From: Lancefieldella rimae ATCC 49626
Lineage (GTDB): Bacteria; Actinomycetota; Coriobacteriia; Coriobacteriales; Atopobiaceae
Direction: 5' to 3'
DNA length: 64,000 nucleotides
Assembly (NCBI RefSeq): GCF_000174015.1
Contig: NZ_ACFE01000003.1
Coordinates: forward strand, 1 to 64,000
Numbering within the stretch: position 1 is the first letter of the stretch; each line of letters starts with the position of its first letter. The translations under genes were made by a program, and so were the position numbers. The notes under the pieces are model-generated. The model ran no database searches and was not told where the DNA came from. It saw only the letters and a program-made list of their open reading frames with translations. Below are positions 1 through 64,000 of this stretch, piece after piece.

Positions 1-4
1 TTTC

Positions 5-73
5 GGGTGGGGTTGGAGGGGTGGGTGAATGAGGCTCGAGAGGGTGTGTTGGGTGGAGTTTGGGTGGGTTGGG
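5..73 (+). other. G-rich left edge with two G-quadruplex-like runs
   Basis: The plus strand carries G-runs at 5-7, 9-12, 18-21 and 23-25, then at 42-44, 51-53, 62-64, 66-68 and 71-73. Both groups fit the G3+N1-8 quadruplex pattern. The block lies downstream of the minus-strand glycosyltransferase, whose TAG stop is at 157-159. On the minus strand it could encode a Pro/Thr-rich stretch open to the window edge, but I see no ribosome binding site. Nothing else is supported in bases 1-156 except one copy of the dispersed CGAGAAG motif at 109-115. Confidence 0.5.
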
Positions 74-156
74 TGTTTACGCTTCGTTGCGCACAATCTC
101 ACAAGCGGCGAGAAGACCTGCTGCAAGAGAAGCGCAAACTTGCAGGAATTCAAAAC

Positions 157-1146
157 CTACCCAAGCGGTTTCATGGGCTCCCACGTGGAATCTCGATAAA
201 TACTCCGCGCATCTCGCCAGCCCTTATAGAGCCTCGCCCAACCGGAGCGAACATGCGCGCGATCAACGAGCGCGATGCGTATGAGCTCTTTTGCAAATGT
301 CAGAAATGTCCCCAAACCAAACAAAATACAATGATAATCGCCGTGTTCTTGGAAATAGCGAGCCATATAGCCCCGATTGCGCGTAATGTAATAGCGCGTC
401 ATATCGGACGTAGAATTTAGCTGTCTCACCGAACCGATACCTTGTCCAGGTACTTCTCGACACCGACGCAGCACAAAGTCGGGAACAAAAATCGGTTGCG
501 TTACCTTGCTCGCCAGATATCCGTACAAAGCATCATCCCAGTAAATAAAGAAGCGTGGATCAGGCAGACCGATCCGCTCTACAATCGAGCGGCAGAAAAG
601 GGCTCCTTCAAAGCACATGACATTACACGCCCGATACGCCACTCCGTCAAAGCCGGCCTTTGCAAGCGGATTGTAAATACCCATTGACGTGCTAAAGCGA
701 TACTGCCAGAAAAACGGCGAACCATCAACATCGAAGCGTTGACCTTGGATGACCTCGGCCTTCTTACACCACTTGTCAAGACGCTCAAGCCCCTCGGGCA
801 AAACCGCTACGTCATCATCCATGACCCAAAACCACTCGGCCCCAAGCTCATATGCCACGCGGACGCCCTCAGAGAAACCTCCGGAACCGCCGGTGTTTTC
901 GGACATCGGGACATACACAACACGAGAAATGCCGCCTTGTGTATCCGGATCGTCGGTGGTATCTCCCCACTTCTTTTGAACCTTTGCTGCAAATCGCTTG
1001 ACGATATCGGACGTAAGACGGGAGTTCTCATTGTCAACGACAACGATCCTCCACGGCGCGCGCGTAAGATTCACAATGGATTTCAGCAGGTTGGTAAGCA
1101 GTTCTTGACGTTTATATGTCACTATGACAAGAGCAGGACGGTCCAT
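157..1146 (-). CDS. family 2 glycosyltransferase (galactofuranosyl/rhamnosyl transferase-like)
   Basis: This 329-residue protein probably transfers a sugar from a nucleotide donor onto a cell-surface glycan. It opens with the GT-A strand ALVIVTYKRQELL, continues with VVVDNENS, and has a metal-binding WVMDDDV segment near residue 115. A later FFIYWDDALYGY segment resembles the acceptor/catalytic region of GlfT1-like enzymes. There is no signal peptide or clear membrane span, so it is likely cytoplasmic at the membrane face. The ATG at 1146 is chosen because the fold begins there and a purine-rich GGGGGATT precedes it; an upstream in-frame ATG at 1251 would run into the divergent neighbour. The family call is firm, the acceptor and sugar are not. 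Confidence 0.8.
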   Translation of the reverse strand: MDRPALVIVTYKRQELLTNLLKSIVNLTRAPWRIVVVDNENSRLTSDIVKRFAAKVQKKWGDTTDDPDTQGGISRVVYVPMSENTGGSGGFSEGVRVAYELGAEWFWVMDDDVAVLPEGLERLDKWCKKAEVIQGQRFDVDGSPFFWQYRFSTSMGIYNPLAKAGFDGVAYRACNVMCFEGALFCRSIVERIGLPDPRFFIYWDDALYGYLASKVTQPIFVPDFVLRRCREVPGQGIGSVRQLNSTSDMTRYYITRNRGYMARYFQEHGDYHCILFGLGTFLTFAKELIRIALVDRAHVRSGWARLYKGWRDARSIYRDSTWEPMKPLG

Positions 1147-1183
1147 AATCCCCCGAAAAGACGAATTTATGTTACAGATGCGT

Positions 1184-1210
1184 TTGTATGCGAACGCCTC
1201 TCGGTATAGT
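1184..1210 (+). promoter_or_regulatory. possible promoter for the plus-strand glycosyltransferase
   Basis: TTGTAT (1184-1189) and TATAGT (1205-1210) are separated by 15 bp, just upstream of the AAGGAG (1227-1232) and ATG (1238) of the next gene. The spacer is shorter than the usual 17 bp, so this is a weak call. Confidence 0.3.
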
Positions 1211-1237
1211 ATAGAACAGCTACAAAAAGGAGTCCGC

Positions 1238-2458
1238 ATGAGTAATTCCAATACAAGCGCTCATCTTATTTCCGTCATTATTCCCATATACAATGTCGAG
1301 AAGTACCTCGCACAATGCCTTGCCAGCGTGCAGGCGCAAACGTATGCCAACCTTGAAATCATTTGCGTCAACGATGGATCCACGGACGGTTCTTTGGCTA
1401 TTCTTGAGGCTCACGCATCTCAGGATGAAAGAATCACTATAGTTGACAAGAGTAACGCAGGCTATGGTGCCGCATGTAACCTTGGGCTTGCCGAGGCTCA
1501 CGGTGATTGGATTTCCATTGTTGAGCCGGACGATTATCTTGAACCAAATACCTACGAAATGCTTCTTGCAAAAGCTGATGCCCTCGGCGGCAACGCATGC
1601 GTCGATATCGTACGCTCCGCATACTGGCGAGTTTTTGACGGCGAGAAGGGCGGGCACATCGCAAGTGCTTCTCATGCGCAACGCTCGTCCCTGCCTGCCC
1701 AGCGCATACCGTGCGCCTATAAGGGTCGCGTCAAACCTTCCCACCAGCCGTTCTCTATTGAAAAAGGCATCGAGCTTCTCCTCCATCATCCCTCTATTTG
1801 GGCTGCAATCTATCGCCGCGAGTTCCTGCTTGAACACGGAATTCACTTCAAAGAGGTTCCCGGTGCTGGCTGGGCAGACAATCCATTTCTTGTGGCATCT
1901 CATTGCGCAGGAGCGCGCCTTGCCTATGTTGACCAGGCTGGGTATTGCTATCGCGAAGACGGTATCGCCGAGGCACGCGCGTTTGCGGAGCGCTCACCGC
2001 TCACCCCTCTTGAGCGATGGAACGACATGATGGATGAAGCAGACCGCCTTCATGTTACGAACAAAGACATCCAACGGGCACTGACGCTTCGCGGCATTAC
2101 CTATGCGCTTCTCACCAGAGATGCTCTTCTCGCACGTGCACGAGCGGGCCTCTCTGATAAAACCGACATCCGGGTACACACTCTTCTTGCCAAGAGTTTG
2201 CGTCGCATGGACGCCGAGCTTGTATTTTCAGATGCGAGAATCAACTATGACGGCAAAGCCTTGGTAGCGGGAATGCAAGAGCTTCCTCTTCCAAAAAAAC
2301 ACATGGCGGCGCGTCTTGCATATCTCGCTCGAGAAGGCTTTTATCGAATCGCGACGGCAGGACTGCCCTTTGTGTTTAACTCTCTCAAAGACCGCAAGAA
2401 AACGAAGGCAGAAAAACAGGATTTGCGAGCCACGTATAACCGGCACAAGAAGAGCTAG
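1238..2458 (+). CDS. family 2 glycosyltransferase (EpsJ/WcaA type)
   Basis: A 406-residue glycosyltransferase of the common surface-polysaccharide type. The N-terminal GT-A domain shows LISVIIPIYNVEKYL, VNDGSTDGS and a donor-metal motif EPDDYLEP near residue 95, followed by a long C-terminal region ending in a Lys/Arg-rich tail (RKKTKAEKQ). The start is the ATG at 1238 with a well-placed AAGGAG; earlier in-frame ATGs lack one. It is transcribed divergently from the other glycosyltransferase, and the pair probably belongs to a surface-glycan locus continuing to the left of the window. Acceptor and sugar cannot be read from sequence. Confidence 0.85.
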   Translation: MSNSNTSAHLISVIIPIYNVEKYLAQCLASVQAQTYANLEIICVNDGSTDGSLAILEAHASQDERITIVDKSNAGYGAACNLGLAEAHGDWISIVEPDDYLEPNTYEMLLAKADALGGNACVDIVRSAYWRVFDGEKGGHIASASHAQRSSLPAQRIPCAYKGRVKPSHQPFSIEKGIELLLHHPSIWAAIYRREFLLEHGIHFKEVPGAGWADNPFLVASHCAGARLAYVDQAGYCYREDGIAEARAFAERSPLTPLERWNDMMDEADRLHVTNKDIQRALTLRGITYALLTRDALLARARAGLSDKTDIRVHTLLAKSLRRMDAELVFSDARINYDGKALVAGMQELPLPKKHMAARLAYLAREGFYRIATAGLPFVFNSLKDRKKTKAEKQDLRATYNRHKKS

Positions 2459-2473
2459 GCCGCATAGTATGGG

Positions 2474-2504
2474 CAGACTGGATAGACAGACTGGACAGAC
2501 TGGT
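2474..2504 (+). repeat. three short direct copies of CAGACTGG
   Basis: CAGACTGGA, CAGACTGGA and CAGACTGGT start at 2474, 2487 and 2496 in the spacer between two convergent genes. GGTCA (2502-2506) can pair with TGACC near 2520, so the block may be part of a weak transcript-end structure. No protein is apparent. Confidence 0.45.
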
Positions 2505-2564
2505 CAAGCCGAGCGGAGTCTGACCGCCTAAAAGCGCATCAAATACCCATACGACAAATACCCG

Positions 2565-3329
2565 TCACTGACTCACCAGAAGGCCGACGCCCTGTCCGAG
2601 ACTCGTTTGGTCAAGCGTTGTTCCCGCCTCGTCATCCGAAGCTTCAACTTCAAGCCGATTCAGATTTGAAACACCAATGGGCTGCACAATCTCCGCGAGT
2701 TCCAAAAGCTCATCTGGTTTCATGTCGGTATAAAGGGTGGAGAGGAGCTTTCCTGAATTGTTGATAAGCGCTTGCGCACCGGATCCGGAAAGACCGGCTA
2801 TTTCATCCCAGCTCTCCTGCGTTGCCACAATGACGTGGGTCATTTTGATATTTGAAGCAGCTGCCAAAGGTGCGATACACGCCTCGGCGCCTCCCTTTTC
2901 AAAAAGGGCCTCCAAGGTCGTAGTCGCATTCTCTGCATCCATGGTGTCCGTAACGGCCGTATTAAGAGGTAGCTTTACAAGAGTTCCGGTTCCGGCGCTC
3001 TTATTGAGTACCAAAAGCGATGCCGCCTGAAGTTTGCAGCCTTCTCCTCGAAGCTTATCGGTTGTCAGAAGAAGTACGCTGGTAAATTCATCTTGTGAGC
3101 GCGTATACCCCGCCACTTCATCCGAGGAAACCTTCTGCTGTGCGAGAGCCGAATTAAGCCCATGGTCTCCCAGGTGAGACTCAAGTTGCACACGGTTCCA
3201 AAGCGTGACGCATACGAGGGTAACCACAATACAGACGGCGACAACCACACCCGCCCCGATAATGTTTCGATACGGATTGTTATCACGAGGAACATCAATA
3301 CGTTCGAATTTCTCGCGCTGCCTCAACAT
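2565..3329 (-). CDS. membrane-anchored LytR-CpsA-Psr-like protein, catalytically degenerate
   Basis: A 254-residue protein with a short basic cytoplasmic head, one membrane span (about residues 24-45, GAGVVVAVCIVVTLVCVTLW) and an extracytoplasmic domain. The outer part follows the LCP order: SVLLLTTDK, then SLLVLNKS..TLVKLPLNT, then a distal NIKMTHVIVATQESWDEI block. The Arg and Asp residues that LCP ligases use to bind polyprenyl pyrophosphate (RSD, IPRDT) are replaced here (KLQA, LPLNT). It may be a non-catalytic partner in envelope glycopolymer attachment. The start at 3329 has TAGGAG six bases upstream. Fold assignment is moderate; function is inferred only. Confidence 0.6.
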   Translation of the reverse strand: MLRQREKFERIDVPRDNNPYRNIIGAGVVVAVCIVVTLVCVTLWNRVQLESHLGDHGLNSALAQQKVSSDEVAGYTRSQDEFTSVLLLTTDKLRGEGCKLQAASLLVLNKSAGTGTLVKLPLNTAVTDTMDAENATTTLEALFEKGGAEACIAPLAAASNIKMTHVIVATQESWDEIAGLSGSGAQALINNSGKLLSTLYTDMKPDELLELAEIVQPIGVSNLNRLEVEASDDEAGTTLDQTSLGQGVGLLVSQ

Positions 3330-3534
3330 GAAGGCTCCTACCCCGATGTAATGTGTACTCTCTTCTCTTTTATTCTGAAGGCAAGTCAAAATCAATGAAA
3401 CGTGTGATTGCGTGAGTGGTAGAAACAAAGCGGTGAGCGGCTCGTTATTTACGTCTCACACAGATATCTCTCGCATATTCCTCCATGACACGCATATCCG
3501 TTGCTGTAGAGCAAATCTATTTTTACATGCTCTT

Positions 3535-4380
3535 TTAGAGATCCTCAGTCTCCGGCCACGAACTCAAAGCTCCGTCGGGATACAAAACGCCGGTAAAAAC
3601 CAACCCCTTCGCAGGCGCTGTTGGCCCGGCTTTTTTCCTGTCGCATGCGAGAAGCACTTCGCGCGTCCAATTAGTTGCGCGATGTCCACGACCCACTTCA
3701 ACCAGCGTGCCAACCATGGTTCTGACCATGGTATGTAAAAACGCATTGCCGACAATATCAATGGCAATGAGCTTCTCGCCGGCCTCTTGTATCTCTGCCA
3801 CCTGTATGGACTCAACATATCTGTGCGTTGGCTTATCGACTGCGGAAAGAGCTTTACAGAAACTTTTAAAATCATGCTCACCCACAAATATCTGGGCGGC
3901 TTCATTCATGGCCGCAACATCCAGGGCACCGTTATACCACCATGCGTGATCCCATGCCAAAACAGGCCTTAAACCTGCGGAAATACGATAACGATAGCTT
4001 CGCGCAAGAGCATCAAAACGGGCCGAGAAGCCCGACTGTGCCTTGTATATCTCTTGAATGGAAATATCGTCATCAGTCAATGCGGTAAGCGAGCGCAACA
4101 GCTGCCTTTTGGGAATCTTTTCCTCATGCGCATCAACGGGAACACTTACGTACTGAGCAAGCGCCGACACACCCGCATCGGTTCTCCCTGCACAGGTAAG
4201 TTCAACCGGGCGTCGAAGCACGGTTGTAAGTGCCTGCTTTAAATCTCCCGCAACCGTGCGTTGCTTTGGTTGTTCGGCAAAACCGGAAAACGCCGCGCCT
4301 CGATAGCCAAGCTTTATGACAAGCGTTGCGGCAGGCAAAACAGCGTCGTGTGCATGTACCGTTTGTGGCATGTTTTCCAA
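3535..4380 (-). CDS. truA: tRNA pseudouridine(38-40) synthase TruA
   Basis: TruA converts uridines 38-40 of the tRNA anticodon arm to pseudouridine. The catalytic Asp lies in CAGRTDAGVSALAQ near residue 68. Other family landmarks are YRGAAFSGFA at the N-terminus, ARSYRYRI mid-protein and GNAFLHTMVRTMVG near the C-terminus. At 281 residues it is slightly longer than the usual ~250. The start is probably a TTG at 4380, because AAGGAGG lies about five bases upstream; the in-frame ATG at 4371 would be about 14 bases away. It lies downstream of ecfAT, the usual actinobacterial and firmicute order after rplQ. Confidence 0.95.
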   Translation of the reverse strand: MENMPQTVHAHDAVLPAATLVIKLGYRGAAFSGFAEQPKQRTVAGDLKQALTTVLRRPVELTCAGRTDAGVSALAQYVSVPVDAHEEKIPKRQLLRSLTALTDDDISIQEIYKAQSGFSARFDALARSYRYRISAGLRPVLAWDHAWWYNGALDVAAMNEAAQIFVGEHDFKSFCKALSAVDKPTHRYVESIQVAEIQEAGEKLIAIDIVGNAFLHTMVRTMVGTLVEVGRGHRATNWTREVLLACDRKKAGPTAPAKGLVFTGVLYPDGALSSWPETEDL

Positions 4381-4417
4381 AGCAACCTCCTTTGCACTTC
4401 TTCCGTTAAAAACAGTG

Positions 4418-5203
4418 CTACACCATCATACAGACAAGAACAAAAATCGTCACAATGACCGCAACCGCCCACATATACCCACTCGGACGTACAAGCAAGC
4501 TCGTCTTAGCATGCGTACCGAATCCGCGATCAGAAAGCGTGCGGGCAAGTTCTTCAGAGCGGCGAAAGAGAGAAACTACCACGGGAACCAGTACCGAAAA
4601 CCATGAGCGAACTTTTTCGATACGCGTCTCTTTTTCACAAACGCCGGCGCGAATACGCTGTGCTGTACGAATTCGATCCACCTCTTCAAGCGTTAAAGGG
4701 ATAAACCTAAGCGCAATAGAGGTCATCAAACTAAGAGCGTCAACGTCCAAGCCAACTGCGGCAAAAGGACGTAAAAAGAACGCAAGTGCCTCGGTTATCT
4801 GCACGGGAGACGTTGTCGCTGAAAACACCAACACAAAACCAAGCGCCAATGAAATACGCATCACTGCCCAAAGTCCCCGAAGCGCCCCTGTACCGGAAAG
4901 CCCCAAAATACCAAAGTGCACATCGGAAGTACCAAATAAAACCACGGTATTGGCTATAAGGGAGAACGCGAGAACAACGACCATTGGCTTAAGCGAATAC
5001 ACCGCCTTGAGCGGCGAGGCCTTGGACATTACAAGCATCCCCGCAAGCAATACACCCATACCAAAAATTCCAAAAGGCGCGTGCGCAATAAACGATCCCG
5101 TTATGCACACACACAAAAGCGCAATCTTCAAACGCGGATCATACCGGTGAAGTGGCGTTTTTGCACTCCGATACGCGCCGATACTATCGGTCAAAATCCT
5201 CAC
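4418..5203 (-). CDS. ecfT: ECF transporter transmembrane subunit EcfT
   Basis: The 261-residue membrane subunit of an energy-coupling-factor vitamin or metal importer, linking the ATPases to a substrate-binding S component. It has about five to six hydrophobic segments and the two cytoplasmic coupling-helix Ala-Arg-Gly-type motifs, seen as RTAQRIRAG (near 180) and LARTLSDRGFG (near 220). The start is a GTG at 5203, overlapping the ATPase gene by 20 bp, which suggests translational coupling. No S component is encoded nearby, so this is probably a group II module shared by dispersed S proteins. Confidence 0.9.
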   Translation of the reverse strand: MRILTDSIGAYRSAKTPLHRYDPRLKIALLCVCITGSFIAHAPFGIFGMGVLLAGMLVMSKASPLKAVYSLKPMVVVLAFSLIANTVVLFGTSDVHFGILGLSGTGALRGLWAVMRISLALGFVLVFSATTSPVQITEALAFFLRPFAAVGLDVDALSLMTSIALRFIPLTLEEVDRIRTAQRIRAGVCEKETRIEKVRSWFSVLVPVVVSLFRRSEELARTLSDRGFGTHAKTSLLVRPSGYMWAVAVIVTIFVLVCMMV

Positions 5204-6842
5204 CGCCTCTCAACTGCATCAAAAGTTGTACCTCAGGCGGTGCTTCAAGATCTGCTTTTTCGTAGATATCCTCCTGGAATTGAGCCTGTTGCGCGCAATA
5301 GGTACCAACGATTTTTCCGCCTGCCATAAACGCCACGCGATCACACACCTCAAGCCACTCCCCTACGTCATGGGTAATAACTATCGCTGGCACGCCGTGA
5401 TCTGCATACGTTCTTACCATGTTTCGTATAAGCTGCCGAGAAGCTCCGTCAAGCCCCGCCGTCGGTTCGTCTAATACCAGCGCATCAAAGTGACACGCCA
5501 CAAGACCGGCGAGTGCCACACGGCGAAGCTGGCCCCCCGAAAGTTCAAACGGGGAACGTTTGAGAATCTCAGAATCTACATCTACCTCATGAGCAGCTCT
5601 ATGAACAGAGTTTTTAAGCGAAGAAGCCGAAAAGCCTCGTACCCGAGGACCATAGGCAATGTCGTCAAAAACGGTATCCGCAAAGACTTGATTTTCGGGA
5701 TTTTGAAATGCCAAGCCGACGGAGCCCACAGATACCCGTGCTCCATCAAAGACCGCCTTACCTTCATCCGCCTCAAGAACTCCTGCAAGCACGCGAGCAG
5801 CCGTTGTTTTGCCCGATCCAGAACGGCCGGTCAAAAGGACTAATTCACCTTTTGACTCCAAAGATACCTTGTCAAGCGCACGCGTTGTCTCAAAAGTCAA
5901 AGATGCTCCGCGCAGCGCAAGAGTGTGCGCATTGAGACACGCATCTGAATCGACATCGCAATTAAGCCGAGCATGAGATAAACGTCCACAAGAAGAACTT
6001 CTCTCCAAAAGAAGGCTTTTTGCTTCATCTTGAAGCCCCTTCTTGCGTAGATATCGCCCAAGAGCTTTCATGTCGCGTGCAGCCGACAAATCAAATCCCC
6101 GTGCCACGGCCTTTTGTAGGACGCGCGTATATCCGGTATGCATAAGGCCCGCTGCGGCTGCACGGGAAGCATCTTGGAGAAAATCATTTGGAGAGCCGCT
6201 CCATGCAATCCGCCCGTCATGAAGCCACAACACCCGCGACGCACCAAACAAAGACTCTACCGAATGTGAGAGCTCCAGCACCCCAAGACCCGCCGAAACA
6301 AGAGAGGTCACAAGCGAGCGAATCTTTGTTCGTGTTCTTGCATCGAGCTGCACATATACTTCATCAAGAACGAGATAGTGGGGAGAAAGCGCAAGTGTTG
6401 CAGCAAACGCAAGAAGCTGTTGCTGACCACCAGAGAGCTCATATGTTGTGCGATCACGCAGGTATGCAATGCCACAAAGCTCAAGGGATTTTTCCGCACG
6501 CGCCAAAACCTCCGGCTGAGAAAGTCCTAAATGAGAGGGACCAAAAGCTGCTTCTTCAAAAACAGAGGCGCTTATCAGCTGGTTTGCAGGATCCTGGCGA
6601 ATCAAACCAACCTGTAAGGAACTATGTGTTGACGAAACATCCGCCGTATTCGTACCGTCAACACATACCTCCCCGTCTGTCGGCACAAGAGATCCGTTCA
6701 TAAGGCGTGCAAGAGTCGTCTTTCCGGAACCATTAGAGCCAAGAAGTACCACGCGCTCACCGGCAGAAAGCTCCATCGACACGTCCTCAAAAACGGACGG
6801 GGCATGTGGGTAAGAAAAACTCACGTGAGTTACCGATATCAT
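5184..6842 (-). CDS. fused double ATPase of an ECF transporter (EcfA1-EcfA2)
   Basis: A 552-residue protein holding two complete ABC ATPase domains in tandem. Domain 1 has Walker A GSNGSGKTT (near 40), signature LSGGQQQLLAFA and Walker B YLVLDEVY. Domain 2 has Walker A GRSGSGKTT (near 340), signature LSGGQLRRVALAG and LVLDEPTAGLD. ECF modules usually encode the two ATPases as separate genes, so this is a fusion, although fused forms are known. It powers import together with EcfT encoded just downstream. The ATG at 6842 is preceded by GGAGGAGG. A terminator-like hairpin lies directly upstream. Confidence 0.92.
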   Translation of the reverse strand: MISVTHVSFSYPHAPSVFEDVSMELSAGERVVLLGSNGSGKTTLARLMNGSLVPTDGEVCVDGTNTADVSSTHSSLQVGLIRQDPANQLISASVFEEAAFGPSHLGLSQPEVLARAEKSLELCGIAYLRDRTTYELSGGQQQLLAFAATLALSPHYLVLDEVYVQLDARTRTKIRSLVTSLVSAGLGVLELSHSVESLFGASRVLWLHDGRIAWSGSPNDFLQDASRAAAAGLMHTGYTRVLQKAVARGFDLSAARDMKALGRYLRKKGLQDEAKSLLLERSSSCGRLSHARLNCDVDSDACLNAHTLALRGASLTFETTRALDKVSLESKGELVLLTGRSGSGKTTAARVLAGVLEADEGKAVFDGARVSVGSVGLAFQNPENQVFADTVFDDIAYGPRVRGFSASSLKNSVHRAAHEVDVDSEILKRSPFELSGGQLRRVALAGLVACHFDALVLDEPTAGLDGASRQLIRNMVRTYADHGVPAIVITHDVGEWLEVCDRVAFMAGGKIVGTYCAQQAQFQEDIYEKADLEAPPEVQLLMQLRGGEDFDR

Positions 6843-6869
6843 AAACACCTCCTCCACTCAATAGCACAA

Positions 6870-6893
6870 AGGCCCCAGCATACGCCAGGGCCT
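6870..6893 (-). terminator. hairpin after rplQ
   Basis: AGGCCC (6870-6875) pairs with GGGCCT (6888-6893). On the minus strand the stem is followed by TTTGTG. It separates the ribosomal operon from the ecfA gene that starts about 27 bp further on, so it may be a leaky terminator or an attenuator for the ECF genes. Confidence 0.6.
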
Positions 6894-6917
6894 CTGTAAT
6901 AACGTTGCCGTATAACC

Positions 6918-7466
6918 TTACTCAGCAGCCTTCTCGGTTTCTGCCGCAGTATCGGTCTGCTCCTCCTCGGCCTGAACCTCAGCCTCAGCAGTCTCTTTGG
7001 CCTGAGCTTCCTGAGCGGGAGCGGCCTCTTCCTTCTCTGCTTTTACCGGAGCAACCTTGGTTGCCTTGGCCTTAGCTTTCTTGGGCTCTGCCTTTTTCTT
7101 AACGGGCTCGGTAACGAGCTCGATAATAACAATCTCAGCTGCATCACCCTTGCGGGGACCAAGCTTTAGGATGCGAGTATATCCACCCTGGCGATCTGCC
7201 CACATGCCCTGTGCAACCTTGTCAAAGATCTCACGGACGAGCTCGGCATCGCCAACCTTAGCGATGGCAAGACGACGAGCATGAAGGTCACCACGCTTTG
7301 CCCACGTGATAACGCGATCGACCTCCGGACGGATGGCCTTTGCACGTGACTCAATCGTCTTGATACGATCATTTTGGAACAGGGCTTGAACCAGGCTCTT
7401 CTTCATTGCCTTGGTGTGGCTGGCATCAGTGCCCAGTTTCATGCCCTTCTTTTTGTTATGCCTCAT
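6918..7466 (-). CDS. rplQ: 50S ribosomal protein L17 with long charged tail
   Basis: L17 binds 23S rRNA near the exit-tunnel side of the large subunit. The conserved core (MRHNKKKGMKLGTDASHTKAM through RILKLGPRKGDAAEIVIIELV) ends near residue 120. It is followed by about 60 extra residues: first a Lys-rich KKKAEPKKAKAKATK block, then an Ala/Glu-rich acidic tail. The typical length is 115-130, so the extension is notable, although tails occur in actinobacterial L17. It is the last gene of the ribosomal block, directly after rpoA. Confidence 0.97.
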   Translation of the reverse strand: MRHNKKKGMKLGTDASHTKAMKKSLVQALFQNDRIKTIESRAKAIRPEVDRVITWAKRGDLHARRLAIAKVGDAELVREIFDKVAQGMWADRQGGYTRILKLGPRKGDAAEIVIIELVTEPVKKKAEPKKAKAKATKVAPVKAEKEEAAPAQEAQAKETAEAEVQAEEEQTDTAAETEKAAE

Positions 7467-7500
7467 AATGAGCTTCTCCTATGCGTATAAGCGGCGTGGG

Positions 7501-8442
7501 TTAAGCCTTAAGGGATAGGCCCATAGCCTCAAGCTTTTCTTTAACTTCTTCGATGGACTTAACGCCAAAATTCCTGATATTAAGAAGATCGTTCTCAGAA
7601 AAATCAACGAGCTGACGCACCGAGTGAATGCCTGCGCGCTTGAGGCAGTTGTATGAACGGACGGAAAGATCCAAATCCTCAACCTGCTTATCAAGTTCGC
7701 TGTCATCCTGAACATCTTCACTTGCAAAAATCGAAGTTTCCTCAAGAGACTCATCGACCTCAGACAAACCCATAAATGCACCCATGTGCTGATTGATGAT
7801 GTTTGCTGCCTCAACAACTGCCTCACGAGGACTGATGGCGCCATTGGTCTCAACTTCCAAAACCAAACGGTCATAGTCAGTGTGACGACCAACACGGCAC
7901 GGCTCAACTGCTTTGGCGCAGCGACGAACTGGTGAGAAGATAGAGTCAACACTGATAAAACCAATGGGATCATCATCGCGCTCATTATCTTCACCGGATA
8001 CGTATCCACGACCCTTACCGATACGAAGCCTCATGGCAAGATGAGCTCCATCGGAAAGCGTGCAAATATGCTGCTCTGGGTTAACCAGCTCAAAACCTGT
8101 TGGTACATCGATATCTGCACCGGTAACGACCTTCGGCCCGTCAACCGTAATAGAAGCTTCTGCCTCATCAATATCTTCAAGTGAGCGGAAGACCAAGCAC
8201 TTAACATTCAAAACGATATCGGTGACGTCTTCATATACGCCATCAACCGTTGTGAACTCATGCTGGACACCGTCAATTTGAATTGCCTCGACTGCAGAAC
8301 CTTCCAGCGAAGAGAGCAGCACACGACGAAGTGAGTTGCCTAACGTATCGCCATATCCACGCTCAAGTGGCTCAGCACTTACACGTGCGGCGTTTGCGCC
8401 AATCTCCTCTACCGACACGCTCGGTCGGATAAATTCGGACAT
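7501..8442 (-). CDS. rpoA: DNA-directed RNA polymerase alpha subunit
   Basis: The 313-residue alpha subunit nucleates RNA polymerase assembly and contacts promoter UP elements and activators. The N-terminal dimerisation domain contains LERGYGDTLGNSLRRVLLSS, and the C-terminal domain has the helix-hairpin-helix DNA-binding segments LSVRSYNCLKRAGIHSV and LLNIRNFGVKSIEEVKEKL. The ATG at 8442 has GGAGGT four bases upstream and replaces an alternative ATG four codons earlier. It lies between rpsD and rplQ as in most bacteria. Confidence 0.98.
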   Translation of the reverse strand: MSEFIRPSVSVEEIGANAARVSAEPLERGYGDTLGNSLRRVLLSSLEGSAVEAIQIDGVQHEFTTVDGVYEDVTDIVLNVKCLVFRSLEDIDEAEASITVDGPKVVTGADIDVPTGFELVNPEQHICTLSDGAHLAMRLRIGKGRGYVSGEDNERDDDPIGFISVDSIFSPVRRCAKAVEPCRVGRHTDYDRLVLEVETNGAISPREAVVEAANIINQHMGAFMGLSEVDESLEETSIFASEDVQDDSELDKQVEDLDLSVRSYNCLKRAGIHSVRQLVDFSENDLLNIRNFGVKSIEEVKEKLEAMGLSLKA

Positions 8443-8465
8443 TGCTACCTCCAAACGGTGTCGGC

Positions 8466-9059
8466 TTACTTAGAGTAAAGCTCGACAATCAGCTGAGCGT
8501 CGATGTCGAGGTCAATCTGATCACGGTTAGGAAGCTCAAGTACTGTACCCTGGAGCTTATCGAGATCAAGCTCAATCCATGCAGGAACCGCTGTATGTTC
8601 GGATGCAATCAGTGACTCCTTAATGGGGAGAAGATCTTTTGCCTTTGAGGAAACCGCAATAACATCACCCTTTTTGATTCTATAGGAGGGAATGTCAACG
8701 CGCTGACCATTTACCGTAATGTGTCCATGTCGAACTGTCTGACGTGCTTCTTTACGAGTACGAGCAAAGCCAAGACGGAAGACAACATTATCAAGACGAG
8801 TCTCAAGAATACTCATCAGATTGTCACCGGTAATGCCGGGGTTCTTCTTTGCAAGTTCATAATATCCATGGAACTGGTTCTCAAGGACGCCGTAAATAAA
8901 CTTGGCCTTCTGCTTCTCGCGGAGCTGCATGCCGTACTCGCTCTCCTGACGGCGACGACGACGTGGCTCACGGTGAGATTCCTTATTGATGCCCATCACG
9001 ATGGGATCGATGCCAAGCTGGCGGCATCTTTTAAGGACCGGGGTCCTATCAATTGCCAT
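8466..9059 (-). CDS. rpsD: 30S ribosomal protein S4
   Basis: S4 is a primary 16S rRNA binder that starts assembly of the 30S body. The 197 residues include the S4 RNA-binding domain (RLDNVVFRLGFARTRKEARQ, then GHITVNGQRVDIPSYRIKKGD). The N-terminus has only one cysteine (KRCRQLG), so it is the zinc-free form. It follows rpsK with a 17-bp gap. Confidence 0.98.
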   Translation of the reverse strand: MAIDRTPVLKRCRQLGIDPIVMGINKESHREPRRRRRQESEYGMQLREKQKAKFIYGVLENQFHGYYELAKKNPGITGDNLMSILETRLDNVVFRLGFARTRKEARQTVRHGHITVNGQRVDIPSYRIKKGDVIAVSSKAKDLLPIKESLIASEHTAVPAWIELDLDKLQGTVLELPNRDQIDLDIDAQLIVELYSK

Positions 9060-9076
9060 TGCTTGTCCTTTCGTGG

Positions 9077-9478
9077 CTAGTTGCGACGGCGCTTTTTAGG
9101 ACGGCAGCCGTTGTGTGCAATAGGGGTCTTATCCTGAATACCCGAAACCTCAAGGCCTGCGGCCTGGAGAGAACGGATGGCGGTCTCACGGCCGGAACCG
9201 GGACCTTTAACAAAGACAGCAACTTTGTGGAGGCCATGCTCCATAGCTGCCTTTGCAGCAGCCTCAGCTGCAAGCTGAGCCGCAAACGGCGTGGACTTAC
9301 GAGAGCCCTTAAAGCCGACGGTACCACCGGACTGCCAGGAAATAACATTACCCTGAGGGTCAGAAATGGACACGATCGTGTTATTGAACGTGCTCTTGAT
9401 GTGGGCTTGTCCCACAGCGATGTTTTTGCGCTCAGAACGACGAATGTGTGTAGTGCGAGCGTTTTTCTTCTGTACCAT
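9077..9478 (-). CDS. rpsK: 30S ribosomal protein S11
   Basis: S11 forms the platform of the small subunit near the mRNA exit. The 133 residues show the family core [34 protein letters not shown] and [19 protein letters not shown], with the basic C-terminal [11 protein letters not shown]. It lies in the usual rpsM-rpsK-rpsD-rpoA order. Confidence 0.98.
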
Positions 9479-9494
9479 GTACTTTTACTCCTGC

Positions 9495-9863
9495 CTACTT
9501 CTTCTTGCCGCCCACTTGACGCTTCTTACCCTTACGGGTACGGGCGTTGGTGTGGGTACGCTGACCGTGGACAGGGAGACCCTTACGATGACGAAGGCCA
9601 CGATAGCAGCCAATCTCCATCAGACGGGCGGTATTTTGACGCACTTCACGACGAAGATCGCCTTCTGTGGTGTAGTTTGCATCGATATAATCACGAATCT
9701 TGGTGACCTCATCTTCGGTCAGATCCTTGACTCGTGTATCAACATTGACACCAGTCTCGGCGCAAATCTTGGTTGCGCGAGTCTGACCAATGCCGTAAAG
9801 ATAGGTGAGTCCGACCTCAACGCGCTTATCGCGTGGCAGGTCGACGCCGTTAATACGGGCCAA
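9495..9863 (-). CDS. rpsM: 30S ribosomal protein S13
   Basis: S13 sits in the 30S head and contacts the P-site tRNA and the large subunit. The 122 residues begin [19 protein letters not shown] and include the helix-hairpin-helix [12 protein letters not shown] and the basic [20 protein letters not shown] motif with a Lys-rich tail. It directly follows rpmJ. Confidence 0.98.
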
Positions 9864-9878
9864 CTTGGTGCTCCTTCC

Positions 9879-9992
9879 TTAGCCCTGACGCTGCTTATGG
9901 CGCGGGTTCTCGCAAATCACGTAAACCTTACCGTGGCGACGGATGACTTTGCACTTGTCGCACATCTTCTTTACCGAAGGACGTACCTTCAT
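9879..9992 (-). CDS. rpmJ: 50S ribosomal protein L36
   Basis: A 37-residue protein read directly from the minus strand: it starts [15 protein letters not shown] and ends HKQRQG. The zinc ligands are the CDKC pair, a second Cys in VICEN and a His in PRHK, so this is the zinc-binding (C+) form. AAAGGAAC precedes the ATG at 9992. It lies between infA and rpsM as expected. Confidence 0.97.
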
Positions 9993-10085
9993 TTGTGTTC
10001 CTTTCGGTTCTGCTGACACGAACTATATATACTCGCCCAGCCGCAGGCGTGAAATACAAACGTATCTTGGATAGGGCACGTATCA

Positions 10086-10304
10086 CTATTTATAGCGATA
10101 CGTAATGCGTCCCCTGGTTAAATCATAGGGAGAAATCTCTACGACAACCTTATCACCAGGGAGGATACGGATGTAATTCATCCGAATCTTGCCGGAGATT
10201 GTGCAAAGGATGGTTTTACCATTCTCGAGCTCAACGTTAAACATGGCATTTGGCAGGGGTTCCAATACCTTACCTTCCAGTTCAATAGCGTCTTGTTTGC
10301 TCAA
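10086..10304 (-). CDS. infA: translation initiation factor IF-1
   Basis: IF-1 occupies the ribosomal A site during initiation. The 72-residue OB-fold protein shows the conserved [50 protein letters not shown] and GRITYRYK segments at full family length. A strong promoter-like sequence lies 36-65 bp upstream, so infA and the genes after it can probably be transcribed independently of map. Confidence 0.98.
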
Positions 10305-10339
10305 TGTTTATCCTCTCGACACAATGACAGCAACATGGA

Positions 10340-10369
10340 ATCATACCAAAATATGTTCTTCTCGTCCAA
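10340..10369 (-). promoter_or_regulatory. sigma-70-type promoter for infA
   Basis: On the minus strand TTGGAC (10369-10364) and TATGAT (10345-10340) are separated by 18 bp, a near-consensus housekeeping promoter. The infA ATG follows 36 bp downstream. The spacer contains a copy of the dispersed CGAGAAG motif and one arm of the 12-bp inverted repeat at 10351-10389. Confidence 0.65.
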
Positions 10370-10389
10370 TAAAAATAAGAAGAACATAT
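10351..10389. repeat. perfect 12-bp inverted repeat between map and infA
   Basis: ATATGTTCTTCT (10351-10362) is the exact reverse complement of AGAAGAACATAT (10378-10389), with a 15-nt loop. Read on the minus strand the stem is followed by TTTTGG, so it could end map transcription, but it overlaps the infA promoter and could equally be an operator. Confidence 0.6.
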
Positions 10390-10423
10390 ATGTTTTTTGA
10401 TTACCGAGAAGAGCCGTGTATTT

Positions 10424-11212
10424 TTATGCTTCTCCACCCTGCATGGAACACCATGGTCCTTCAGAGTCAGCCGTTAAAATAACAGGTCCATCCGCAGTAA
10501 TGGCAATGGTATTCTCATAGTGAGCGGCGGGAAGGCCGTCGTCGGTAACAACCGTCCAGCCGTTTTCAAGAACCGAGCACTCATAGGTACCCATGGTAAT
10601 CATTGGTTCAATGGCAATAACCATACCTTCTTGAAGTTTGACTCCTCGACCGCGCTTTCCGTAGTTTCTCACTTCAGGATCTTCGTGCATCACGTGACCG
10701 ACACCATGACCCACAAAATCTCGAACCACTCCATACCCGTGAGATTCGGCAAGCTCTTGAACCGCAGCACCGATGTCACCTAAGTGATTGCCGGGAACGG
10801 CGGCTTCAATACCGGCCTTCAGGCAATCGCGCGTTACCTCACAGAGCGCTTTGGTCTTCTCGTCAACTTCACCGACATAGAAGGTCCACGCATTGTCTCC
10901 GACCCAACCATTCAGTGTGGCACCCGTATCAATGGAAATGACGTCGCCTTCTTGCAACACAACGGCATTTGAAGGAATGCCGTGAACGATTTGCTCATTA
11001 ACGGATGCGCAAACGGTACCGGGAAATCCGCCATATCCCTTAAATGTCGGCACGGCGCCGTGAAGGCGAATAAAGGCTTCAAGCGACTGATCAATCTCAA
11101 GTGTGGTAACACCCGGCTTAATCATTTGACCGGCACGGCGAAGAGCAGCCTTAGAGAGTGCTCCTGCGGCCTTCATTTCTTCAATCTCTTGCGGAGTTTT
11201 AATGTTAATCAT
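10424..11212 (-). CDS. map: methionine aminopeptidase type I
   Basis: This enzyme removes the initiator methionine from nascent proteins. The 262 residues carry the five metal ligands of the pita-bread fold: two Asp in ISIDTGATLNGWVGDNA, a His in GHGVGHVMHED, and Glu residues in AIEPMITMG and near the C-terminus. It overlaps adk by 4 bp (ATGA), indicating translational coupling. The adk-map-infA order is standard. Confidence 0.97.
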   Translation of the reverse strand: MINIKTPQEIEEMKAAGALSKAALRRAGQMIKPGVTTLEIDQSLEAFIRLHGAVPTFKGYGGFPGTVCASVNEQIVHGIPSNAVVLQEGDVISIDTGATLNGWVGDNAWTFYVGEVDEKTKALCEVTRDCLKAGIEAAVPGNHLGDIGAAVQELAESHGYGVVRDFVGHGVGHVMHEDPEVRNYGKRGRGVKLQEGMVIAIEPMITMGTYECSVLENGWTVVTDDGLPAAHYENTIAITADGPVILTADSEGPWCSMQGGEA

Positions 11213-11835
11213 AGGGAGAGGAGCTTCTTGACGTCGGCATATACTGCGGTAACGTCACGGTCTCCGTCAACCTCCTTTAAAATGCCGTGGCCTTTGTAAT
11301 ACTCAATGAGCGGACTTGTCTGGTTCTCGTAGACATCCAGGCGATTTTTAATCGTTTCCGGCTTGTCGTCATCGCGCTGATACATCTCTCCGCCGCAATT
11401 TGGACAGGTATCAGTGCCGGCGGGGGCAGTATACCCACATGACCTGCAGGTACGACGTGAGCTCAAACGCTCGATAATGACTTCGGGCTTCACTGAAACG
11501 AGAAGCGCCGCATCCAGAGAAAGTCCCATTTGGGAAAGCTCTGAATCAAGGGTGACCGCTTGAGCGGTATTGCGCGGGAATCCGTCCAAAATGAAACCCT
11601 TTTGTGCATCGTCTGCACCAAGGCGTTCCTTTACAAGGTCTATTACCAGCTGGTCAGGAACAAGTTGACCTGCGTCCATATACTTTTTCGCCTCAACGCC
11701 CAAAGGAGATTGAGCTTTTACCGCGGCTCGAAGCAGATCACCGGTGGAAATATGAGCCAGACCAAAATCAGCAACAAGACGCTGAGCCTGCGTTCCCTTT
11801 CCGGCACCCGGGGCACCAAGAAGTACGATATTCAT
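11209..11835 (-). CDS. adk: adenylate kinase
   Basis: Adk interconverts ATP plus AMP with 2 ADP. The P-loop is GAPGAGKGTQAQRL at residues 7-20. DGFPRN supplies the AMP-site Arg, and the LID domain carries a zinc site of two Cys pairs (CRSC and CPNC), as in many Gram-positive enzymes. The length of 208 is normal. A terminator separates it from secY upstream, so it may have its own promoter or depend on read-through. Confidence 0.97.
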   Translation of the reverse strand: MNIVLLGAPGAGKGTQAQRLVADFGLAHISTGDLLRAAVKAQSPLGVEAKKYMDAGQLVPDQLVIDLVKERLGADDAQKGFILDGFPRNTAQAVTLDSELSQMGLSLDAALLVSVKPEVIIERLSSRRTCRSCGYTAPAGTDTCPNCGGEMYQRDDDKPETIKNRLDVYENQTSPLIEYYKGHGILKEVDGDRDVTAVYADVKKLLSL

Positions 11836-11880
11836 ACACGCATCCTTTCTTCTCCCACAAGTTCTTACTTTCTTAAAATA

Positions 11881-11902
11881 AGAGGCCCGTTACCGGGCCT
11901 CT
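11881..11902 (-). terminator. bidirectional-looking terminator between secY and adk
   Basis: AGAGGCCCG (11881-11889) pairs perfectly with CGGGCCTCT (11894-11902) around a 4-nt loop. T-rich sequence follows on the minus strand (TATTTTAAG), and a T-rich run also follows on the plus strand. It divides the ribosomal block into two transcription units. Confidence 0.8.
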
Positions 11903-11920
11903 TTCGTTTTACTTTTTGAC

Positions 11921-13201
11921 TTACTTAAAGAAGCCCTCATAATTATGCATCTTTAGGTGACTCTCAATGGATGCGAGCGTATCCATGGCCACGCCAACCA
12001 TAATTAAGACCGACGTTCCACCAAACGCTTGTATCAAAGGGTCTCCCGTAAACCAAAAGATAATGGAAGGAACCACTGCAAGCACTGCCATAAAGATTGC
12101 TCCCGGAAGAGTTACCTTGTCAATAACAGACTTGATATAGTTCGCAGTAGCCGCACCTGGTCTGACACCGGGAATAAATCCACCCTGCTTTTTCAGCTGA
12201 TCTGCGGTCTCCTCTGGATTAAATACCATGGAAGTATAGAAATACGCAAAGAAAACAATAAACAGAACCGACAAAGCCCAGTTGACCCATCCTTTAGAAA
12301 GAGCCGACGCAAAGGACTGCACCCATCCCACATTGGGGAAGAAAATGGCAATCTGCGCAGGCAGATACAGGATAGCCGATGCAAAAATGATAGGAACGAC
12401 ACCTGCCGTGTTGACCTTGATGGGCAGATATGTTGACTGCCCACCCATCAGCTTGCGGCCAACCACACGCTTGGCATATGTAATGGAAATACGACGCTGA
12501 CCACGCTCAACATAAACAATGATAGGAACGATGAGCAACATAATAACAATGGTTGCTACCGTAAGAATCACGTTACCGCGCGTAGTAATCGAGGAAACCA
12601 GAGCCGCAGGAAGTCCTGCCATGATGTTGGTAAAGATAATAAGAGACATACCATTACCGACGCCACGCTGGGTAATAACCTCACCAAGCCACATGATAAT
12701 AATGGCGCCAACAAGCATGGTAAAGACTACGAGAATGTTCTCAAGTGCCTCAGGAACGCCTCCCATGTTAGCAAATGACACACCATAGCTCTTAAACATA
12801 AAGAGATAGCCAACGGCATTCAAAAGGGCAAGGGCAACGGTAAGATAGCGCGTATACTGCGTAATCTTACGCTGGCCACTCTCGCCATCTTTTGCAAGCT
12901 CTCCCAAAGATGGGATAACCGACTGCATCATCTGAAGAATAATCTGCGCCGTAATGTAAGGCATAATTCCAAGGCTAAAAACGGACATATGCGAAAGAGC
13001 GCCACCTGAAAACAGGTTCAGCACCGCCATAGCACCATTGGAAGCAAGACCATTCTGGTAGTGAGCAAGCATGTCTTGGAACGGAGCTCCCGGCACCGGG
13101 AGACGGGCACCAAAACGATACAGAAGAAGAATCAGTATCGTCAGGAGGATTTTATTCCTCAGCTCCGTAACACGAAACGCGTTGGCAATTCCCTTAAACA
13201 C
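11921..13201 (-). CDS. secY: protein translocase channel subunit SecY
   Basis: SecY forms the protein-conducting channel of the plasma membrane. The 426 residues show ten hydrophobic segments and the family signatures LNLFSGGALSHMSVFSLGIM and QRRISITYAKRVVG. The start is a GTG at 13201 that shares one base with the rplO stop, and GAGGAAG lies upstream. It ends the upstream half of the ribosomal block ahead of a strong terminator. Confidence 0.97.
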   Translation of the reverse strand: MFKGIANAFRVTELRNKILLTILILLLYRFGARLPVPGAPFQDMLAHYQNGLASNGAMAVLNLFSGGALSHMSVFSLGIMPYITAQIILQMMQSVIPSLGELAKDGESGQRKITQYTRYLTVALALLNAVGYLFMFKSYGVSFANMGGVPEALENILVVFTMLVGAIIIMWLGEVITQRGVGNGMSLIIFTNIMAGLPAALVSSITTRGNVILTVATIVIMLLIVPIIVYVERGQRRISITYAKRVVGRKLMGGQSTYLPIKVNTAGVVPIIFASAILYLPAQIAIFFPNVGWVQSFASALSKGWVNWALSVLFIVFFAYFYTSMVFNPEETADQLKKQGGFIPGVRPGAATANYIKSVIDKVTLPGAIFMAVLAVVPSIIFWFTGDPLIQAFGGTSVLIMVGVAMDTLASIESHLKMHNYEGFFK

Positions 13202-13647
13202 TACTCTTCCTCAACCTTTCCGCCTGCCGCTTCAATTTTAGCCTTTGCAGCAGCAGAGACCTTGTCGACCTTGACGGTAAGCTTCTTTGAAAGCTCGCCG
13301 GTACCAAGGACTTTAACGGGAATATAGTTGTGCTTAATAACACCCTTAGCGACAAGTGCATCTGCATCAACAGTGTCACCGTCAGCAAAAAGGGCATCAA
13401 GACGAGAAACGTTCACGGGAGCGTACTCGCAACGATTATGACTGGTAAAACCGGGGAGCTTCGGGAGACGCATAGCCAACGGCTGCTGACCACCCTCGAA
13501 ACCTGCACCCTTTCCGCCACCGGAGCGAGAGAGCTGACCGTTCATGCCACGGCCGGCAAAAGTACCCTTGCCAGAACCGTCACCGCGGCCAATGCGCTTA
13601 CGATTTTTGCGCGAGCCCTCAGCGGGGCGAAGATCTTTGAGCTGCAT
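13201..13647 (-). CDS. rplO: 50S ribosomal protein L15
   Basis: A 148-residue large-subunit protein with the Gly/Arg-rich N-terminal extension ([18 protein letters not shown], then [15 protein letters not shown]) that penetrates 23S rRNA, and the conserved core [20 protein letters not shown]. It lies between rpmD and secY, overlapping secY by one base. Confidence 0.98.
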
Positions 13648-13658
13648 GTTACTTACCT

Positions 13659-13844
13659 CTAGTTCTCTTCAACCTCGACAAGGTGCTTAACCTTGAAGAT
13701 CATTCCACGAATGCTTGGATTATCAGGCTGTTCAACGGTGCTACCGATCTTGTGAAGACCGAGGGCCTTCACCGTAGCCGTCTGGTCCTTTTTGACGCCT
13801 GCATGTGCGCCTCGGACAAGCTTGATGGTTAGGCTCTTAGCCAT
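13659..13844 (-). CDS. rpmD: 50S ribosomal protein L30
   Basis: A 61-residue protein of normal length with the L30 core [14 protein letters not shown] and [22 protein letters not shown] followed by the VKHLVEVEE end. It lies between rpsE and rplO with 2-bp and 11-bp gaps. Confidence 0.97.
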
Positions 13845-13846
13845 CG

Positions 13847-14368
13847 TTAGTTCTCCTTCCCGACGAACATCTCGCGGGTGGTAATGCCACGACGCTCAGC
13901 AGCCTGTACAGGGCTTGAAAGCTGTTTGAGGCCTTCAGCTGCTGCCTTGATGATGTTAAGGGCATTGCTTGTGCCCAAAGACTTAGAAAGTACGTTGGTG
14001 ATACCAGCAAGTTCGAAAAGTGGACGGATAGGGCCACCGGCAATAACACCGGTACCTTCAAATGCCGGCTTAATCAAAACGGAACCCGCTCCGAAGTGAC
14101 CAAGCACCTCGTGAGGAACGGATCCGGACTCGGTAAGCGGAACCTTAAACATGTTCCTCTTGGCATCCTCAACGCCCTTTTGAATGGCGAGAGGTACCTC
14201 GGCCGAGCGACCCTGACCAATACCGACATTACCTTTACCGTCGCCGACGACCACAAGGGCCACCAAAGACATGCGACGACCACCTTTAACGGTCTTAGAA
14301 ACGCGGTGAATATAAACGACGCGCTCCTGAAGATCCGTATCCTGCTGGCGCTTACGATCTCGTGCCAT
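13847..14368 (-). CDS. rpsE: 30S ribosomal protein S5
   Basis: S5 contributes to mRNA unwinding and decoding fidelity. The 173 residues have the double-stranded RNA-binding-like domain ([30 protein letters not shown]) and the C-terminal domain ([38 protein letters not shown]). It lies between rplR and rpmD. Confidence 0.98.
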
Positions 14369-14377
14369 TGAATCCTC

Positions 14378-14746
14378 CTAGAACTTCAGGCCCGCGTTGC
14401 GGGCACCGTCTGCCAAAGCTTTAACGCGACCGTGATAGATGCGGCCACCGCGATCAAATGTGACCTCGGTGACGCCCTTCTCGATAGCGCGCTTACCGAT
14501 GAGCTCCCCTACAAACTCTGCTGCCTCTTTGTTGGAGCCAACAGCGCCCTTTGCGCGGAACTCAGCGTCAAGCGTTGAAGCGGAGCAGAGCGTTCTGCCG
14601 GAAGCATCATCGATAACCTGAGCATACATGTTTGCATTTGTGCGATGCACGGTAAGACGCGGACGTTCTGCGGTACCAAAGATTTTGGCGCGAACGCGGC
14701 GCTTACGGCGGGCAAGACCCGCTTTTTTCGCCTGCAACTTCTTCAT
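14378..14746 (-). CDS. rplR: 50S ribosomal protein L18
   Basis: L18 binds 5S rRNA and mediates its attachment to 23S rRNA. The 122 residues include [41 protein letters not shown] and the C-terminal [17 protein letters not shown] 67-bp gap before it, with a small CCGTCA/TGACGG hairpin at 14766-14779, is longer than most spacers in the operon. Confidence 0.98.
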
Positions 14747-14813
14747 TCCTTCTCCTTAAACCTTGCCGTCACCTGACGGGGTAACGGTCTTTATACATCA
14801 TAAGGCTGCGGCA

Positions 14814-15350
14814 CTACTTAGCGGCCTTACCAAGCTTCCTGCGAATGTGTTCACCCTCGTAGTGAATACCCTTGCCCTTGTATGGTTCAGGCGGACGCTT
14901 CATACGAATCTCTGCCGCCACCTGGCCAACCTGCTCTTTGGAAATACCCTTGACGACAATGTGAGTGTTATCGGGAACCTCAAACGTAATGTCATTAGGT
15001 GCGGCATAGACCACAGGATGAGAATAGCCGAGAGACAAATCAAGATCCTTACCTTTGAGCGCTGCACGATATCCAACGCCGGTAAGCTCAAGCTTCTTCT
15101 CAAAGCCCTCAGAAACGCCAATAACCATATTGTGAATGAGGGTACGAACAAGACCCTGCTGAGCGTTGGACTCAGAGGACTCATCTACGCGAGAAACGAG
15201 AATCTCCTCGCCCTCCTGCTTGATAGTTACAAGCTCAGAGAACGTACGGTTCAGCTCGCCTTTGGAACCTTTAACGGTTACGTGCGTGTTATCAACTGTC
15301 ACAGTGACTCCAGCTGGAATCTGGACAGGCTTCTTACCAATACGAGACAC
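14814..15350 (-). CDS. rplF: 50S ribosomal protein L6
   Basis: A 178-residue protein near the factor-binding centre of the large subunit, made of two repeated domains. It starts MSRIGKKPVQIPAGVTV and ends with the L6 signature region KRPPEPYKGKGIHYEGEHIR. It lies between rpsH and rplR. Confidence 0.98.
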   Translation of the reverse strand: MSRIGKKPVQIPAGVTVTVDNTHVTVKGSKGELNRTFSELVTIKQEGEEILVSRVDESSESNAQQGLVRTLIHNMVIGVSEGFEKKLELTGVGYRAALKGKDLDLSLGYSHPVVYAAPNDITFEVPDNTHIVVKGISKEQVGQVAAEIRMKRPPEPYKGKGIHYEGEHIRRKLGKAAK

Positions 15351-15377
15351 GGCTGTCTCCTTTCATTCCTGTCAGAT

Positions 15378-15776
15378 TTACCAAACGTAAGCGATGACCT
15401 CGCCACCGACGCCGGCCTTGCGAGCGTCGCGGTCGCACATCATGCCACGAGACGTGGAAACCACTGCTGTACCAAGACCACCGATAACACGGGGGAGCTT
15501 CTCAGCAGTAGCGTAAATGCGCAAACCAGGCTTGGAAATACGACGGATACCGCGAATGATACGGGCGCGCTTCTCGCCATATTTAAGCGTAATGTGGAGC
15601 GTTTTTTGAGGCTTGGTATCTTCTACCGTATAGCCCTCGATATAACCCTCCTCAGAGATGACGCGAGCAATCTCAACGAGCACTTTGCTCGAAGGCATGG
15701 AAACACTTTCCTTGCCAGCTGAGTTTGCGTTACGAATGCGCGTCAGCATGTCCGAAATGGGATCGGTAATCTTCAT
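15378..15776 (-). CDS. rpsH: 30S ribosomal protein S8
   Basis: S8 binds the central domain of 16S rRNA and in many bacteria also represses its own operon. The 132 residues start TDPISDMLTRIRNA and end with the conserved GLGTAVVSTSRGMMCDRDAR motif. The 89-bp gap upstream of it contains a TGCGC/GCGCA hairpin on the minus strand. Confidence 0.98.
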   Translation of the reverse strand: MKITDPISDMLTRIRNANSAGKESVSMPSSKVLVEIARVISEEGYIEGYTVEDTKPQKTLHITLKYGEKRARIIRGIRRISKPGLRIYATAEKLPRVIGGLGTAVVSTSRGMMCDRDARKAGVGGEVIAYVW

Positions 15777-15865
15777 GTGATCCTTCTCCTTTGTTAATGA
15801 TGAAACTGCGTGTCTGGTTCGTTTGCGCCCTTAGCGCAGACGCCTTGACGCCAGAGCTCCCTATC

Positions 15866-16051
15866 CTACCAGCTTGCCTTGCGGACACCCGGAAGCTCGC
15901 CTTTGTTCGCCAGCTCGCGGAAGCATACGCGGCACAGACCGAACTTGCGATATACGGAGTGGGGACGCCCACAACGCTGGCAACGGTTCTGCGCACGAGT
16001 AGAGTACTTCGGCTCGCGTGACGCCTTGACGATCATCGAAGTTTTAGCCAC
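15866..16051 (-). CDS. rpsN: 30S ribosomal protein S14, zinc type
   Basis: A 61-residue type Z S14 with the zinc ligands CQRC (24 and 27) and CRVC (40 and 43). It starts with a GTG at 16051, read as [13 protein letters not shown], preceded at good spacing by AAGGAGG. A longer in-frame reading to 16222 has no such site and would run into rplE. It lies between rplE and rpsH as in other Gram-positive spc operons. Confidence 0.96.
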
Positions 16052-16106
16052 AAATCCTCCTTCAAATGCAACTAGGCGGATGCCTAGAAGATTCCAATAG
16101 TCGTAC

Positions 16107-16667
16107 TTAGTCCTGCTTGAACGGGAAATGGAAAGCCTGAAGCAGCGCCTTGCCTTCCTCGTCTGTCGTAGCAGTCGTAACAATGGTGATATCCATACCA
16201 CGCGTATGATCAATTTTGTCAAAATCGATCTCGGGGAAGATAAGCTGTTCGGTTACGCCCATGGAGAAATTACCACGGCCGTCAAAGCTCTTAGCAGAAA
16301 TACCACGGAAGTCGCGGATACGAGGGATTGCCACTGAAATCAGGCGATCCAAGAACTCCCACATACGATCGCCGCGAAGGGTAACTTTTGCACCAATGGG
16401 CATACCCTGACGAAGCTTAAAGGTAGCGATTGACTTGCGTGCATGAGTGACAAGCGGCTGCTGACCGGTAATGGTGCGAAGATCTGAAACTGCACCGTCA
16501 ATTGCCTTTGCATCGGTTGCCGCTTCACCAACGCCCATGTTCACGACGATCTTCTCAAACTTTGGAATCTGATTGACGTTGGCATAGCCAAACTGCTTTT
16601 GCAGGGCATCGCGAACGGTCTGGTAATACTCCTCTTTCAGGCGAGGAACATACTTCTTTTCTGCCAT
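16107..16667 (-). CDS. rplE: 50S ribosomal protein L5
   Basis: L5 binds 5S rRNA and contacts the P-site tRNA. The 186 residues show [56 protein letters not shown] and the C-terminal [14 protein letters not shown]. It is the first gene of the ribosomal block here. rplX and rplN, normally directly upstream, are absent, and a HAD hydrolase lies there instead. Confidence 0.98.
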
Positions 16668-16866
16668 AGCATCTCCTTAAATCCTGGGGGTTTACGTGCG
16701 GGGATCGCCTCGCACCTCCTGGTTTGGCACGCCAGGAGCCATATGCATCTTTCGACAGAACTATCCTAAGAAAGACGCAACAAACTATATTAGCTGTTAT
16801 TGCTCTGTAGGGAAACAACAATTTTCAGCTTTGTACAAATCGTGAACGGGTGCATGCCTTCTCGCG
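16668..16866 (-). promoter_or_regulatory. leader/promoter region of the rplE operon
   Basis: A 199-bp spacer upstream of rplE where rplX would normally be. On the minus strand a TATAGT (16789-16784) could be a -10 element, though I see no good -35. Closer to rplE, CCTGG and CCAGG arms (about 16718-16736) can form a hairpin in the leader. No remnant of rplX is recognisable. One CGAGAAG motif lies at 16858-16864. Confidence 0.4.
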
Positions 16867-17787
16867 CTAGAGTAAAGCCCATTCCAGGAAACGTCCTTCA
16901 CCCGACTCTTCATTGGAATACGTCACAAACCGTGCCGCACGCAAGACATTCTCGTTACCGTTACCTATGGCAACTCCAATACCTGCCGTTGCAAGCATCT
17001 CTTTGTCATTGTCAGCATCGCCAAAAGCCGCGGCGGTAGCAACGGAAAGTCCCAAATGCTTGCAAAGCCACAGAAGTGCCGTGCCCTTTGAAGTTCCCTT
17101 GGCTAAGATCTCGGCCCCAACTCCCATTGAAGACGTTACGCTAAACGCACCCACCTCAGCAAGAGCCGCCTCTACGCGTGGACGCACCTGGGCATCCATA
17201 TCCTCACTCCAATACGAGCCCAAGCGTTCAATGTCGTCGAGTGCAGCGATAAAATCTCTCGGCGAGCCCTCATACGGTATACGCGATTGAAGCATGAACT
17301 CCTTATGATGCCCCGGCAGACGGAAAAGCTTCATCTGTTCACGACGGGCATTGTCGGTATAGGCTCTCCCGCCACTAAATACATCAAAGGTTACCGGCAG
17401 ATCTTTCATAAGCTCAAAAAGCGCCAGCGCATCTTCTTTTTTAACATGCGATTTATACAGAACTTCTTCGGTTCTGAGATCATTTACCGTAGCGCCATCG
17501 GCGGTAATGGCATAGCGAGATGCAGGATGAGCAAGCACTTCATGCGGTAAAAGCGACAACGCTCGCCCGCTTGTGGGTACAAAAGGGATTCCCTGCTTCG
17601 CAAGGTAGTCAAGAACTTCAAGGTTCTTGTCGCTTATAGACTTATCGTTTGAGAGAAGAGTGTCATCCATATCTGAAAAAACAATATTCACCTGCAGATT
17701 GGAGGGATGGCTACTCTTCATCCATATTTGCTTTTTTGCCACAAGCTCCGAAAGCGGCAGTTCATTATCTGGCAGCGCACTACTCAA
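16867..17787 (-). CDS. Cof-type HAD-superfamily hydrolase
   Basis: A cytoplasmic phosphatase of the Cof/YidA subfamily, which typically acts on sugar phosphates or cofactor phosphates. It carries HAD motif I FSDMDDTLLSND, motif II PTSGR, the Lys of GTSKGTALLWL and motif IV FGDADNDKEML. The start is uncertain: a TTG at 17787 follows GAGGAGG at short spacing, while an ATG at 17721 begins right at the domain without a Shine-Dalgarno. It directly follows the ACT-domain gene on the same strand. The substrate cannot be inferred. Confidence 0.85.
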   Translation of the reverse strand: MSSALPDNELPLSELVAKKQIWMKSSHPSNLQVNIVFSDMDDTLLSNDKSISDKNLEVLDYLAKQGIPFVPTSGRALSLLPHEVLAHPASRYAITADGATVNDLRTEEVLYKSHVKKEDALALFELMKDLPVTFDVFSGGRAYTDNARREQMKLFRLPGHHKEFMLQSRIPYEGSPRDFIAALDDIERLGSYWSEDMDAQVRPRVEAALAEVGAFSVTSSMGVGAEILAKGTSKGTALLWLCKHLGLSVATAAAFGDADNDKEMLATAGIGVAIGNGNENVLRAARFVTYSNEESGEGRFLEWALL

Positions 17788-17806
17788 AAGTCCTCCTCGA
17801 GACAAT

Positions 17807-18100
17807 TTAGATACGATACATGTAGGTAAAAACGTCTTCTCTCTGCATATTTACCTGTACACCCAGCTTTTGAGCGAGAGCTTCTAAGTCTGTCTTAACT
17901 GCCGAGAAATCCGTGCTATCCATAAGCTCCACAAACATGGTCATCGTAAAAATGCCCGAAAGGATTGTCTGGGTAATATCTAAAATATTTGCCTGTCTCT
18001 CTGCCAATGCAGACGCCACCGCAGCAACAATGCCTGGAGCGTCTTTACCGAGCACCGTTACAATGGCTCGATCCTTCATACCTTTTTTTGTAGCGCTCAC
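17807..18100 (-). CDS. ACT-domain protein (UPF0237/GcvR-like)
   Basis: A 97-residue single-family protein with the ACT fold: RAIVTVLGKDAPGIVAAVASALAE and ANILDITQTILSGIFTMTM are the UPF0237 hallmarks. Such proteins are thought to sense small ligands, but no specific role is established. The start is a GTG at 18100 with AAGGGGG upstream. Its stop lies 19 bp before the proposed HAD hydrolase start, so the two are probably co-transcribed. Confidence 0.9.
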   Translation of the reverse strand: MSATKKGMKDRAIVTVLGKDAPGIVAAVASALAERQANILDITQTILSGIFTMTMFVELMDSTDFSAVKTDLEALAQKLGVQVNMQREDVFTYMYRI

Positions 18101-18163
18101 ACATCCCCCTTGAATTCATGCACTTGTAATTTCCTTATGTTGTATTGTATCTATATCTCTCAA

Positions 18164-18664
18164 CTATACTTCACCAAGCAAAATACCAAAACGCGATGAA
18201 AACTTTGCCTGAATATCATCTGTTGAAGTATCAAGCGCCACGGCAAGTTCGTAAAGTGACCGCATACTGGCCATCTTGAAGATACGCTCATGTGAAACAG
18301 GCGGACGCTTATTTTGTCCGCGCGCATGGGTAATGCGCGCTCGAAACGTCTTTGCGATACTCATGGTGTCTTCGCACGAACCTTCGCGAATAGCCTGTCT
18401 AAAATGGGCTTCTTCGAGTGAATTATTGTGTACATGAAACGTATTAAGCGAAATGGCGGGGTACTTATCGATAAGCACTTTTGCCTCTTTTGATGACAAC
18501 ACACTGCGCAAACGCGCTTCTTGAACGAGAGGAAATGTAATTTGAATAGGATGTTTATGACTGATAGGCACTAAGGTATAGTAACCATCACTCCCCTGTA
18601 TAACTGCTGAAATCTGACAGACACCCTGACCCGGATGCACGACATAGTTGCCAACAGCATACAT
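18164..18664 (-). CDS. CarD-family transcriptional regulator
   Basis: A 166-residue CarD-like protein that binds the RNA polymerase beta subunit and stabilises open promoter complexes, best known from actinobacteria. The N-terminal RNA-polymerase-interacting domain begins YAVGNYVVHPGQGVCQISAV. The C-terminal helical half includes a conserved REGSCEDTMSIAKTFR segment and a basic HARGQNKRPP stretch suited to DNA contact. GGGAG precedes the ATG. It appears monocistronic or first in the CarD-ACT-HAD run. Confidence 0.88.
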   Translation of the reverse strand: MYAVGNYVVHPGQGVCQISAVIQGSDGYYTLVPISHKHPIQITFPLVQEARLRSVLSSKEAKVLIDKYPAISLNTFHVHNNSLEEAHFRQAIREGSCEDTMSIAKTFRARITHARGQNKRPPVSHERIFKMASMRSLYELAVALDTSTDDIQAKFSSRFGILLGEV

Positions 18665-18769
18665 AGCGCAACTCCCTTCGAATTACGCTCAAGTATATCA
18701 AAAAATCTTTTAACTAATTGGTCTACCTGCTGTTTTATGAGAAATGAATTGTCCGTGGGCTGCCTTGTG

Positions 18770-18789
18770 GCCTGACAATCGTGTCAGGC
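18770..18789 (-). repeat. hairpin overlapping the stop of the esterase-like gene
   Basis: GCCTGACA (18770-18777) and TGTCAGGC (18782-18789) form a perfect 8-bp stem with a 4-nt loop that includes the stop codon at 18784-18786. No T-run follows, so it may stabilise the transcript 3' end rather than terminate it. Confidence 0.5.
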
Positions 18790-20763
18790 AGTGGCACACG
18801 CGACAATCCAGTTCACCAAATTAGCCGCAACATTACCGGTACGTTCTGCAAGCACATGACCCTTGTCCCAAACCAACGTAAATGCGACATTCTTTACGTC
18901 TTTGTAATGCGTCAGCGCAAACTTCATGTTCAATGAAGTGCAGATAGACGTATCCGAGTTTTGAACGCCTTCATTGATGCGCCAATACGGAGCCACCTGT
19001 GCCGTTGCAAAACCTTGCGATGTACCACTGATAAAATAAAGCGGATTGAAAAGAGAAACCCGTGTAGGAATATCGCTTTCAAGTGTATCCTTAAGCGCAA
19101 GATCATCTTTCCACGCTTCCGCATACTCTTTGTTCCAGCCTGTCAACGTGCCATATGTATCGACATTTTTCGATACCAAATCACCCATAATCTTGTCAAA
19201 ATGCAGCGTGCTCTTCTCGCCAACTCCAAATAACTGATTCGCGCGGGTATTTCTATCCACGGCGTCAAACGCTCCCACGCCAAGCGATGCCGGACGCATG
19301 GCTGCCGAGAAGTCCTTGAGATTTGCAATGCTTACCGTTTGGCGATGCAAATTGTACGTTAACCAGGAAGTCTTTCCATTAAAGGATTCAAAGTAATGGT
19401 CGATTGAGTCAAAAATGGTTGATTGTACCTGTGTAACGCCCGTGGTAGAAGCACCGGTAGAACTCGAGGAAGAAGATTCGTTGTGTTGCGCCTGAGGCTG
19501 ACTTTGATCCTGCGATTGTCCTTGGTCTTGCAGCTGTCCTTGTTGACTCTGTGTGTCCGCACTTTTTGTGGCGTCCGTTTGGAGTACGGTCGAGGGAGCC
19601 TCTACGCCTCTGGATTTTGCAAGGTTTGGGTCTCCGGGAAAAAGCGGATCTTCAAAGCGCTGCGGTGTTGCGGTATAGGGAAATGAAGTCTCACGTGCAA
19701 AATTGTTTGCCGAAGTTTCCAGCTCAGCTTGAATGGCTTCCATGTAGGAGCCCATAGTGTAAATACCGCTGTTTGTTTGATCGAGCTCAAGCTTGTTGCC
19801 ATCGGAATCGAGGAAGTCCATGGAATTCACCCACGTTCCGTAGGCACTCGCAAGATCTGACGAGAGAGCATGGGTCCATGTACCTGAGGCGCGCGTATCG
19901 CCGTCAGCATACTGACCTGCAGACCATTCATACGCTGCATCGGCAACGTCAAATGAAGTAGAAGGACACCAAGAAGCACTTCCGTAAATGGCATCGGACA
20001 GACTTGTTCCTTGCGTATCATGCGTTGCTGCGCCGATGGCGTCTAAATACGGTGAATACAGAGGACTGTCCCCGCTCGTACCCAAAACGGCACTGAGACC
20101 TCCACCGGAGCTGAATCCGTATGCAAAAACTTTAGTTGTATCACACGGGAGAGAAGCAGCGTTGTAACGCAAATACCTGATGGCAGCCTTAAAATCAACT
20201 GCCGGCCAAGGAGAGCCTCCCGCATACAGATCATCGGAGCCGCTTGCGGAATCATATCCGGCACTTCTCCCTCGGAAACCCGCATACACATATATGCAGC
20301 CGGTCTCAAGATATGTTGAGAGTCCCTCATAGCTGTACTCGGTTGGACATGCCTGCGGGCTCAACGTTCCGGTATTGATGGGCATGGCAATGGGAGCCGT
20401 AGATGGCGTAAAGCTTCCGACGACTGCCTTTGTGTTTATCTTGCAGGTATACGTCTTGTTGCTGTTCTTCTCGCCCGTAAAATACTTTCCCGGCACGTAA
20501 ATGGACAGAGAGTTATACGTCTTGGACGCCGGCTTCATGCAATATTGAAGGCCGAGCTGATAATACACGTCATTATCTTTATCGTAACTCCATGCACCCA
20601 TATCAAGCGTTAATGATTTGAACTCCTCAAGGTCAACTGAGGCAGGAGCGTTTTTTGAGGAATCGCCTTCCTTCTTCTGCTGAGGAGAGCACGCACAAAG
20701 AGCGCCTACGGACGTAGCACCCGCGGCTGCTAATGCAAGGAACTGTTTTCTCGTGAAGTCCAT
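18784..20763 (-). CDS. tannase/feruloyl-esterase-like alpha/beta hydrolase lipoprotein
   Basis: A 659-residue exported hydrolase. The N-terminus DFTRKQFLALAAAGAT resembles a Tat signal with RK in place of RR and leads to a lipobox ending at Cys25. The serine nucleophile is in GFSSGG (Ser218). The surrounding order, SIYVP, GGLSAVLGTSGDS.YLDAIGAA and a downstream cap containing ASWCPSTSFDVADAAYEW, matches subtype B bacterial tannases. A Gln/Ser-rich low-complexity linker of about 45 residues (near 395-440) interrupts the fold. It probably cleaves plant phenolic esters at the cell surface, but the substrate is inferred. GGAGG precedes the ATG. Confidence 0.75.
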   Translation of the reverse strand: MDFTRKQFLALAAAGATSVGALCACSPQQKKEGDSSKNAPASVDLEEFKSLTLDMGAWSYDKDNDVYYQLGLQYCMKPASKTYNSLSIYVPGKYFTGEKNSNKTYTCKINTKAVVGSFTPSTAPIAMPINTGTLSPQACPTEYSYEGLSTYLETGCIYVYAGFRGRSAGYDSASGSDDLYAGGSPWPAVDFKAAIRYLRYNAASLPCDTTKVFAYGFSSGGGLSAVLGTSGDSPLYSPYLDAIGAATHDTQGTSLSDAIYGSASWCPSTSFDVADAAYEWSAGQYADGDTRASGTWTHALSSDLASAYGTWVNSMDFLDSDGNKLELDQTNSGIYTMGSYMEAIQAELETSANNFARETSFPYTATPQRFEDPLFPGDPNLAKSRGVEAPSTVLQTDATKSADTQSQQGQLQDQGQSQDQSQPQAQHNESSSSSSTGASTTGVTQVQSTIFDSIDHYFESFNGKTSWLTYNLHRQTVSIANLKDFSAAMRPASLGVGAFDAVDRNTRANQLFGVGEKSTLHFDKIMGDLVSKNVDTYGTLTGWNKEYAEAWKDDLALKDTLESDIPTRVSLFNPLYFISGTSQGFATAQVAPYWRINEGVQNSDTSICTSLNMKFALTHYKDVKNVAFTLVWDKGHVLAERTGNVAANLVNWIVACATA

Positions 20764-21071
20764 ATTTCCTCCCGAGGCCAGTAGTACTTATGGTGACCGA
20801 CTTCATTCCATAACCTTTTTATTGTATTAGACTTCACGCCTAGATGCCGACATTTTGCAACAATTTCCGCCAAAGGGGTATGAGCCGAGAAGAGCAAGAA
20901 GCTTATATGCCGACAGACTCAAAGAGTTATACAATTCTTCTCGCCAATACTTCTTGCCTAATACGTACAGTAGTAACGGTAGCAACGCAACAGTTTTGAC
21001 AGTAGTAACAATAACGGAAGTAATGCGACAGTTTACGGTTTAGAGTTATAGAGAAATTGACAGGAGAGATA
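20764..21071 (+). other. 308-bp intergenic region with imperfect tandem repeat and promoter
   Basis: Between the divergent esterase and RDAC genes I see two CGAGAAG motifs (20886 on plus, 20937 on minus) and an imperfect direct repeat of about 35 bp. Both copies begin ACAGTAGTAAC and end in CAACAGTTT or CGACAGTTT (about 20968-20996 and 20999-21033). TTGACA at 20996-21001 is a perfect -35 box; the best -10 is TAATGC at 21021-21026, a 19-bp spacing. No open reading frame looks real. Confidence 0.45.
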
Positions 21072-21314
21072 ATGGCGCAGGTAGCAAACTTCTTTGATGT
21101 AATGAATCTAAACGCCCTGCTTACTCGTCAAGGAATTGCCGCTGAAGTCCACCTTCGAGACGCATGCGGGAGACAAACGCTTTGGTTTGAATTGCAAGAC
21201 GACACTACAGATACCCTTGCAAAAGCGCAAAATACTGCGACTACGTATTTTGCAAGCAAAGGTAAGGTGATTGAATTTGATATCGCAAAAGGTCTTAACT
21301 TTTGGATAAAGTAA
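21072..21314 (+). CDS. small RDAC-motif protein
   Basis: An 80-residue soluble protein of unknown function. It carries an LRDACGRQTLWFEL segment near residue 35 that resembles the name-giving motif of the small RDAC family seen in actinobacteria, then a DTLAKAQNTATTYFASKGKVIEFD helix-strand pattern. The mixed alpha/beta layout and single Cys suggest a compact regulatory or adaptor protein, but nothing more can be claimed. The ATG at 21072 has AGGAGA at 21062-21067. It sits between a regulated-looking spacer and tRNA-Phe. Confidence 0.7.
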   Translation: MAQVANFFDVMNLNALLTRQGIAAEVHLRDACGRQTLWFELQDDTTDTLAKAQNTATTYFASKGKVIEFDIAKGLNFWIK

Positions 21315-21322
21315 TTTTATCG

Positions 21323-21350
21323 TTGACGACCATTGTGAGTCTGCTATAGT
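21323..21350 (+). promoter_or_regulatory. promoter of tRNA-Phe
   Basis: TTGACG (21323-21328) and TATAGT (21345-21350) with 16-bp spacing lie 24 bp before the tRNA 5' end, a well-placed near-consensus sigma-70 promoter. Confidence 0.75.
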
Positions 21351-21373
21351 AAATAAGCTTTCAAAGCACTCAT

Positions 21374-21449
21374 GGCTGGGTAGCTCAGTTGGTAGAGCAG
21401 GGGACTGAAAATCCCCGTGTCAGGGGTTCGATTCCCTTCCCCGCCACCA
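21374..21449 (+). tRNA. tRNA-Phe (GAA)
   Basis: A 76-nt cloverleaf with encoded CCA. The parts are acceptor GGCTGGG, D-arm GCTC/GAGC, anticodon stem GGGGA/TCCCC with loop CTGAAAA (anticodon GAA, Phe), variable loop GTGTC, T-arm AGGGG/CCCTT around TTCGATT, acceptor 3' strand CCCCGCC, then ACCA. Position 4-69 of the acceptor stem is a T-C mismatch. All other stems pair, allowing one G-T wobble in the T-stem. Confidence 0.96.
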
Positions 21450-21457
21450 GAAATTTT

Positions 21458-21491
21458 CAACCTGCATATCCTCTGATGTGCAGGTTGTTTT
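21458..21491 (+). terminator. terminator of tRNA-Phe
   Basis: CAACCTGCA (from 21458) pairs with TGCAGGTTG (to 21487) around a 12-nt loop and is followed by TTTTAC: a typical intrinsic terminator. Confidence 0.85.
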
Positions 21492-21576
21492 ACTATAAGG
21501 ATACTTTCTCGACAAGAGTACTTTCTCGACGCTTCTTCTCAAAAATCAGCCTTCACGTAAACTTCTACTAATCTAC

Positions 21577-21810
21577 CTAATGGTTAGCCTGTCCGCGAAC
21601 GGCTTCTACCAGCTTAAACACATCTATGCCAAGAGCTTCCGCATATGAGTAAACTTCACCAAGTTTCAAACCGCGTTCACCGCTCTCAACCTTTGATACA
21701 AATGATTGTGGAGTTCTAAGCCTCTGTGCAACGGCAACCTGAGTCAGCCCCGCATCACAACGAAGTTTGCGGAGTGATCGTCCTACGAGTCTGTTAGAAA
21801 TCTCATACAT
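21577..21810 (-). CDS. small Xre-family helix-turn-helix regulator
   Basis: A 77-residue DNA-binding protein made almost entirely of one Xre/Cro HTH domain: LVGRSLRKLRCDAGLTQVAVAQRL, then TPQSFVSKVESGERGLKLGEVYSYAEAL. The start is set at the ATG at 21810. Upstream in-frame ATGs (21864 and 21867) would add a hydrophobic N-terminus not typical of the family. No strong Shine-Dalgarno is visible, so the start is provisional. A CCCTA/TAGGG palindrome and TATATA lie upstream and may serve autoregulation. Confidence 0.8.
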   Translation of the reverse strand: MYEISNRLVGRSLRKLRCDAGLTQVAVAQRLRTPQSFVSKVESGERGLKLGEVYSYAEALGIDVFKLVEAVRGQANH

Positions 21811-21867
21811 AAAGTGCACGTTAAAGCTATTACCATAAATAACCCAAATTAGGATATATAACATCAT

Positions 21868-21878
21868 CCCTATTAGGG
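21868..21878. promoter_or_regulatory. possible operator of the Xre regulator
   Basis: CCCTA (21868-21872) and TAGGG (21874-21878) form a perfect palindrome around one T. It sits just upstream (minus-strand sense) of a TATATA that could be the regulator's -10 box. The operator role is inferred from position only. Confidence 0.35.
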
Positions 21879-21896
21879 CATATCCATCAAGGAAAT

Positions 21897-21926
21897 ACCC
21901 CTTGTCTTTTTACCGTAACAAGGGGT
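21897..21926 (-). terminator. hairpin after the DUF2207 gene
   Basis: ACCCCTTGT (21897-21905) pairs perfectly with ACAAGGGGT (21918-21926), with a 12-nt loop. On the minus strand it is followed by ATTTCC, a weak T-tract. It lies between the DUF2207 stop and the xre gene. Confidence 0.6.
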
Positions 21927-21984
21927 ACAAGAAATCTTTTTATCGTTGTTGAAATGGCTTACAGCAACTCAGCGTCAAGAACTC

Positions 21985-23964
21985 TTAGAAGCCGCCGCCT
22001 CCGCCGCCTCCACCAAAGCCGCCGCCTCCGCCAAAAGAGGCTCCGCCGCCAAAACCGCCGCCGGAACTATTACTTGAGCTTGCAAGTGAAGCCGTAGATA
22101 CGGTATGGGAAGAAGCAACGGTACTGCCAACAGCAGAAATAGCATTACCATGGCCAAAAGAATCCCCGTAGTAATACCATCCATACACTGGCATAATGCG
22201 AGGATCTTCCAAAATTTCAGGACACGACACCTTAAGCTGCTCAATAACTTTCTCGGAAACACCTAGTGCAACAGCCATTACCAAAAGTTTGTTCCACAGA
22301 ATAACATCCTGCGGTATTGCTTCCTTAAGGTGTGTAAAATTCAAAAGCCAATTTCTTAGTGCCTTTGTTTTGGCAAGCGTTTCAATACCATCACGATTCA
22401 TTCTGTCAAACCCTGTAATGGTAAGGCCGGCAGCAATGCCCACAATAGCAGCGGGCACAACGCCAATGAGTGTGTTAAGAAAACCAATACCAATACTGAA
22501 TCCCGCAACAACACCAAAAATAACAAAGCAAAATTCAATGGCAGCAACAATTATCATTGTGCTCGTTCCGTGAAAAGGAATAGGATCTTTACCAAAACGA
22601 GCCTCATAAGCAGCCTTTACGGCATCTTCCCATTTATCGTACGCATCCGAAAATGCTTCAGCGTGCTCTTTCGCTACCTTTTTAACATCGTCCATCATAA
22701 GGCTTTCATCAGAATTTCCTGCCTTTGAGGCTATTGTTTTGAAGAAGAGGTTAAGGGCAGCCTTATCAATTTTTTGTGCCTGTGTTGCCATACTTCCCGT
22801 AACGTTTTTCCCTGTACTAACCGGTGCATCTTTAAGCTTAGTGAGGCAAAAATCATCCTTCTCTCGGCCGAAAGATTTTTTCACTTTTACCTTATCCAGA
22901 CGAATTGATTTTTCATCGCTTAAATGCATAAGCGTTGCAGTAAGCGCAGATGAATCAATCTCTTCTCCCCTATACAGCATGCCAATAACCGCAGGGTGAT
23001 CTCCGGAGGGAACATCCCTGAAATACTCGTCCGTAAATTCAGGAGCCATCACCTCACGGTACTTTTTGCGCATACGAACCATGAGAACAAAGCCTCCCAC
23101 CGCAAGTATCACGGCAAGCGCATAGAACCCATAGACGATGACACGAGCAAAAGCCCGCTGTCTGTTGGCCTTATCTGCAAAACCTTGTTCCTCAGAAAGG
23201 ATAGAATTCAGCTTAGAGCCGGATACACCGTGTGCCTCTGACAACCACTCAGCAGGAAATACGATGCGAGTCTCCGCAAAATCCGATTCACCGATTCCCG
23301 GGAACCTGCAAGTGACCGTTCCACCAGAAATAGCAACACTTCCGTCAAGAGGACCGTGTGCCCATGCCCTCACTGTACCGTCTCCGGTGGTTGGATTTTG
23401 TCCGGCCGGAACAGGAAGATTGATTGTACACACCACATTGTTGGAGCCGGTTTCCCAGCCATCAGAAACAAACTTCCAATAAAGCTCTGAGGTGTCGTCC
23501 CATTTGGTTGCCACATTGGTAAGTGTATAAGAGATGGTAATATCGGCGGTTTCGTTGCTATGCGCCGAATAAATTTTCAGCTGTTTTGCGGAACTCAAGT
23601 CGCTTACCTCATAGTACTCAGGTCCAAAGCCTTCGTCAGACAATGTCCTCGTACCGGCTTTATCCGCTACAGTCACGCTTGTAAAAGTAACGTCAACATT
23701 CTGACCGTTAGCCTTATTGAATCCTTGCGGAATCTTCCAGTAGACCCCGTTGTACCTCCCTGAAAAGTCGAATGTACGGGTTTCTGTTACATCTATCGTT
23801 CCATCCGAATTAACCGTCGCCGAAATGGTGACATCTGTTACATTCAAGGACTTTGCATAGGCAGTATGAATCGAAGTAAGGACAGTAAGACAGATACAGG
23901 CCACTATAAACGTAAAGGTTAAACACAGTTTCTTATACGCCTTCGAGGATAGCATACGTGACAT
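21985..23964 (-). CDS. DUF2207-family membrane protein with Gly-rich tail
   Basis: A 659-residue envelope protein. The N-terminus is a signal peptide or anchor (TFTFIVACICLTVLTSIHTAYAK), followed by an extracytoplasmic DUF2207 beta domain (DVTISATVNSDGTIDVTETRTFDF, GVYWKIPQGF). A membrane span lies near 275 (VIVYGFYALAVILAVGGFVLMV), then a cytoplasmic insert and two further spans near 475-520. It ends in a Gly/Phe repeat (GGGFGGGASFGG and so on). The family is widespread in Gram-positives, with no settled function. AAGGAG precedes the ATG. It is separated by a ~130-bp gap from the tad operon end. Confidence 0.88.
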   Translation of the reverse strand: MSRMLSSKAYKKLCLTFTFIVACICLTVLTSIHTAYAKSLNVTDVTISATVNSDGTIDVTETRTFDFSGRYNGVYWKIPQGFNKANGQNVDVTFTSVTVADKAGTRTLSDEGFGPEYYEVSDLSSAKQLKIYSAHSNETADITISYTLTNVATKWDDTSELYWKFVSDGWETGSNNVVCTINLPVPAGQNPTTGDGTVRAWAHGPLDGSVAISGGTVTCRFPGIGESDFAETRIVFPAEWLSEAHGVSGSKLNSILSEEQGFADKANRQRAFARVIVYGFYALAVILAVGGFVLMVRMRKKYREVMAPEFTDEYFRDVPSGDHPAVIGMLYRGEEIDSSALTATLMHLSDEKSIRLDKVKVKKSFGREKDDFCLTKLKDAPVSTGKNVTGSMATQAQKIDKAALNLFFKTIASKAGNSDESLMMDDVKKVAKEHAEAFSDAYDKWEDAVKAAYEARFGKDPIPFHGTSTMIIVAAIEFCFVIFGVVAGFSIGIGFLNTLIGVVPAAIVGIAAGLTITGFDRMNRDGIETLAKTKALRNWLLNFTHLKEAIPQDVILWNKLLVMAVALGVSEKVIEQLKVSCPEILEDPRIMPVYGWYYYGDSFGHGNAISAVGSTVASSHTVSTASLASSSNSSGGGFGGGASFGGGGGFGGGGGGGGF

Positions 23965-24098
23965 AGTAACTCCTTGAATTGGCTATACCTACGATTTACT
24001 GACGTTTACAGGATACCACCCAACTAAGACAATAAAAAAGGTTTTCCGAATCTTGGCGCTGTAAACGCAACGCGTATCACTACCTCACGTCTCTATTT

Positions 24099-24359
24099 TT
24101 AAGGAGCCATCTCTTCAATTACCGCCGGAGGTAAGCCTTCATCCCACTGCTTACCTATCTCATCTGCCTCAGCTTGAGCGTAAAAATCTTCTTGATTTGA
24201 TTGACTCCGATTGTCTGTATCAACAAAGGGCACCTTAGATATGAGGTTACTCCTCGAAGGCTTCTTTTTGCAGAAATCGAACAGACAGTCGTAGCAGACT
24301 CCCATATCTTGGAAAAGTCCTTCTCCGCATCTTGGACATATTTTGACTTGGTAGCTCAT
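24099..24359 (-). CDS. small zinc-ribbon protein at the end of the tad operon
   Basis: An 86-residue protein. The N-terminal zinc ribbon has two Cys pairs, CPRC (9-12) and CYDC (23-26), with a further Cys in FDFCKK. An acidic, Gln/Glu-rich tail follows. AAGGAG lies seven bases before the ATG at 24359, supporting a real start even though the first 113 bp overlap the DUF192 gene in another frame. It may be a regulatory or assembly accessory of the pilus locus, but I do not recognise a family with known function. Confidence 0.65.
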   Translation of the reverse strand: MSYQVKICPRCGEGLFQDMGVCYDCLFDFCKKKPSRSNLISKVPFVDTDNRSQSNQEDFYAQAEADEIGKQWDEGLPPAVIEEMAP

Positions 24360-24741
24360 ACTCTTCTCCTTTTCTTTTGGAATTTCTTCTTTGAACCGCG
24401 GAAACGCACATATCTGAAATAAAGTAATGCTCTCCAACGTTAAACCATGCGCCTGCATCCGAATATCTCTCAAAAGTGCTGTAGGCTTGTGGACATGAAA
24501 GAACTTTTCCTGGCAAGACATTTCTAAACGAAGCAAGCACCTCACCATACTGAGACATAAAAGCAACATCGATATTCTGTCTCATCCCAAAGGTATGAAT
24601 GGAGCGGCATCGCATAAACGCCACTGCTTCGCTACTACAACAAAAACCAAGCAGACCAATCAATCTCTCCCGATGTGTCTGCAATAATCGAAATGTAAAA
24701 TGCGCACTTGAAGCTTCTGATTGTAAGGTTACTTTTATCAT
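24247..24741 (-). CDS. DUF192-domain protein in the tad operon
   Basis: A 164-residue protein. The core (residues ~20-115) follows DUF192: RLIGLLG, then VAFMRCRSIHTFGMRQNIDVAFMSQYGEVL, NVLPGKV and a late STFER motif. DUF192 proteins are small beta domains of unknown function. The start lies immediately after the TadE-like stop, so it is coupled to the pilus operon. The C-terminal ~38 residues are Arg/Ser-rich, unlike the family, and overlap the zinc-ribbon gene, so the tail may be dispensable. Confidence 0.8.
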   Translation of the reverse strand: MIKVTLQSEASSAHFTFRLLQTHRERLIGLLGFCCSSEAVAFMRCRSIHTFGMRQNIDVAFMSQYGEVLASFRNVLPGKVLSCPQAYSTFERYSDAGAWFNVGEHYFISDMCVSAVQRRNSKRKGEEYELPSQNMSKMRRRTFPRYGSLLRLSVRFLQKEAFEE

Positions 24742-25206
24742 CTAAATCACAACTCCAGACTTAAACATATCGACAACAATTGACTTTTCATGTGACAACT
24801 CAAGCGGAGCACCGTACGAGACAATTGGGAGATTAAGATTTCTGGGCCAAGGCTTAAACTTCAAGGTACAGATATATTTCACATAGTGAGGTAGAAGGCA
24901 ATTAGTAAGCGATCCCTCGGCAAGACCTTGGTCTTCGCAACGAACAGAAACGGAACAGGAACCCTCCCTTTGCAATCCTGAGGCTATATCTCCTTCCAAT
25001 TGAGCGCATAAAGCACCCGTATCTACACCTTGGCTTGGAGAAACAGCTTGAGAGATAACCGTATCCGAACTCAGGACGTCAAATGCTGCGCAAGCGTCGA
25101 TAAATTCCATAAGATTAATCGCAATCAACGCTACTACCACAACCACGGGAATAAGGACGGCAAGCTCAACGGTCATTTGTCCGTCTTTGTTATTCAGAAT
25201 CTTCAT
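24742..25206 (-). CDS. TadE-like minor pseudopilin
   Basis: A 154-residue pseudopilin. A class III prepilin site G9|QMTVE with Glu at +5 begins the hydrophobic helix LAVLIPVVVVVALIAINLM, followed by an extracytoplasmic domain with four Cys (two likely disulfides). It would be processed by a TadV-type peptidase and inserted in or near the Flp pilus. It overlaps the upstream TadG-like gene by 4 bp and abuts DUF192 downstream. Confidence 0.88.
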   Translation of the reverse strand: MKILNNKDGQMTVELAVLIPVVVVVALIAINLMEFIDACAAFDVLSSDTVISQAVSPSQGVDTGALCAQLEGDIASGLQREGSCSVSVRCEDQGLAEGSLTNCLLPHYVKYICTLKFKPWPRNLNLPIVSYGAPLELSHEKSIVVDMFKSGVVI

Positions 25207-27308
25207 GTTACTTTCAACAGCTTCTTGATATTGACTTTGATAGGAATGCTTCCTCCCACAATAGGGATGGGAATTTCGGCTAATGTGATTTCAGAAGGAA
25301 GATCTTTTATTACAACTCCTCCTATTACTTTTGCGTATTCCATAAAACTCCCTTGCTCTGGAAGATCAAGAATTGCCTTACGTATGGTTGCTTCTTTTGA
25401 AAATCCAGCTCGAGAAAGAATGTTTTCACTGTTGGTAAGTACTGGTCGCTTCAATCTCATATCAACTGGTTGAAGCCCCGCTCCCTCTATCAGCGTTTTC
25501 AATTTTCCTTTGAGCCATGTACCGACACCTGAAAAAATACCATCAAGCTTATCGAGAAACCCTGTTGCCTGAGAGCTAATCTTCTTGTATGCCGATCCAT
25601 AAGAAACCAACAAATTTCCCCAAAGCCCGAAGATGTCATCTGCGCCTTTACCGATAAATCCTGCTTTTTTGGAAAGAGAATCAAAAAAATCCGCTAATAC
25701 ATTGTTTTCTTTTGTAGCCTCATCAGGCGCAAGTACCGCTCCTGATATAGCCGAACCCTGTGGCAAACGTGAATGTGCAGCAAAAACCGCAGAAATAGAG
25801 CTCGCCGGAAGTTCCGTTTCTCCCCTTGTTGCAATAGCTACACAACCCCATGCTCCAGGTGGACAAAGTTTCGGACGTATTGCCGAAAGCTCTTTCAAAA
25901 TTTTTGCAAAGAGATCTTTTGACTGACTGGCGAGTTTCTTTACTTCCTTATCAATTTTAGCAACCTCTTCTAATGCCTCTTGATAGATTTTTGCCTCGTC
26001 GCAAACGATTTTCCAATAATGCTCAAAACCATTTTCGATTGAAGTGGATGCTGAGGCCACCTTACCCATATCTTCAACGCCAAGCTTGCAGTACGGGCAC
26101 TTCTCCACAGTGCCTGCGTCTAAATCAGAAAGCGAAGCATATTGAGTAATTTCCCCGTGTCTTCCAGGGCAATTTACATCTGCATGAAGAACGGTCTTCC
26201 CATCCTCAACCGAGCAAGGCCACAGCGCATCCGTATATAAAGACGTTTCTTTCATTTCTTGCACGTTACGAGGTAGTTCGGGAAATGAACATTGAACCGT
26301 ACCGTCCTCATTTTCTCGATAAGACCCGCTGCAAATTTTTTCATATGCATATTGGTAAAAAACTTTTCGACAGGCTGAATCGTTCCTTTCTTCTCCGGTA
26401 GCTCCCCCAATAACCTCCTGTACTTCTCGCGCCTTGTAATATGCCCGAGCGCGCATAAGGGGTACGCCAAATGACCATGTCTCAACAGAGTTATAGAAAG
26501 GATTGTCTTTCCCGTCGAGCATGGCGAGAGAGTGCGCCCTCTCGTACATACAAAACGAGGGGGAGTTACCGCAATCCGCTCTCCATGCCCGCTCTTTTGC
26601 TTCATTTGCCTTCTTCTGAGCTTTTTCTTTTTGCTCCGTCTTGTCCTGAATTTCTTTACTCTTTTTGGTAAGTTCCTCATCATTGATATCGCTATCAAGC
26701 GAACCAAACTCAGATTTTGACTGTAGGGGAAACGGAAGAGCAGCGCCCGTATAGTGCAAAGATCCCTTTGAGTTTGAGCGTATACACGCATATGATTGAG
26801 CCGCGATAAGAGCGGGCATGATTTTTTCAAACGATTGAAGCCCTTTTACAACGCTCTGAGAGAAATCTCTCCGTGCCTTTAGAATAGACGATCCTGTTTG
26901 ACTTAACTTTGCCCCTGCAGCTTGGAGTCCAGGAACACACGATGTTATTAACCCTGCACCAAGGGCGACAATACCTGTAAGACCCATACTAAGGACACAT
27001 GCATCCAAAACGGTAGCCACGGTTGTGTATTTTGCAACAACGTTTTCCCCGGCCAGAGCACCTGCATCAGCGATTGATTGCGTTTCGTAGCTATCTGTCA
27101 GAACCTGCCCTACGGAAACCAAACTGAAGAGGAGTGCAAGAACAACAAGCAAGGTTGTTGCCATGGCAACCGTTGTAAACCCTCCTGAATCATGTACGAA
27201 AATATTCATAAATGGCGCACGATACATCTCATCAGATTCAACGGGCATCTGAGATTTTGAACGCCCACATAGTGCGCCTCTAGCTCCACATATGAATCCA
27301 TTCTGCAT
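25203..27308 (-). CDS. large TadG-like pilus assembly protein
   Basis: A 701-residue protein with one N-terminal membrane span (FTTVAMATTLLVVLALLFSLVSVG, near residues 44-67) followed by the QSIADAGALAGENVV segment typical of TadE/TadG proteins, another hydrophobic stretch near 100, and a long extracytoplasmic part with a Lys/Glu-rich coiled-coil (near 220-245). Cys clusters occur mid-protein (CPGRHG and CPYC). The pre-span site GGFTTV lacks the +5 Glu of the smaller pseudopilins. No VWA domain is evident, unlike proteobacterial TadG. GGAGG precedes the ATG at 27308. It probably anchors or matures the pilus. Confidence 0.75.
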   Translation of the reverse strand: MQNGFICGARGALCGRSKSQMPVESDEMYRAPFMNIFVHDSGGFTTVAMATTLLVVLALLFSLVSVGQVLTDSYETQSIADAGALAGENVVAKYTTVATVLDACVLSMGLTGIVALGAGLITSCVPGLQAAGAKLSQTGSSILKARRDFSQSVVKGLQSFEKIMPALIAAQSYACIRSNSKGSLHYTGAALPFPLQSKSEFGSLDSDINDEELTKKSKEIQDKTEQKEKAQKKANEAKERAWRADCGNSPSFCMYERAHSLAMLDGKDNPFYNSVETWSFGVPLMRARAYYKAREVQEVIGGATGEERNDSACRKVFYQYAYEKICSGSYRENEDGTVQCSFPELPRNVQEMKETSLYTDALWPCSVEDGKTVLHADVNCPGRHGEITQYASLSDLDAGTVEKCPYCKLGVEDMGKVASASTSIENGFEHYWKIVCDEAKIYQEALEEVAKIDKEVKKLASQSKDLFAKILKELSAIRPKLCPPGAWGCVAIATRGETELPASSISAVFAAHSRLPQGSAISGAVLAPDEATKENNVLADFFDSLSKKAGFIGKGADDIFGLWGNLLVSYGSAYKKISSQATGFLDKLDGIFSGVGTWLKGKLKTLIEGAGLQPVDMRLKRPVLTNSENILSRAGFSKEATIRKAILDLPEQGSFMEYAKVIGGVVIKDLPSEITLAEIPIPIVGGSIPIKVNIKKLLKVT

Positions 27309-27759
27309 AGGAACCTCCAAGCCACTTGGGACGAATCTTTTCCTGAACGCGAGTTGAAACGACATACCCTTGTCCATCATTTTTACCTGCTAAAGAAAGC
27401 AACCACCCAACAGGAGGGAGAGGGTGCATGTGTCCTGTTATCTTGACGTAAACTTCTTGGTCATCCTTTTGCAACTCAATGTTCCAATCCTCTCTCCCGC
27501 CAGCATGAAAAAGAGGAATTTCTGGAATAGCTCTGAGACGTCTTTGTACATAACTCCTACATTGATGCACATCAGTTGATGTGCCATATAAACGAGCAGC
27601 CTCAGATGCAGCTTCACTCATAACGGTCCTGGTATACAAAATGCAAACAGGCTGTAGTAATACCGCAAAAAGAATCAAAAGAATCGGAAGGAGAATCGCT
27701 GCTTCAACAGAAGATTGTCCTGTTGTGTCGTTGGTAGCGCCTCTAGTACAAAAGCACAT
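27280..27759 (-). CDS. TadE-like pseudopilin
   Basis: A 159-residue pseudopilin. G14|QSSVE with Glu at +5 leads into AAILLPILLILFAVLLQPVCILY, then the TadE pattern TVMSEAASEAARLYG. The outer domain has a few Cys and a final Trp-rich stretch. It overlaps its neighbours at both ends (17 bp upstream, 29 bp downstream). The ATG at 27759 is chosen for the family-typical short leader; its Shine-Dalgarno is weak, so expression may rely on coupling. Confidence 0.85.
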   Translation of the reverse strand: MCFCTRGATNDTTGQSSVEAAILLPILLILFAVLLQPVCILYTRTVMSEAASEAARLYGTSTDVHQCRSYVQRRLRAIPEIPLFHAGGREDWNIELQKDDQEVYVKITGHMHPLPPVGWLLSLAGKNDGQGYVVSTRVQEKIRPKWLGGSYAEWIHMWS

Positions 27760-27985
27760 CTTTAAGTGTCTTTGAAAATTCAGGAGATAATGCATGAGAT
27801 GCCGCACGAGTTGCAGACTCAATAAATAGCCCCGAATGCACAGCTTGCCACAGCGCAGTAAGAGTGACAACCATTGCGAGAAAAGCAAAGAGAACGACAG
27901 CATACTCCAAGGTTGATTGTCCACTTTTATCCCCTATCATTCTTGAGAGGCTATTTCTTGTATCTCTTGAATCGTTACATGACAT
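27743..27985 (-). CDS. small TadE/Flp-like pseudopilin
   Basis: An 80-residue pilin-like protein. A leader of 22 residues ends at G22|QSTLEYAVVLFAFLAMVVT, with Glu at +5 and Tyr at +6 exactly as in Flp pilins, followed by a short amphipathic tail. It could be a minor pilin or initiation subunit. AAAGG lies about seven bases before the ATG at 27985. It overlaps both adjacent genes. Confidence 0.85.
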   Translation of the reverse strand: MSCNDSRDTRNSLSRMIGDKSGQSTLEYAVVLFAFLAMVVTLTALWQAVHSGLFIESATRAASHALSPEFSKTLKDVLLY

Positions 27986-28416
27986 ACGGCAACCTTTCGA
28001 CTCGATCCTTCGTCGCTAATGAGACATATATCAACCCATCCACTTCCTTGGAAAATACAGCTCCACACGTTTCCCAATACATCGAGATATCCGGAAAATA
28101 TAGGGATTGAATCACCCTGCTCTTCATATGAGCGCAGCAGCTCTTCTCCAACTTCTTGAAACGACTTCGTACTTTCCCATGTTTGTTGCGGGTTGGAAAT
28201 CAATTTTTTATGAAGATATTCAGATACTTGCCTATCTTTTGAAATATCTACTGGCCTTTGAGTCTTTTCACCAGGCTGTCCGGAAATACCTTGCTCAAAT
28301 TTCTCTGACTCAGATGCAGTTTGTGTAACTGTTTTGGGCAGCAACAACAGTCCTAACGTTGTGAAAACAAGGCATGCAATAACAAATATTGCCACTGAAT
28401 GCTTTTTCATGAACAT
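27937..28416 (-). CDS. membrane-anchored protein of unknown function in the tad operon
   Basis: A 159-residue protein with an N-terminal membrane anchor (SVAIFVIACLVFTTLGLLLL) and an extracytoplasmic, mostly helical domain; the end contains three Cys. I recognise no family. Its start overlaps the flp stop as TGATG and its end overlaps the next pseudopilin by 49 bp, so it is a fixed operon member, plausibly a pilus accessory. The precise start (28416 or 28410) is open. Confidence 0.6.
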   Translation of the reverse strand: MFMKKHSVAIFVIACLVFTTLGLLLLPKTVTQTASESEKFEQGISGQPGEKTQRPVDISKDRQVSEYLHKKLISNPQQTWESTKSFQEVGEELLRSYEEQGDSIPIFSGYLDVLGNVWSCIFQGSGWVDICLISDEGSSRKVAVCHVTIQEIQEIASQE

Positions 28417-28613
28417 CACAGTGAGTTAATTCCTGTTGTAATTGCATTCCATAGCTCAGTGATTTTTCCTTTAAAGGCAATAATGGCAACTATTGCAATA
28501 ACCACCAAAACTCCCACAAGAATGGCGTATTCAGTAGTACCCTGCCCATCCTGATTGTGATAAAAGGCTTGCAGACGAGAAGTAACTCTACTAAGACGCG
28601 TTTTATCAAACAT
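28416..28613 (-). CDS. flp: Flp major pilin
   Basis: A 65-residue Flp-type prepilin. The leader ends at G23|QGTTEYAILVGVLVVIAIV with the diagnostic Glu(+5)-Tyr(+6), followed by a short FKGKITELWNAITTGINSL tail. After cleavage by a class III prepilin peptidase it would polymerise into the thin tad pilus used for adherence and, in some actinobacteria, DNA uptake. It lies between tadC and the unknown membrane protein. Confidence 0.93.
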   Translation of the reverse strand: MFDKTRLSRVTSRLQAFYHNQDGQGTTEYAILVGVLVVIAIVAIIAFKGKITELWNAITTGINSL

Positions 28614-28635
28614 TTTATCCTCCTTTTATAAGTGT

Positions 28636-29307
28636 TTACCATACTGAAAGAGCCGGACCTAAAAGTGGTCCAAGAATTGCTATAAGCATTGCAGGAACAA
28701 TAAGCGTTCCTAAAGGAAGAAGCATCTTTACCGGCACTTTTTCTATTTCAGCTTCAAGTGCTGCCCTTTGATCATCTCGAATTGTTCCGGCTTGCCGTTC
28801 AAGTGAATCCGAAAGAGGTGTGCCAAACGCAAGAGACTCGGTTACCACAGAAGCAAAACTTAAAAGAGAGGTAATGCCATATTCCGCTGCAATCTCTTCA
28901 AGCGCAGTAGATCTTGTCGTAGCACCCATCTGCCAGGAGAGCAGCGCCTGACTCATTTTTTCCGAAAGAACACCGCTACAGCGATTGCAATATAAATCGA
29001 GTGAAGAATCAAACGAGAGACCGGACGACAGCCCTAACGTGAGAACGTCTAACATACGTGGCATTTCTTTAATAATGGCGTTCCGTTGATGTGCAATTCT
29101 CTTCCGCTTGGTTACTTCTCTTACTATTTTTAAGATACCCGCCACGCTCAAAATTTCTTGAAGCCAAGAGTTTAAACGCTTGGATCTCAAGCCATGATCT
29201 TGAGTTCCATGTTTCTGGATGGGACTTTTTACACTTGTGAACAGCCATACCGAGCCCATTAAAGACCCCGCTACACCTCCCACGAAAACAATACGTAAAA
29301 GCATCAT
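28636..29307 (-). CDS. tadC: tad pilus inner-membrane platform protein TadC
   Basis: A 223-residue type II secretion F-family membrane protein. A span lies at the N-terminus and others near the C-terminus (VKMLLPLGTLIVPAMLIAILGPLLG), around a cytoplasmic helical domain with MPRMLDVLTLGLSSGLSFDSS. It forms the assembly platform with TadB. The start ATG at 29307 overlaps the tadB stop in a TGATG, with AAAGGTG upstream. Confidence 0.9.
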   Translation of the reverse strand: MMLLRIVFVGGVAGSLMGSVWLFTSVKSPIQKHGTQDHGLRSKRLNSWLQEILSVAGILKIVREVTKRKRIAHQRNAIIKEMPRMLDVLTLGLSSGLSFDSSLDLYCNRCSGVLSEKMSQALLSWQMGATTRSTALEEIAAEYGITSLLSFASVVTESLAFGTPLSDSLERQAGTIRDDQRAALEAEIEKVPVKMLLPLGTLIVPAMLIAILGPLLGPALSVW

Positions 29308-30242
29308 CACAACACCTTTTTCATCAATTTCCGAATGATAACTAGTGCACCTGCATCCATTCCTAATGCAAGAAGCGTGCAAATAATTCCTGTCGTTGTA
29401 GTAAGACCCTTTTGAAAATCAGGAGAAATAAGTGAGAGCACGCCAATGAGAAGAAGCGGCAATAAACACACAATTCGTGCAGAAAGACGTACTTGTGCCG
29501 TTTTAACGGAGAGCAGCCGCTCAAACTCTGACTGTCTTTCTACCAATGTTGCCGTTCTGAGGAAAAGATTACGAAGAGGACTTCCTGTCCGATGAGATAT
29601 AACAAGTGCGGTTGCAAGTAAACTTGAACCTGGAACAGAAAGATCGCAAGCAAGCTCCTCTACAACAGACTCAACAGGCATACCACAACGCAATTTAAGA
29701 GACGCTCGAATAAAATACTGGGCAACTGCTCCATGTGAATGATTCCCGACATATTCAATAGCCTGTGAGAGCGTCTGACCTGACCCCAAAGCAACCGAGA
29801 GTGTGCGATAAATTCCCGGCATACTGTGTGATACTTCAAGCTTAAGCTTCCGGCAGTCATTTTCATATTTCATAGGTATATACGCTATAAGAGCTATAGC
29901 AGTAAAAAAGACTCCTGCCACAGATCTAAAAAGCAACCCTATAAGAAATGCCACTCCTACAATGCTTAAAAGAATTTCAACGCATGACTCTTCAATATCA
30001 ATGTGAGTAATATCCCCATTTACCTGTTGCTTCCACATTTGTGCTACATGCTTCCAGCAAGGTATCTCACACAAACTTGAAATAAGCCTCGTGTGGGCAA
30101 GTGGTTGCACAAGATTGATAATTATCGCTTGAACAGAAGCTCCGGACTTTGATGCCCCTTTCCAGGTCTGCACAAATCCTAATAAAAGATAGGTAAGTGT
30201 ACCTACTGTAAGGCAGAAGCACAAGATGCTTGCTTTTCCCAT
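29307..30242 (-). CDS. tadB: tad pilus inner-membrane platform protein TadB
   Basis: A 311-residue type II secretion F-family protein with an N-terminal span, a paired span near 100-135 (SIVGVAFLIGLLF, FFTAIALIAYIP) and two C-terminal spans. The cytoplasmic domain has MPGIYRTLSVALGSGQTLSQAIEYV and TGSPLRNLFLRTATLVERQ. It pairs with TadC to receive force from the ATPase. The ATG at 30242 has GAGGAGG upstream and lies 40 bp inside the end of the ATPase gene. Confidence 0.9.
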   Translation of the reverse strand: MGKASILCFCLTVGTLTYLLLGFVQTWKGASKSGASVQAIIINLVQPLAHTRLISSLCEIPCWKHVAQMWKQQVNGDITHIDIEESCVEILLSIVGVAFLIGLLFRSVAGVFFTAIALIAYIPMKYENDCRKLKLEVSHSMPGIYRTLSVALGSGQTLSQAIEYVGNHSHGAVAQYFIRASLKLRCGMPVESVVEELACDLSVPGSSLLATALVISHRTGSPLRNLFLRTATLVERQSEFERLLSVKTAQVRLSARIVCLLPLLLIGVLSLISPDFQKGLTTTTGIICTLLALGMDAGALVIIRKLMKKVL

Positions 30243-31558
30243 CTTTCCACCTCCTCTTGTGAAAGTCGTCTTTCTTTCTCTGCCGCCGTAATAAACGAAG
30301 GAACATGATTGAGGTGCCATTGCCGTGTAAACGCATCAAAAGAAATACACTCTTGTATGCAAATAGTCCTATCCTGTTGCCAAAATAATTCCGAAATGGA
30401 AGTAACGTAACGTCTGCCATCAGGTAATCTTTGAGCCATAACAATGAGATCAAGTGCAGATGCAATTTGCTCTTCAATAATATCGGCAGGAAGATCCATT
30501 CCAAATCGGGCCATAAGAACCAATCGCAAGATTGCTTCTTTAGCGGTACCTGCATGAAGAGTAGTCAGAGAACCATCATGTCCGGTATTCATCGCTTGAA
30601 GCATATCAATACATTCTTCACCGCGAACCTCCCCAACGATGATCCGGTCGGGTCTCATCCGAAGTGCGTTTCTAACCAAACGCCTAATTGTAATTTCTCC
30701 TGTTCCTTCAATTGAGGCACTCCGCGCTTCAAGCCGCACAACATTGGGATGAGCGTCAAAACGTAACTCCGCCGAATCTTCAATGGTTACAATTCGCTCT
30801 GATACATCAATCTCGCATGAAAGCGCATTGAGAAGGGTTGTTTTACCGGATCCCGTTCCTCCAACAACCGCAATACCTTTTCTCATTTTCACTGCCCAAG
30901 AAAGGAGTTGAGCAAGCCATGATGGAAGTGACCCTAATTCAATCAAACGTGAAAGGGAAGTGATCTTTCCGGTAAAACGCCTAATAGTCACAGCAGGTCC
31001 ATTAATGGCAATAGGTTCTGCCACTGCATTTACTCTATCTCCATTCGCAAGGCGTGCATCAACAATAGGGCTCACTTGGTCGAGACGTCTACCAAGCGGC
31101 GCCAAAATACGATCCATAACAATAAGAATCTGCTCTGGAGAATCAAAGACTGCATCAGCTTCACGGATCTCACCGTTCTTCTCGTAAAAAAGAGATCCGC
31201 ATCCGTTAATCATAATCTCCGTTACTTCAAGATCCTCTAACAGTGGTTGAATGGGACCAAGCCCACAAATCTCATCAACTACTTGTCGAATAAGCTGTGC
31301 CGAAGTTTCAAGTTCAGGTACGTCAAAGGAATTCTCGTTAAGAATTTCCTGACATGCCACGGTCAATTCTTCGCGAACATAGCCAATATCGCCTTGTTTC
31401 ATGAGCTGAGAAATAGTTGAAAGTCCTAATTGACTTACAAGCTTCTTTTTTAAATCAGACCTTTGTTGAGACAGTTGGCTGTTCTGGCCTAAGCCGCCTT
31501 CCCTTGAATCAGACGTATTATTTGACTGAGCTGCGTGTACACGCTCTAACACTGACAC
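30203..31558 (-). CDS. tadA: tad pilus assembly ATPase TadA/CpaF
   Basis: A 451-residue secretion ATPase that powers pilin polymerisation. It has an N-terminal helical domain, then [17 protein letters not shown], Walker A GGTGSGKT (233-240), the Asp box [10 protein letters not shown], Walker [11 protein letters not shown] and the His box GSLTTLHAG. This is the CpaF family with the actinobacterial [20 protein letters not shown] loop. It lies directly after cpaE and overlaps tadB. Confidence 0.95.
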
Positions 31559-32875
31559 TTACCCCACCTCCTTTTGCTTTCTAAACAAACCTAAGAGACG
31601 GTGTTCGAGTGACCACTTTGATGCTTTGTTCGCTGCATCGCATTTTGGTAGTGCTCCCAAGCCTAAAAAGAGCTGAGCGAGCGTTGCTGCGAGCGAATTT
31701 GAAAAAGGTGAAGATTCCTGAAGCAGCATTGGCAACTGCCCCGATGAAATGAGAGACAAGACATCAGGGCCCCCATCAAAAACTTGATATTGTCGCGCCG
31801 CTTCAAGTCCAATTTCTGCTCGACCCGTAGAAATGTCTTGTCTCAGCCGAGGGTCAGCTTTGTTCTCAATACGAACAATCCGCGTGCGAGCAACACCGAG
31901 TCTCACTGCAAGACTACTGGTTCTTGACATGGACGCAAGTGAAAAAACCGGTCTGCCTGTTACTATGACAAACCTATCGCTTAGTTGAGCTGCCTGCGCG
32001 ACAATGTCCGTTGGTGTTGTTGAAGTGTCTACGATAACCACATCAACAATGCCCGAAATTGCCTGTATTAAGTTACCCGCAAAAGGAGTAACCATCTCTG
32101 CCATTTCCGGTTTTAAGCAAGGTCCCCATAGCAAGATATTCTCTGCTGCCACAACGGCTGACGCCTTAAACGACTCAATGTCTCTCGGTCCATTGACCGC
32201 AAATCTCGCCAAATCATTCAATTTGGTATGCGCAAAGCAGGAATAAAGATTTCCGCAAGAAAGGTCCAAATCGATCAGACCAACCTTCATGCCCCATGAA
32301 GCAGCGATAAGAGCAAACGAAGCCGCAATGGTTGTCTTGCCCACCCCTCCTCGTCCTGAAGCTATTGTCAGGATTGGAGCATGTGAGATTTCAGAAGGCG
32401 GCACAAGGCTTTCTAATGTGGTGTCAGCTTTCGGAGAAGAAATGGAATTTGGAAATTTATCCAAATCAAAATCAGGCAAAGCCGGAAGAACATTGAGACC
32501 CCCGTCAACAATTTGGATTCTCCCGGCTTTAGCGAGCTCAATAATTTCGATAGGATCAAGTACCAAATCAATTCCGGCACGGGCGGCACGCGATCTGAGG
32601 GATCCCGAGGCGTTGCGACGAACAAGCACCACTGCCCGAGCGTTTCCATCGTGTGATATCGCGGCAGCTAGATTAATATCCGAGACATCTCCTTGAAAGG
32701 AACCGATTGCTACCGAGTATTCATCAGGCCGAGCTTCACTCACTAATTGCCGAAGATCTGAAGCGCTTTTTACAAATTCACAATTTCCCATTGCACCTAA
32801 CGAGGAAAGAACTAAATTAAGCTCAACGCGATGCGCAATATCAGAAAATGCAAGCCACTTCTCTTTTACATTCAT
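31559..32875 (-). CDS. cpaE: tad locus localisation ATPase CpaE/TadZ
   Basis: A 438-residue protein with a receiver-like N-terminal domain (about 1-110, lacking an obvious phospho-acceptor set) and a MinD/ParA-type ATPase. The deviant Walker A is SGRGGVGKTT (173-182), with VGLIDLDLSCGNLY after it. In other tad systems this protein positions the pilus machine at a pole or site. It overlaps cpaB by 4 bp and abuts tadA. Confidence 0.9.
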   Translation of the reverse strand: MNVKEKWLAFSDIAHRVELNLVLSSLGAMGNCEFVKSASDLRQLVSEARPDEYSVAIGSFQGDVSDINLAAAISHDGNARAVVLVRRNASGSLRSRAARAGIDLVLDPIEIIELAKAGRIQIVDGGLNVLPALPDFDLDKFPNSISSPKADTTLESLVPPSEISHAPILTIASGRGGVGKTTIAASFALIAASWGMKVGLIDLDLSCGNLYSCFAHTKLNDLARFAVNGPRDIESFKASAVVAAENILLWGPCLKPEMAEMVTPFAGNLIQAISGIVDVVIVDTSTTPTDIVAQAAQLSDRFVIVTGRPVFSLASMSRTSSLAVRLGVARTRIVRIENKADPRLRQDISTGRAEIGLEAARQYQVFDGGPDVLSLISSGQLPMLLQESSPFSNSLAATLAQLFLGLGALPKCDAANKASKWSLEHRLLGLFRKQKEVG

Positions 32876-33660
32876 TCTTCCTCCTCGTTTTCCCGAGTGG
32901 TACGAGAACCTTCCTCGTCATTCGTCTGATGAGTATCAACAGGTACATCAGTTGATTCATGTTCTTGTAGGGTATTTGTTATGCTTGGCTGTACTTCAGT
33001 TGGGGCATTTTCTGTTCCCAACTTCGACATATCAACTTCATCGCCAGGAACCACCAGCCTAAGAGTTCCTTTCGCTTCAGCCGAAAGAATACTTGTCATA
33101 TCTTTTGGTAAAACTCCCACGGTTAGCGGTGTGCTGGAAATGTAGACACTTTCTCCGGTATCTGAAAGCAGCGTAATCTGCGTTGAGAGCAACCTGATAC
33201 CGTGATCTGTCATCTCGTACGCCGCAAGCGTTGTCCCTGCAGCAACTTTTCCAACCAGACCGGTTTTCTCGCCATGAGAAATAGAGATCCCTACAAGACC
33301 TTTAGGAACCGTTACGGTAGTTTCATTTGTCCGAAAATTAAGTTTGGTGAGTGGTGTTCCGGCACTTATAGGAATTGTTACCTGTTTGCCCATAATATCG
33401 TCGGCATTGGTAAACGATCCTTCGGGAGCAAGATCTGAAACCCAGCTTTTTACCTGAGTGTTAGATGATGAAATGGTATCTCCGGCCTCAATGGGTTTTG
33501 TGGCCACCACAAGATTTACCACTTCCCCACCGTAGCGCTCAATCACCTCGGCACGCGACTGCTCTGCCTCGGCTTTAATCTGGTTTCCATACACGATGCA
33601 GCACAACACCGCGAGAAGAGCACATGCACCCGAAAGTACGAATCTAAAACGATGTGACAT
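32872..33660 (-). CDS. cpaB: SAF-domain pilus protein CpaB/RcpC
   Basis: A 262-residue protein with an N-terminal membrane anchor (FVLSGACALLAVLCCIVYG), an SAF domain (NLVVATKPIEAGDTISSSN, MGKQVTIPISAGTPLTKLNF) and a distal RcpC-type beta region. The last ~45 residues are acidic and disordered (Thr/Glu/Asp-rich, ending NEEEE). In monoderms it probably guides the pilus through the wall, since no secretin is present. It is the first gene of the operon, with GGAGGG before the ATG. Confidence 0.88.
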   Translation of the reverse strand: MSHRFRFVLSGACALLAVLCCIVYGNQIKAEAEQSRAEVIERYGGEVVNLVVATKPIEAGDTISSSNTQVKSWVSDLAPEGSFTNADDIMGKQVTIPISAGTPLTKLNFRTNETTVTVPKGLVGISISHGEKTGLVGKVAAGTTLAAYEMTDHGIRLLSTQITLLSDTGESVYISSTPLTVGVLPKDMTSILSAEAKGTLRLVVPGDEVDMSKLGTENAPTEVQPSITNTLQEHESTDVPVDTHQTNDEEGSRTTRENEEEE

Positions 33661-33745
33661 TCAAACCCTCCAAACCGTCTTGGTAAGGAGATTGTCACTG
33701 AACCCCTCTCACACGAAGTCTACTTTCTCAAAAAGCCCTTCCGTA

Positions 33746-33774
33746 ATCTGACGCGTATCTGACACGAAACTGAC
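33746..33774 (-). promoter_or_regulatory. three 7-bp direct repeats at 11-bp pitch upstream of the tad operon
   Basis: Read on the minus strand the half-sites are GTCAGTT (33774-33768), GTCAGAT (33763-33757) and GTCAGAT (33752-33746), each separated by 4 bp. Seven-bp direct repeats spaced one helical turn apart are the layout bound by OmpR/PhoB-family and SARP-type winged-helix regulators. The array lies 86 bp upstream of the cpaB ATG. A TAGACT (33722-33717) downstream could be the -10 box. Confidence 0.55.
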
Positions 33775-33891
33775 CAAATAAGTATTATCAGAGGTAAAAG
33801 TTCTATTTCACTTTCATGTTAGTTTAAGTTTTGATGGAAATTATCATATAAAAGTTTTTAGATTTTCATGCGGTATACAAAACTCTTCACC

Positions 33892-33929
33892 AAAAAAGAG
33901 TCTCCATCTCAAATAAGAGACAGAGACTC
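33892..33929 (-). terminator. intrinsic terminator of the PTS operon
   Basis: On the minus strand a 13-bp stem (33929-33917 with 33910-33898, outer GAGTCTC/GAGACTC, two wobble pairs) with a 6-nt loop is followed by six Ts (33897-33892). A CGAGAAG motif lies just upstream (33936-33942, minus orientation). Confidence 0.88.
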
Positions 33930-33970
33930 CAGGTTCTTCTCGCCAGCGAGGTCTGGCCAGAAAGAAACAC

Positions 33971-34306
33971 CTACTTTTGAAGAAGCTTCTCGTACACGTC
34001 GATAAAATCCTCGGCTATGACACGGAATGTTTCTGCTTGCATCAACTGGTCTTCTGCATGAATCAAAATAAGTGAAAATTCAATGTCACCCGAATTGACA
34101 GCGGACTGCTGAAGCAGGGAGAGGTGTGTTGCGTGGCCTTCGTTGAATATCTCAGTACCCAATGCAACATCGGCTCGGGCGCCATTAATATCCCCTTCCT
34201 TCGCCTTTTTAATTGCTCCGATATACATCGATTTTGCGGTTCCTACCGTAGCAATAATTTCAAATGCAGCTTCCTGAGCTGCGGTCATTTCGTCGTCTGC
34301 TGCCAT
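33971..34306 (-). CDS. PTS lactose/cellobiose-family IIA component
   Basis: A 111-residue cytoplasmic phosphocarrier that passes phosphate from HPr to IIB. The three-helix IIA-Lac fold is visible (AAFEIIATVGTAKSMYIGAIKKA, GHATHLSLLQQ), with the phospho-His in LILIHAEDQLM. The ATG at 34306 is chosen by the AAAGGTGAG upstream; an earlier ATG at 34324 has a weaker site. It is the last gene of a bglA-IIC-IIB-IIA transcript. Confidence 0.93.
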   Translation of the reverse strand: MAADDEMTAAQEAAFEIIATVGTAKSMYIGAIKKAKEGDINGARADVALGTEIFNEGHATHLSLLQQSAVNSGDIEFSLILIHAEDQLMQAETFRVIAEDFIDVYEKLLQK

Positions 34307-34353
34307 GTACTTCTCACCTTTCATCAAAGATCTACAACGTGCAAGCTAATGGC

Positions 34354-34656
34354 TTACTTGTTATTGATAATCTCCTGCGCATCATCCAAAATCTTTGCAG
34401 CATTCATGCGTCCGTAATCTGCCATTGCGATAACGGCAACAGGAATATCGCCGGCAGCAGCTTCTGCATCAGCTTTGGCATATGCAATCTGGGGACCCAG
34501 CAGAAGAATATCGGCTCCTTCGAGCATTTCGAGAGCTTTATTAAGTGGATTGGCAACAATCTCGACATCAAGCCCACGTGCAGCCGCTTCTTTTTTCATC
34601 TTCTGAACCAAAAGACTTGTTGACATGCCGGCATTGCAAGCAAGTAAAATCTTCAC
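34354..34656 (-). CDS. PTS lactose/cellobiose-family IIB component
   Basis: A 100-residue IIB domain that phosphorylates the incoming sugar on a cysteine. The P-loop MKILLACNAGMSTSLL places the phospho-Cys at residue 7. The rest, DILLLGPQIAYAKADAEAAAG, is typical. It is separated from the IIC gene by 81 bp containing a hairpin that may set the IIC:IIB ratio. Confidence 0.95.
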   Translation of the reverse strand: MKILLACNAGMSTSLLVQKMKKEAAARGLDVEIVANPLNKALEMLEGADILLLGPQIAYAKADAEAAAGDIPVAVIAMADYGRMNAAKILDDAQEIINNK

Positions 34657-34687
34657 TTCATTCCCCTTTCAAAATTCCGGTATCGAT

Positions 34688-34724
34688 ATATGAGCCGGAC
34701 GTATATAAACTGTCCGACTCATAT
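34688..34724 (-). repeat. intra-operon hairpin between IIC and IIB
   Basis: ATATGAGCCGGAC (34688-34700) and GTCCGACTCATAT (34712-34724) form a 13-bp stem with an 11-nt loop. The one non-Watson-Crick position is C-A on the plus strand but G-U on the minus strand, so the structure favours the minus-strand transcript. No T-run follows, so mRNA processing or stability is likelier than termination. Confidence 0.6.
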
Positions 34725-34737
34725 AGTACGCATATAC

Positions 34738-36171
34738 CTACTCAGAATCGGTATTCTTAAGTGCTTCCGCCTGCTTTGCTTGGACGCGCTCAGAAATGCG
34801 CATAAAGGGCAGGTAAATAGCCATCGCAAGTACAACCTCAATAACCTGCCAGATAACCGCACGGAAATCACCCGCAGTTGCAAGCCAACCGCTGATAAAG
34901 ACCGGCGTAGTCCAAGGAACCATAGCAACGCACGGGCTAATAAGGCCAAGGTTGGTCAAAAGATAGGTCAGACCGATGAAAAGATCCGGAACAAGAACAA
35001 ACGGAATGATCAGCGGGAGGTTATAGACGATGGGATAGCCATAGATAACCGGCTCGTTGATGTTAAAAATACCAGGAAGTAAAGACAGCGCCGCAACATC
35101 TTTGGATGCTTTGTTCTTGGAGAACAAGAACGTATCAAAGAGCAACATCAACGTGCAGCCAGAACCACCGATAAGGGCAAAGGTATTAATAATCTGCATG
35201 TTCATATAGTGATCTTGCGGAATGGGCTGACCGGCAGCAAAGGTTGCCATATTATCCACAATAAGCATGGTCAGGATTGGCTCAACAAGAACACCGGAGA
35301 TGGTGGACTGGTGAATGCCAAGGCAGAAAAGCAGGTTAGCAAAGGTATAAATGATAATGACGGCAAAGGGTCCGGCATTCATAAGACCCTTGAGCGGCGC
35401 TGAAATACCCGTTGCGATCAAAGCCATAAGGTTCGTGCTGAAGAAAACGCTCAAAAGAGCAGCAGCAAGAGCAAATACTGACAGCGTCAACATCATAGGG
35501 ATCATTGTGTTAAAGGAGTCGGCAACCGCAGGAGGAACGCCTTCTCCAAGGTTAACCTTCAACCGCTTAATGCTTGAAAGCTTAATAAAAAGCGTCGTGG
35601 CGAGAAGACCAATGATAATGGCACCAAAAAGACCATTGGTGCCCGTATAAGAAGAAGAGAAAACACCCGTAACATCCACACCGGAAATCTCATAATTTGG
35701 AGGGAAGTTTAAGATGAGATCTTTCATGGGAACGGTAAGTGGAGCGGCCGTCTTATCAACGGCGCTTGCCGCATGAAGAGCAGCACCCGCTGTTGCCACA
35801 ATAGTCTGAGGCATCATAATAATCAACGAAGCAATGCCGATGACTACGCAAGAAATTGCATTGTCAAAACGCTTATTTCGAGCAAGGCAATAACCGATAA
35901 TACCTGCAAGAATAACGGCAGAGAAGCTCAGAGTACCCTGCGCAATGGAGGCACCCCAAGTCTGGAACTTAGCAAGCGTCTCTGCATCCCCGCCAAATAT
36001 CCATGGGAATAAAACGTTGTTAATAAGTACTGCAACGCCGGCAAGAATATAGATAGGACTGACCGTTGCAAATGCGTCTCGCAAGCTCCTCAAGTGTACT
36101 TGATTACCTACTTTGGCCGAAACTTCCGCAAACTTGTCGAGAAAGGACGGACCGGTTTTCTCAGATGCCAT
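34738..36171 (-). CDS. PTS cellobiose-family IIC permease
   Basis: A 477-residue membrane permease for a beta-glucoside or related disaccharide. About ten hydrophobic segments are seen, with the family regions SPIYILAGVAVLINN, LGIHQSTISGVLVEP and LLPGIFNINEPVIYGYPIVYN. It is longer than the common ~430 residues because of an insertion in the first half (near 130-165, ending NFPPNYEISG). It sits between the GH1 gene and IIB, so cellobiose-type sugars are the likely substrates. Confidence 0.93.
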   Translation of the reverse strand: MASEKTGPSFLDKFAEVSAKVGNQVHLRSLRDAFATVSPIYILAGVAVLINNVLFPWIFGGDAETLAKFQTWGASIAQGTLSFSAVILAGIIGYCLARNKRFDNAISCVVIGIASLIIMMPQTIVATAGAALHAASAVDKTAAPLTVPMKDLILNFPPNYEISGVDVTGVFSSSYTGTNGLFGAIIIGLLATTLFIKLSSIKRLKVNLGEGVPPAVADSFNTMIPMMLTLSVFALAAALLSVFFSTNLMALIATGISAPLKGLMNAGPFAVIIIYTFANLLFCLGIHQSTISGVLVEPILTMLIVDNMATFAAGQPIPQDHYMNMQIINTFALIGGSGCTLMLLFDTFLFSKNKASKDVAALSLLPGIFNINEPVIYGYPIVYNLPLIIPFVLVPDLFIGLTYLLTNLGLISPCVAMVPWTTPVFISGWLATAGDFRAVIWQVIEVVLAMAIYLPFMRISERVQAKQAEALKNTDSE

Positions 36172-36199
36172 AAGGCTCTCTCCTTTCGACTGCCGTTAC

Positions 36200-37597
36200 T
36201 TAGCTAACGACATGAGTCATGGCCACTTGACGCAGCCAACTTGCTGATTTTTTAAGGCGACGCTCGTAGTTATTTTCGAGATCAACCTCAATAAAGCCAT
36301 AACGATTCTTGAACGCATTTGCCCAAGACCAGTTATCGATAACTGCCCAATAATGATATCCGCGGCATTTTGCGCCATCCGCAATTGCCCGCGCAATCCA
36401 TTCCAGGTGACGACGGACAAAGTCAATACGATAGTCGTCTTGAATGATGCCTGTATCATCCTTCTTCAGATACTCGCGCTCAACGCCCATGCCGTTCTCA
36501 GACACAAACCACTCAAGCTCGGGGTACTCATTGCGAATCTTCATGGCAAAATCGTAGAGTCCCTGCGGATAAATTTCCCAACCGCGTGATACGTTCATCT
36601 CTGCATCGGGCCAAACGTAAGGATCCGCAAAATTTGGAATTCCATTTTCATCGGTATCTTTTGCAGGAGCCTGTACCCGTTCCGGATGATAGTAATTACA
36701 CCCAAGCCAATCGACCTTTGCATCAGCAAGAATCATCTTGTCTTCAGGGCGAACGGGTAACTTTACGCCGCGTTTATCAAGAGATTCAATCACATCCTGT
36801 GGAAGCTCTCCTTTTGTCACAAGGTCAAGCCACCAGCGGATGTTAACACCGTCTGTCATCCGAAGCGCTTCAAGATCTGCTTCTGTTGGGTTTTCTTTTG
36901 TATATGGTGGTGCAAAACAGTTAATGAGACCAATGCGAGAATCCTCAAGCATGAAACCCTCTGCCTTTGCAGCATGGTACTCACGAACGGCTAAAGCATG
37001 AGCCACTGAGATGTTGTATTGCACGGCACGTGCACGAGCATAGTTTTTAATAAAGGGATACCAGCCGCCTTGGGTATAGCGCATTTCCGGCTCTACGATA
37101 GGCTCGTTAAACGTAAACCAATAGCGAATTTCTTTGCCAAAGGTTCTCAATGCAAGACGCGCATAATGAGCATATGCCTCAACTACTTCACGAGACTCCC
37201 AGCCTCCACGCTTAAAGAGATATTCCGGCATGTCAAAATGATACAGATTGATAAAAATCTCTATTCCTGCCTCTTTCGCATCAGCAAAGAGCTTGTGGTA
37301 GAAGCGCTCTCCTTCTGGATTCAGATTCCCATTTTGGTCCAACAATCGGCTCCATTGAATAGACGTACGCACGGAAGTGAGGCCAAGTGATTTTAAGAGC
37401 TTAAAGTCTTCATTATGACGACGGCTAAAGTCATTTCCACCATACGATCCCACACGATTATAAAATGCGGTAATGTCAAGGTTTGACCAAGTATCCCAAA
37501 GATTTGGGAGTTTATTGCCATCCTGCCACATACCTTCTGTTTGTGGACCAGACATAGCGGCACCAAAAAAGAAATCTTTTGGCAACGTATAGGACAT
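36200..37597 (-). CDS. GH1 6-phospho-beta-glucosidase
   Basis: A 465-residue family 1 glycosidase hydrolysing the phosphorylated disaccharide delivered by the adjacent PTS. The acid/base Glu is in WFTFNEPIVEPE (near 165) and the nucleophile Glu in VSENGMGVE (near 368). DFFFGAAMSGPQTEG at the start and YWAVIDNWSWANAFKNRYGF at the end are family signatures. GGGAGGAG precedes the ATG. It is the first gene of the PTS operon, divergent from a GntR regulator. The specific sugar (cellobiose, salicin, arbutin) is not determined. Confidence 0.93.
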   Translation of the reverse strand: MSYTLPKDFFFGAAMSGPQTEGMWQDGNKLPNLWDTWSNLDITAFYNRVGSYGGNDFSRRHNEDFKLLKSLGLTSVRTSIQWSRLLDQNGNLNPEGERFYHKLFADAKEAGIEIFINLYHFDMPEYLFKRGGWESREVVEAYAHYARLALRTFGKEIRYWFTFNEPIVEPEMRYTQGGWYPFIKNYARARAVQYNISVAHALAVREYHAAKAEGFMLEDSRIGLINCFAPPYTKENPTEADLEALRMTDGVNIRWWLDLVTKGELPQDVIESLDKRGVKLPVRPEDKMILADAKVDWLGCNYYHPERVQAPAKDTDENGIPNFADPYVWPDAEMNVSRGWEIYPQGLYDFAMKIRNEYPELEWFVSENGMGVEREYLKKDDTGIIQDDYRIDFVRRHLEWIARAIADGAKCRGYHYWAVIDNWSWANAFKNRYGFIEVDLENNYERRLKKSASWLRQVAMTHVVS

Positions 37598-37625
37598 CTA
37601 CACATCTCCTCCCTTATTCTTCTCG

Positions 37626-37645
37626 CCGTATTCTTTAGAATACGG
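37626..37645. promoter_or_regulatory. 20-bp palindrome in the bglA/gntR spacer
   Basis: CCGTATTC (37626-37633), TTTA, GAATACGG (37638-37645) is a perfect 8-bp-arm palindrome 29 bp upstream of the GH1 start. As DNA it could be an operator; in the minus-strand mRNA it would form a leader hairpin. A CGAGAAG motif (minus orientation) adjoins it at 37619-37625. Confidence 0.5.
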
Positions 37646-37655
37646 TAAATATATA

Positions 37656-37684
37656 CTACTTTACATATCTTCTAATTAAAGTAG
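37656..37684. promoter_or_regulatory. inverted repeat, possible GntR operator
   Basis: CTACTTTA (37656-37663) and TAAAGTAG (37677-37684) are exact inverted copies 13 bp apart, in the AT-rich centre between divergent genes. Together with the neighbouring palindrome it is a candidate binding site for the adjacent GntR protein. A possible gntR -10 box TATACT lies at 37709-37714. Confidence 0.45.
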
Positions 37685-37783
37685 ACATGTCAGGTTTACT
37701 ACATATGCTATACTACAACAAATTGAATGAAATGAGAACGACTAGTTAAAGAATTTCCGGTGAACGTTGGGAGGTAAGCCACC

Positions 37784-38503
37784 ATGCTTAAGTATGAACT
37801 GGTGATACAGGATCTTAAACGAAGCATCTCACAGGGAACCTATGCTCCTTATTCTCAACTCCCCTCCATTTCACAGCTCTGTAAACAGTATGGCGTAAGC
37901 AAGATCACGATTAATAAGGCACTTGACGCCCTTCAATCACAAGGGCTTATCTCCCGTCGAAGGGGCTCCGGAACCTTTGTGAAGAAGCTCGAGGACTATA
38001 CCCAAATTAAACCGAGCCAGGAAGTTTCAGGTCAGATGGAAGGTTTCCTTGCAGAACATACCGCACGAGGCGAAAAAGTACATACTAAGGTTTACGTCTT
38101 TGAGGTAGAAAGGCCATCTGAATACATTGCACACGCACTTGACATAAATCAACAGGACTTTGTATATCGCATTATCCGTGTACGTTACACCAATGATATT
38201 CCTTTAGTTATCGAATACACGTATATGCCTATCGACGAAATACCCAACCTCAAAATGACCCATTTAAACACATCAATCTATTCCTACATCGAGCACGATT
38301 TGGGGTTAAAGATAGCCAATGCACACCGTGTGATTAGAGCAGTGTTACCTACCGTAAAAGAGTGTAAGCGGCTTAATATCGAAAATGACGAGCCCATGCT
38401 TGAAGTTGAACAAATCGGATATCTCGATGACGGGCGGCCGTTTGAATATTCCATCGCACGACATGCTCACGGATATGAGTTTTTGACCATCTCCACTCAC
38501 TAA
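37784..38503 (+). CDS. GntR/HutC-family repressor of the beta-glucoside operon
   Basis: A 239-residue regulator with an N-terminal winged helix (YAPYSQLPSISQLCKQYGVSKITINKALDAL, RRGSGTFV) and a C-terminal UTRA ligand domain (FVYRIIRVRYTNDIPLVIEYTYMP, RPFEYSIARHAHGYEF). The family usually senses a phosphorylated sugar and represses its neighbour operon; the divergent GH1-PTS genes are the obvious target. GGGAGG precedes the ATG. Confidence 0.92.
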   Translation: MLKYELVIQDLKRSISQGTYAPYSQLPSISQLCKQYGVSKITINKALDALQSQGLISRRRGSGTFVKKLEDYTQIKPSQEVSGQMEGFLAEHTARGEKVHTKVYVFEVERPSEYIAHALDINQQDFVYRIIRVRYTNDIPLVIEYTYMPIDEIPNLKMTHLNTSIYSYIEHDLGLKIANAHRVIRAVLPTVKECKRLNIENDEPMLEVEQIGYLDDGRPFEYSIARHAHGYEFLTISTH

Positions 38504-38549
38504 TCGAAACGTCAATGACGCCATATGCTCTTCGCGCCTGGAACCCTTC

Positions 38550-39731
38550 CTAAAGCACCACATCCGGGTCAAGCAGCCGAGCAGAAACTTGCATCTCATG
38601 CGCAAGAGACAGATATGCATCAACCTGTGCCGATGAGCACTCTCCTGCCCGAAGAGCTTCCCTCACGCCGCAACCCGGCTCATGCACATGGGTACAATCC
38701 CGAAACTTACAGGCAGCCGCCGCCCGAGAAATCTTAGGAAATACCTTCGCCAAACCCTGCTCATGGCCCGCTACCGGAAGGCTCCGTAACCCCGGTTCAT
38801 CCACGATGATGCCGGCTTTGGGAAGGGCAACCATGCGCCTGGCAACGGTCGTATGGCGTCCGGCCTTGTCCGAGGCTCTGACCTTTCCTGTCTCAAGTGC
38901 TTCATGGCCGAGAAGGGCATTTAAAAGTGTAGACTTACCGGCACCGGATTCCCCAAGTACAATAGCGACGCTTTCCTGCGGAATTTCCTCACGTATTGCA
39001 TCCATGCCCCAACGTGCATGGAACTTTTGTACAATCTGCTTCATCTCGTCGCAGAAACTCTCATGAGATACTTCAAGTTTTGATGAAGTTACAATGGTGG
39101 TAACTGCATCTCCCAGCACTTCGTGTGTGAGAGTAAGATGACGTTTAAGTGTTGCAGGACTTACACTGTCGGCTTTGGTAAGTACCACAACTGCACGCAC
39201 ATTGCTGTCAAGCGCGATCACAACACTGCGCACAATACGGTCGATTGAGGTCTTTCGTTCATCGAGAGCCTGTACGACAAATGTCACGTCAACATTTGCG
39301 GCAAGCGTTTGCTTCTCGCCCCGCGCACTTCCACGCCATCGAGCTATCTCACTTTTACGAGGAAGAATTGCCTCAATGATGCCCATGTCGTGATTGAGTG
39401 GGATTCTTGCACACACCCAATCTCCCACGGCAACCTTAGAATTGTCACCTTTGGTAACCCGTGCGGAAAACTCCGCGCGAAAAACGCCAACGCTTGACAC
39501 AACTGCCGGAAATCCTCGGTCAAGACGAACGACACACGCAAGTTCAAGTTGCGCAGAGGAAACACCTGCTTCTTGAAGACACTCAACACAAGAACCATAG
39601 GCATCTCGTTGAACTTGCGTTGGTACAAGTTGATCAAAGGACGGCACATCTCTCAAAGCCGAAAGAGCCGGCAGAGATGCCTGTTTCTCGTTTAACTTCG
39701 ACGATCTCGAAGTTTTCGCCCGCTTGGTCAA
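38550..39731 (-). CDS. rsgA: ribosome small-subunit-dependent GTPase A
   Basis: RsgA promotes late maturation of the 30S subunit. The 393-residue protein has an OB domain (AVGDWVCARIP), a circularly permuted GTPase in the order TKAD (G4), GESGAGKST (G1), DEPGLRS (G3, usually DTPG), and a C-terminal zinc site (CKFRDCTHVHEPGC). The extra N-terminal ~70 residues are Lys/Ser-rich then helical. The start is a TTG at 39731 with AAAGGA upstream. It converges with the gntR gene. Confidence 0.93.
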   Translation of the reverse strand: MTKRAKTSRSSKLNEKQASLPALSALRDVPSFDQLVPTQVQRDAYGSCVECLQEAGVSSAQLELACVVRLDRGFPAVVSSVGVFRAEFSARVTKGDNSKVAVGDWVCARIPLNHDMGIIEAILPRKSEIARWRGSARGEKQTLAANVDVTFVVQALDERKTSIDRIVRSVVIALDSNVRAVVVLTKADSVSPATLKRHLTLTHEVLGDAVTTIVTSSKLEVSHESFCDEMKQIVQKFHARWGMDAIREEIPQESVAIVLGESGAGKSTLLNALLGHEALETGKVRASDKAGRHTTVARRMVALPKAGIIVDEPGLRSLPVAGHEQGLAKVFPKISRAAAACKFRDCTHVHEPGCGVREALRAGECSSAQVDAYLSLAHEMQVSARLLDPDVVL

Positions 39732-39754
39732 GAAACCCGTCCTTTCGACCTGCT

Positions 39755-42436
39755 TTAACGCTGCCTTTCGATTGCGCGCATGACAGCCTTGTAGATTTCC
39801 ATCAATGGAATAATCGCAAAGGCCAAGCCCATTGCGATGGCATATTCCTTAACGCCGATTTCAGCAAAGCCAAAGGCCTGAGAAAGTGGTGTCTCTATGG
39901 CTATATAAGTCAGGATCAAAGAAACTACAAACGATCCCCACAACCAGATATTTTGGCTCTTAAGTTTGAAAATAGACTCCCGGCGGCTCCGCATATTAAA
40001 TGAGTGGAACATCTCAACCATCGAAAGCGTTAAAAATGCCATTGTCATACCATCAATACCTGCAGCAGGATTTGCAAGAACCTGGGAGATATCAAAGGTA
40101 CCGTACTCAACATAGTGGCCAATAAAATAGCTCACCAGCGTCAAAACAGAGATGATAACTCCTTGTACGATGCAATCTAGACCAAGCCCCTCAGAGAAAA
40201 TGCCTGAGCGAGAAGAACGCGGCTTGCGATTCATAATCCCCGGCTCCGCCTTTTCGGTTGCCATTGCAAGTGCGGGCAGTGAGTCCGTGATGAGATTGAT
40301 CCAGAGCAGATGCGTAGGTTGTAAAATAGTAAAGCCCACAAGAGATGCAACAAAAACGGCGATAACTTCTGCCAAATTGGAGCTCAAAAGGAATTGAATG
40401 CATTTACGAATATTGTCATAAATGCGACGGCCTTCCTCGCACGCGGCAATAATGGTGGCAAAGTTGTCGTCAGCAAGCACCATGTCCGCAACACCTTTGG
40501 TTACATCAGTTCCGGTAATTCCCATACCGATGCCTATATCAGCACGTTTGATGGAAGGCGCATCATTAACTCCATCGCCTGTCATAGCGGTAACCATACC
40601 TTTTTTGCGCCACATATCTACAATGCGCACCTTGTGCTCGGGCTGTACGCGTGCATATACCCCAAGCGTTTCTATCTTCTTTTCAAAGTCTTCGTCCGAG
40701 ATTTTATCCAGCTGAGCCCCCGTAATAGCTTGGTTGCGATTGTCAATAATACCCAGCTCAGTTGCAATGGCAATGGCAGTATCAATGTGATCGCCGGTAA
40801 TCATAACAACACGCATGCCGGCACTGTGGGCTTCTTCAATAGCCGCCTTGACTTCAGGACGCACGGGGTCAATCATGCCGGAAAGACCCACAAACGTCAT
40901 GTCTTTTTCGAGATTTGAAGCATCAAAGTTTTCGGGAGCAGTGTTGCCCCAATCGCGACGGGCGGATGCCATAACACGAAGAGCCTGATCGGCCATAGAC
41001 TTATTCTGGCTCAAAACATCTGCACGTACCTCATCGGTAAGGTCAATCACACCGTCACTGGTCATGATTTTTGTGCACCGTGCAAGTATTTCATCCGGCG
41101 CACCTTTGGTATGTTGGATTATTCTTCCCGATCGGGTACGCACAACTACCGACATCATCTTTCGCTTGGAATCAAACGGAGCCTCACCGATACGCGGGCG
41201 AGAAGCAGCCAAATCAGACGTAGTGTATCCATGCTTTGCGGCATCGGTGACGAGTGCGGCTTCCGTAGGTTCTCCCTTGGCAATCTGCTCGACGTCGTCC
41301 CATGTGGCATCGGAGCAAAGCGCCATTGTCCTTACATGGGCATCCAAATTTTCCGTTTCATGACGCACAACGGTCATCTTATTTTGTGTAAGCGTACCGG
41401 TTTTATCGGAACAAATTACTTGCGTGCAGCCTAAAGTCTCAACGGCCGTAAGACGGCGGACAATGGCATGGCGCTCAGACATCCGTGTTACACCCATAGA
41501 AAGTACGATAGTTACTACGGCCACGAGACCTTCCGGAATAGCGGCAACCGCAAGTGAAACGGCAACCATAAAGGTATCAAGCACCAAATCAAAATTCTGG
41601 AGCATCTCGGAACCATGTTTGATAAAGCCCGTAAAGAAAATAAGCGCACAAATAGCAACTACAAGCTTGGTAAGCGTACGAGAAAGTTGATCGAGCGATA
41701 CTTGTAGAGGGGTTTGTCCGTCTTCCGCTTGTGAGATGGCATCGGCAATCTTGCCCATCTCGGTATTCATGCCGGTTGCAACAACAACAGCGCGTCCTCG
41801 CCCGTACACAACGACAGATCCGGAATAACACATATTTTTACGATCACCCAGTGCTATATCATCGGCACCACCGGAAAGCGTAAGGATCTCTGCGGTTTTT
41901 TCAACCGGGAGCGATTCTCCCGTAAGAGCGGATTCCTCAATTTTCATAGAAGCGCTCTCGAGCACGCGGCAGTCTGCCGGAACGGAGTCTCCCGCTTCAA
42001 GCAAAACAATATCGCCTGCTACAAGATCGGTAGATGCCACTTCATCGAGACGATCGTCTCGTATAACCTTAGACGTTGCCGCACTCATTTTTTGTAGAGC
42101 GGCAAGCGCTTCTTCGGCCTTGCCTTCTTGAACCACGCCAAGAACTGAGTTGACCACAACAACAAACAAAATGATTGCAACGTCTGCAATGCCACCCTCA
42201 CCGGTATACGCGCCGGCAACGGCGGAAATCACTGCGGCAATAAGCAACATGATGACCATAGGATCGGCCATCTGCGCAAAAAACCGTTTGATTACGGGGT
42301 CTTTTTTAGGCCCTTTGAGCTTGTTTGGGCCGTCTTTTGCAAGGCGGCTCTGAGCTTCTACGGTCGAAAGGCCTTCTGTGGCCTGCGTGTGATAGCTGCT
42401 CAAAACGTCAGCAGCATCTGAAAGATATTCTTTCAC
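39755..42436 (-). CDS. P-type cation ATPase, SERCA/PMR1-like calcium type
   Basis: An 893-residue type II P-type ATPase. It has the cation-ATPase N-domain, TGESLPVEK actuator, phosphorylation site CSDKTGTLTQNK, KGAPDEI, and hinge TAMTGDGVNDAPSIKRADIG, with ten predicted spans. Ca2+ binding residues appear as AAIPEGL in M4 and NLITDSLPALA in M6. It probably exports Ca2+ (or Mn2+). The start is a GTG at 42436 with AGGAGAGG upstream, directly after a foldable leader. rsgA lies 23 bp downstream, in the same direction. Confidence 0.92.
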   Translation of the reverse strand: MKEYLSDAADVLSSYHTQATEGLSTVEAQSRLAKDGPNKLKGPKKDPVIKRFFAQMADPMVIMLLIAAVISAVAGAYTGEGGIADVAIILFVVVVNSVLGVVQEGKAEEALAALQKMSAATSKVIRDDRLDEVASTDLVAGDIVLLEAGDSVPADCRVLESASMKIEESALTGESLPVEKTAEILTLSGGADDIALGDRKNMCYSGSVVVYGRGRAVVVATGMNTEMGKIADAISQAEDGQTPLQVSLDQLSRTLTKLVVAICALIFFTGFIKHGSEMLQNFDLVLDTFMVAVSLAVAAIPEGLVAVVTIVLSMGVTRMSERHAIVRRLTAVETLGCTQVICSDKTGTLTQNKMTVVRHETENLDAHVRTMALCSDATWDDVEQIAKGEPTEAALVTDAAKHGYTTSDLAASRPRIGEAPFDSKRKMMSVVVRTRSGRIIQHTKGAPDEILARCTKIMTSDGVIDLTDEVRADVLSQNKSMADQALRVMASARRDWGNTAPENFDASNLEKDMTFVGLSGMIDPVRPEVKAAIEEAHSAGMRVVMITGDHIDTAIAIATELGIIDNRNQAITGAQLDKISDEDFEKKIETLGVYARVQPEHKVRIVDMWRKKGMVTAMTGDGVNDAPSIKRADIGIGMGITGTDVTKGVADMVLADDNFATIIAACEEGRRIYDNIRKCIQFLLSSNLAEVIAVFVASLVGFTILQPTHLLWINLITDSLPALAMATEKAEPGIMNRKPRSSRSGIFSEGLGLDCIVQGVIISVLTLVSYFIGHYVEYGTFDISQVLANPAAGIDGMTMAFLTLSMVEMFHSFNMRSRRESIFKLKSQNIWLWGSFVVSLILTYIAIETPLSQAFGFAEIGVKEYAIAMGLAFAIIPLMEIYKAVMRAIERQR

Positions 42437-42459
42437 GGTTTCCTCTCCTGGGTTGTTCT

Positions 42460-42530
42460 ACTCGATAGATTGATGCCCGATCATAATTCCCTAGGAGGGG
42501 CAAGGGCTCACCAAGGCTGCCGTATCGAGT
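42460..42530 (-). promoter_or_regulatory. candidate structured leader (riboswitch-like) of the P-type ATPase
   Basis: ACTCGATA (42530-42523 on the minus strand) and TATCGAGT (42467-42460) form a perfect 8-bp closing stem around 55 nt. Inside, several G/C blocks can pair (GCCTTGG, GAGCCCTTGCCCC, TAGGG, ATCGGGC). The stem ends about 24 bases before the GTG start, with the ribosome binding site just after it. I do not recognise a known class; it lacks the GGGGAGUA hallmark of yybP-ykoY. The rest of the 312-bp spacer holds a CGAGAAG copy (42581) and a TTGACG (42637-42642), a possible -35 for the divergent ldhA. Confidence 0.4.
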
Positions 42531-42748
42531 GCCTTATAGACGTTGCCATTCTACCGTAGAACACTCTCGCATATATAGTACTTCTCGCTAAATTAACCGT
42601 TTATAGAATAAATTCGCCCTGTCATCGAAAACCTACTTGACGAATCCTGTGTAAGTTCTCTAAAAACCAACACCTTTGCGTCTCATGAGCGGTAAAATGT
42701 AAAGCGTCTGTAGTTGGAAGTTATAGGTGAGCCATTAGTGGAGGAAGT

Positions 42749-43753
42749 ATGAAAATCCTGTTTTACGGTACTCAGAGCTACGATCGGCACTCCTTTGATA
42801 AGGAGCTTACGGATTATCCCGATGTCTCCATCGATTACACCGAGATTAACCTCACGCCGCTGACCGCTTCACTCGCACAGGGCTACGATGCCGTTTGCGC
42901 CTTTGTCAACGCTGACGCCAGCATCATGACCCTTGAGATTCTTGCAGGCTTTGGCGTCAAGCTCGTGCTCATGCGCTGCGCCGGATTTGATGCCGTCAAC
43001 GTTGAGGCTGCAAAAGACCTTGGCATCAAAGTAACACGCGTTCCCGCGTATTCTCCTGAAGCAATCGCCGAGCACGCTATGGGTCTTGGTCTTTGTGCAA
43101 ACCGTCGTATTCATCGTGGATATAACCGTATACGTGAAAACGATTTCTCACTCGTTGGTCTTGTCGGTGAAACACTTCATGGAAAGACGGCCGGCATCGT
43201 TGGTACGGGCCGTATTGGTGCGGCACTTTGCCGTATCTGCAAAGGCTTTGGTATGACCGTCCTTGGCGCGGATCTCTATCCCAACCAAAAACTGGTTGAT
43301 GAAGAGCACGTCGTAGACGAGTACGTTGATTACGACGAACTTTGGAAGCGCTCTGACTTTATCTCTTTGCATGCCTTCCTGAATGAGGAAAGCTACCACA
43401 TGATTAACGATAAGACCATTGGTCAGATGAAAGACGGTGTCATCCTGGTTAATACCGGACGTGGCGGCCTCGTTGATACCCAGGCGCTTATTCGCGGTAT
43501 CCTTTCCGGAAAAATTGGCGCATGTGGCCTTGACGTGTATGAAGAAGAAAACCCCAACGTCTACCGCGATCGTGGCGATGAGGTCTTTAGCTCAGTCACC
43601 GCAGAGCTTTGCTCCTTCCCTAACGTCATTATGACAAGCCACCAGGCATTCTTTACTCACGAAGCTCTCGCGCAAATCGCTCGAGTCACGCTTGAAAATG
43701 CTCAGGCATATGCAACAGGTAAAGAATTTATCGATAAGAGCGTGGTTTGCTAA
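42749..43753 (+). CDS. ldhA: D-lactate dehydrogenase
   Basis: A 334-residue D-2-hydroxyacid dehydrogenase reducing pyruvate to D-lactate with NADH. It has the substrate-side start MKILFYGTQSYDRHSF, PAYSPEAIAEHAMGL, dinucleotide motif GIVGTGRIGAA (near 150), NTGRGGLVDTQAL with the catalytic Arg nearby, an active-site Glu in YEEENPN and a His in TSHQAFFTHEAL (near 300). This motif set is closest to the LdhA-type enzymes. GGAGG precedes the ATG. Pyruvate kinase follows on the same strand, joining pyruvate formation to its reduction. Confidence 0.92.
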   Translation: MKILFYGTQSYDRHSFDKELTDYPDVSIDYTEINLTPLTASLAQGYDAVCAFVNADASIMTLEILAGFGVKLVLMRCAGFDAVNVEAAKDLGIKVTRVPAYSPEAIAEHAMGLGLCANRRIHRGYNRIRENDFSLVGLVGETLHGKTAGIVGTGRIGAALCRICKGFGMTVLGADLYPNQKLVDEEHVVDEYVDYDELWKRSDFISLHAFLNEESYHMINDKTIGQMKDGVILVNTGRGGLVDTQALIRGILSGKIGACGLDVYEEENPNVYRDRGDEVFSSVTAELCSFPNVIMTSHQAFFTHEALAQIARVTLENAQAYATGKEFIDKSVVC

Positions 43754-43847
43754 CGTTTCACCGTAAACCGCTCTTAAATAGTTTATCCGCTCGGGTATTT
43801 GCATTGTGTCTGCACCTGAGTTCATCTCAACAATGAAAAGGAGAAAC

Positions 43848-45293
43848 ATGGCACAGAAGAAGAAAACAAAGATCGTATGCACCATGGGACCTGCAACGGA
43901 AAGTGATGAGGTTCTTACGGAGCTTATTAAATCAGGCATGAACGTTGCCCGATTTAACTTCTCACATGGCAGCCATGACTACCACCGCAACATGATCGCC
44001 CGTGTTCGTAATATCTCTGCCGAACTGGGAATTCCTGTTGCCATCATGCTTGACACCAAAGGACCCGAGGTTCGCACGGGCGTTCTTGAGGGTGGCAAGA
44101 AGGTCATGCTTAACACCGGTGATGAGGTTGTCATCACTACTGACGACGATGTAATCGGAACCGCAAAGCGCTTCTCGCTTGACTACAAAAACCTTCCTCA
44201 CGAAGTTGAGAAGGGCTCCATCATCTTGATTGACGACGGCCTTATCGGTCTTGAGGTTGATCATGTTGAAGGCACCGATATGCACTGCAAGGTCATCAAC
44301 GGCGGCGAGCTTGGCGAGAAGAAGGGCGTCAACGTTCCTAACGTTAACATTGGCCTTCCCTCCGTTACCGAGCAGGACCGCGCTGACATCATGTTTGGCT
44401 GCGAGCTTGGTATTGACGCCATTGCCGCATCCTTCATTCGCGATGGTGAAGCCGTAAGTGAAATCCGCGATATCTGCCGCGAGATGGGTACCCCACACGT
44501 TCAGATCTTCCCCAAGATTGAGTCCGTCCTTGGCGTCAAGAACTTTGATGAAATTCTTTCCGCTTCCGACGGCATCATGGTTGCCCGTGGTGATCTGGGC
44601 GTCGAGGTTCCTGCAGCTGAGGTTCCTCACATCCAGAAGACCATCATCAAGAAGTGCAATGCGGCGTACAAGCCTGTTATCACGGCAACTCAGATGCTTG
44701 ATTCCATGATCCGCAATCCTCGCCCCACCCGTGCTGAGGTTACCGACGTTGCAAATGCCATCTATGATGGCACCGACTGCGTCATGCTTTCCGGCGAATC
44801 CGCAGCCGGTAAGTATCCTGTTGAAGCCGTTAAAACCATGGCGGCCATCTGCAAAGAGACCGAGAAGTACCTCTCTGTCAAGGATACCTATCATCAGCGC
44901 AAAGGCCTCAAGAACATCAACGGTGCTACCGGCTTTGCAGCCGTTAACATGGCTCTGACCGTTGACGCCAAATGCATCATCTGCCCAACGCATTCAGGCC
45001 GTACCGCCCGCTTGGTGTCAAACTTCCGTCCGAAGCGTCCGCTGTATGCCATGTCTCCAAGCGATGAGGCAATTCGCCGTACCTGCTTCTACTGGGGCGT
45101 TTATGCATACAAGACAACCGAGCAGGGATCCCTTGCCAACACCATGTACAATGCGTTGCAGGTTGCCAAAGAGGTTGGTGTCGCCGAGCCGGGCGATTTG
45201 GTAGTACTTACCGCAGGCGATCCTCAGACGAGTCCTCGTCTTGGTGATTACACCACTTCCACCAACGTTGCCATGATCTGCCAGGTTCAGTAG
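43848..45293 (+). CDS. pyk: pyruvate kinase
   Basis: This glycolytic enzyme makes pyruvate and ATP from phosphoenolpyruvate. The 481 residues include KIVCTMGPATES, NFSHGSHDYH, MLDTKGPEVRTG, FPKIESVLGVKNFDEI, the signature DGIMVARGDLGVEVP and ATQMLDSMIRNPRPTRAE. The usual C-terminal domain is present. The start is the ATG at 43848 with AAGGAG; an upstream ATG at 43806 lacks one. A strong terminator follows. Confidence 0.97.
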   Translation: MAQKKKTKIVCTMGPATESDEVLTELIKSGMNVARFNFSHGSHDYHRNMIARVRNISAELGIPVAIMLDTKGPEVRTGVLEGGKKVMLNTGDEVVITTDDDVIGTAKRFSLDYKNLPHEVEKGSIILIDDGLIGLEVDHVEGTDMHCKVINGGELGEKKGVNVPNVNIGLPSVTEQDRADIMFGCELGIDAIAASFIRDGEAVSEIRDICREMGTPHVQIFPKIESVLGVKNFDEILSASDGIMVARGDLGVEVPAAEVPHIQKTIIKKCNAAYKPVITATQMLDSMIRNPRPTRAEVTDVANAIYDGTDCVMLSGESAAGKYPVEAVKTMAAICKETEKYLSVKDTYHQRKGLKNINGATGFAAVNMALTVDAKCIICPTHSGRTARLVSNFRPKRPLYAMSPSDEAIRRTCFYWGVYAYKTTEQGSLANTMYNALQVAKEVGVAEPGDLVVLTAGDPQTSPRLGDYTTSTNVAMICQVQ

Positions 45294-45330
45294 GCTGAAG
45301 CAGCACGTCTTACAGAAGTTGTTACAAAAA

Positions 45331-45356
45331 ATGCGCCCCGCTTAAGTGGGGCGCAT
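45331..45356 (+). terminator. terminator after pyruvate kinase
   Basis: ATGCGCCCC (45331-45339) pairs with GGGGCGCAT (45348-45356). A-rich sequence precedes and TTTTG follows, so it can work in both directions between the convergent pyk and dehydrogenase genes. Confidence 0.9.
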
Positions 45357-45413
45357 TTTGTATGTCTGTACGTCTTACGCACGGTATTGTCGCCAAAACC
45401 GGCAACATCGTTG

Positions 45414-46637
45414 CTATAGCTTACGTGGCACCGTTGTCTCAGTAGTTACAGCGTGGGCAGCAACGGCTTCAAGAGCTGCGGCTTCCGCGGCCGTATTGCC
45501 AGCTTTGTGTGCACGACCATACGCATCGACATCAAGAATTGCCTGACGGAAGCGCTCGGGTGTATACCCATAGGGAGCACGACCCCACTCGTTGGTCTTT
45601 TGTGCCACTGCGAGAATGGCATCGAGATCGGCATCTTGAGAAAGCTCAGTAATATCAAGAGATTCCAGCGTTGTAGGCAATCCCAGTTTCTCATTCAAAG
45701 CAACCTGCGCCTTCAGGCCTTCAATATTGTTGTCAAACGCATACAGGACACATGTGCCAAAGGAGACCACCTCACCATGAAGGTGCTTCTCGGCACGCTC
45801 CCCTAAAATGGTAAAGCCATTATAGAAGGCATGCGCCGTTGAGGAATTGAAGTAGTACGCACCGCGCTCGGCTGCAAGATTAGTGGTCATGTTGGAAACC
45901 ACGCCGGCGGTCACAATGATATTGAGTACGATGCGCTCAAACGCATCCGATGGAATACCCGCGCGCTTATCGGCAAGTGCCTGCTCGGCATAGTCAAAAA
46001 GCGGATCCACACATGCTCCTCCTGCAAGGGCGCGACCCATAAGTGGACTGTGAACGAGGTCAACATCGCGCGAAGAGAGCTCCACCTCAGGACCTTTGGA
46101 AAATGCATCGCCAATACCGGCCCAAAAATACTCATCGGGAGATTCAACGATAATTTGCGTATCGATAAAGGTATGCACGGGAAGTTCGGCCGGAATAAAG
46201 TATGTATCGGAAGAGCCGTCTTCCTTATAAAATACCGCAATGCGGGTAATGGGCGCACAATTGGAAGCAAGCGTTGGGAACGTGAAGTATGGCTTGTCCA
46301 GGATGGTTGCAATTTCTTTGCCCTCATCAATGGCACGACCGCCACCCATCAAAAAGAGCATATCGGCAGCACGAACGTCCTCACGCTCAGCAATGGCGCG
46401 GGCATTTGCATGTGTGGAGTTGGTTCCGTAGACAACCCAGCTATCGACAACGACATCGGAGCCAAGAAGTGCGTCAAGCAATCGCTGTTTGCCCTTCTCC
46501 ATAGCGATCTTACCGCCGATAACAACGGCATGTGAGCCAAAACGCCTCGTAATATGGGGAACAGCCTGGTATGCATCAACGCCAACCGTATACGACGGCA
46601 AATACTCCGTAAATGTTCCTCGAGATTCCATCTTATC
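45414..46637 (-). CDS. iron-containing alcohol dehydrogenase-family protein
   Basis: A 407-residue member of the iron-dependent alcohol/glycerol dehydrogenase superfamily. It has an N-terminal nucleotide domain (LFLMGGGRAIDEGKEIA, TFPTLASNCAPITRIAVFYKEDG) and a C-terminal metal domain (SSTAHAFYNGFTILGERAEKHLHGEVVSFG supplies His ligands). It resembles GldA-like enzymes but the substrate is open, and it differs clearly from the second GldA gene at 58 kb. The ATG at 46637 has AAAGGGAAG upstream. A palindrome 43 bp upstream may regulate it. Confidence 0.85.
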   Translation of the reverse strand, partial: DKMESRGTFTEYLPSYTVGVDAYQAVPHITRRFGSHAVVIGGKIAMEKGKQRLLDALLGSDVVVDSWVVYGTNSTHANARAIAEREDVRAADMLFLMGGGRAIDEGKEIATILDKPYFTFPTLASNCAPITRIAVFYKEDGSSDTYFIPAELPVHTFIDTQIIVESPDEYFWAGIGDAFSKGPEVELSSRDVDLVHSPLMGRALAGGACVDPLFDYAEQALADKRAGIPSDAFERIVLNIIVTAGVVSNMTTNLAAERGAYYFNSSTAHAFYNGFTILGERAEKHLHGEVVSFGTCVLYAFDNNIEGLKAQVALNEKLGLPTTLESLDITELSQDADLDAILAVAQKTNEWGRAPYGYTPERFRQAILDVDAYGRAHKAGNTAAEAAALEAVAAHAVTTETTVPRKL

Positions 46638-46679
46638 CATAGCTCTTCCCTTTCGTGCCCTTTTCCGTGCAACCAACAT

Positions 46680-46697
46680 GTGTAGGCTAGTCTACAC
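46680..46697. promoter_or_regulatory. 18-bp near-palindrome upstream of the iron-type dehydrogenase
   Basis: GTGTAG (46680-46685), GCTAGT, CTACAC (46692-46697) forms a palindrome with one mismatched pair, just upstream of the dehydrogenase ATG at 46637. It looks like a dimeric repressor site. The cognate regulator is unknown. Confidence 0.45.
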
Positions 46698-46737
46698 GGA
46701 CGGACAACGATACGGGAGTCAGTTTGCAGAGGGATAA

Positions 46738-47421
46738 TCAGGTTGTAACAATTTCATGTCGTCCGGTAAGCCCGCGAAGCATAACCCAATGAGCTTCGGC
46801 GGCAGCTGTCGAGAAGAACTTCTTGTTAAGCATGCTATAGTGTGGACTCTCTTCATGTGCGACGAGATTGGTCTGTGCAATTTCATCAATCACTTCAAGC
46901 GCGGCGCAGATATCCACTTCCCGTACACAATACTGTGGATACGCCGCTCCTTGTTGCACGAGCTCAGATGTCAGGCGAGGCAGACGCCCCATCGTCAACG
47001 ATCGACCATACAAATCAAAATCCGTTTGCTTTCGAATGCGCGTCTTTTCTCCCACGGGAATATCATGAGCGTGAATATAGCGCCGCGTATATTTGTTGTA
47101 CGTGTGATCACAAACAATATGGCACCAAACGCCCAACATGAGATCGGTAACCTCACCCATCCTTCTCTCAAAATCATACGAAGCAATGAAGTTACGCCAG
47201 TAGCGTTTATAGTTAGGCAGTGGTATCCCACCGGGATACGACTGGTGCGTACGGCAATATCCCAAAATCTTGGTAGGATGGGGCACCATATATCCCACAT
47301 ACACATCAGGCAACACGTTGCCAAACAAGAACGCATCCACATCGCTCACACCTAAAGAGCGAGCCCCTGCATCTGCGAGAAGCCGATTTGCGTGAGCGAT
47401 GTGTACGTTCCAACTAGGCAC
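46738..47421 (-). CDS. zinc-dependent phospholipase C-like protein
   Basis: A 227-residue protein with the N-terminal metal-site pattern of the zinc-dependent phospholipase C/S1-P1 nuclease fold: MPSWNVHIAHANRLL, AFLFGNVLPDVYVGYM, THQSY and a central LGVWCHIVCDHTYNKY. There is no signal peptide, so it is probably cytoplasmic and its activity is unproven. Its start abuts the pheT stop, so it is transcribed with pheST. Confidence 0.75.
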   Translation of the reverse strand: MPSWNVHIAHANRLLADAGARSLGVSDVDAFLFGNVLPDVYVGYMVPHPTKILGYCRTHQSYPGGIPLPNYKRYWRNFIASYDFERRMGEVTDLMLGVWCHIVCDHTYNKYTRRYIHAHDIPVGEKTRIRKQTDFDLYGRSLTMGRLPRLTSELVQQGAAYPQYCVREVDICAALEVIDEIAQTNLVAHEESPHYSMLNKKFFSTAAAEAHWVMLRGLTGRHEIVTT

Positions 47422-49899
47422 CTATGATCTAACCTCTCCGCCGGTTGAACGCATGACTTTCTCAACCAGCTTAGTGTGGGTCTTCTCAACTTCCTCCGAC
47501 GTCAGTGTCCGATTGTCAGCACGATACGTCAGCGAGAAGGCCATGGATTTCTTACCCTCTCCGACACGCACACGATCGCGATAGACATCAAAGAGACGAA
47601 CGTCAACCAAAAGCTTACCACCTGCCGAATGAAGGCGCTGCATCAGTTGTTCACAGGTAACTTTTTCATCAACCACAATCGCCAAGTCGATGGAAATACC
47701 CGGATATGTCGGTGGCTCAACAATCGGCAAATCTTTGCGGGCAAGGCGCTGAAGCATTGCCACGGAAAGCTCAAAAGCAACGACAGGAACCTCAATGCCA
47801 AAGTTCTGAAGCGCAAGCGGATGAATGGTGCCAACCCAACCAATAACCCCGTCTGCCGCGAGAACTTCGGCGGCACATCCCGGCTGCAACCAACCATACG
47901 TATCGGGATCTGCTACGCGAAAGCGCACCTTTGGTATACGCAAAATCTCAAGTAAGCCCTCAACGACTCCCTTAGCATCAAAGAAATCGTATGCCGGCCA
48001 CTTCATATTCCAACTGTCTTCGGCGGGTCTACCGCAAAGTACGCCTGCCACAAAACTTGGTTCATCAGGCTGGCTCTTACCTTCATGTCCAAAGAGGACC
48101 CGGCCAATCTCATAGAGTGCGATATTTTCCACGCCATGATCAAGGTTATAGGCAACCGAGCGTAAAAGTCCCGGCAAAAGAGATCGACGCATCTCTGACT
48201 GATCTGCTACCAGCGGATTGATAACCCGGACGGGAAGGCCGCGACCTTCTTCACTCATACCAAGCTTCGCAAGATCGTCAGAACTCGCAAAGAGGTACGA
48301 CTTGGTCTCATTCAAGCCGAGTGCCCGCAGCGTGCGCCCAATCTTACGCACTCGAATCTGCTCTGCAGTCAAACCTCCCGCATGATTTTTGGCTGCCGGC
48401 AGCGTTGCGGTGATGTCACCTTCGCCCCAAAGACGCACGACTTCTTCAATCAGATCTACCTCTCGCGTCAGGTCGGGACGATTGGTCGGAACCGTCACCG
48501 TCACTGATGCCAAAGAACCGTCCTTGGCATAGGTCTTCTCGCCAATCGCACAGCCAAGGCGAGAAAGACGGCCAAACATGAAGTCATCGTCAATCGTGGC
48601 CCCTGCAAGAGCGCGCGCACGAGAAGGACGGAAGACAATGGAAACGGCCTCGGTTGGTGCAGGATAAACATCTACAATACCGGGACAAACCTCCGCACCA
48701 CAGCACTCCTCAAAGAGAGCCGCCGCAATGCTTGCCACATCGGCGCAGCCATGGGGATCAACTTCACGCTCATAGCGGATTGAGGCTTCGCTCATGAGAT
48801 CAAGATTTCTGCTGGTGCGGCTGATGTGCCCATGATCAAAAGCAGCCGATTCGAGAAGCACGTCATGAGTGGTTTCATCAATCTCGGAGTCAAGTCCACC
48901 TATAACACCGGCAAGGGCAATCGGCGTCTTACCGTCATCGGTAATAACGGTCATATCGGACGTGAGAGTGCGCTCCTGTCCATCCAGCGTGGTAATGTGC
49001 TCGCCGTCCGTTGCGGCCCGTACCACAATGTGGCGCTTACCGTCTCGCTCAGTTAACTTACCAAGGTCAAAGGCATGAAGGGGCTGGCCCGTTAGGTACA
49101 TTACATAATTGGTAACGTCAACCACATTGTTAATGGGACGACTTCCCGCAGCGGTAATACGGCGGGCAAGCCACTCCGGACTTGCGCCGATCTTAACGTT
49201 GCGCACCACGCGTGCGGTATACCGGGAGCACAGCGACGTATCGGCAACCTCAACGTCTACGAGATCCGCCGCATGAGGGCCTTGTTCAACCTTCACGGAC
49301 GGAAGTTCAATATGGGTGTCCGTATCATACATGGCAGACACTTCAACCGCCATGCCCGTCATGGAAAGGCAGTCGGGACGGTTGGGGGTAATTTCGCAGT
49401 CAAGTACCGTGTCGGAAATGCCGAGATACTCGGTTATTGGCACCCCGATAGGAGCGTCATTGGGAAGAATCATGATACCGTCGTACTCATCTCCCAGACC
49501 AAGCTCTCGAAGAGAACAGTTCATGCCACATGACTCAACGCCACGCAACTTGGACTTCTTGATCTTAAAGTCTCCCGGAAGCACTGCGCCAATCATTGCG
49601 GTTACAATGTGGTCTCCTTCGTTGAAGTTTTGCGCACCGCACACAATCTGAAGCGGCTCGGGATTACCGTTGGCATCAACGTTATTCTCGCCTACATCAA
49701 CAAGGGTTACAAACATATGGTCAGAATCGGGATGTGGTGTTTTCTTCACAATACGTGCCGTTACCACATGATCTAAGTTTGCTCCCACACGCTCGACCGC
49801 TTCAACTTCAGTACCGGTACGAGCACACTCTTTTTCAAGGTCAAGCGGGTTTTCTGGAATATCAACCATCGTCTTGAGCCACTCATAAGATACGCGCAT
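47422..49899 (-). CDS. pheT: phenylalanyl-tRNA synthetase beta subunit
   Basis: The 825-residue large subunit of the alpha2-beta2 synthetase. It has an N-terminal tRNA-binding OB domain (near 40-155, VVTARIVKKTPHPDSDHMFVT), B3/B4 editing domain (TPNRPDCLSMTGMA, then NVVDVTNYVMYLTGQPLHAFD), B5 (SRARALAG and onwards) and a C-terminal anticodon-binding domain (PPTYPGISIDLAIVVDEKVT). AAAGG precedes the ATG. It follows pheS by 60 bp. Confidence 0.97.
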   Translation of the reverse strand: MRVSYEWLKTMVDIPENPLDLEKECARTGTEVEAVERVGANLDHVVTARIVKKTPHPDSDHMFVTLVDVGENNVDANGNPEPLQIVCGAQNFNEGDHIVTAMIGAVLPGDFKIKKSKLRGVESCGMNCSLRELGLGDEYDGIMILPNDAPIGVPITEYLGISDTVLDCEITPNRPDCLSMTGMAVEVSAMYDTDTHIELPSVKVEQGPHAADLVDVEVADTSLCSRYTARVVRNVKIGASPEWLARRITAAGSRPINNVVDVTNYVMYLTGQPLHAFDLGKLTERDGKRHIVVRAATDGEHITTLDGQERTLTSDMTVITDDGKTPIALAGVIGGLDSEIDETTHDVLLESAAFDHGHISRTSRNLDLMSEASIRYEREVDPHGCADVASIAAALFEECCGAEVCPGIVDVYPAPTEAVSIVFRPSRARALAGATIDDDFMFGRLSRLGCAIGEKTYAKDGSLASVTVTVPTNRPDLTREVDLIEEVVRLWGEGDITATLPAAKNHAGGLTAEQIRVRKIGRTLRALGLNETKSYLFASSDDLAKLGMSEEGRGLPVRVINPLVADQSEMRRSLLPGLLRSVAYNLDHGVENIALYEIGRVLFGHEGKSQPDEPSFVAGVLCGRPAEDSWNMKWPAYDFFDAKGVVEGLLEILRIPKVRFRVADPDTYGWLQPGCAAEVLAADGVIGWVGTIHPLALQNFGIEVPVVAFELSVAMLQRLARKDLPIVEPPTYPGISIDLAIVVDEKVTCEQLMQRLHSAGGKLLVDVRLFDVYRDRVRVGEGKKSMAFSLTYRADNRTLTSEEVEKTHTKLVEKVMRSTGGEVRS

Positions 49900-49959
49900 G
49901 AAAAAACCTTTCTCATGAACGCCATAAGCTATACGTCATGGCGTAATAGGAATAGACAA

Positions 49960-51027
49960 TCAGAATTGGCGAAGTACTCGCTCATCGCCGGAAATAAGCA
50001 TGCGCAGATCTGGTATGTCGTAGCGCAGTGCCGCCACACGCTCTACACCAATACCAAATGCAAAACCGGTATAGACTTCCGGATCAATGCCACAATACTC
50101 AAAGACATTAGGGTCAACCATGCCGCAACCAAGAATCTCAAGCCAGCCGGTATTTTTGCAGAAACGACACCCTTTTCCGTGACACACGCCGCACGAAACA
50201 TCCACCTCACAGCTGGGCTCGGTAAACGGGAAGAAATGCGGACGATACCGCGTTGCGCGATCTTTACCAAAAATCTCGCGCGTAAAGTGATCAAGAGTAC
50301 CTTTCAGATCTCCGAACGTAATTCCTTCATCAACCACCAAACCTTCCATCTGTGTAAACTGCGGCAGATGGTTGGCATCGGCAGTATCGGGACGAAATAC
50401 CGTACCGGGACAAATCATGTAGATGGGAGGCTTTTTTGTCTCCATCGTATGTACTTGTACACCAGACGTCTGTGTGCGAAGCAGTACGTCAGATTCGCCA
50501 AGTACATGGCTTTCCTTTCCTTCCGGGGCGTTATCCACCACATAAAACGTATCTTTGGCGGAACGGCTGGGGTGATCCTCAGGAGCATTAAGTGCGGTGA
50601 AGTTATAGTACGTAGTTTCAACATACGGTCCACTCTCAACGGTATACCCCAGGCTCACGAAGATGTCTTCCATCTCCTCGCGCACCTGTTCGATAAGGTG
50701 CTGAGTCCCCGGAGAAAGACGACGTCCCGGCAACGTCACATCAGTCGCCTCGGCACTCATACGGCGCTCAAGCTCAACGCGCTTAAGCGTCACCTGACGT
50801 TCTCTGATTGCCGTTTCAACATTCGCACGCACCGTATTGGCAAGCTGTCCCATAGCAGGCCGCTGGTCTGCGGGAACCGATCCCATCATACGCATAATGG
50901 CCGTAAGCGTTCCCCGCTTACCCAATGCTTTTACGCGGAGCTGTTCGAGTGCGCTCAGGTCAGCTGCCTCAGCAACACCTTTCAGCACCTGCTCGCGAAT
51001 CTGCTGCAATTCTTCGGACATTCCCAT
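49960..51027 (-). CDS. pheS: phenylalanyl-tRNA synthetase alpha subunit
   Basis: The 355-residue catalytic subunit charges tRNA-Phe. An N-terminal coiled coil precedes the class II core: motif 2 around RTQTSGVQVHTME and FRPDTADANHLPQFTQMEGLVVDEG, and motif 3 GCGMVDPNVFEYCGIDPEVYTGFAFGIGVERVAALRY. An internal Cys set (CGVCHGKGCRFC) suggests a zinc site seen in some actinobacterial or firmicute forms. The ATG at 51027 has AAAGGAG upstream. Expression is controlled by the T-box just before it. Confidence 0.97.
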   Translation of the reverse strand: MGMSEELQQIREQVLKGVAEAADLSALEQLRVKALGKRGTLTAIMRMMGSVPADQRPAMGQLANTVRANVETAIRERQVTLKRVELERRMSAEATDVTLPGRRLSPGTQHLIEQVREEMEDIFVSLGYTVESGPYVETTYYNFTALNAPEDHPSRSAKDTFYVVDNAPEGKESHVLGESDVLLRTQTSGVQVHTMETKKPPIYMICPGTVFRPDTADANHLPQFTQMEGLVVDEGITFGDLKGTLDHFTREIFGKDRATRYRPHFFPFTEPSCEVDVSCGVCHGKGCRFCKNTGWLEILGCGMVDPNVFEYCGIDPEVYTGFAFGIGVERVAALRYDIPDLRMLISGDERVLRQF

Positions 51028-51041
51028 ATGCCACTCCTTTG

Positions 51042-51330
51042 ATAAAAAACCGTCCTCGAACACATCTGTGTCCAAGGACGGATGAACTCCGCGGTACCAC
51101 CTCGGTTGACTGACAGGTTTTTTCTCCCACCAGCCCTCTTATATGCTTCGTTTCGTGAAGCGACCGACTTCCCTACTGAGTTTTCAGGCGCATCTTCTTG
51201 TCCTTATCGCCGTTCAGGTTGTAGCTCGGGAGTGAACTTCAGACGCTGCCATGCAGGAACCTCTCAGCTACAAGCTCCCTCTCTGTCCACGACATCTGCG
51301 GCCAAACCTCTCCGTCAACGCGCTTGACTA
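51042..51330 (-). promoter_or_regulatory. T-box riboswitch controlling pheS-pheT
   Basis: On the minus strand the leader contains the diagnostic T-box GGTGGTACCGCGG (51101-51089), whose UGGN bulge pairs with the uncharged tRNA 3' end. It is followed by a terminator stem CCGTCCT/AGGACGG (outer arms 51081-51075 and 51056-51050) and TTTTTT (51049-51044). Upstream, TTGTAGCT and AGCTACAA can form the base of Stem I. A TTC (51236-51234) in its 3' side is the likely Phe specifier codon. The upstream limit is approximate. Uncharged tRNA-Phe should favour read-through into pheS. Confidence 0.9.
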
Positions 51331-51335
51331 GAATA

Positions 51336-52148
51336 TCACACGTGAGCTCTCCGGGCGGTAGAAACCACCTTCTTCATTGCAAATATAACAAGAAGTACCA
51401 AAACCGCGAGAAGAACAATGGTGCCGCCCGGTTTCAGTCCCAGCTCATAGGAAATTATGAGCCCGCTTAAAGACGTAAGCACTCCGATGGCGGAAGAAAT
51501 GAAACAGCACTGTTTCCACGAGCGCGAAAGCTGCAGCGCACACGCCACGGGAACCACCATCATGCTGGAAACAATAAGAGAACCGACGGTTCGCGCAGCT
51601 ACCGCAACTACCAATGCCACGGCAATAATAAAGCCAAAATTCGTAAGGCCAACGTGGACACCGACGGCACGAGCGTGTCGTTCATCAAATGACATTAAAA
51701 AGAGCTCTCGACGCATACAGACAACATAACATACGGCAAGAACGCTAATTGCCATAATGATGTGTGTTTCTTGTGCGCTCACCGTTAAGATGCTGCCAAA
51801 CATAAAGCTGTTAAAACTTGACGAGTTTGGCACAAATCCTGAAAGTACGCCCGCAAGACCGATGCCGGCAGCCATAACAATGGCAACTGCCAACTCGGAC
51901 TGCTCCTTAAAGCGTCTGCGCACTCCCTCAACGCACAACGCTCCGGCAAGACACGCCACTACCGCTCCCACAACCGGACTGATGCCGGCGATAAGTCCTC
52001 CCGCAACGCCCGCAAGAGACGTATGGGAAAGCGCATCGCCGATCATCGAAAGTCGTCTCAGCACCACGGTCACTCCGATAAGCGGGATAACCGCTCCTAA
52101 AAGCACACCGACCATGAGACCTCGCTGCATGAATACATACTCAAACAT
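51336..52148 (-). CDS. znuB: zinc ABC transporter permease
   Basis: A 270-residue ABC-3 family permease (ZnuB/AdcB type). There are about eight hydrophobic segments, with family segments MIGDALSHTSLAGVAGG and AARTVGSLIVSSMMVVPVACAL. With ZnuC and the binding lipoprotein it imports Zn2+ (Mn2+ cannot be excluded). The ATG at 52148 has GGGAGGG upstream and overlaps the znuC end by 8 bp, indicating coupling. Confidence 0.92.
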   Translation of the reverse strand: MFEYVFMQRGLMVGVLLGAVIPLIGVTVVLRRLSMIGDALSHTSLAGVAGGLIAGISPVVGAVVACLAGALCVEGVRRRFKEQSELAVAIVMAAGIGLAGVLSGFVPNSSSFNSFMFGSILTVSAQETHIIMAISVLAVCYVVCMRRELFLMSFDERHARAVGVHVGLTNFGFIIAVALVVAVAARTVGSLIVSSMMVVPVACALQLSRSWKQCCFISSAIGVLTSLSGLIISYELGLKPGGTIVLLAVLVLLVIFAMKKVVSTARRAHV

Positions 52149-52986
52149 GCTTGATCCCTCCCGTATGTTCAATATCTTCGGGAAGCGCATACGACTCGTC
52201 AAAGTCATCAAGCAAAACTTCTCCTCGCACATGGGTGCCTTGGCAATCACTCCCATGCAACGCGCAATGATTGGTGCCATGACCCCTGCCTGCCACCTCA
52301 TGAACATGGCAATCGGACACTTCAACCACCCTGCAGGCCAGAGCGTCAAGTGCCGCCATGTCATGCGTGATGAGCAGAACCGCTAAATTGCGAGCCGCAT
52401 GGGCTTCTCGAACAAGTGCATAAAAGTGATCACGGCTGTCCTTGTCCAGACCGGTTGTTGGTTCATCCAAAATCAAAAGCTCCGGATTGCTCACCAGTGC
52501 ACACGCAAGTCGAACGCGTTGAAGCTGTCCGCCGGAAAGCTCACGAATGATCCGTGTAGTAAATGTACGCATACCGACAAGTTCCAAAGCCTCAAGGCTC
52601 CGACGCCGACGTTCCTTACTGCTTACATGTTCCGTCTTCGCGCGTGCATACTGGCTTGCATCAACAAGCTCCAAAACACTTGCGGGAAAGCGATTTGTTG
52701 CTTCCGCAGGGATTTGTGGAACATAACCCACAAGCTCCCAATTCTTAAATTTTGCTGCGGGAGTTCCAAAAAGCTTTGCGGAACCCGACGACGGTACAAA
52801 TTCTCCGATAACAAGACGAACGAGCGTTGACTTTCCCGCTCCGTTATCGCCAATAAGCGCGCAGATTTCTCCGCGCGCCACTTCAAGCGTAACATCCTCA
52901 AGCACCGGAGCTTCTCGATACGAGAAGCTCACGTTTGTAAGAGATATAACATTTGTGTGCTCCTGCAACACATCCCCCTCACACAC
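52141..52986 (-). CDS. znuC: zinc ABC transporter ATPase with His-rich tail
   Basis: A 281-residue ABC ATPase. It has Walker A GDNGAGKST (near 46), Q-loop YVPQIP, signature LSGGQLQRVRLA, Walker B LLILDEPTTGLD and H-loop LITHD. The C-terminal ~45 residues carry many His/Cys (CHVHEVAGRGHGTNHC), consistent with zinc handling or sensing. The start is ambiguous: a GTG at 52986, or a TTG at 52968 that is better spaced from GAGGGGG. A perfect inverted pair of CGAGAAG motifs lies inside the gene. Confidence 0.92.
   Translation of the reverse strand: MCEGDVLQEHTNVISLTNVSFSYREAPVLEDVTLEVARGEICALIGDNGAGKSTLVRLVIGEFVPSSGSAKLFGTPAAKFKNWELVGYVPQIPAEATNRFPASVLELVDASQYARAKTEHVSSKERRRRSLEALELVGMRTFTTRIIRELSGGQLQRVRLACALVSNPELLILDEPTTGLDKDSRDHFYALVREAHAARNLAVLLITHDMAALDALACRVVEVSDCHVHEVAGRGHGTNHCALHGSDCQGTHVRGEVLLDDFDESYALPEDIEHTGGIKHV
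52911..52927. repeat. inverted pair of CGAGAAG motifs within znuC
   Basis: CTTCTCG, ATA, CGAGAAG is a perfect 7-bp-arm hairpin inside the znuC coding region, encoding part of the SFSYREA strand. It is the only head-to-head pair of the dispersed motif that I found. Confidence 0.8.
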
Positions 52987-52990
52987 ATCT

Positions 52991-54013
52991 TTATGACAAG
53001 GCGTCGACCAGCTCTTTCAAGTTATTGTTCATAACTGAAACATAGTCTTCGCCAGCTTTAAGCTGCTCATCCGTCAGCCCCTCAAGCGGATTGAGCTCCC
53101 TTACTTTAGCACCAGTTGCATCAGCAATCGCTTGCGCAACCTTAGGACTTACAAGTTCCTCGGAGAAAATAGTCTTGACGTTGTTCTCCTTAACAAAGTC
53201 AGCAATCTCCTTCATTTGCTGTGCATCCGGCTCGGCATCTGCTTCTACGCCTTCGATGGGCATCTGCTTCAAACCATACGCATCGCACATATAGCCGAAT
53301 GCCTCATGAGAAACAACAATGGTTTTATTGGAAAGCGGGTCAAGTTGCTTGTGATACTCGCCGTCCAGTGTTTCAAAGTTTGCCTGAGCTTTCTTGTAAT
53401 TATCCTCATATACATCTTTATGAGCGGCATCCGCTTTGCTCAAAGCATCGCAAATATTTTTCATCTGTGCCATGGCGTTTACCGGACTTAACCAAACGTG
53501 CGGATCGGTATCTCCATGGTGGTGCTCGTGTTCATGCTCTTTCTCGGTATCACTCTCGTGGTCGTGATCTTCATCTTCATGGTCAAGCTTTCTGAGTTCA
53601 ATACCTTGAGAAGCCTCTACGGCAACAAGCTTGCTCTCTTTACCGAGTCCATCAAGCACATCCTCTACCCAATGCTCCATCCCAGCACCGTTATAAACCA
53701 AAATATCAGCATCTTGAATGGTTTTCATATCCTTGGTTGACGGTTCCCAATCATGAGGCTCCGTACCTGCAGGTACAAGGCAGGTAACGTCGGCATTGTC
53801 TCCTGCAACCTTCTTTGCAAAGTCATACATGGGATAGAAGCTGGCCACAATGTTTAACTTTTTGCTGCTCGTATCAGGTGTAGTTTTCGCATTATCCGAC
53901 GAACCCTGAGATCTACAACCCGCGAGAAGAGCGACTGAACCAAGACCAAAAAGGCCAAGCGCGCTTCTCCGGGACACTACATCATTGATTTTGAAATCGA
54001 ACTGCTCTGACAT
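52991..54013 (-). CDS. znuA: zinc-binding lipoprotein of the ABC importer
   Basis: A 340-residue cluster A-I substrate-binding protein. A twin-arginine signal (SRRSALGLFGLGSVALLAGC) ends in a lipobox Cys near 33. The body has ASFYPMYDFAKKVAGD, GTEPHDWEPSTKD with the first zinc His, a His/Asp/Glu-rich loop (near 145-170), HVWLSPVNA, and SHEAFGYM. It captures Zn2+ outside the membrane for ZnuBC. AAGGAG precedes the ATG at 54013. It is the first gene of znuA-znuC-znuB. Confidence 0.93.
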   Translation of the reverse strand: MSEQFDFKINDVVSRRSALGLFGLGSVALLAGCRSQGSSDNAKTTPDTSSKKLNIVASFYPMYDFAKKVAGDNADVTCLVPAGTEPHDWEPSTKDMKTIQDADILVYNGAGMEHWVEDVLDGLGKESKLVAVEASQGIELRKLDHEDEDHDHESDTEKEHEHEHHHGDTDPHVWLSPVNAMAQMKNICDALSKADAAHKDVYEDNYKKAQANFETLDGEYHKQLDPLSNKTIVVSHEAFGYMCDAYGLKQMPIEGVEADAEPDAQQMKEIADFVKENNVKTIFSEELVSPKVAQAIADATGAKVRELNPLEGLTDEQLKAGEDYVSVMNNNLKELVDALS

Positions 54014-54069
54014 ATCCAAACTCCTTCTACTCAAACGTGAGCATTTCTTCATAGGACCCTAAAACGCAC

Positions 54070-54101
54070 GAAAGCGAGCCACCAAAAGGTGACTCGCTTT
54101 C
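54070..54101 (-). terminator. hairpin between the DUF421 gene and znuA
   Basis: GAAAGCGAG (54070-54078) and CTCGCTTTC (54093-54101) plus an inner CACC/GGTG pair form a long stem with a 4-nt loop. On the minus strand GTGCGTTTTAGG follows. It may terminate the upstream DUF421 operon. If the TATACT at 54123-54118 is the znuA -10 box, it is instead a leader hairpin at about +10 of the znuA mRNA. Confidence 0.65.
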
Positions 54102-54117
54102 AGACGTTGTGAATAGG

Positions 54118-54146
54118 AGTATACCGCATCGAACTCTTTTTACCAG
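54118..54146 (-). promoter_or_regulatory. possible znuA promoter
   Basis: On the minus strand TATACT (54123-54118) lies 17 bp after CTGGTA (54146-54141). The -10 is good, the -35 weak. It would place the hairpin at 54070-54101 inside the leader. Confidence 0.4.
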
Positions 54147-54202
54147 AAAAAGTTTGGCGATTCCCCAAACTCCACGTGTTTAAAGCTCCTTCTTATCCTT
54201 CT

Positions 54203-54832
54203 CTAGTACTTTGAAATCTCAAGATTCCCGTTATCATACTCAGCCAAATAAACCTCGCTGGGAGACGAAATACCGTGTTTCTTGAGCTCGCCTTCAAGCC
54301 AGTCTTCTTCCAGATCCAAGGCATCGAGAATATTTTCCTGTACCTGGCCGTCGGTGATAAGCGGAAAGCGTGGATTTTGCTCACCATGTTGCACGATAAT
54401 AAGCTGGCCGTTTTGCTCGAGAATGGCACGCTTCACATCAGAGGTGTAATTTACTCCTGCCTGACGCAGCTTAAGTGAAATGTCATATGCAGTAAGGCCG
54501 GCTTTTCGACAGTTTTCAACCAGCAGAGTTCCCTTATCAATAACAATAATGGGTCTACCGTCAATAAGATGTTTCATCAGCATGTTATTGGTACGGAGCC
54601 ACTTCAACGTCATCACCAATATCAGCCAGATAAGCAGAACAAGCGTATATTGCAGGATAGTAATGGCGCTGTTATAAATCATGCCGCCCACAATGCCGCC
54701 AAGAACAAAGTTCTGAACCTGATCGATTGCGGCCGTAGGAGCAAGGTTTCCCTTACCACTTACGTTGATAGCGAGTACCAGTGAAAACAGGCCAATGATA
54801 AGCTTAACTGCAACTTCCAAATAAAAATTCAT
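54203..54832 (-). CDS. DUF421 membrane protein (YetF-like)
   Basis: A 209-residue protein with three N-terminal membrane spans (KLIIGLFSLVLAINVSG, FVLGGIVGGMIYNSAI, YTLVLLIWLILVMTLKWL) and two cytoplasmic YetF-type beta domains (GRPIIVIDKGTLLVENCRKAGLTAYDI and the distal half). Function is unknown; homologues accompany DUF3290 proteins. It starts 6 bp after the DUF3290 gene, so the two are co-translated and probably form one membrane complex. Confidence 0.9.
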   Translation of the reverse strand: MNFYLEVAVKLIIGLFSLVLAINVSGKGNLAPTAAIDQVQNFVLGGIVGGMIYNSAITILQYTLVLLIWLILVMTLKWLRTNNMLMKHLIDGRPIIVIDKGTLLVENCRKAGLTAYDISLKLRQAGVNYTSDVKRAILEQNGQLIIVQHGEQNPRFPLITDGQVQENILDALDLEEDWLEGELKKHGISSPSEVYLAEYDNGNLEISKY

Positions 54833-54838
54833 CTGAAC

Positions 54839-55282
54839 CTACTTCTCAACATGGCGAATATCCGTGCCAATAAGGTCAACTCGCTCAAGCACATAGCCGC
54901 TCTCGCCATTCTTTAAGATTCGGTAGTATGTGCCATCCACCTCTATATAGGATTGGTTGCCCTTCTCGTCAAGTGCCACATAGACCTTGTCGGTATCAAC
55001 GTTCATGGTGTGGGCAATACTCTCCTGAGATGACACAACCGCCGAATAGTGCTTGTTCACGCGATCGACTTCCATAACTCGATCAAGCTGCAAAAGCCCC
55101 AGGAAGACCAGCGAAAAAAGAGCGATGAGCGCCAACTCTCTATACTTTGAATCGCGACGGTCATGAAAGTAATGTACGAGCGCAAATACCATCAAGAGTG
55201 CAACGAGCGCAAAAAGAATTATTTGAGTCCAATCAAGCGTACTTGCTCGATGAACCAGATATTCATGTGAATAAAATTCCAT
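54839..55282 (-). CDS. DUF3290 membrane protein
   Basis: A 147-residue protein with two membrane spans (QIILFALVALLMVFALVHYF, LALIALFSLVFLGLLQL) and a small outer or cytoplasmic beta domain (DKVYVALDEKGNQSYIEVDGTYYRIL). DUF3290 genes recur next to DUF421 genes, as here, but no activity is established. It lies downstream of ferritin on the same strand, with a 39-bp gap. Confidence 0.9.
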   Translation of the reverse strand: MEFYSHEYLVHRASTLDWTQIILFALVALLMVFALVHYFHDRRDSKYRELALIALFSLVFLGLLQLDRVMEVDRVNKHYSAVVSSQESIAHTMNVDTDKVYVALDEKGNQSYIEVDGTYYRILKNGESGYVLERVDLIGTDIRHVEK

Positions 55283-55321
55283 ATGAGTTCTCTCTCGTAC
55301 ATTACGTTTGACTTGAATCGA

Positions 55322-55840
55322 CTACATTGCCATCGCAGGTGCGGTATAGACGCGGGCGGCATTCTCATGATCCAGGTCAAAGAGGTTTTTAGCGTCTCCA
55401 CCAAAAAGCTCAACGGCCTTAACCTGATCGGAAGCGTTAGCCTCTTCTTCACCCTGCTCTTCAACATACCAATCAAGAAGCTTCATCGTACGGTAATCGT
55501 TGACACTTTGAGCAACGGCGTAGCACTCATTGATGCTTGCGGTAATGTATTTCTCATGCTCAAGAGCGGCCTTGAGTGGCTCAATGATCTCAGTAAATGT
55601 AAGATCCGGCTTGGCTATTGCCTCCATCTTGGGCATCCAGTCGTTGTCAAGCAAGTAGCGGCGCAAAATGCGGGCGTGTGCCACCTCTTCCTGAGACTGA
55701 ATAACATACCAATTTGCAAATCCTTTGAGTCCCTTGTCTTCAAAGAAATCAGCAAACGTCAAATACAGATATGCAGAGTAAAACTCCTTATTAATCTGTT
55801 TGTTAAGAATCTCTCCAACTTTAGAATCAAGTGCCATCAT
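55322..55840 (-). CDS. ftn: ferritin (FtnA type)
   Basis: A 172-residue non-haem ferritin that stores iron as a 24-mer. The ferroxidase ligands are visible in INKEFYSAYLYL (Glu17) and SQEEVAHARIL (Glu50, His53), with a further EQGEEEANA helix. The last ~10 residues (YTAPAMAM) are hydrophobic and unusual. AAAGGGG precedes the ATG. It probably starts the ferritin-DUF3290-DUF421 run. Confidence 0.93.
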   Translation of the reverse strand: MMALDSKVGEILNKQINKEFYSAYLYLTFADFFEDKGLKGFANWYVIQSQEEVAHARILRRYLLDNDWMPKMEAIAKPDLTFTEIIEPLKAALEHEKYITASINECYAVAQSVNDYRTMKLLDWYVEEQGEEEANASDQVKAVELFGGDAKNLFDLDHENAARVYTAPAMAM

Positions 55841-56025
55841 ATGCCCCTTTCAAACGCAAATATTTTGGCGAGAAGTACTTGTATATAGCTCGCCATCCGT
55901 TGTATACGATACCCACGCCATACTGATTTAGACAGCACACCGCAGAGTTTCATATAAGAGTGCTGCCGCCTAAAGCTGTATATACTCCAGTCACATAACA
56001 TCACGTAAACCGTGACGCAAGCTCT

Positions 56026-57705
56026 CTAATCGCGCGTAAGTTTGCGGTGAAGGCGGTGCGGACTTGCGGCTTCAGGCCCAAGGCGTTTCTCGCGATCAGC
56101 CTGGTACGATGCAAAGTTGCCTTCAAACCAATGCCAGTGCCCGGGGTTTTCGTCCGTGCCCTCCCACGCCAAAATATGTGTGGCAACGCGATCCAAAAAC
56201 CAGCGGTCGTGACTGGTAACTACCGAGCAACCCGGAAAGCGTTCAAGGGCCGCTTCCAAGCTTTCCAAGGTTTCGATATCAAGGTCATTGGTAGGCTCAT
56301 CCAAAAGCAGCAAATTTCCCCCCTGCTTGAGCGTAAGAGCCAGGTTCAGACGGTTCCTCTCGCCCCCGGAAAGTACACCGGCGCGCTTTTGCTGATCGGA
56401 ACCTTTGAAACCAAAACTTGCCACATAGGCGCGGCTGGGGATTTCCGTATCCCCCACCTTGATAAAGTCGTTACCGTCGGAAACCACTTCCCACAGAGTC
56501 TTATTTGGATCGATGCCAGAGCGCAGCTGATCAACATAGGACAGCTTGACGGATTCACCTACTTCAAGTGCACCGGAATCAAGAGGCTCCTGCCCCACGA
56601 TCATCTTAAAGAGCGTTGACTTTCCCACGCCGTTAGGGCCAATGACACCGACGATACCATTGCGCGGTAAGCTAAAAGAGAGATCGTCGATAAGCACACG
56701 ATCGCCAAACGCCTTATGTAAATGACTGGCGTCCAGGACTTTTTGTCCCAAGCGTGGCCCCACAGGAATCTGAATTTCAGTAAAATCAAGCTTCTTCGAC
56801 GCACGAGCCTCTGCTTCCATCTGCTCGTAGCGATCAAGTCGTGCACGGTTCTTTGCTTGGCGGGCTTTGGGAGACGAGCGGACCCAATCCAACTCTGCCC
56901 GCATTTTCTTGGCACGTTTGGCATCTTGCTGATTTTGTGCTTCAAGTCGTGCGGCCTTATTCTCCAGATACGTTGAATAATTGCCCTCATAGGGATAGAG
57001 CTGCCCACGATCAACTTCGCAAATCCATTCCGCGACGTCATCAAGGAAGTAGCGATCATGTGTTACAGCCATAACGGCACCGGGATAATCATGGAGGAAT
57101 TTTTCAAGCCAGAGCACGGACTCTGCATCCAAATGATTTGTTGGCTCATCCAAAAGCAACAAGTCGGGAGCCTCAAGCAATAGACGGCATAGCGCCACGC
57201 GGCGACGCTCACCACCGGAAAGACGTGCCACTGGGGCATCCGGATCCGGACATTGTAGTGCATCCATCGCCTGCGAAAGCCGACTGTCCAAATCCCAACC
57301 ATCGGCGGCATCAATCTCTGTCTGCAACTGCCCCATCTCGGCCATCAGGGCATCAAAGTCCGCATCAGGGCTGGACATTTCTTCGCCTATTGCGTTAAAA
57401 CGGGCAATCTGAGAAAGAAGCTCACCAAACGCCTGTTCAATATTCTCCTTAACGGTCTTATCTTCATCAAGCGGGGGCTCTTGCTGAAGAAGTCCCACCG
57501 TAAAGCCCGGTGTCAAACGGGCTTCTCCATTGGAAAGCGTCTCAAGGCCGGCAATGACTTTAAGGAGTGTGGACTTACCCATACCGTTGGGGCCGACAAC
57601 ACCAATCTTTGCCCCGGGATATACACCGACGGTAACGTCATCAAGGATGACTTTATCTCCGACCGCTTTACGTGCTTGGTACATTTGGTAAACAAACTCT
57701 GCCAT
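56026..57705 (-). CDS. ettA: energy-dependent translational throttle EttA (ABC-F)
   Basis: A 559-residue cytoplasmic ABC-F protein that binds the ribosomal E site and gates elongation by energy state. Domain 1 has Walker A GPNGMGKST, signature LSGGERRRVALCRLL and LLLLDEPTNHLD. The P-site interaction linker RAELDWVRSSPKARQAKNRAR follows. Domain 2 has GPNGVGKST, LSGGERNRLNLALTL and DEPTNDLD. This linker and the toe insertion match EttA. The ATG at 57705 has AAAGGAAAT upstream. It is divergent from gldA. Confidence 0.93.
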   Translation of the reverse strand: MAEFVYQMYQARKAVGDKVILDDVTVGVYPGAKIGVVGPNGMGKSTLLKVIAGLETLSNGEARLTPGFTVGLLQQEPPLDEDKTVKENIEQAFGELLSQIARFNAIGEEMSSPDADFDALMAEMGQLQTEIDAADGWDLDSRLSQAMDALQCPDPDAPVARLSGGERRRVALCRLLLEAPDLLLLDEPTNHLDAESVLWLEKFLHDYPGAVMAVTHDRYFLDDVAEWICEVDRGQLYPYEGNYSTYLENKAARLEAQNQQDAKRAKKMRAELDWVRSSPKARQAKNRARLDRYEQMEAEARASKKLDFTEIQIPVGPRLGQKVLDASHLHKAFGDRVLIDDLSFSLPRNGIVGVIGPNGVGKSTLFKMIVGQEPLDSGALEVGESVKLSYVDQLRSGIDPNKTLWEVVSDGNDFIKVGDTEIPSRAYVASFGFKGSDQQKRAGVLSGGERNRLNLALTLKQGGNLLLLDEPTNDLDIETLESLEAALERFPGCSVVTSHDRWFLDRVATHILAWEGTDENPGHWHWFEGNFASYQADREKRLGPEAASPHRLHRKLTRD

Positions 57706-57972
57706 GGCGTATTTCCTTTGATCTGACCATACCATCGACACTGCAACAGACGTGTCGAGAAGAACATACATGGTAGGCACGTGGACGCATCTCTCGCTCT
57801 ATTATCGCATGAAGAAACAAAAGAGGGAAAACAGGTTGACATAACCATACGGCACAGAGTCTTTTGCAATATGGACGTTATACATATCTCACGAATTAAC
57901 CGGAGAAGAAGAACTATCATTTTTATAGTCATTTTGAGGCATACGGAATGTCTCAACTGAAAGGAGTGGGAA

Positions 57973-59064
57973 ATGGCACGTATCTTTATTAGTCCAAGCA
58001 AGTACATTCAAGGTCCGGGGGAGCTTGCCAAGCTGGGAGAATATACTCAAGCCTACGGAAAGAGCGCACTTGTTATCATCACGGCCGGTGGACTTAAGCG
58101 CTCCGGCGATGTGATTTCAAAGAGTTTTGAGGATGCAAAAGTTGAACTTCATTATGACAATTTTAATGGAGAGTGCTCACAGGCTGAGATTGACCGCCTT
58201 GTGCAAGTGCTTGATACCTGTGGCGCCGAAGTGGTAGTCGGTGTCGGTGGCGGTAAAATCTTTGATACCGCAAAAGCCGTGGCCGCTACAAAAGATCTTC
58301 CTGTCATTATCGTTCCAACCATTGCAGCCACGGACGCACCATGCTCTGCCCTTTCTGTCATTTACACTGACGAAGGTCAATTCAAAGAGTATCAATTCTT
58401 TAAGCAAAATCCTAACCTGGTACTTATGGACACCGAGGTAATTGCCAAGAGCCCCGTTCGTCTGACCGTCTCCGGCATGGGCGATGCACTTGCCACATTT
58501 TTTGAAGCTCGCGCATGCCAGCGCTCCGATGCAGGTACATGCGCTGGCGGCAAAGTTACCAATGCCGCAATGGCTTTGGCAACACTTTGCTATGAGACCC
58601 TTATGGATGAAGGCGTTAAAGCTAAGCTTGCACTTGAAGCCGGCGCTTGTACGGAAGCTGTCGAGAAGATCATCGAGGCAAATACGCTGCTTTCCGGGCT
58701 TGGCTTTGAATCAGCAGGTCTCGCAGGCGCCCACGCCATTCACAACGGCCTGACTGCCATGAGCGAAACACATGCCATGTACCATGGAGAAAAGGTTGCC
58801 TTTGGCACGATTACACAGCTCGTCCTTGAGAATGCTGATGAGCTCTACGATGTTCTTGATTTCTGCGTTGAGATTGGATTGCCTGTTACTTTCAAGCAGC
58901 TTGGCGTAACGGATGTTACCTATGAGCGCGTACTTGAAGTAGCTACGCTTGCCTGTGCTGAAAATGACACGCTTCATAACATGCCGTTTGAAGTCACGCC
59001 CGAGAAGGTTGCAAATGCTCTTTTGGCCGCCGATGCATATGGTCGCGCAGCTTTAGGTGCATAA
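57973..59064 (+). CDS. gldA: glycerol dehydrogenase
   Basis: A 363-residue NAD-dependent dehydrogenase oxidising glycerol to dihydroxyacetone. The nucleotide motif VVVGVGGGKIFDTAKAVA (near 90) and VPTIAATDAPCSALSVIY are family signatures. Zinc ligands are Asp in SGMGDALATFFEARA (near 170) and His in GLAGAHAIHNGL and MYHGEKVAFG. The length matches GldA. AAGGAG precedes the ATG. It appears monocistronic. Confidence 0.93.
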   Translation: MARIFISPSKYIQGPGELAKLGEYTQAYGKSALVIITAGGLKRSGDVISKSFEDAKVELHYDNFNGECSQAEIDRLVQVLDTCGAEVVVGVGGGKIFDTAKAVAATKDLPVIIVPTIAATDAPCSALSVIYTDEGQFKEYQFFKQNPNLVLMDTEVIAKSPVRLTVSGMGDALATFFEARACQRSDAGTCAGGKVTNAAMALATLCYETLMDEGVKAKLALEAGACTEAVEKIIEANTLLSGLGFESAGLAGAHAIHNGLTAMSETHAMYHGEKVAFGTITQLVLENADELYDVLDFCVEIGLPVTFKQLGVTDVTYERVLEVATLACAENDTLHNMPFEVTPEKVANALLAADAYGRAALGA

Positions 59065-59113
59065 CCATCAAAAAATAAGATTCTCGTAAGGATATCCTTA
59101 CCGCACGTACCAC

Positions 59114-59145
59114 TGGCAGAAGAGGCCACAAAACCTCTTCTGCCA
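59114..59145 (+). terminator. hairpin after gldA
   Basis: TGGCAGAAGAGG (59114-59125) pairs perfectly with CCTCTTCTGCCA (59134-59145) around 8 nt. A long T-run does not follow. It is probably the gldA transcript end. The rest of the 301-bp spacer holds AT-rich sequence and a TATACT (59316-59321) that could serve the next gene. Confidence 0.7.
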
Positions 59146-59365
59146 CACTTGGTAAATACCAATACTTCTTAAATTGAGTATAAAAAAGAAACGAAAGCAA
59201 TACATCAGACAGATTCATAAGCGGTCATACAACCGATATAAACGGCACATGACAAACTCACCATAACGTCATTAACTCTTAATCTATTCTTAAGAAAACG
59301 ACACTCCGAGCGAACTATACTATTTAAAAGAGCAGCCAGAAATACGATACACAAGGAGGTTTGTC

Positions 59366-59683
59366 ATGGGGATGTTCCTTCTGCTTTTTTATTTTCCCGT
59401 CATATTCGTTGCAGCCATTTTTGGCTATACGATCGAATCCCTTGATGCTTTAGTTAATTCTTGGGCCTTTCCTATCGCTATCTTGATTTTTATTGCATGG
59501 GCTATAGTGGCGATCAGTCTTATACGCACACTTATTTGGTGGCTCAAGGACAGAAAGAACCACGTGATAACGAAGAAGCGTTTTTACCTTCCGGCCGCAT
59601 TTACCGTTATCGCCCTTGCACTAACATTTTTTGACATATGGTTTGCGATTAATGTTGTTTCGGGAGTGCTCATCAAACCCTAA
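59366..59683 (+). CDS. small membrane protein of unknown function
   Basis: A 105-residue protein with three predicted spans (FLLLFYFPVIFVAAIFGY, PIAILIFIAWAIVAISLI, LPAAFTVIALALTFFDIWF) joined by a basic cytoplasmic loop (WWLKDRKNHVITKKR). No family is recognised. A strong AAGGAGG precedes the ATG, which supports it as real. It stands alone between gldA and the convergent glycerate kinase. Confidence 0.7.
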   Translation: MGMFLLLFYFPVIFVAAIFGYTIESLDALVNSWAFPIAILIFIAWAIVAISLIRTLIWWLKDRKNHVITKKRFYLPAAFTVIALALTFFDIWFAINVVSGVLIKP

Positions 59684-59697
59684 TAAAGCGATGCCTG

Positions 59698-60864
59698 TCA
59701 AAATCTCCGTATAAAAAACCTTACTGCACGTTCAGCCGCAGCCGCAACGTCTTCCGGCGTCCTTTTTATGCATTCTTCCAGTGAAAGACCTGCTGGTGCT
59801 GACGCAAAAACTTGTTGAATGCCGGCCTCATGTACTTTGGAGATATCCTCTGTATGTGATCCCACAACGGCATACGTTGAAATACCTTGCAGCGTCGCAC
59901 GTCGTGCAACCCCTACCGGGGCTTTTCCATACGCTGTTTGGTTGTCCATACGACCTTCTCCGGTAATTACCAAGTTAACACCCCGCAGTTGCTCGTCAAA
60001 GTGAACGGCATCAAGAAGAGCCTGAATACCCAACATCGTCGAAGCACCGCAAAATGAAAGAAGTCCAAAACCAAGTCCACCTGCCGCACCGGCTCCGGCT
60101 GACAATGCATGATTATCTTTTGTAGCAGCCGATACCGTATGAGCATAGTGCCGCATCCAGTCGTCATACTCACGCAGACGCGAAAAAAGAAGTCCTTTCT
60201 GTAGTCCAAAGGTATAAATAGCACCGTGTTTTCCAGAAAGCGGGTTATTGACATCGCTCAAAGCAATAATTTCAGTATCATACACGCGCCTATCAAAGTG
60301 GCTCATATCAACGTGAGCAATATGCGGCAGACCTTCTAGACCTCGAATAACCGGTTTTCCCAACGCATCTAAAAACAGCGCGCCGAGAGCCTCAGCCATC
60401 CCGCATCCGCCATCAGAAGTAGCGCTTCCGCCTAGACCAACATATATTCGATGAACGCCAAGGTCTAGAGCCGCTCGAAGTAATTGCCCTACTCCATACG
60501 TTGAAGCTCGTCTCGCGTCCTCATCAGTACAGCTCGAAAATCTTATGCCTGCAGCTTCTGCCATCTCAACCACGGCGTTCCCATTGGGAAGCATGCCAAG
60601 CCGAGCAACAATGGGGCGCCCAAAGAGATCTTCTACCTGTACTGATTTAATCTCGCCACCACATCCAGAAATAAACGCATCAACGGTTCCTTCACCTCCA
60701 TCGGCGATAAGAACTTTCTTTATCTGCGCATGAGGCAATGCACGGAGCACGCCAGCCTCAAGATACTCCTCTATGGCTTCACTTGATGCCGAGCCCTTAA
60801 ATGAATCCGCTGCGAGAAGAACGGAGAACTCTGTTCTGGGAGAACTTTCAGCCGGAGATTTCAT
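59698..60864 (-). CDS. glycerate kinase (GlxK/GarK family)
   Basis: A 388-residue kinase phosphorylating D-glycerate. Family landmarks are LLAADSFKGSASSEAIEEYLEAG, ADGGEGTVDAF, GLGGSATSDGGCGMAEALGA, DVNNPLSGKHGA, GAGAAGGLGFGLLSF and VITGEGRMDNQTAYGK. The start may be the ATG at 60864 or the adjacent GTG at 60867; AAGGA lies 8-11 bases upstream. It is convergent with the small membrane protein. Confidence 0.93.
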   Translation of the reverse strand: MKSPAESSPRTEFSVLLAADSFKGSASSEAIEEYLEAGVLRALPHAQIKKVLIADGGEGTVDAFISGCGGEIKSVQVEDLFGRPIVARLGMLPNGNAVVEMAEAAGIRFSSCTDEDARRASTYGVGQLLRAALDLGVHRIYVGLGGSATSDGGCGMAEALGALFLDALGKPVIRGLEGLPHIAHVDMSHFDRRVYDTEIIALSDVNNPLSGKHGAIYTFGLQKGLLFSRLREYDDWMRHYAHTVSAATKDNHALSAGAGAAGGLGFGLLSFCGASTMLGIQALLDAVHFDEQLRGVNLVITGEGRMDNQTAYGKAPVGVARRATLQGISTYAVVGSHTEDISKVHEAGIQQVFASAPAGLSLEECIKRTPEDVAAAAERAVRFFIRRF

Positions 60865-60921
60865 CACAAAAGACGTCCTTTATGACCCGTAAAACAAGCA
60901 TTTCTCTTTTCTTGATTGTAC

Positions 60922-62730
60922 CTATGGCTTCACGTGGCCCTGATCTGCCTTCGCAATTGCATCGGCAACGGTTTGAGCAAAAAGCTCACCGCCTGCATTA
61001 ATGGTTTCCGAATTGCTGCCAAAGTGAACATCATCGGTGCCGGGCCAAAGCTCGGGGTGGTCAACGGCCGTCTGATGCCAGTCGGCAATATAGATGTAGT
61101 CGTACTTCTCGGCAAGTTGTAACTCATACTCTCGAATGGCGGCAGCACCTGATGATGGATCGGTATGACGACCATCATGAGGAGTTACAAAAATGAGACG
61201 GTGACCCTTGGGGAGCATCTGGACGATTCTATCGATAGCGTCAGTGCCGCCTACCGGATTGGTTCCCAACGCAATCACCACATCTTGCATGACGGCATTA
61301 TTGGCAAGGTTAGTCTCAAGCACATCGGCACCCATACTCACGTTACGACTAACCGTTGCATCAATTTGAGCATCCGGAAGAGCCTTCTGTAGGTATGAAA
61401 TGGCTCGCAGGGAAACCGAATCTCCGATGTAGGTAACACCAGGAGTCACGTTATAATTGCTCGCTTGGGTACTGTCAGCCATTTTTCGCGTAACGGACAT
61501 ATGGCTGTCTGCCTGAATTGCGCCGTTGCTCAAATTACTGAGCTGAAATGTACTAATCGCAGGAGACGCTACTGACGTATATATTGTTGCCGCTAAGAGT
61601 ACGCAGCCAACAATGGCAAGCGGCTTTATTGCTCGCTCCGGACTGATCTTAAAACCTGCGATGCGTGGAGCGCGACCGGCCAAAAGCGGCTCGATGATAT
61701 AAAACGATATGCTCGCAAATGCTAAAGACGACACAACCGTTATGCCTGCAGACGTACCGGGATCAAACCTCTCCGACAACAGATTAAAAAGAGGCCAGTG
61801 AAAGAGATATACGCTGTAGCTGGTATCCGCAATATAAGAGACAACCTTTGGTTCTTTCACGTGAGGAGTCTTCTCGTGAAGAATGCGCATGGCAAGAATC
61901 ATCACTGCAGCCGCCAAAGAGGCCACCAAAAAACCAAATTGGTAGGTATGCAGATCATCAAACTTGAGAAATACCCCTAAAGCGCACAATAGTGCTCCAC
62001 TGGCAATTGCACAGAGAAGAACCTGTTTAGTGGCGTATTTTTTAACTATGCGGACAAATGCAGTGCTGGTTGTCGCAATACCGGCAAAGCAGGCAAGCAC
62101 TCCGCCAATAAAGAACGGAAAAATGTGTGTCTGCGTTGAAAAATACTGGATGGACAGATTAGAGGAGCTTTGAGCTCCGATGGCCATGGCAAGATAGCTG
62201 GCCACAAGCAATACGCCGGAAACAATACCAATGCGGATGCGCAAACCTTTTACGGAGCGCGAAAGCTTTGACAATATAAAGACCGCTACACCCCATAAAA
62301 TGTAGTAGTGCATTTCTACGGCAAGACTCCATGTATGCAAGAACAGATGTGGCGCAAACTGAGTCTCATAACTTCCGCCTAAAAGAATTTCATAATAATT
62401 GGTCACAAATCCCACGGCCGCCGCTGCCTGCTGAGCAATACCGGCGGTAAAGTCATTGCGAACCAACAGTGCCAACGGCGTAACCACCAGTACCATACCA
62501 ACCAGTGGCGGAACAATGCGGTAAAAGCGCCTCTTTAAAAATGCAACAAGGCCGATGCGCGTATCGCGAGCAAACTCATCAATGAGCAAAGCGGTAATGA
62601 GATATCCGGAGAAGGTAAAGAATACATCGACTCCTACAAAGCCGCCTGGCAGGGCAGGTTTGAAGAAGTGATACACCAGAACCAGAAGCAGTCCCGTTAT
62701 GCGGACGAAGGAAAACCATTTAATTCGCAC
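60922..62730 (-). CDS. OatA-like O-acetyltransferase (acyltransferase-3 plus SGNH)
   Basis: A 602-residue two-part enzyme. The N-terminal ~360 residues are an acyltransferase-3 membrane domain with about ten spans, the conserved LVLVYHFF His, and FLHTWSLAVEMHYY. The C-terminal ~180 residues form an extracytoplasmic SGNH esterase-like domain: TYIGDSVSLRA (Ser block) and TDDVHFGS (Asp-His block). OatA proteins acetylate peptidoglycan or another glycan, giving lysozyme resistance. The start is a GTG at 62730, 11 bp inside the MORN gene, so the two are coupled. Confidence 0.9.
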   Translation of the reverse strand: MRIKWFSFVRITGLLLVLVYHFFKPALPGGFVGVDVFFTFSGYLITALLIDEFARDTRIGLVAFLKRRFYRIVPPLVGMVLVVTPLALLVRNDFTAGIAQQAAAAVGFVTNYYEILLGGSYETQFAPHLFLHTWSLAVEMHYYILWGVAVFILSKLSRSVKGLRIRIGIVSGVLLVASYLAMAIGAQSSSNLSIQYFSTQTHIFPFFIGGVLACFAGIATTSTAFVRIVKKYATKQVLLCAIASGALLCALGVFLKFDDLHTYQFGFLVASLAAAVMILAMRILHEKTPHVKEPKVVSYIADTSYSVYLFHWPLFNLLSERFDPGTSAGITVVSSLAFASISFYIIEPLLAGRAPRIAGFKISPERAIKPLAIVGCVLLAATIYTSVASPAISTFQLSNLSNGAIQADSHMSVTRKMADSTQASNYNVTPGVTYIGDSVSLRAISYLQKALPDAQIDATVSRNVSMGADVLETNLANNAVMQDVVIALGTNPVGGTDAIDRIVQMLPKGHRLIFVTPHDGRHTDPSSGAAAIREYELQLAEKYDYIYIADWHQTAVDHPELWPGTDDVHFGSNSETINAGGELFAQTVADAIAKADQGHVKP

Positions 62731-63298
62731 TTTGATATATCCCCTGCTTAAAGACGCCTTGATACACTATACTATCCTCGGTAGTAAGAGTACCCTCTCC
62801 GTCCGGCTCTCCATTGACAAAATTACCCTCATATGTCCAGCCGTCCTTTGAGATAAACGTACCCGATCCGTTAAACGCACCGTCTTTGAATTGGCCTTTG
62901 TATGTGTCGCCGTTATCAAAGGTCATTGTACCCGCGCCATCCATACGACCGTGCAGGATGCCGCCCTCATAAGTAATGGCTCCGTCAGCCAGCGTAAGCA
63001 CTCCTGAGCTGGGGCGCGATACTACTATTAATGCATAAGCCGCACACAAAGCGAGAAGCCCTACCACTAAAAACTCTACCTTTGAGCGAAGCGACAATGG
63101 AGTCGAAGAGGCATGAATCACGCGAGAAGTGCTTCTAGTACGCGTTACTGAATCGGCGAGTACTCCCATGCCGGCAGATGAAAATTTATTCGGCGTCTGT
63201 CTTGTAGATGCAGATACGCCGTTAGAACCCTCTCGCACACTACGATTTGCGTGATGGGCATTTCTCTTGCTTGCTGAAAATCTTCTGGACTTGCTCAA
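62720..63298 (-). CDS. membrane-anchored MORN-repeat protein
   Basis: A 192-residue protein with a basic, Ser/Arg-rich cytoplasmic N-terminus (about 1-73), one membrane span (FLVVGLLALCAAYALIVV, near 75-93) and three to four extracytoplasmic MORN repeats (ITYEGGILHGRMDGAGTM, YKGQFKDGAFNGSGTF, YEGNFVNGEPDGEGTL, YQGVFKQGIYQ). MORN repeats mediate lipid or protein binding. Overlap with the O-acetyltransferase suggests a partner role at the wall. The start is a TTG with AGGAG upstream. Confidence 0.85.
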   Translation of the reverse strand: MSKSRRFSASKRNAHHANRSVREGSNGVSASTRQTPNKFSSAGMGVLADSVTRTRSTSRVIHASSTPLSLRSKVEFLVVGLLALCAAYALIVVSRPSSGVLTLADGAITYEGGILHGRMDGAGTMTFDNGDTYKGQFKDGAFNGSGTFISKDGWTYEGNFVNGEPDGEGTLTTEDSIVYQGVFKQGIYQSAN

Positions 63299-63493
63299 AA
63301 TCTCCTGCTTAACGACTACGTATGCTTGTTTCTTACTCCAACAAACTACCTATCAATAATTTATATCTAAAAACAGACTTATTGTAGCAATTTACGGCTC
63401 TTTCATCATTTTTCAATAAATCGGCGACAGAGTACGTTCGAGCGGGTAAACTCTTAGCTGTACGAAGATGCAACGCACTCACAAGGAGGGATC

Positions 63494-64000
63494 ATGCCGG
63501 AAGCAATTCGCAAGGTTAATGTTATTGGTCACTTAAACCCCGATACAGACAGTATCTGCGCAGCTATCTCCTATGCGTATCTCAAAAACAAAATCGACAG
63601 TCCTATCTACGAGGCTCGTCGTGCCGGTACTCTAAACCGCGAAACGGCCTTTGTCCTCAAGCACTTTGGATTTGAAGAGCCGCAGCTCATTACCACGGTA
63701 ACACCTCAAATTAAGGACGCTGAAATTCAAAAGCAACCAAAAGTTGACGGAGACATGAGCCTCTTTGACGCTTGGAACCTCATGCAAGATGTCAAACTGG
63801 ATACCCTTGTGGTTACCGATAGCACTGAGCACCTTGAAGGGCTTATCGCCGTTAAAGACATTGCGAACGCCAATATGGGTCTTATGGAGTCAAAGATGCT
63901 CTCCGAGACACATACCAGCTATAAAAACATTCTCTCCACGTTAGGCGGAACCATGCTTGTGGGAGATCCAAACGGTTTCGTCTCTCAAGGCGGTATTCGA
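63494..64000 (+). CDS. ppaC: manganese-dependent family II inorganic pyrophosphatase (partial)
   Basis: The gene begins at the ATG at 63494 with AAGGAGGG upstream and runs off the window. The visible ~169 residues start with the DHH-type metal site VIGHLNPDTDSICAAISYAYL and continue with a CBS-like insert (MSLFDAWNLMQDVKLDTLVVTD, LEGLIAVKDIANAN). This arrangement fits CBS-regulated family II pyrophosphatases, which hydrolyse pyrophosphate under adenine-nucleotide control. The C-terminal DHHA2 domain is outside the window. Confidence 0.9.
   Translation, partial: MPEAIRKVNVIGHLNPDTDSICAAISYAYLKNKIDSPIYEARRAGTLNRETAFVLKHFGFEEPQLITTVTPQIKDAEIQKQPKVDGDMSLFDAWNLMQDVKLDTLVVTDSTEHLEGLIAVKDIANANMGLMESKMLSETHTSYKNILSTLGGTMLVGDPNGFVSQGGIR

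Follow-up and report, generated by a model that had tools for sequence, protein, structure and literature searches.

A pilus, together with comEA-comEC, dprA, ssb and recA, forms the usual core of competence regulons. The ComK regulon of Bacillus and the ComX regulon of Streptococcus unite a DNA-uptake channel, a pilus, dprA, ssb and recA, much like the gene set described here; however, the regulator family and the operator of those systems are unrelated to ours, and their pilus is of the Com type, whereas ours is a Tad pilus. Micrococcus luteus, which is also actinobacterial, needs its tad genes and comEA/comEC for transformation; the paper on this species does not mention a SARP and describes the regulation of competence as little known (PMC8467076). 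The title of a paper on Liberibacter states that Tad pili are essential for DNA uptake (PMC8513845).

SARP regulators bind direct repeats spaced at 11 or 22 bp, of which the 3' repeat lies 8 bp from the -10 element (PMC10936776; PMC4393881). Three heptamers separated by 4-bp spacers form the site bound by PimR, and PimR and other Streptomyces SARP-LAL proteins resemble the system reported here both in this operator layout and in being large regulators with a SARP domain joined to an ATP-binding part. In PimR, however, the SARP domain is N-terminal, whereas in our regulator it is C-terminal; the PimR consensus is CGGCAAG, in contrast to the GTCARAY heptamer found here; and PimR acts on one polyene gene cluster, whereas the targets here are of the competence type (PMC5930380). 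AfsR (PMC10936776) and EmbR share a wHTH-BTAD fold with our regulator. AfsR further resembles it in its NOD and TPR parts, in its 11-bp repeats and in the distance of 8 bp to the -10, but its domain order is reversed relative to the protein described below, and it acts in antibiotic regulation (PMC10936776). EmbR differs in carrying an FHA domain.

The window (the whole 64,000-nucleotide stretch analyzed) belongs to a 1.63-Mb Atopobiaceae genome in nine contigs, which we examined by pattern search and by reading of stretches. On its minus strand, three heptamers precede cpaB, the first gene of a tad operon: GTCAGTT (33768..33774, distal to cpaB), GTCAGAT (33757..33763) and GTCAGAT (33746..33752, proximal), separated by TCGT and ACGC. 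An earlier note on this DNA had described these repeats, and its coordinates, 7-bp units, 4-bp gaps and 11-bp pitch all proved exact; it did not state that the array lies on the minus strand, the same strand as cpaB, and recurrence across the genome was beyond its reach. Both adjacent heptamer pairs fit the pattern GTCAGWT-N4-GTCAGWT with 0 mismatches, and the sole other match in the window when up to two mismatches were allowed was a weak one at 38020, with two mismatches. The proximal end of the array is 85 bp from the cpaB ATG at 33660, which is preceded by GGAGGG (33666..33671, minus strand), the probable cpaB ribosome-binding site. Just upstream of the array is a promoter-like GTGAAA-16-GATAAT (33811-33784, minus strand), and farther upstream, on the 3' side of a PTS operon, an intrinsic terminator-like hairpin (33897..33930, minus strand). 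This PTS operon, of the lactose/cellobiose type, a glycosidase and a GntR-type regulator (33971-38503) separate the tad array from rsgA.

All genes of the tad operon are on the minus strand. They comprise cpaB/rcpC with a SAF domain (32872..33660, PF08666); cpaE/tadZ, encoding a ParA/MinD-like ATPase with orthologues in 30/30 genomes of the family (31559..32875); the secretion ATPase gene tadA/cpaF (30203..31558, PF00437); and the T2SSF genes tadB (29307..30320) and tadC (28636..29382), both matching PF00482. Inspection of the open reading frames by eye added a probable Flp major pilin of 65 aa with a GTTEYAIL motif (28416..28613) and, without a profile test, probable TadE/TadF/TadG-like minor pilin genes (24742..27985). 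In a profile search of the genome, TadA was the only T2SSE protein above the family cut-off. If the cells take up DNA by a type IV filament, Tad is therefore the only candidate found.

When up to three mismatches were allowed, three GTCARAY units at 11-bp pitch gave 22 matches in the genome, versus 1 for the reversed pattern. These matches merge to about 12 arrays, each of two to five units, and three arrays, including that of tad, contain mismatch-free two-unit matches. Across 41 units compared, G1, C3 and A4 are invariant, 37 have T at position 2, and only A or G occurs at position 5. A two-copy match at C6:13804 was taken as chance, since by eye it appears to lie within a MerR-like coding sequence.

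Genes near the arrays were named from Pfam where cited and otherwise from reading of the sequence. Apart from cpaB and the tad operon, arrays have the following genes downstream on the same strand: recA-recX, comEA-comEC, yraN-comM-dprA, rpsF-ssb, a SpaA-type adhesin (a surface protein with SpaA/T-Q ester domains; site at L046:4511-4550), and three paralogous orphan proteins of 356 to 384 aa that lack a Pfam match. Another array, of two units, has pth2 on one side, encoded on the strand of the array, and a divergently oriented prepilin peptidase gene on the other. A three-unit array (C7:187208, L044:5209-5237) separates a Phd/ParE-like toxin-antitoxin pair from a GAF protein; it is oriented opposite to both, and no same-strand gene is evident for it. 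These last two arrays fit poorly with a simple same-strand activator.

The same array operator is thus found at comEA-comEC, comM-dprA, pilus and recombination genes, as in a natural competence regulon. We postulate, with a probability of roughly three in four, that the array serves as operator for a SARP-type protein, the master activator of natural competence, and that the Tad pilus is the DNA-uptake pilus; a competence regulon is the most likely explanation because this operator is common to the tad, com, dprA, recA and ssb targets. On this evidence the suggestion of the earlier note that the repeats govern pilus expression was too narrow, as the motif marks a competence-like regulon across the genome. 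An alternative hypothesis is that the arrays mark a stress or DNA repair regulon, in which the pilus and adhesin would act in adhesion and recA, ssb and dprA in repair. The presence of recA, ssb and the adhesin among the array members agrees with this, as does a LexA-box-like GAAC-N4-GTTC site, which we noted by eye downstream of the recA array (L052) and which is also present in other genera. We regard this alternative as unlikely, given that comEA-comEC and comM-dprA, which have few known roles outside transformation, both have arrays and that recA, ssb and dprA are themselves usual members of known competence regulons.

The orphan proteins belong to a family of about 350 to 390 aa with upstream arrays (L043:5322-6461, plus strand; L048:4022-5092, minus strand; L050:4155-5309, minus strand), members of which also have upstream arrays in relatives (L118, L126, L128, L131). 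Searches of Pfam, NCBIfam and PDB gave nothing reliable for this family. By eye, its invariant SPME, PD, E..G, H and D..R residues look like the core of a PD-(D/E)XK/Vsr-type nuclease.

The distance from the arrays to the putative -10 elements is characteristic. In ten gene-facing arrays, the match to TATAAT peaked at a gap of 8 bp after the last heptamer, where 33/60 positions agreed; the mean match was 3.3/6 at this gap and did not exceed 2.7 at any other (shuffle p = 5e-5). The gap-8 hexamer is TAGAAT at recA and TAGCAT at the adhesin. In G024, a relative of the same genus, the SpaA/T-Q ester surface protein (L120) likewise has an array operator with a -10 of TAGCAT. The published SARP distance of 8 bp between the 3' repeat and the -10 therefore holds for the set of arrays. 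The tad promoter is the exception: GGCTTT (33732..33737, minus strand), which occupies the -10 slot predicted from the other arrays and the SARP literature, 8 bp past heptamer 3, resembles TATAAT poorly, and the corresponding hexamer in G024 is GACTTC. This exception counts against our preferred explanation. It would be easier to understand if the SARP repressed its targets or if the tad array were a repressor site, a position that is possible at tad because the promoter-like GATAAT lies upstream of the array. At most other targets, however, the array is upstream of the -10 at the fixed 8 bp, an activator position, and we consider repression improbable.

Which protein would bind the arrays? 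The genome encodes a single BTAD match in a profile search, a 1010-aa protein (PF03704, E 8.7e-9, above the curated Pfam cut-off). Its gene is preceded by an array, which, however, points away from it; this also counts against the activator model. The array upstream of the BTAD gene recurs in G024 and G025 and, weakly, in G026. Orthologues of the regulator occur in 136/140 genomes of the family and related proteins in 283/398 genomes of the class; the named relatives are Atopobiaceae. In G023 the SARP seemed truncated, but only because of masked sequence.

As a structural reference we used a 58%-identical orthologue, encoded at locus L253 in Atopobium sp. oral taxon 199 and modeled with a mean pLDDT of 80.9. 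AfsR and EmbR were its two top matches in structure comparison, with model residues 737-989 aligning to AfsR over 240 residues (Z 18.3, 3.4 A) and to EmbR over 239 residues (Z 18.3, 3.0 A). STAND/NOD proteins, CED-4 among them (Z about 14-15), match the N-terminal part of the model, and TPR proteins, including those of the Rap type (Z up to 17.6), match its middle part. The Rap-type resemblance may reflect helical repeats only, and we do not take it as evidence of a peptide signal. A PDB sequence-profile search with an alignment of the SARP gave no SARP match at E 0.1. The protein has the BTAD domain of SARP regulators and, in the orthologue model, an adjoining OmpR-type wHTH with an AfsR/EmbR-like fold; this wHTH-BTAD part is C-terminal rather than N-terminal as in the large Streptomyces regulators of the AfsR/PimR type. 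From its predicted fold, the regulator is a large SARP, in which a STAND-ATPase/TPR portion is followed by a C-terminal OmpR-like wHTH and BTAD.

Several features surround the SARP gene. A conserved ACCGATTACCGA-like element separates the array from the SARP start (L045 about 5190-5330, L114, L116), and in the genome containing the window the array additionally contains an inverted repeat, TTTGACAG-GTAT-CTGTCAAA. Judged only from spurious open reading frames, the neighbors of the SARP gene in L114, L115 and L116 look like ribosomal RNA genes; in other genomes its neighbor is secA (L117, L133).

The earlier note had read the layout as that of winged-helix regulators of either the OmpR/PhoB or the SARP kind. 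The winged-helix assignment stands, and the SARP option is favored by the 11-bp pitch, the 8-bp distance to the -10 and the position of an array upstream of the sole BTAD gene; the two-component option found no support in the array features and neighboring genes considered here. In that second option, the arrays would be operators of an OmpR/PhoB-family response regulator, and a phosphorylation signal would control the gene set. Direct 7-bp repeats spaced at 11 bp are recognized by PhoB-type regulators as well, and SARPs too have an OmpR-like DNA-binding domain; the layout by itself therefore fails to separate the two families. The gap of 8 bp to the -10 is nevertheless a published SARP hallmark, the only BTAD gene has an array upstream, and there is no response-regulator gene among the genes seen downstream of arrays. 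We think a two-component operator doubtful, marginally more so than the repair regulon.

Conservation in relatives was examined at several taxonomic depths. Within the genus, G024 and G025 each had 11 array matches and 0 in the control. The proposal of the earlier note hinged on conservation of the repeats at orthologous tad promoters, and we found the tad array retained in G024, G025, G026 and G023, in weaker form in the last two. In G024 it reads GTCAGATTCAC GTCATATTCGC GTCAGAT, and the gene upstream differs, being rsgA in G024 and the PTS operon in the genome containing the window. The G024 locus (L119), in which the tad array adjoins rsgA, is without the PTS operon, glycosidase and GntR-type regulator. 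G024 also retains arrays at comM-dprA, the adhesin, an orphan protein and the SARP gene.

For other genera, the upstream regions of comEC, comM, recA and tad were scored with a weight matrix from the genome containing the window. The tad upstream regions of G027, G018 and G036, from three other genera, scored above 17 bits. Of 103 upstream regions from the family's other genera, 17 exceeded 6 bits at pitch 11, whereas no other pitch between 7 and 16 gave more than 3, and this peak was absent from coding-part controls. The signal in these genera is therefore specific to the exact 11-bp pitch of the window's array, one of the two pitches described for SARP sites. Many genera of the family yielded no array at the 6-bit threshold with this matrix, and conservation across the family is consequently partial. 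In the sister family Coriobacteriaceae, 5/19 comEC upstream regions had arrays at pitch 11 versus at most 1 at other pitches, which is only suggestive of an extension of the signal to that family. The units are short, and repeats of this kind could in principle arise by chance and have no function; we assign this explanation a negligible probability in view of the 22-to-1 enrichment in the genome and the conservation across species and genera.

We propose that the three heptamers are the operator for the genome's single SARP-type activator, protomers of which would line up on adjacent heptamers along a single face of the DNA. At the majority of targets the SARP would recruit RNA polymerase to a -10 starting 8 bp past the last heptamer, substituting for a weak or missing -35. 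In response to a signal that would trigger competence, the Tad pilus would be produced jointly with the DNA-uptake and recombination genes and would act as the DNA-uptake pilus. A broader version, that a STAND-TPR-SARP master activator with its domains in reverse order controls natural competence in Coriobacteriia, with Tad as the sole uptake pilus alongside ComEA/EC, DprA, SSB and RecA and with the nuclease-like family and the adhesin added to the regulon, seems to us slightly better than an even bet. A literature search, which left preprints and most subscription papers outside its scope, found no SARP tied to competence and no competence study in Coriobacteriia.

If this explanation is correct, DNA uptake has a named regulator and operator in a class of Actinobacteria common in the mouth and gut, and the Tad pilus is tied to competence genes through shared regulation. 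SARP regulators, known from antibiotic clusters, would be extended to DNA uptake, and transformation in these bacteria would become testable through the deletion of one gene.
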